Origin: Scedosporium boydii
Lineage: Eukaryota; Ascomycota; Sordariomycetes; Microascales; Microascaceae
Assembly (NCBI GenBank): GCA_002221725.1
Contig: NJFT01000434.1
Location: 1-10,951, forward strand
Length of the DNA stretch: 10,951 nucleotides
Direction of reading: 5' to 3'
A program made the translations under genes and the position numbers. Below, one piece after another: positions 1 through 10,951 of the stretch. How positions within the stretch are numbered: position 1 is the first letter of the stretch; each line of letters begins with the position of its first letter. The notes under the pieces were generated by a model, which did not search any database, was not told where the DNA came from, and saw nothing but the letters and a program-made list of their open reading frames with translations.

Positions 1-62
1 ATTCTCTTGAGTGGGCGGCACAGTCTTGTTTGTGTTGTTGGTTGTGCTGCCCGGCTCCGACA
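1..62 (+). repeat. 3' end of the 5' LTR (partial)
   Basis: The stretch ends in CCGACA three bases before the primer-binding site, as expected for an LTR that ends in CA. CCGACA is an imperfect inverted match (5 of 6) to TGTTGG near the start of the 3' LTR at 10827. This should be the U5 part and perhaps some R. The left edge is cut by the window, so the LTR length is unknown. Confidence 0.75.
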
Positions 63-65
63 AAT

Positions 66-86
66 TGGAGGTCCAACCAGGATTCG
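66..86 (+). promoter_or_regulatory. Primer-binding site, tRNA-Gln-like
   Basis: The 21 nt begin TGGAGGTCCAACCAGG and continue ATTCG. The reverse complement reads as a tRNA 3' end: part of the T-loop (CGAAT), a T-stem strand CCTGG, a 7-nt acceptor strand TTGGACC, discriminator T and CCA. A T discriminator with an acceptor ending in GACC or AACC is the pattern of eukaryotic tRNA-Gln, so tRNA-Gln is the likely primer. The inferred pairing runs past the acceptor stem into the T-arm. It starts three bases after the LTR end. Confidence 0.8.
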
Positions 87-155
87 CTCAGCAAGCTTGA
101 GAAGCTTCCTTTGCGAGCCGTGAGCAAACTACTCACAAAACGAACTGTTGAAGGC

Positions 156-179
156 ATGACGAGAAGTGCCGAGGGCTGA
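156..179 (+). promoter_or_regulatory. Short upstream ORF in the gag leader
   Basis: An ATG at 156 opens a seven-codon frame (M-T-R-S-A-E-G) that stops with TGA at 177-179, 17 nt before the gag ATG at 197. It is the only ATG seen between the PBS and gag. If translated it would limit or regulate initiation on gag. Its ATG has G at -3. Whether it is used is not shown by sequence alone. Confidence 0.4.
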
Positions 180-196
180 AGGCCTCGGAAATTGAG

Positions 197-1873
197 ATGA
201 CGACGACAACCGAGGAAGCCAAATGCCGTCCCAGGCCAATGGGTCGGAAAGCGAATATCTCCGTGAAGAGAGCTCCCATTGATCAGCCGAAATCGTCGGT
301 TAGTGCTAAAAAACTCTGTCCTGAGGACAAGGGTCTGACCAGACTAGCACAAGCTAGTCTCCTGCGGCGAGAATGGATTGTGGGGACCAGAAATGAATTA
401 TCGCGACTTATCGATCAGCAATTGGGAAGCCAAGAGAAAACCTTTCTGTTGGGAATCCTTGCGGGAATCCTGGTTGTCTTCCTGCCGAGGCTCATCCTGA
501 CGATTGGGTTGGGGCGAGTCGTTCTTGTTGGATGCCTTCTCTACAGCGCTCGATTGCACTATGAGGTGAATTCCTTAAAGAGTGAACTTGAAGCCTTTCG
601 AGAAAACAAAAAAGCAACGAAAGAACAAGAAGCACCTTCGGTTACTCCCCATCGTCCTCCACATCCTCACTTGTCTGCCCAAGAACTGCATGCTCCTCGT
701 TCAGAGAAACCAAGTCAACACTTGTTCGAGATGTCTTCCTCCTCGATCCCTCGACCGAAAGTTCCGTATACGGATTCCTCCTCTGATGAGAAAGGAGCTA
801 CTCCCGGCTCGATCCCGAAGAATGAAGACGCCCTCGTGGACAAAGGTTCCTATAGCTTCCTGAGTTGGGCAATGGCTAAGGATAAGGTCCCGACCTTCGA
901 TGGCAACAACATCACCGAATTTCTCGATGACTGTGAAGACATCTCCTACTATCATCGTGGAGGGTTCTCTGGAAAACGTGCTGTCCTCCGTGAGGCTGTT
1001 CGCAAAGCTGATCGAGGTGTTAAGTTCACTGTCCGGGAAATCCTCGATGCGGCCAAGAATTGGGAAGATGCCAAGAAGCAACTGCTCGAATCGTTCCGGT
1101 CTGATGATGCCCTGCAACTCGGAGGCTACGAGGATGAGTACGCCAAGCACCTAGAGAAGAAAGCCCCGAAGAACTGGACGGAGTTGAATCAGTGGCTTCG
1201 AACTTGGAGAGTCCTAGCCAGCAAGTGCGGGAGCGCGGTTATCTCAGAAGAACGAAAGCGTCAAGACTTGTGGACGGTGCTTTCGAAGGACCACGTTGAC
1301 CGCATCAAAATGATCAAACATTGCACCAACGCTGAGCTGAAAGCTATGACTGCAGATCAGTTAGTCAAAGCTATGATGGCCACTATAGCTGAGGAGGTGG
1401 AAACCGACATGCAAGATCAGCGTTATTACGGTACGTCGTACACGACCCCAGCTCGAAAAATGGCTGATCAGCCGGTTTCGACACGATCGTTCGCCCCCGA
1501 GCGGCCTGCGACGCCCCCGCCTGCTAAGCATGTTACCATTGATTCCCCTCTTAAGACTGCCTCGCAGCATGAAGAACCTAATACCGACGACAAGATGGAT
1601 AAGCTGATCAGCAGCATGGAGAAACTCACCCTCTTCTTCATGCAAGGACGCGGCACGGATGACGTCCACCGCCTGCCTCATCTTAATGCACTGAGGACCC
1701 GACCGCAGTTCAGATGCTGGTACTGTGGGCATGAACATGATCGAGGCAAATGCCAAATCCAAGCAAACATCGAATCACACGGGTTCGCAGTCTACCATCG
1801 AGGACGGATTGTCATAACCTTCGGTTTTGATGAACAAGATATAGACAAACGTTTGGACGTTTCAAGGTCATAG
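197..1873 (+). CDS. gag: Gag polyprotein with N-terminal hydrophobic segment and zinc knuckle
   Basis: This is a 558-aa structural protein that would form the virus-like particle and bind the genomic RNA. Residues 1-80 are basic. Residues 83-116 are strongly hydrophobic, broken by P97-R98 and R107, like one or two membrane-spanning helices; they are followed by a charged, possibly coiled-coil stretch (about 118-145) and a Pro/Ser-rich linker. Residues 229 to about 400 look like a Ty3/gypsy capsid, starting at the KVPTFDG motif usual for fungal Gags. The C-terminal knuckle is C507-X2-C510-X3-H514-X4-C519, one residue shorter than the standard CX2CX4HX4C. The ATG at 197 has G at -3. The frame ends at a TAG in the same frame as the protease ORF. 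The hydrophobic segment is unusual for a Gag. The capsid and knuckle assignments are from motif recognition. Confidence 0.9.
   Translation: MTTTTEEAKCRPRPMGRKANISVKRAPIDQPKSSVSAKKLCPEDKGLTRLAQASLLRREWIVGTRNELSRLIDQQLGSQEKTFLLGILAGILVVFLPRLILTIGLGRVVLVGCLLYSARLHYEVNSLKSELEAFRENKKATKEQEAPSVTPHRPPHPHLSAQELHAPRSEKPSQHLFEMSSSSIPRPKVPYTDSSSDEKGATPGSIPKNEDALVDKGSYSFLSWAMAKDKVPTFDGNNITEFLDDCEDISYYHRGGFSGKRAVLREAVRKADRGVKFTVREILDAAKNWEDAKKQLLESFRSDDALQLGGYEDEYAKHLEKKAPKNWTELNQWLRTWRVLASKCGSAVISEERKRQDLWTVLSKDHVDRIKMIKHCTNAELKAMTADQLVKAMMATIAEEVETDMQDQRYYGTSYTTPARKMADQPVSTRSFAPERPATPPPAKHVTIDSPLKTASQHEEPNTDDKMDKLISSMEKLTLFFMQGRGTDDVHRLPHLNALRTRPQFRCWYCGHEHDRGKCQIQANIESHGFAVYHRGRIVITFGFDEQDIDKRLDVSRS
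1871..1873 (+). promoter_or_regulatory. In-frame UAG between gag and protease, candidate readthrough stop
   Basis: The gag stop is TAG (context TCA TAG ACT). The same frame stays open after it to 3340, so one readthrough event would make Gag-Pro. A UAG between gag and the next frame is the arrangement used by murine-leukaemia-type retroviruses. Alternatives are re-initiation at the ATG at 1925, 51 nt later, or a recent CAG to TAG mutation. No strong stem was seen just downstream. Confidence 0.45.
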
Positions 1874-1924
1874 ACTCGCTACCTCACAGACAACAAAATA
1901 CCTTTCTTGGACTTTATTATAGCC

Positions 1925-3340
1925 ATGTACACACTCTACGAGATCCCTGGCAGTCGAGCCTACGAGAGAGCAGCTAAGCGAATAGATTTCCCTAATCCGA
2001 GCACTGAAGCGCAGGCCGTCGCCAGAGAGTTTTACGAGGACATTCATAAACTTTGGGATGAAGAGAAGGCTAGAGGCTTCGCAAGGAATAGAAGACGACC
2101 TATCTTCTCTAAGAAGGAGCCCGAAATAGCTGCAACGAACTTCGTCGAAGCCTATTCGTTTGAAGATAAGACTACCCCTGAACAGTGGTTCGTCACAGAG
2201 GAAAGCAGCGCGGGTCCCTTAGACGAGGAGGACGCCCATGTCCTCATGGCTGGAGCCTATAAGAGGCAAAGGGTGACTATTGAGGAACCCTCTAGGACTT
2301 CCCTTGACCAAGGACGGGAACAAGAGGCGGAAATGCCGCCTACTGATCAGCCGATTCCTGCAAAGACAAACCCTGCGGACATTCCTGCGAGCAACGAGAC
2401 GGCAAAACGGCCACAACTGCCTGACCCGCCCCGAATTCCAGTCGAATCCGCCATTGTACAGCGAATGATGGACAGCACTATCAAGATGTCGATCCAAGAA
2501 TTAGTCTCCTTCCCAGGCATCCAGGACCTAATACACCGCAAAATCTCTGATGTACCCGATGGAATCAGAACACATTATCTTCCCGGCAAGCCAATTTCAA
2601 AAGAAGAAGCCCGGCAACAAGGAGAGAGGAACCGGAATCCAACTGCCCGATACCTGGAAGCTGTTCCTGATCCAGTGATCAATAGTTCCCAATGCGTACT
2701 AGCCAATCCCGACAAAGTGCCTAACCCGAAAGTTAACTGGGATGGGGACTGGGCACGGGATATCCTCAGAAATGGCCTCCCTCACATACGAATGATATCC
2801 GCCGCTACGGAAGATGATGATCAGTGGGATTCTGCACCGAGGAATCCAAGGGCCTTCACGTTAAATTTTTTCACCCCAGAGAACATTGGCCCCATCCAGC
2901 GATCCCCATACATTCGAGTTAAGATTGGGGCTGGGACGAACAAGGATATCATTGGAGTCATAGACACTGGAGCTGAGCTTAGTACGATCTGTGAGAGCTA
3001 TGTGATAGCTAATAAGATCGTGTACGAGCGGTCAAAAGTGGCGTGCCAAGCCTTCAATAGAAGCCGGCCCCTTGAACTTCGTGGACGAGCCAACACAACT
3101 TTGTGGTTGGGAGGACGCGAAATCAACCTTAAGGTTTTTGTTGCCGAAGACTCGCAAGTGACGGTGCCTCTGCTGCTTGGAATGCCTTTCATCCGCGCTT
3201 CGAAGTTCACTTTCAACCATGATGACAAGAGTGGGCTCGTGAGAGGTGAAATGATTATAGGCGGAGCTCGTCTCGTGGTGCCACTCCTGGACTCGCCCAC
3301 TCTTGTCAGCAGGGAGGGAAACGAGATCAGGGGGTCCTAG
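1925..3340 (+). CDS. pro: Retropepsin-type aspartic protease ORF (pro), with long N-terminal region
   Basis: Counted from the first ATG the product is 471 aa; by readthrough of the UAG it would begin at 1874 and be fused to Gag. Residues 1 to about 310 match nothing I recognise and include a Pro-rich, probably disordered linker. The C-terminal third is a retroviral-type aspartic protease: the active site D-T-G-A is at residues 347-350 (gac at 2963), and the LLLGMPFI stretch further on resembles the second conserved glycine motif of the family. It would act as a homodimer inside the particle to cut Gag and Pol. The frame stops at 3338-3340, overlapping the pol frame, which is open from 3250. 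A -1 slip at 3316-3322 joins the two. Confidence 0.9.
   Translation: MYTLYEIPGSRAYERAAKRIDFPNPSTEAQAVAREFYEDIHKLWDEEKARGFARNRRRPIFSKKEPEIAATNFVEAYSFEDKTTPEQWFVTEESSAGPLDEEDAHVLMAGAYKRQRVTIEEPSRTSLDQGREQEAEMPPTDQPIPAKTNPADIPASNETAKRPQLPDPPRIPVESAIVQRMMDSTIKMSIQELVSFPGIQDLIHRKISDVPDGIRTHYLPGKPISKEEARQQGERNRNPTARYLEAVPDPVINSSQCVLANPDKVPNPKVNWDGDWARDILRNGLPHIRMISAATEDDDQWDSAPRNPRAFTLNFFTPENIGPIQRSPYIRVKIGAGTNKDIIGVIDTGAELSTICESYVIANKIVYERSKVACQAFNRSRPLELRGRANTTLWLGGREINLKVFVAEDSQVTVPLLLGMPFIRASKFTFNHDDKSGLVRGEMIIGGARLVVPLLDSPTLVSREGNEIRGS
3316..3322 (+). promoter_or_regulatory. -1 ribosomal frameshift site G GGA AAC between pro and pol
   Basis: The heptamer GGGAAAC lies in the phase X XXY YYZ relative to the protease frame (codons GGA at 3317 and AAC at 3320), 16 nt before the protease stop. 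A -1 slip puts the ribosome in exactly the pol frame, which continues to 7026. G GGA AAC is a known retroviral slippery sequence of simian type D retroviruses. A bulged stem lies downstream at 3340-3371. Confidence 0.78.
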
Positions 3341-6300
3341 CTGGAAGTGGCTCCCTTCCTAGCCACCCAGCGCTCCCATTCTTCAATCCAAGTCCTCTCC
3401 CATCACTCGCCGAACCAACTAATTCCCTTCTCTACGAACCCTTGCCTCCCGTTTCCGCACCAGACAACATCATAGCCAACCTCCTTCCAGGAGAACAACT
3501 AATCACCGAGATTCCGTTCGATCTAGCCCAGAACGCCTATCACCTTCTTGCAAAGGTGGGGGGAAGAATGCCGAGCACTGAGATGCAATTCGGGTTCAAG
3601 CCACTCCGCAATACTAGGTTACAAGAAGGTGAAGCGGCGGCTGTCCTGATGATCGACGCCTTCTGCGAGATGATAGGAAGGTTCTCCACGAGAATGGCCC
3701 CGAGGAAAGTCAGAAGAAAAAGGGAGAAGCAAGCCAAAGTGATCGCGGATGTCTGGACCTTGTACAAACGGAAAGCCCTGAAGGTTCGACCAGTGGATGA
3801 TGCCCCTCCCGACGGAAGTGCCCCCGCTGTTGACCCCCGATGGAAGACAAAAGCATGGAACAAAGTGAAAGGACAACTACAAGAAACGAAATACAAAGGA
3901 TTTGTTACGCCTCGCTTCACTAAGATCCCCAGGGGAACTCGGCTTACGAAAGAACGTCTAAAGGATATTGTTAAGGGTGTTGCGGACCGAATGACCCCCG
4001 AGGAGCTTGCCTTGTTCACCGAAATCCTCTATAATCGGGAAGCAGCTTTGGCCTGGGACTTCACGGAAATCGGCCTAATCAAGCCAGAAGTCGTGCCCGC
4101 TCAAGAAATACGAACGGAACCTCACAGAGCATGGCAATTACCATCGATCAGGATTCCGCCGGGAATGATTAAGGCCCTCGTCGATATTCTGAAGGACAGG
4201 ATCGCTAGAGGCATCTTGGAGCCCGGACATGGGGCGCACAGGAACCGAATCTTCCTCGTAGGAAAGAAAGATGGCGGATTCCGACTGATCACTGACTGTC
4301 AACCTTTGAACCGGCATACGATTCGCGACGCCTTTATCCCTCCAAATGCTGAAAGATTCTCAGAATCTATAGCGCAATGTATGGTTCTGTCCTTGATCGA
4401 CTTGCTTTCTGGATATGACCAGATCGAGCTTGCGCCTGAGAGCAGGGACTTTACTGCCTTTGAATCGCCTATTGGTCTACTACGGATGTGCAGGCTGCCT
4501 CAAGGAGCCACGAACTCAGTTGGGCAATTCATGAGAGCCATCACCACTGTTCTGTATGACTTGCTCCCCCACATCGCCGAAGTCTACATCGACGATATAG
4601 TCGCTAAGGGGCCCACGACGAAATACAATAATGAGATCCATCCCGAACTGCCCGGAGTGCGAAGGTATATGTACGAGCACTTCTGTAATGTTGACGCAGT
4701 GCTGTTAAACCTTGAACTTGCCGGAGCATGTGCCTCGGGAGGGAAGAGTCTGTGGGCAGCTTCGTCCTGTGTTGTGGTCGGATATATGTGTGGGAATGGA
4801 ATGCGATCTCCTGGCGACTTTAAAGTCCGGAAGATTCTGGAATGGCCGCCGTGTCAGGTTGTCAAAGACGTACGCGGGTTCCTTGGCATAACAGGATTCT
4901 TCAGGGTATGGATTGTACGATATGCTATAGTCGCCGAACCCCTGACCAGGCTATTGAAGAAAAACGCTCGATTCGTCTGGGGGCCCGAACAGCAAGAATC
5001 AATGGACTCCCTGAAGAGAGCCCTCGCTGATCAACCGGTTTTGAGAGTTCTGGTTTACTCTGAAGACGCTGGAACGATTTATCTCACTGTCGACGGAAGC
5101 CCAACTGGCTGGGGCGCCGTATTAGCGCAAATCTTCGAAGACGGCAAACATCCTGTTCGATATGAAAGTGGTTGCTGGACGGAAACAGAGAAGCGGTACG
5201 ACCAGACAAAGAGAGAAGCAAGAGCTGTCCTTGCTGCGTTCCGGCGGCTTCGCCATCATCTGACGGGAATAAGGTTCATTTTGGAAACTGACTGCCGGGT
5301 GCTCGTCTATCAATTAAACAAGAGCTCTACAGATATCCCGAGCGCAGTGATCAACAACTGGATCGCCTACATTAGGCTGTTCGACTTTGAAGCCCGTCAT
5401 ATACGAGGGAAGGATAATGATGCGGCTGACGCCCTGTCTCGCAAGCCCCCTGGAGAGTCGGATCTACAGGAGCTCCAAGAAGACCAAGATCTCGACGAAT
5501 TCGTAGAACAACATATCCTTCTTCTGGAAGAATCTTCGCCGCTTGATGGATCCTATTCGGAGGAATCTCTCCAGATTGCCCGATTCCTTTTAACCCTCGA
5601 ATGTCCTCCAAACCTCAACGCGCGAGACCGCAGTCGATTCCGGTCTAAGTGTTTGAAATTTCGTGTTGATCATCGTGTTCTGTGGGCCAGAGCTACGAAA
5701 ACACTTCCCGAACGCAGGGTAGTGGACGACGATGGTGAAAGAAACAAAATCTTCACAGAATTACATGATTCGTTGGGCCATCGAGGCCGAGATGCGACAT
5801 ACCGACTGATCAGCCAAAGGTACTATTGGAAAGGACTTTGGAAATGGGTTGCGGACAAAGTAAAAGCCTGTGCCGAATGTCAACGATGGGATCCGAGACG
5901 CCCTGAGGACCCGGCACAGTTTACCACGCCCGGGCGCCCGTTCCACAAAGTCTTTATCGACATCCAGCACATGCCCCAAGACCGATCCTTCCGGTACATC
6001 GCCGAAGCCCGCTGTTGCCTCACTGGATTTCTACAAGCGGGAGCATTAGCAAAGGCTGACGCGAAATCAATGCGAAGATGGTTTCAACAGGATGTCCTTA
6101 ATGTCTATGGCCAACCCTTCGAAGTGGTCATTGACGGCGGACCAGAAAATAAGGCGGAATTCGCGAAGAACTTAAAAGATAGAGGAATTCGAGTAATCCT
6201 CCTGTCAGCTTATAACCCTCGAGCAAACGGAATGGTCGAATCCGGACACTTCACCTTGGCTGGAATTCTTGCCAAGTCTTACACCAAGAAGTGGGCCGAT

Positions 6301-7026
6301 ATCCTTTCCCATGCTCAGATGGCCGACAGGATCACGGTTCGAGCCTCTACCGGGTACAGTCCCTTTTACCTTGTTTTCGGATACGAACCAGTACTCCCGA
6401 TCGAAGTTGAAGTCCCTACTTGGAGACTACTTAAGTGGGATGAGGTTCAAGGAACGGAAGACCTTATAACTGCTCGGACTAGGCTGCTGCTACGGAAAGA
6501 AGAAGATATCGCGCTTGCAATCAGAAAAGCCACGTCCTTTAGAGAGAAACTTGCGGACCGGACGAATAGACTCAACCGCTTCAAGCTTCGGAACGCTCCT
6601 CTACAGGAAGGGAACTTGATCCTTCTGTATGACGAAGTTAGAGCATCCGACATGTCCGCAACTAATAAGCTCAAACCACGTTGGAGAGGACCTTTTCGAA
6701 TTCGAGAACTACATAAGGACGGCAAGAGTATACGACTGGAAGAGCTTAATGGTACACTGATCAGTGGTTTTCACCCTTCTCACAGGGTCAAGCGCTTTTA
6801 TACGACCTCGGACGGCTGGGTAATAATGGACAAGGACATAGAAGACGACCCCCAGCCGGAAGCACTTAGTGGCGATGGGGAAACCACTGATCAACCGCAA
6901 GAGACCTTGATCCGACCCCGGAGACCGCAGTTTCACCCCGAAGATCCTAATCACGAAATCGAAGTTCAACTCCCGGAAGTTCGGAATCAAGACGAGTACG
7001 AAGATTACCTTGACGAAACTGGGTAA
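3322..7026 (+). CDS. pol: Pol: reverse transcriptase, RNase H, integrase
   Basis: The frame is open from 3250 and is entered by the -1 shift at 3322; its first ATG is only at 3568, so frameshifting is the likely route. After a linker of about 280 residues comes the RT: the metal-binding Asp of SLIDLLSGYDQ at 4399 and the Y-I-D-D box at 4585-4596. RNase H follows, with acidic residues at 5092 (D), 5215 (E), 5290 (D) and 5428 (D). Integrase has an H-X4-H / C-X2-C zinc motif (His at 5764 and 5779, Cys at 5869 and 5878) and catalytic D (5959), D (6133) and E (6238). The last two have 34 residues between them, one fewer than D,D35E. A GPF motif (6688-6696) marks the C-terminal domain; no chromodomain follows. 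The C-terminal tail is acidic and probably disordered. All key residues are present, so the enzyme set appears functional. Confidence 0.96.
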   Translation, partial: RDQGVLAGSGSLPSHPALPFFNPSPLPSLAEPTNSLLYEPLPPVSAPDNIIANLLPGEQLITEIPFDLAQNAYHLLAKVGGRMPSTEMQFGFKPLRNTRLQEGEAAAVLMIDAFCEMIGRFSTRMAPRKVRRKREKQAKVIADVWTLYKRKALKVRPVDDAPPDGSAPAVDPRWKTKAWNKVKGQLQETKYKGFVTPRFTKIPRGTRLTKERLKDIVKGVADRMTPEELALFTEILYNREAALAWDFTEIGLIKPEVVPAQEIRTEPHRAWQLPSIRIPPGMIKALVDILKDRIARGILEPGHGAHRNRIFLVGKKDGGFRLITDCQPLNRHTIRDAFIPPNAERFSESIAQCMVLSLIDLLSGYDQIELAPESRDFTAFESPIGLLRMCRLPQGATNSVGQFMRAITTVLYDLLPHIAEVYIDDIVAKGPTTKYNNEIHPELPGVRRYMYEHFCNVDAVLLNLELAGACASGGKSLWAASSCVVVGYMCGNGMRSPGDFKVRKILEWPPCQVVKDVRGFLGITGFFRVWIVRYAIVAEPLTRLLKKNARFVWGPEQQESMDSLKRALADQPVLRVLVYSEDAGTIYLTVDGSPTGWGAVLAQIFEDGKHPVRYESGCWTETEKRYDQTKREARAVLAAFRRLRHHLTGIRFILETDCRVLVYQLNKSSTDIPSAVINNWIAYIRLFDFEARHIRGKDNDAADALSRKPPGESDLQELQEDQDLDEFVEQHILLLEESSPLDGSYSEESLQIARFLLTLECPPNLNARDRSRFRSKCLKFRVDHRVLWARATKTLPERRVVDDDGERNKIFTELHDSLGHRGRDATYRLISQRYYWKGLWKWVADKVKACAECQRWDPRRPEDPAQFTTPGRPFHKVFIDIQHMPQDRSFRYIAEARCCLTGFLQAGALAKADAKSMRRWFQQDVLNVYGQPFEVVIDGGPENKAEFAKNLKDRGIRVILLSAYNPRANGMVESGHFTLAGILAKSYTKKWADILSHAQMADRITVRASTGYSPFYLVFGYEPVLPIEVEVPTWRLLKWDEVQGTEDLITARTRLLLRKEEDIALAIRKATSFREKLADRTNRLNRFKLRNAPLQEGNLILLYDEVRASDMSATNKLKPRWRGPFRIRELHKDGKSIRLEELNGTLISGFHPSHRVKRFYTTSDGWVIMDKDIEDDPQPEALSGDGETTDQPQETLIRPRRPQFHPEDPNHEIEVQLPEVRNQDEYEDYLDETG
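3340..3371 (+). promoter_or_regulatory. Stem-loop downstream of the slippery site
   Basis: GCTGG (3340-3344) pairs with CCAGC (3367-3371) and GTGGCT (3347-3352) with AGCCAC (3361-3366), giving 11 base pairs with a two-A bulge and an 8-nt loop. It begins 17 nt after the heptamer, longer than the usual 5-9 nt. An alternative helix of the G run 3330-3334 with 3351-3355 would sit 7 nt away. Which one forms needs folding or probing. Confidence 0.5.
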
Positions 7027-7181
7027 TAAGTTAGATTGAAGAAGCTACTATAGCTTAGTTTCCTTTGTTCTGATCTCTTATTTATTTCTTTTCTTTTAAT
7101 TCCCTTAAGTTGCTATCTACATTCCTTAATCCCTTATTCCATCTCTGCCCCGTTTTCCTTATTGTTATCACTCCCTCCCTC
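7027..7181 (+). other. T-rich spacer after pol, likely 3' end region of the antisense gene
   Basis: This 155-nt non-coding stretch is pyrimidine-rich on the + strand. Positions 7045-7069 match 10746-10770 at 21 of 25 bases, including 13 identical bases in a row (AGTTTCCTTTGTT). On the minus strand the sequence AATAAA (complement of 7081-7086) lies about 96 nt beyond the antisense gene's stop, a plausible polyadenylation signal for that gene. Confidence 0.6.
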
Positions 7182-8130
7182 TTACCAAGCGGCGTAATCG
7201 GCTGGCGGAGCGGGCATAGGAATCAAGGCTCCACGCTCGCCGAGGTCAGCATGTCTAGGACGTTTCAACGAGAGAGAAGACTGCCCGCGACGATTAGCCG
7301 CCCGGATCTGATCCTTCTTGTTCCCCTTCTCCGCCTCGTCGAAGAACTCGATGCCCATACCCGACTCATCCGAATCCACTGCGTTAGAAGACTCCCCTGC
7401 CTTCGATAGAATGTGGTAACTGCATTGTGGCGCGCACATGAGAAACATGCAGTTCGAGCAAGCCCCAAACCAGTGGCCAGGCAAGGAAACGCATTCGTCG
7501 AAAGGATAAGGTAGTGGCTCATAAGAACCAAGGGGGGCCCGCTGAAAACCGATACTGCTGTACCTACGTACGCAGCACTCGCAAGCAATTGGATTGCGCC
7601 GGCCATAGAAGGCGATCAGCAGGGCCTTGGTCCTTTGTGGCCTCTTGGTCAACCATAAGTCCATGCAATGACTCCAAGGAAGCCCCACGTTGCGCGGCAG
7701 GAAGACTCTATTCCGAGGTTTGAAAATTGCATTGCCAACGAGCCCACGATCTACGGCCATCCTCCTCAGCTGGCTCGTCGCAGTAGCAATGGTGCCATCA
7801 TGATTGCCGAGGGATTGGAAGAAGTAATGAGGAGTTCGATTCCCGCTGAACGCTGTTGGCTCCAACACCCATTCGACGAATCGAGAATCTTGGCACTCAT
7901 AGACACGGAGAACCTTCAGGATCTGATAAGATGTTAATAGTTGGACGCTTGTGAAGTCTCAAGGAACTTACTGTCCGGCAAGCCTCAGCATTGGCTTTGA
8001 AAATCTCTTCCTTCTCAGGGAACTCTTCTAGAGGCTCGACACAAATATAATGACTTTTCGGCTTGAAGTCAACAGGGAAATCGGTTTCAGGGGTGATACC
8101 CTTTTCGCTTGGATCTTGATCCCACGACAT
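7182..8130 (-). CDS. Antisense two-exon gene with DUF3716-like cysteine-rich domain
   Basis: Reading: complement(join(7182..7922, 7972..8130)), 299 aa. Exon 1 starts at a true ATG (8130-8128, A at -3) and encodes 53 aa. The intron 7971-7923 begins GTAAGT, has TATTAAC as branch site and ends TTATCAG. Removing it joins exon 1 in phase to a 246-aa exon 2. Residues about 167-220 hold a cysteine array: C-x-C-C, then PFDECVSLPG, GACSNC and a final QCS. This matches the fungal DUF3716 family as I remember it, a probable zinc-binding domain of unknown function. The C-terminal part is acidic, then basic (KK, RR, KRPR), suggesting a nuclear location. The gene lies opposite to the retrotransposon and shares a promoter region with the protease gene. 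Its function is unknown; DNA or RNA binding is a guess. Confidence 0.78.
7923..7971 (-). other. 49-nt spliceosomal intron in the antisense gene
   Basis: On the minus strand the donor is ACA|GTAAGT (from 7971), the branch site TATTAAC (branch A near 7934) differs by one base from TACTAAC, and the acceptor is TTATCAG (ending 7923), 11 nt after the branch A. Length and spacing are typical of fungal introns. Exon 1 is 159 nt, so the intron is in phase 0 and splicing restores one long frame. Read unspliced, the frame ends after 77 codons. Confidence 0.8.
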
Positions 8131-8689
8131 CGTGCTGATATTGGGATGATTGCTGTGGAAAAAGAGAGGGAAGAGTTACGGAAGGGAAACGGCTTTTCTG
8201 AGTCCCTTTATGTTTGCTGGAATGGTCAAGTTCAATGATTTAGAGGGAAGGAAGAGAAGTTGGAGTGGAATGGGTTGCAAACAAAGTGACTGCCTGAAAC
8301 CAGTAGTCACAGCCGCTGGCATTCCTGATCACAAGGAAATAAGGCCCACAAAGGAAAGCCTGAAGATGGCGATGATTCCCCAAACGAAGACAGCGAAATG
8401 AATCATTGAACTCGAACAATCCACCACCATTCCAGACATCTATAAAAACACCCTTCCTCCTCTTCCCGAACAACATTCCCCCCTCTCCTCGCTGCGACCA
8501 GCCATCTTATCAAATTTGACATTCCCTGATCAACCATTTGGATCGCTAGCGAAGAAAGAAAAGCACCTTCCTCGACTAACACCTTACACCCTAATAATCC
8601 TCACCTCAATACGACCCCTTACTCCACGAAACAACCTCGATTCCGCCCGCTAGCGCAGAAACCCACTGATCAATTGGCCCTTGATCACT
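8131..8689. promoter_or_regulatory. Divergent promoter region between the antisense gene and the protease gene
   Basis: No coding sequence is recognised in these 559 nt. Leftward, the minus strand has a TATA-like CATAAAGG (complement of 8205-8212), then a pyrimidine-rich stretch, and no ATG before the gene start at 8130. Rightward there is TATAAAAA at 8441-8448, a CT-rich stretch at about 8451-8490, then a G-poor leader with no ATG and no GT dinucleotide before the ATG at 8690. This is the look of fungal core promoters. Four copies of TGATCA lie here, at 8326, 8527, 8667 and 8682. It implies that both genes can be transcribed independently of the LTR. Confidence 0.6.
8441..8448 (+). promoter_or_regulatory. 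TATA box for the C48-like protease gene
   Basis: TATAAAAA is followed within a few bases by a CT-rich tract and then about 240 nt without any ATG up to the protease start at 8690. It is the best TATA match found in the interior of the element. Confidence 0.55.
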
Positions 8690-10675
8690 ATGCTGCCTCA
8701 GAGGGTGGTCAAGCGGGGGTTGGATGAGTTCCCCAAACAGTCCGTGGCTGTATCCCCTCCGGCGCAAGGCACCGACCGCGACATCCTCGTCTACCCTGTT
8801 CGAATCCCACAAGTTCGAGAGCACATCCGATACCGACCAAGAAAGGGAGAAAGGACTGTTTTGGAGTGGATTGACTTCCCGCACTGGCGAAAGCATCACC
8901 TAGTCGAACGACTAGCTCGGGAAAATGGGAGGCATAAACTCGGCTTCGTCGAGATTGTTGATTACTTATACTCCCTTGACGAGACCCTGGCGCGGAGGGC
9001 CTGGCTGAACCAAGATGAATTGAATGTTGGGTTCATTTTGGCAACCTTGGGGCTATCCAATGTCACCGTAATCCCATTGTACTGCCAGCTCCGTCCAGAC
9101 GACCCTTCCTACACAGCCGGCATCAAGTTCACTGTAAAGGAGGGAAGAAGGGAGAGGCCTTACCGAGCCCTATGGGCGAGTGGCGAAGGGGTATGGCACA
9201 CGCGGTACATGGTGACTTGCCTACACTTTAACGAGCCAGCCCACTGGACGACAATGATCTGGGACGAGGAGGCGGAAGAGTTGTACCTGTATGATGCCCT
9301 TTACGAGAAACGGGACACCAGGATTGCAATCAGTGTTGAAGCGTGGGCTGCGCGGAGGAGAAAGGAGGGAAAGTCGGACAAATTCGTTGCTATCTGTCCT
9401 ACCCAGACAGCACAGGGCGTTTGGGAATGTGGCCTCCTAGCTATCGCCAATGTCTTTAACTTCTTCCGACCCCCGTCGACCGTTTCCCGCGCCCATGATC
9501 CGTCCCACCAATGGCGCTCTGCCCATAGGGTGGGCAACTGGACACTTGACGGGATGGACCATGCGACGAAGAACGAGCAATTGGATAAGTTGGTCAATTT
9601 TTGGAGGGCCACTATCTACAACTTCTTTGGCAACCCGATTAATATCCCCCTTAACCCCTTCCACCCCCTAACTATTGGGCTACCGGACAGTACACTGAAG
9701 GCCGGAGCGAGTGAATGGAAGTTCTTGTGGGAAGAGAACTTCGATGCATCCAAGCCAGTCCTAGAGGAGTTGAGAAAGGACGCCGAGGCAGTCAGGAACC
9801 AAGCAGGACACCTAGAGAGGTTGGGAAGAGTGTCAAAAAGCCGGGATACGCCTCTTCTCACCAAGGAACAAATTAAAGCTTTCCTGCTAGCTCCTAGCTT
9901 CGAGGCTGGGAAGTTAATGTTACCTAACTTAGACAACGCTCAGCGGGCATATAACCCGTATCGAGTTGCCGCGGATGGGGGGGCGGTACAGTGGCCTTTC
10001 CCATTCTTCCTTGGGACGGACCAGTGGGAGTCCCGTTCTTCGGCCCCCCCTCCAAAGCACCCTGTCCCCGCCAAGCCCGCCGAGCTCTTCCCACCAAAGA
10101 CGCCATCGAAAGCAGTAGTTCCTTTCAAGGGATTTAGCACCCCTGCCGACCAACCGCCTCCACCCATTGACACGCCCGAGCCTTTCACGTTCAGCCCGGA
10201 AGCTCGCAAGAAGAGCGAACCCCCGTATTACGACCCTACGCCATCAAAGCCCTCTAAGTTGGCGAAACCTTCTCGATCCCCAACACACGAGCCTCCCTCA
10301 GATCGCCCGGTTCATTCAGCGAGCCACAAGAAGGCGCCATCGACAGTAAAGAAGAGGAGGCGAACTCAGGGAGCCCCACCGAAGTCTCTCAAACCACCCT
10401 CCCGACCTCCGTCTCGCCAGTCACAAAGAACTAAGGAGCGGCCCCCATCCCGTAGATCTCAAAGGATCAGGGGACAGCCCCAATCTCAACCAGCCTCCGA
10501 CCGCCAAAGATTGCCACCATGGATGCCGGATTACGAGCGGCGAGAATTCCGTGACCGGGAGACAGGAGAGGTCTTCACTCCCACCATGACGAACATGTTT
10601 ACAGAGTCAGTATGGGCGGGACTCAAGGGAAGGGCCCGAGAGAGATATGAGCTGCTGGGAAAGCAAGGTAACTGA
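8690..10675 (+). CDS. Ulp1/C48-like cysteine protease with basic disordered tail
   Basis: The product is 661 aa from the first ATG (A at -3); an in-frame stop lies at 8651. The core, residues about 105-256, resembles the Ulp1/SENP (peptidase family C48) fold: W105-L-N-Q-D-E-L-N start motif, catalytic His in A-H185-W, Asp in LYLYD202, a Gln (239 or 242) and Cys in W-E-C247-G. Ulp1 enzymes cut SUMO or similar modifiers; some relatives cut viral polyproteins, so the substrate here is open. The spacing between Gln and Cys differs from canonical Ulp1. Residues about 445-625 are Pro/Ser/Lys/Arg-rich with KKRRR (554-558), a likely nuclear signal, and two 12-residue units starting RPPSR at 572 and 584. 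The conserved-looking end (PPWMPDYERREF onwards) is not recognised. It is sense to the element but probably has its own promoter. Confidence 0.75.
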   Translation: MLPQRVVKRGLDEFPKQSVAVSPPAQGTDRDILVYPVRIPQVREHIRYRPRKGERTVLEWIDFPHWRKHHLVERLARENGRHKLGFVEIVDYLYSLDETLARRAWLNQDELNVGFILATLGLSNVTVIPLYCQLRPDDPSYTAGIKFTVKEGRRERPYRALWASGEGVWHTRYMVTCLHFNEPAHWTTMIWDEEAEELYLYDALYEKRDTRIAISVEAWAARRRKEGKSDKFVAICPTQTAQGVWECGLLAIANVFNFFRPPSTVSRAHDPSHQWRSAHRVGNWTLDGMDHATKNEQLDKLVNFWRATIYNFFGNPINIPLNPFHPLTIGLPDSTLKAGASEWKFLWEENFDASKPVLEELRKDAEAVRNQAGHLERLGRVSKSRDTPLLTKEQIKAFLLAPSFEAGKLMLPNLDNAQRAYNPYRVAADGGAVQWPFPFFLGTDQWESRSSAPPPKHPVPAKPAELFPPKTPSKAVVPFKGFSTPADQPPPPIDTPEPFTFSPEARKKSEPPYYDPTPSKPSKLAKPSRSPTHEPPSDRPVHSASHKKAPSTVKKRRRTQGAPPKSLKPPSRPPSRQSQRTKERPPSRRSQRIRGQPQSQPASDRQRLPPWMPDYERREFRDRETGEVFTPTMTNMFTESVWAGLKGRARERYELLGKQGN

Positions 10676-10814
10676 TTGATCAGTCGTTTTATCATGGTTA
10701 ATTCTTAAGAAAGGCGTTACAGTTTACTATTTTTTCTTCGATGTTCTACTATCATTAAGTTTCCTTTGTTGTTTTCCTTTTCTTTTTGGTGAATTTTGCC
10801 TGAGGCAAAATTCA
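10676..10814 (+). other. T-rich non-coding region before the polypurine tract
   Basis: This spacer contains the second copy (10746-10770) of the block found after pol, followed by pyrimidine runs. It also holds a 10-bp palindrome TTCTTAAGAA at 10702-10711 and ends in the hairpin listed separately. No coding frame is supported. Confidence 0.6.
10790..10814 (+). repeat. Perfect 11-bp hairpin next to the polypurine tract
   Basis: TGAATTTTGCC (10790-10800), loop TGA, and GGCAAAATTCA (10804-10814) form an 11-bp stem with a 3-nt loop and no mismatch. It ends directly before the purine tract that should prime plus-strand synthesis. It may shape the RNA around the primer, act in 3'-end formation, or be a protein site. 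Confidence 0.75.
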
Positions 10815-10824
10815 GAGGGAAGGA
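10815..10824 (+). promoter_or_regulatory. Polypurine tract (plus-strand primer)
   Basis: The ten bases GAGGGAAGGA are all purines and are followed directly by TGTGTTGG, the start of the LTR. Position and composition fit the RNase-H-resistant primer of Ty3/gypsy elements. Confidence 0.75.
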
Positions 10825-10951
10825 TGTGTTGGTGTATAGGGCGACTGGCGGCGGCGCCGCCACATTACTGATCGGTGCCGCCACCGGAAGCCCGATGTGC
10901 CACACATCCGAACCTCACTTATACATAAAAGGATGATGGCCCCCCATTTTT
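10825..10951 (+). repeat. 5' part of the 3' LTR (U3, partial)
   Basis: The LTR starts TGTGTTGG at 10825 or, by the inverted match to the 5' LTR end CCGACA, TGTTGG at 10827. It carries a 12-bp palindrome GGCGGCGCCGCC (10850-10861), a direct repeat of GG(C/T)GCCGCCAC at 10853 and 10874 (21 bp apart), an inverted repeat GATGTG/CACATC (10894-10908), and a TATA-like TATACATAAAA at 10920-10930 that could drive the genomic transcript. The window ends inside it. Confidence 0.75.

Follow-up and report, generated by a model that had tools for sequence, protein, structure and literature searches.

The Ty3/gypsy element examined here, from Scedosporium boydii, probably carries a real accessory gene that lies antisense to the genomic RNA and contains one ordinary fungal intron; we give this reading, in which the product is most likely a nuclear zinc-binding regulator, a probability of about 60%. 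Two minus-strand exons join into an open frame, the second encodes a DUF3716 domain, and a distantly related element of the same genome has a matching frame at the same place and on the same strand.

Organization of the element

The window, i.e., the whole stretch of DNA analysed (10,951 nt), is a complete contig (C434) of a 42.9 Mb assembly in 442 contigs. Its features are:

1-64, plus strand: 3' end of the 5' LTR; this segment alone recurs at LTR-only places
152-1873, plus strand: gag-like frame ending in TAG; no Pfam family over its cut-off
280-10682, no strand: 19 scattered TGATCA sites (motif counts), none within 7182-8130
1874-3340, plus strand: protease frame, in the same frame as gag after the TAG; matched in the distant element on C115
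3250-7026, plus strand: pol frame with reverse transcriptase, RNase H and integrase zinc-binding domain (RVT_1, RT_RNaseH, RT_RNaseH_2 and Integrase_H2C2 over cut-off)
7182-7922, minus strand: exon 2 of the antisense gene including the stop, 741 nt; protein-level match in C115
7413-7625, minus strand: DUF3716 domain (product residues 153-223), matched over profile positions 1-59 of 59 at 26.2 bits against a cut-off of 22
7923-7971, minus strand: putative intron of the antisense gene, 49 nt, with GTAAGT, TATTAAC and TATCAG; splicing predicted from sequence
7972-8130, minus strand: exon 1 of the antisense gene, 159 nt, 53 codons from ATG; open frame with coding-like codon usage
8131-8689, no strand: gap of 559 bp between two divergent start codons, with TATAAA at 8441 on the plus strand
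8690-10675, plus strand: third ORF, 661 aa, with a C48/Ulp1-like catalytic layout by eye; matched in C115; no Pfam family
10825-10951, plus strand: start of the 3' LTR, inside which the contig ends; this segment alone recurs at LTR-only places

The partial LTR at each contig end identifies an LTR retrotransposon, and the pol order RVT_1 - RT_RNaseH - Integrase_H2C2, with every domain over its Pfam cut-off, places it in Ty3/gypsy. LTR-only places on C214, C27 and C165 measure 495-497 bp, with a wider spread elsewhere (748 on C347). From the window plus the sizes of these places, the full-length element comes to ~11.75 kb; a copy on C12 (62937-74707) measures 11,771 bp. The protease frame matched gag-asp_proteas weakly, at 18.9 bits and under the cut-off of 28.2. 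The TAG between gag and protease (1871-1873) is polymorphic, being a sense codon in two of the eight copies that cover it, and pol overlaps protease at 3250-3340 in a different frame, which suggests frameshifting. A strong hairpin with the purine tract within its stem (10780-10826; -19.8 kcal/mol, z -4.8) stands just before the 3' LTR. At the window's right end, three other contigs (C408, C106 and C86, seen in L042, L044 and L045) meet it in exactly 127 bases that are 100% identical. This looks like a collapsed repeat or a shared node of the assembly graph, and on that basis the contig may represent two or more near-identical copies.

An earlier note on this DNA placed the antisense gene between pol and the 3' LTR. 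That location is correct but incomplete, as a sense ORF which the note did not mention (8690-10675) occupies the same region. The element's 3' end is a cassette of two divergent genes, the antisense DUF3716 gene and the sense ORF of C48-like layout, whose starts point away from each other across the 559 bp. This gap may act as a promoter.

An antisense gene with an intron

The minus-strand exon opening with ATG, the 49-nt intron signals and the restoration of the frame by joining, all described in the earlier note, were borne out at the level of sequence: exons 8130-7972 and 7922-7182 together encode 299 aa without an internal stop. A strict scan for introns (GTA[AT]GT, a branch point and [CT]AG) on both strands of the window returned two candidates, 7971-7923 and 2789-2721, and the former showed no changes other than those of the repeat-induced point mutation (RIP) type across 11 other copies of the family.

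Codon usage was scored with a model based on gag, pro and pol together with the third ORF. Exon 1 scored 0.22, a value reached by none of 162 wrong-frame stop-free stretches; true coding stretches averaged 0.135, and 81% of them scored no higher than exon 1. Codon usage in exon 2 was weak (-0.06 overall), and when the exon was divided into thirds the gene's frame was the best of six in one third, with a plus-strand frame best in the other two. Support for the gene thus comes from codon usage for exon 1 and from homology for exon 2. No ATG occurs near the start of the exon-2 frame ahead of its conserved part. The C-terminal part of the 299-aa product contains a KRPR stretch, which may be a nuclear signal. 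Structure prediction from the single sequence gave a mean pLDDT of 34.4 for the product, i.e., no structural support, and 33.9 with no usable fold for residues 1-374 of the third ORF; because of these values no fold search was made with either.

Sense genes of retroelements lose introns since the genomic RNA passes the spliceosome, and an antisense gene is exempt from this loss. In the mechanism that we favour, transcription of the antisense gene by host RNA polymerase II would begin between the two divergent start codons, and the intron would be cut out of that transcript by the spliceosome of the host. The genomic RNA carries nothing but the complement of the intron, which cannot be spliced, and for this reason the intron would persist. 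Intronless sense ORFs beside an apparent intron in the antisense gene are as expected from splicing of the genomic RNA, and the argument that the intron would survive reverse transcription in this way is sound and fits them. The product would then be a nuclear zinc-binding protein that regulates expression or silencing of the element itself. Such a role is our best guess, suggested by the cysteine-rich, probably zinc-binding domain and the KRPR stretch and by analogy with the Grande and Retand proteins of plants.

The DUF3716 domain and its host relatives

The DUF3716-like cysteine array noticed earlier was confirmed by a Pfam HMM search, in which the spliced product matched DUF3716 (PF12511) over the gathering cut-off, at the score listed above; the exon-2 frame taken from stop to stop scored 26.8 bits. 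Six other places in the genome also passed the cut-off, in stretches of 49-53% G+C without a pol match. Five ORFs were tested at these places and four matched DUF3716; the exception (L029) is probably in the wrong frame. The element protein and four usable host rows have in common the cysteine spacing C-x2-C, single Cys, C-x2-C, although one host row lacks the first Cys of the second pair and the last Cys is present in most rows; the row host_C4, which is off frame, was left out of this comparison. Matches over cut-off in stretches without pol, together with the common cysteine spacing, indicate that the domain also lives in host genes.

Apart from the family copies and the distant element on C115, fragments on C208 and C91 were the only genome matches to the antisense protein. 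The C91 stretch (L023:4040-4424; 53% G+C) is DUF3716-like at 19.4 bits, below the cut-off, and is nearer to the element protein than the other host rows are in the region before the second cysteine group. The C208 stretch (L022:5536-7151) holds one piece of the third ORF (75%) and one of the antisense gene (40%), both un-RIPped; unlike their arrangement in the element, the two lie on the same strand.

Copies of the family and their mutation

A DNA search with the antisense gene found 12 places: the window itself and 11 more, with 69-86% identity. The family's remaining pol copies, also 11, are at these same places, so that every copy has the antisense gene, one of them (L016) in rearranged form. 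For nine of the 11 the alignment with the window is one continuous piece (7.5-9.8 kb, 0 to 11 gap positions), and for another (L019) it falls into two. Nearly all differences between the window and the 11 copies (21,790 of 22,054) are C>T or G>A, a pattern which we take to be RIP. The fetched copy stretches have 24-35% G+C, compared with 51% in the window. Between L009-L019 and the window, changed cytosines make up 86% of CpA, 81% of CpG and ~10-12% of CpC and CpT; RIP here strikes CpA and CpG about equally, not CpA alone.

Further copies had been proposed as material for a dN/dS comparison. The copies exist, but the comparison fails within the family and is uninformative because RIP has destroyed all 11 of them, pol included. 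The exon-2 frame has 10 to 19 stop codons in each copy and the pol frames are broken too in 11 of 11. Differences outside the RIP pattern number 264. Counted as distinct changes, they are 4 silent and 7 replacement (one a stop) in the antisense gene, 34 and 25 in pol, and 10 and 15 in the third ORF. Within the family, these counts do not point to purifying selection on the antisense gene, and they have little power.

A relative in a distant element

The same genome contains an element on C115 whose pol is 35% identical to that of the window. After this pol, the opposite strand holds a relative of the antisense protein, 25% identical over 199 columns (E=1e-16, or from 1e-12 to 8e-14 under other settings), and the third ORF is matched next, on the sense strand, at 28% (E=2e-13); order and strands are those of the window. 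In a six-frame comparison of the window with C115, the match in the antisense interval was confined to the gene's own frame (7335-7937, 66.6 bits); pol also produced reverse-strand shadow matches. The antisense match is the strongest evidence that a protein-coding frame has been kept here over long times, and with a relative on the same strand and at the same place the antisense gene looks like an old resident of the element. Exon 1 had no significant match in C115 (892 of 2000 shuffles scored as high). The C115 sequence directly ahead of the exon-2 match is TTAACTAGTTTCTAG, similar to a 3' splice site; we give it no weight because such strings are common in RIPped DNA.

Other relatives bear on whether the two genes of the cassette travel together. 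On C36 (L024:4545-6485) the third ORF is 47% identical, and the 4.5 kb upstream of it contain no antisense match; on C213 the third-ORF match is truncated and again has no antisense match beside it. These relatives, in which no antisense gene is detectable, speak against a fixed pairing of the two genes. The third-ORF match on C31 begins at the contig edge. After a second distant pol, on C261, 5 kb of 21% G+C gave no match to the antisense protein and a best third-ORF match of E=0.25; a third distant pol lies on C199.

Searches beyond the genome returned relatives of pol. In the protein collection the antisense product had 0 relatives among 622 candidates and the third ORF only a 100% identical protein; pol had 542 relatives, with Colletotrichum, Ophiocordyceps and Fusarium among the best 120 of the 542. 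Scans of viral contigs with the antisense protein, pol, the third ORF and a pol alignment found no relative, nor did a scan of prokaryote genomes with the antisense protein. The pol alignment identified seven contigs in prokaryote assemblies (L034-L040; 33-41% in pol), of Ty3/gypsy type and inside Trichormus MAG, Beijerinckia mobilis and Synechococcales MAG assemblies, where they are probably contamination. In L036 and L040 the next gag-like ORF follows within ~1 kb after pol, which leaves no room for the cassette, and in L034 the 1.2 kb after pol have no match to it. L035 and L038 extend less than 0.8 kb after pol, and L037 and L039 are cut inside pol.

The third ORF

The third ORF matched no Pfam family at E<=10, the Peptidase C48 / Ulp1 profile included, and its 270-aa middle part had no relative among PDB sequences. 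The C48 peptidase motif consists of His, Asp, Gln and Cys in that order, and by eye the ORF shows H185-W, D202, Q239/Q242 and C247-G in C48-like order. Its relative in C115 keeps the Asp and the Cys-Gly, and the His-Trp and Gln positions differ there by RIP-type changes. We describe the ORF as C48-like in apparent layout and do not call it a member of the family.

An enriched palindrome

TGATCA occurs 19 times in the window, compared with 3.2 expected from trinucleotides and a mean of 6.4 (maximum 14) in 300 runs of an order-3 null. Among hexamers only CTGATC, which overlaps it, ranks higher, and the top heptamer is CTGATCA. Per 10 kb, the density is 17 in the window and 2.4 in nine other stretches of the genome (79.7 kb), about a sevenfold difference. 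Synonymous-codon shuffles never reached the 14 sites that lie in sense coding frames (0 of 1000; mean 5.2, maximum 12). The longer form YTGATCAR occurs 11 times where the genome's own rate predicts 1.0 (P about 8e-9); genome-wide it is found 3,821 times, compared with 1,636 for the reversed pattern. Five coding sites spell Asp-Gln-Pro in frame, so part of the enrichment may be a repeated peptide; further sites fall in different frames or in non-coding sequence. The idea that TGATCA is a site spared by RIP was rejected: 4 of 172 were kept, compared with 8 of 460 for all TGNNCA (TGATCA included).

One accessory protein, either the spliced antisense DUF3716 product or the C48-like one, might bind the scattered (Y)TGATCA(R) sites as a means of self-recognition against silencing; we regard this as a long shot. 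If it did, the accessory protein would protect or activate the element's own copies, a fungal LTR-element counterpart of the VANC proteins, and the intron of the antisense gene would be kept alive through its placement.

Alternative explanations

The existence of DUF3716 host genes raises the question whether such a gene, or part of one, was captured in antisense orientation with its intron and has since been a functionless passenger. The six other places over the DUF3716 cut-off in stretches without pol would supply a source, and the within-family changes, 4 silent to 7 replacement, would be compatible with an idle gene. A free passenger, however, would not be expected to have a relative at the same place and in the same frame of an element whose pol is only 35% identical, after so long a time, and we consider this explanation unlikely. 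The C115 match also bears on the possibility that the antisense transcript acts as RNA, e.g., as double-stranded RNA with the genomic RNA, with the protein irrelevant, as has been proposed for plant antisense ORFs in a review (PMC7264820). An RNA of this kind would keep neither one reading frame across distant families nor the DUF3716 cysteines, which makes it the least plausible account.

A further alternative accepts the exon-2 frame as a real antisense gene and questions the gene model, which might lack the intron or have a different first exon. Exon 1 is unmatched in C115 and splicing is predicted from the sequence, which leaves room for such an error. Against it are the strictness of the intron signals, which a single further site in the window matches, the coding-like codon usage of exon 1 and the missing ATG ahead of the conserved part of exon 2, and we judge a wrong model improbable. 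The preferred reading remains that of an accessory gene of the element with an ordinary intron and a product that probably regulates from within the nucleus.

Comparison with known systems

The idea that fungal elements have no described antisense genes was not supported; the earlier note knew of none with a spliced antisense gene of this kind. Boty-like elements of Botrytis cinerea are described as fungal Ty3/gypsy elements with an extra antisense gene, brtn, between pol and the 3' LTR (PMC7264820, PMC8365987, PMC4227169), a likeness compared by description only. A review names Boty of Botrytis and Sclerotinia as having an antisense gene (PMC7264820), Zhao et al. 2011 is the work cited for brtn (PMC8365987, PMC4227169), and a Monilinia transcript is reported to resemble BRTN (PMC5987419). 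The Boty polyprotein is described with a chromodomain (PMC4227169), whereas Pfam found none in the window element.

Among plants, Tat-type elements (Grande with gene23, RIRE2 and Retand) share a conserved antisense ORF between pol and the 3' LTR (PMC7264820). The Grande gene is described as having its own promoter and a nuclear product (PMC7264820), and nuclear or DNA-binding roles are suggested for the plant antisense proteins (PMC7264820, PMC11963269). Unlike the window gene, the plant ORFs are reported with domains such as Transposase 28 (PMC11963269), not DUF3716, and the excerpts of these sources mention no intron.

Two other systems resemble parts of the cassette. The HBZ gene of HTLV-1 is spliced. 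It is likewise an accessory gene on the antisense strand of a retroelement, and its product is a nuclear regulator (PMC11963269), but HTLV-1 is a retrovirus and HBZ is transcribed from the 3' LTR (PMC7264820), whereas the start of the window gene lies 2.7 kb before the 3' LTR, and no homology is claimed. The VANDAL/KIU elements with VANC anti-silencing proteins likewise carry genes for accessory proteins, with an Ulp1-like part in KIU copies (PMC13317346), and a short motif that is dense within the element (PMC5735166), as TGATCA is strongly enriched here. They are DNA transposons whose motifs stand in tandem in non-coding DNA, whereas the TGATCA sites form no tandem arrays in non-coding DNA, being scattered and mostly (14 of 19) in sense coding frames; no protein homology has been shown.

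In a literature search with most subscription papers outside its scope, and hence weak as evidence of absence, neither a spliced antisense gene in a fungal LTR element, nor a DUF3716 protein in one, nor a divergent two-gene cassette was found, and DUF3716 itself had 0 mentions. With an antisense gene at this place already known in plants and Boty, the novelty seems to lie in the intron, in DUF3716 and in the pairing of two divergent genes in one cassette. The element would then be a concrete fungal case of a reverse-transcribing element that keeps an intron-bearing gene by placing it on the other strand, and its cassette combines a domain shared with the host, a second gene in divergent orientation and a possible target motif, so that the role of antisense accessory genes becomes testable.
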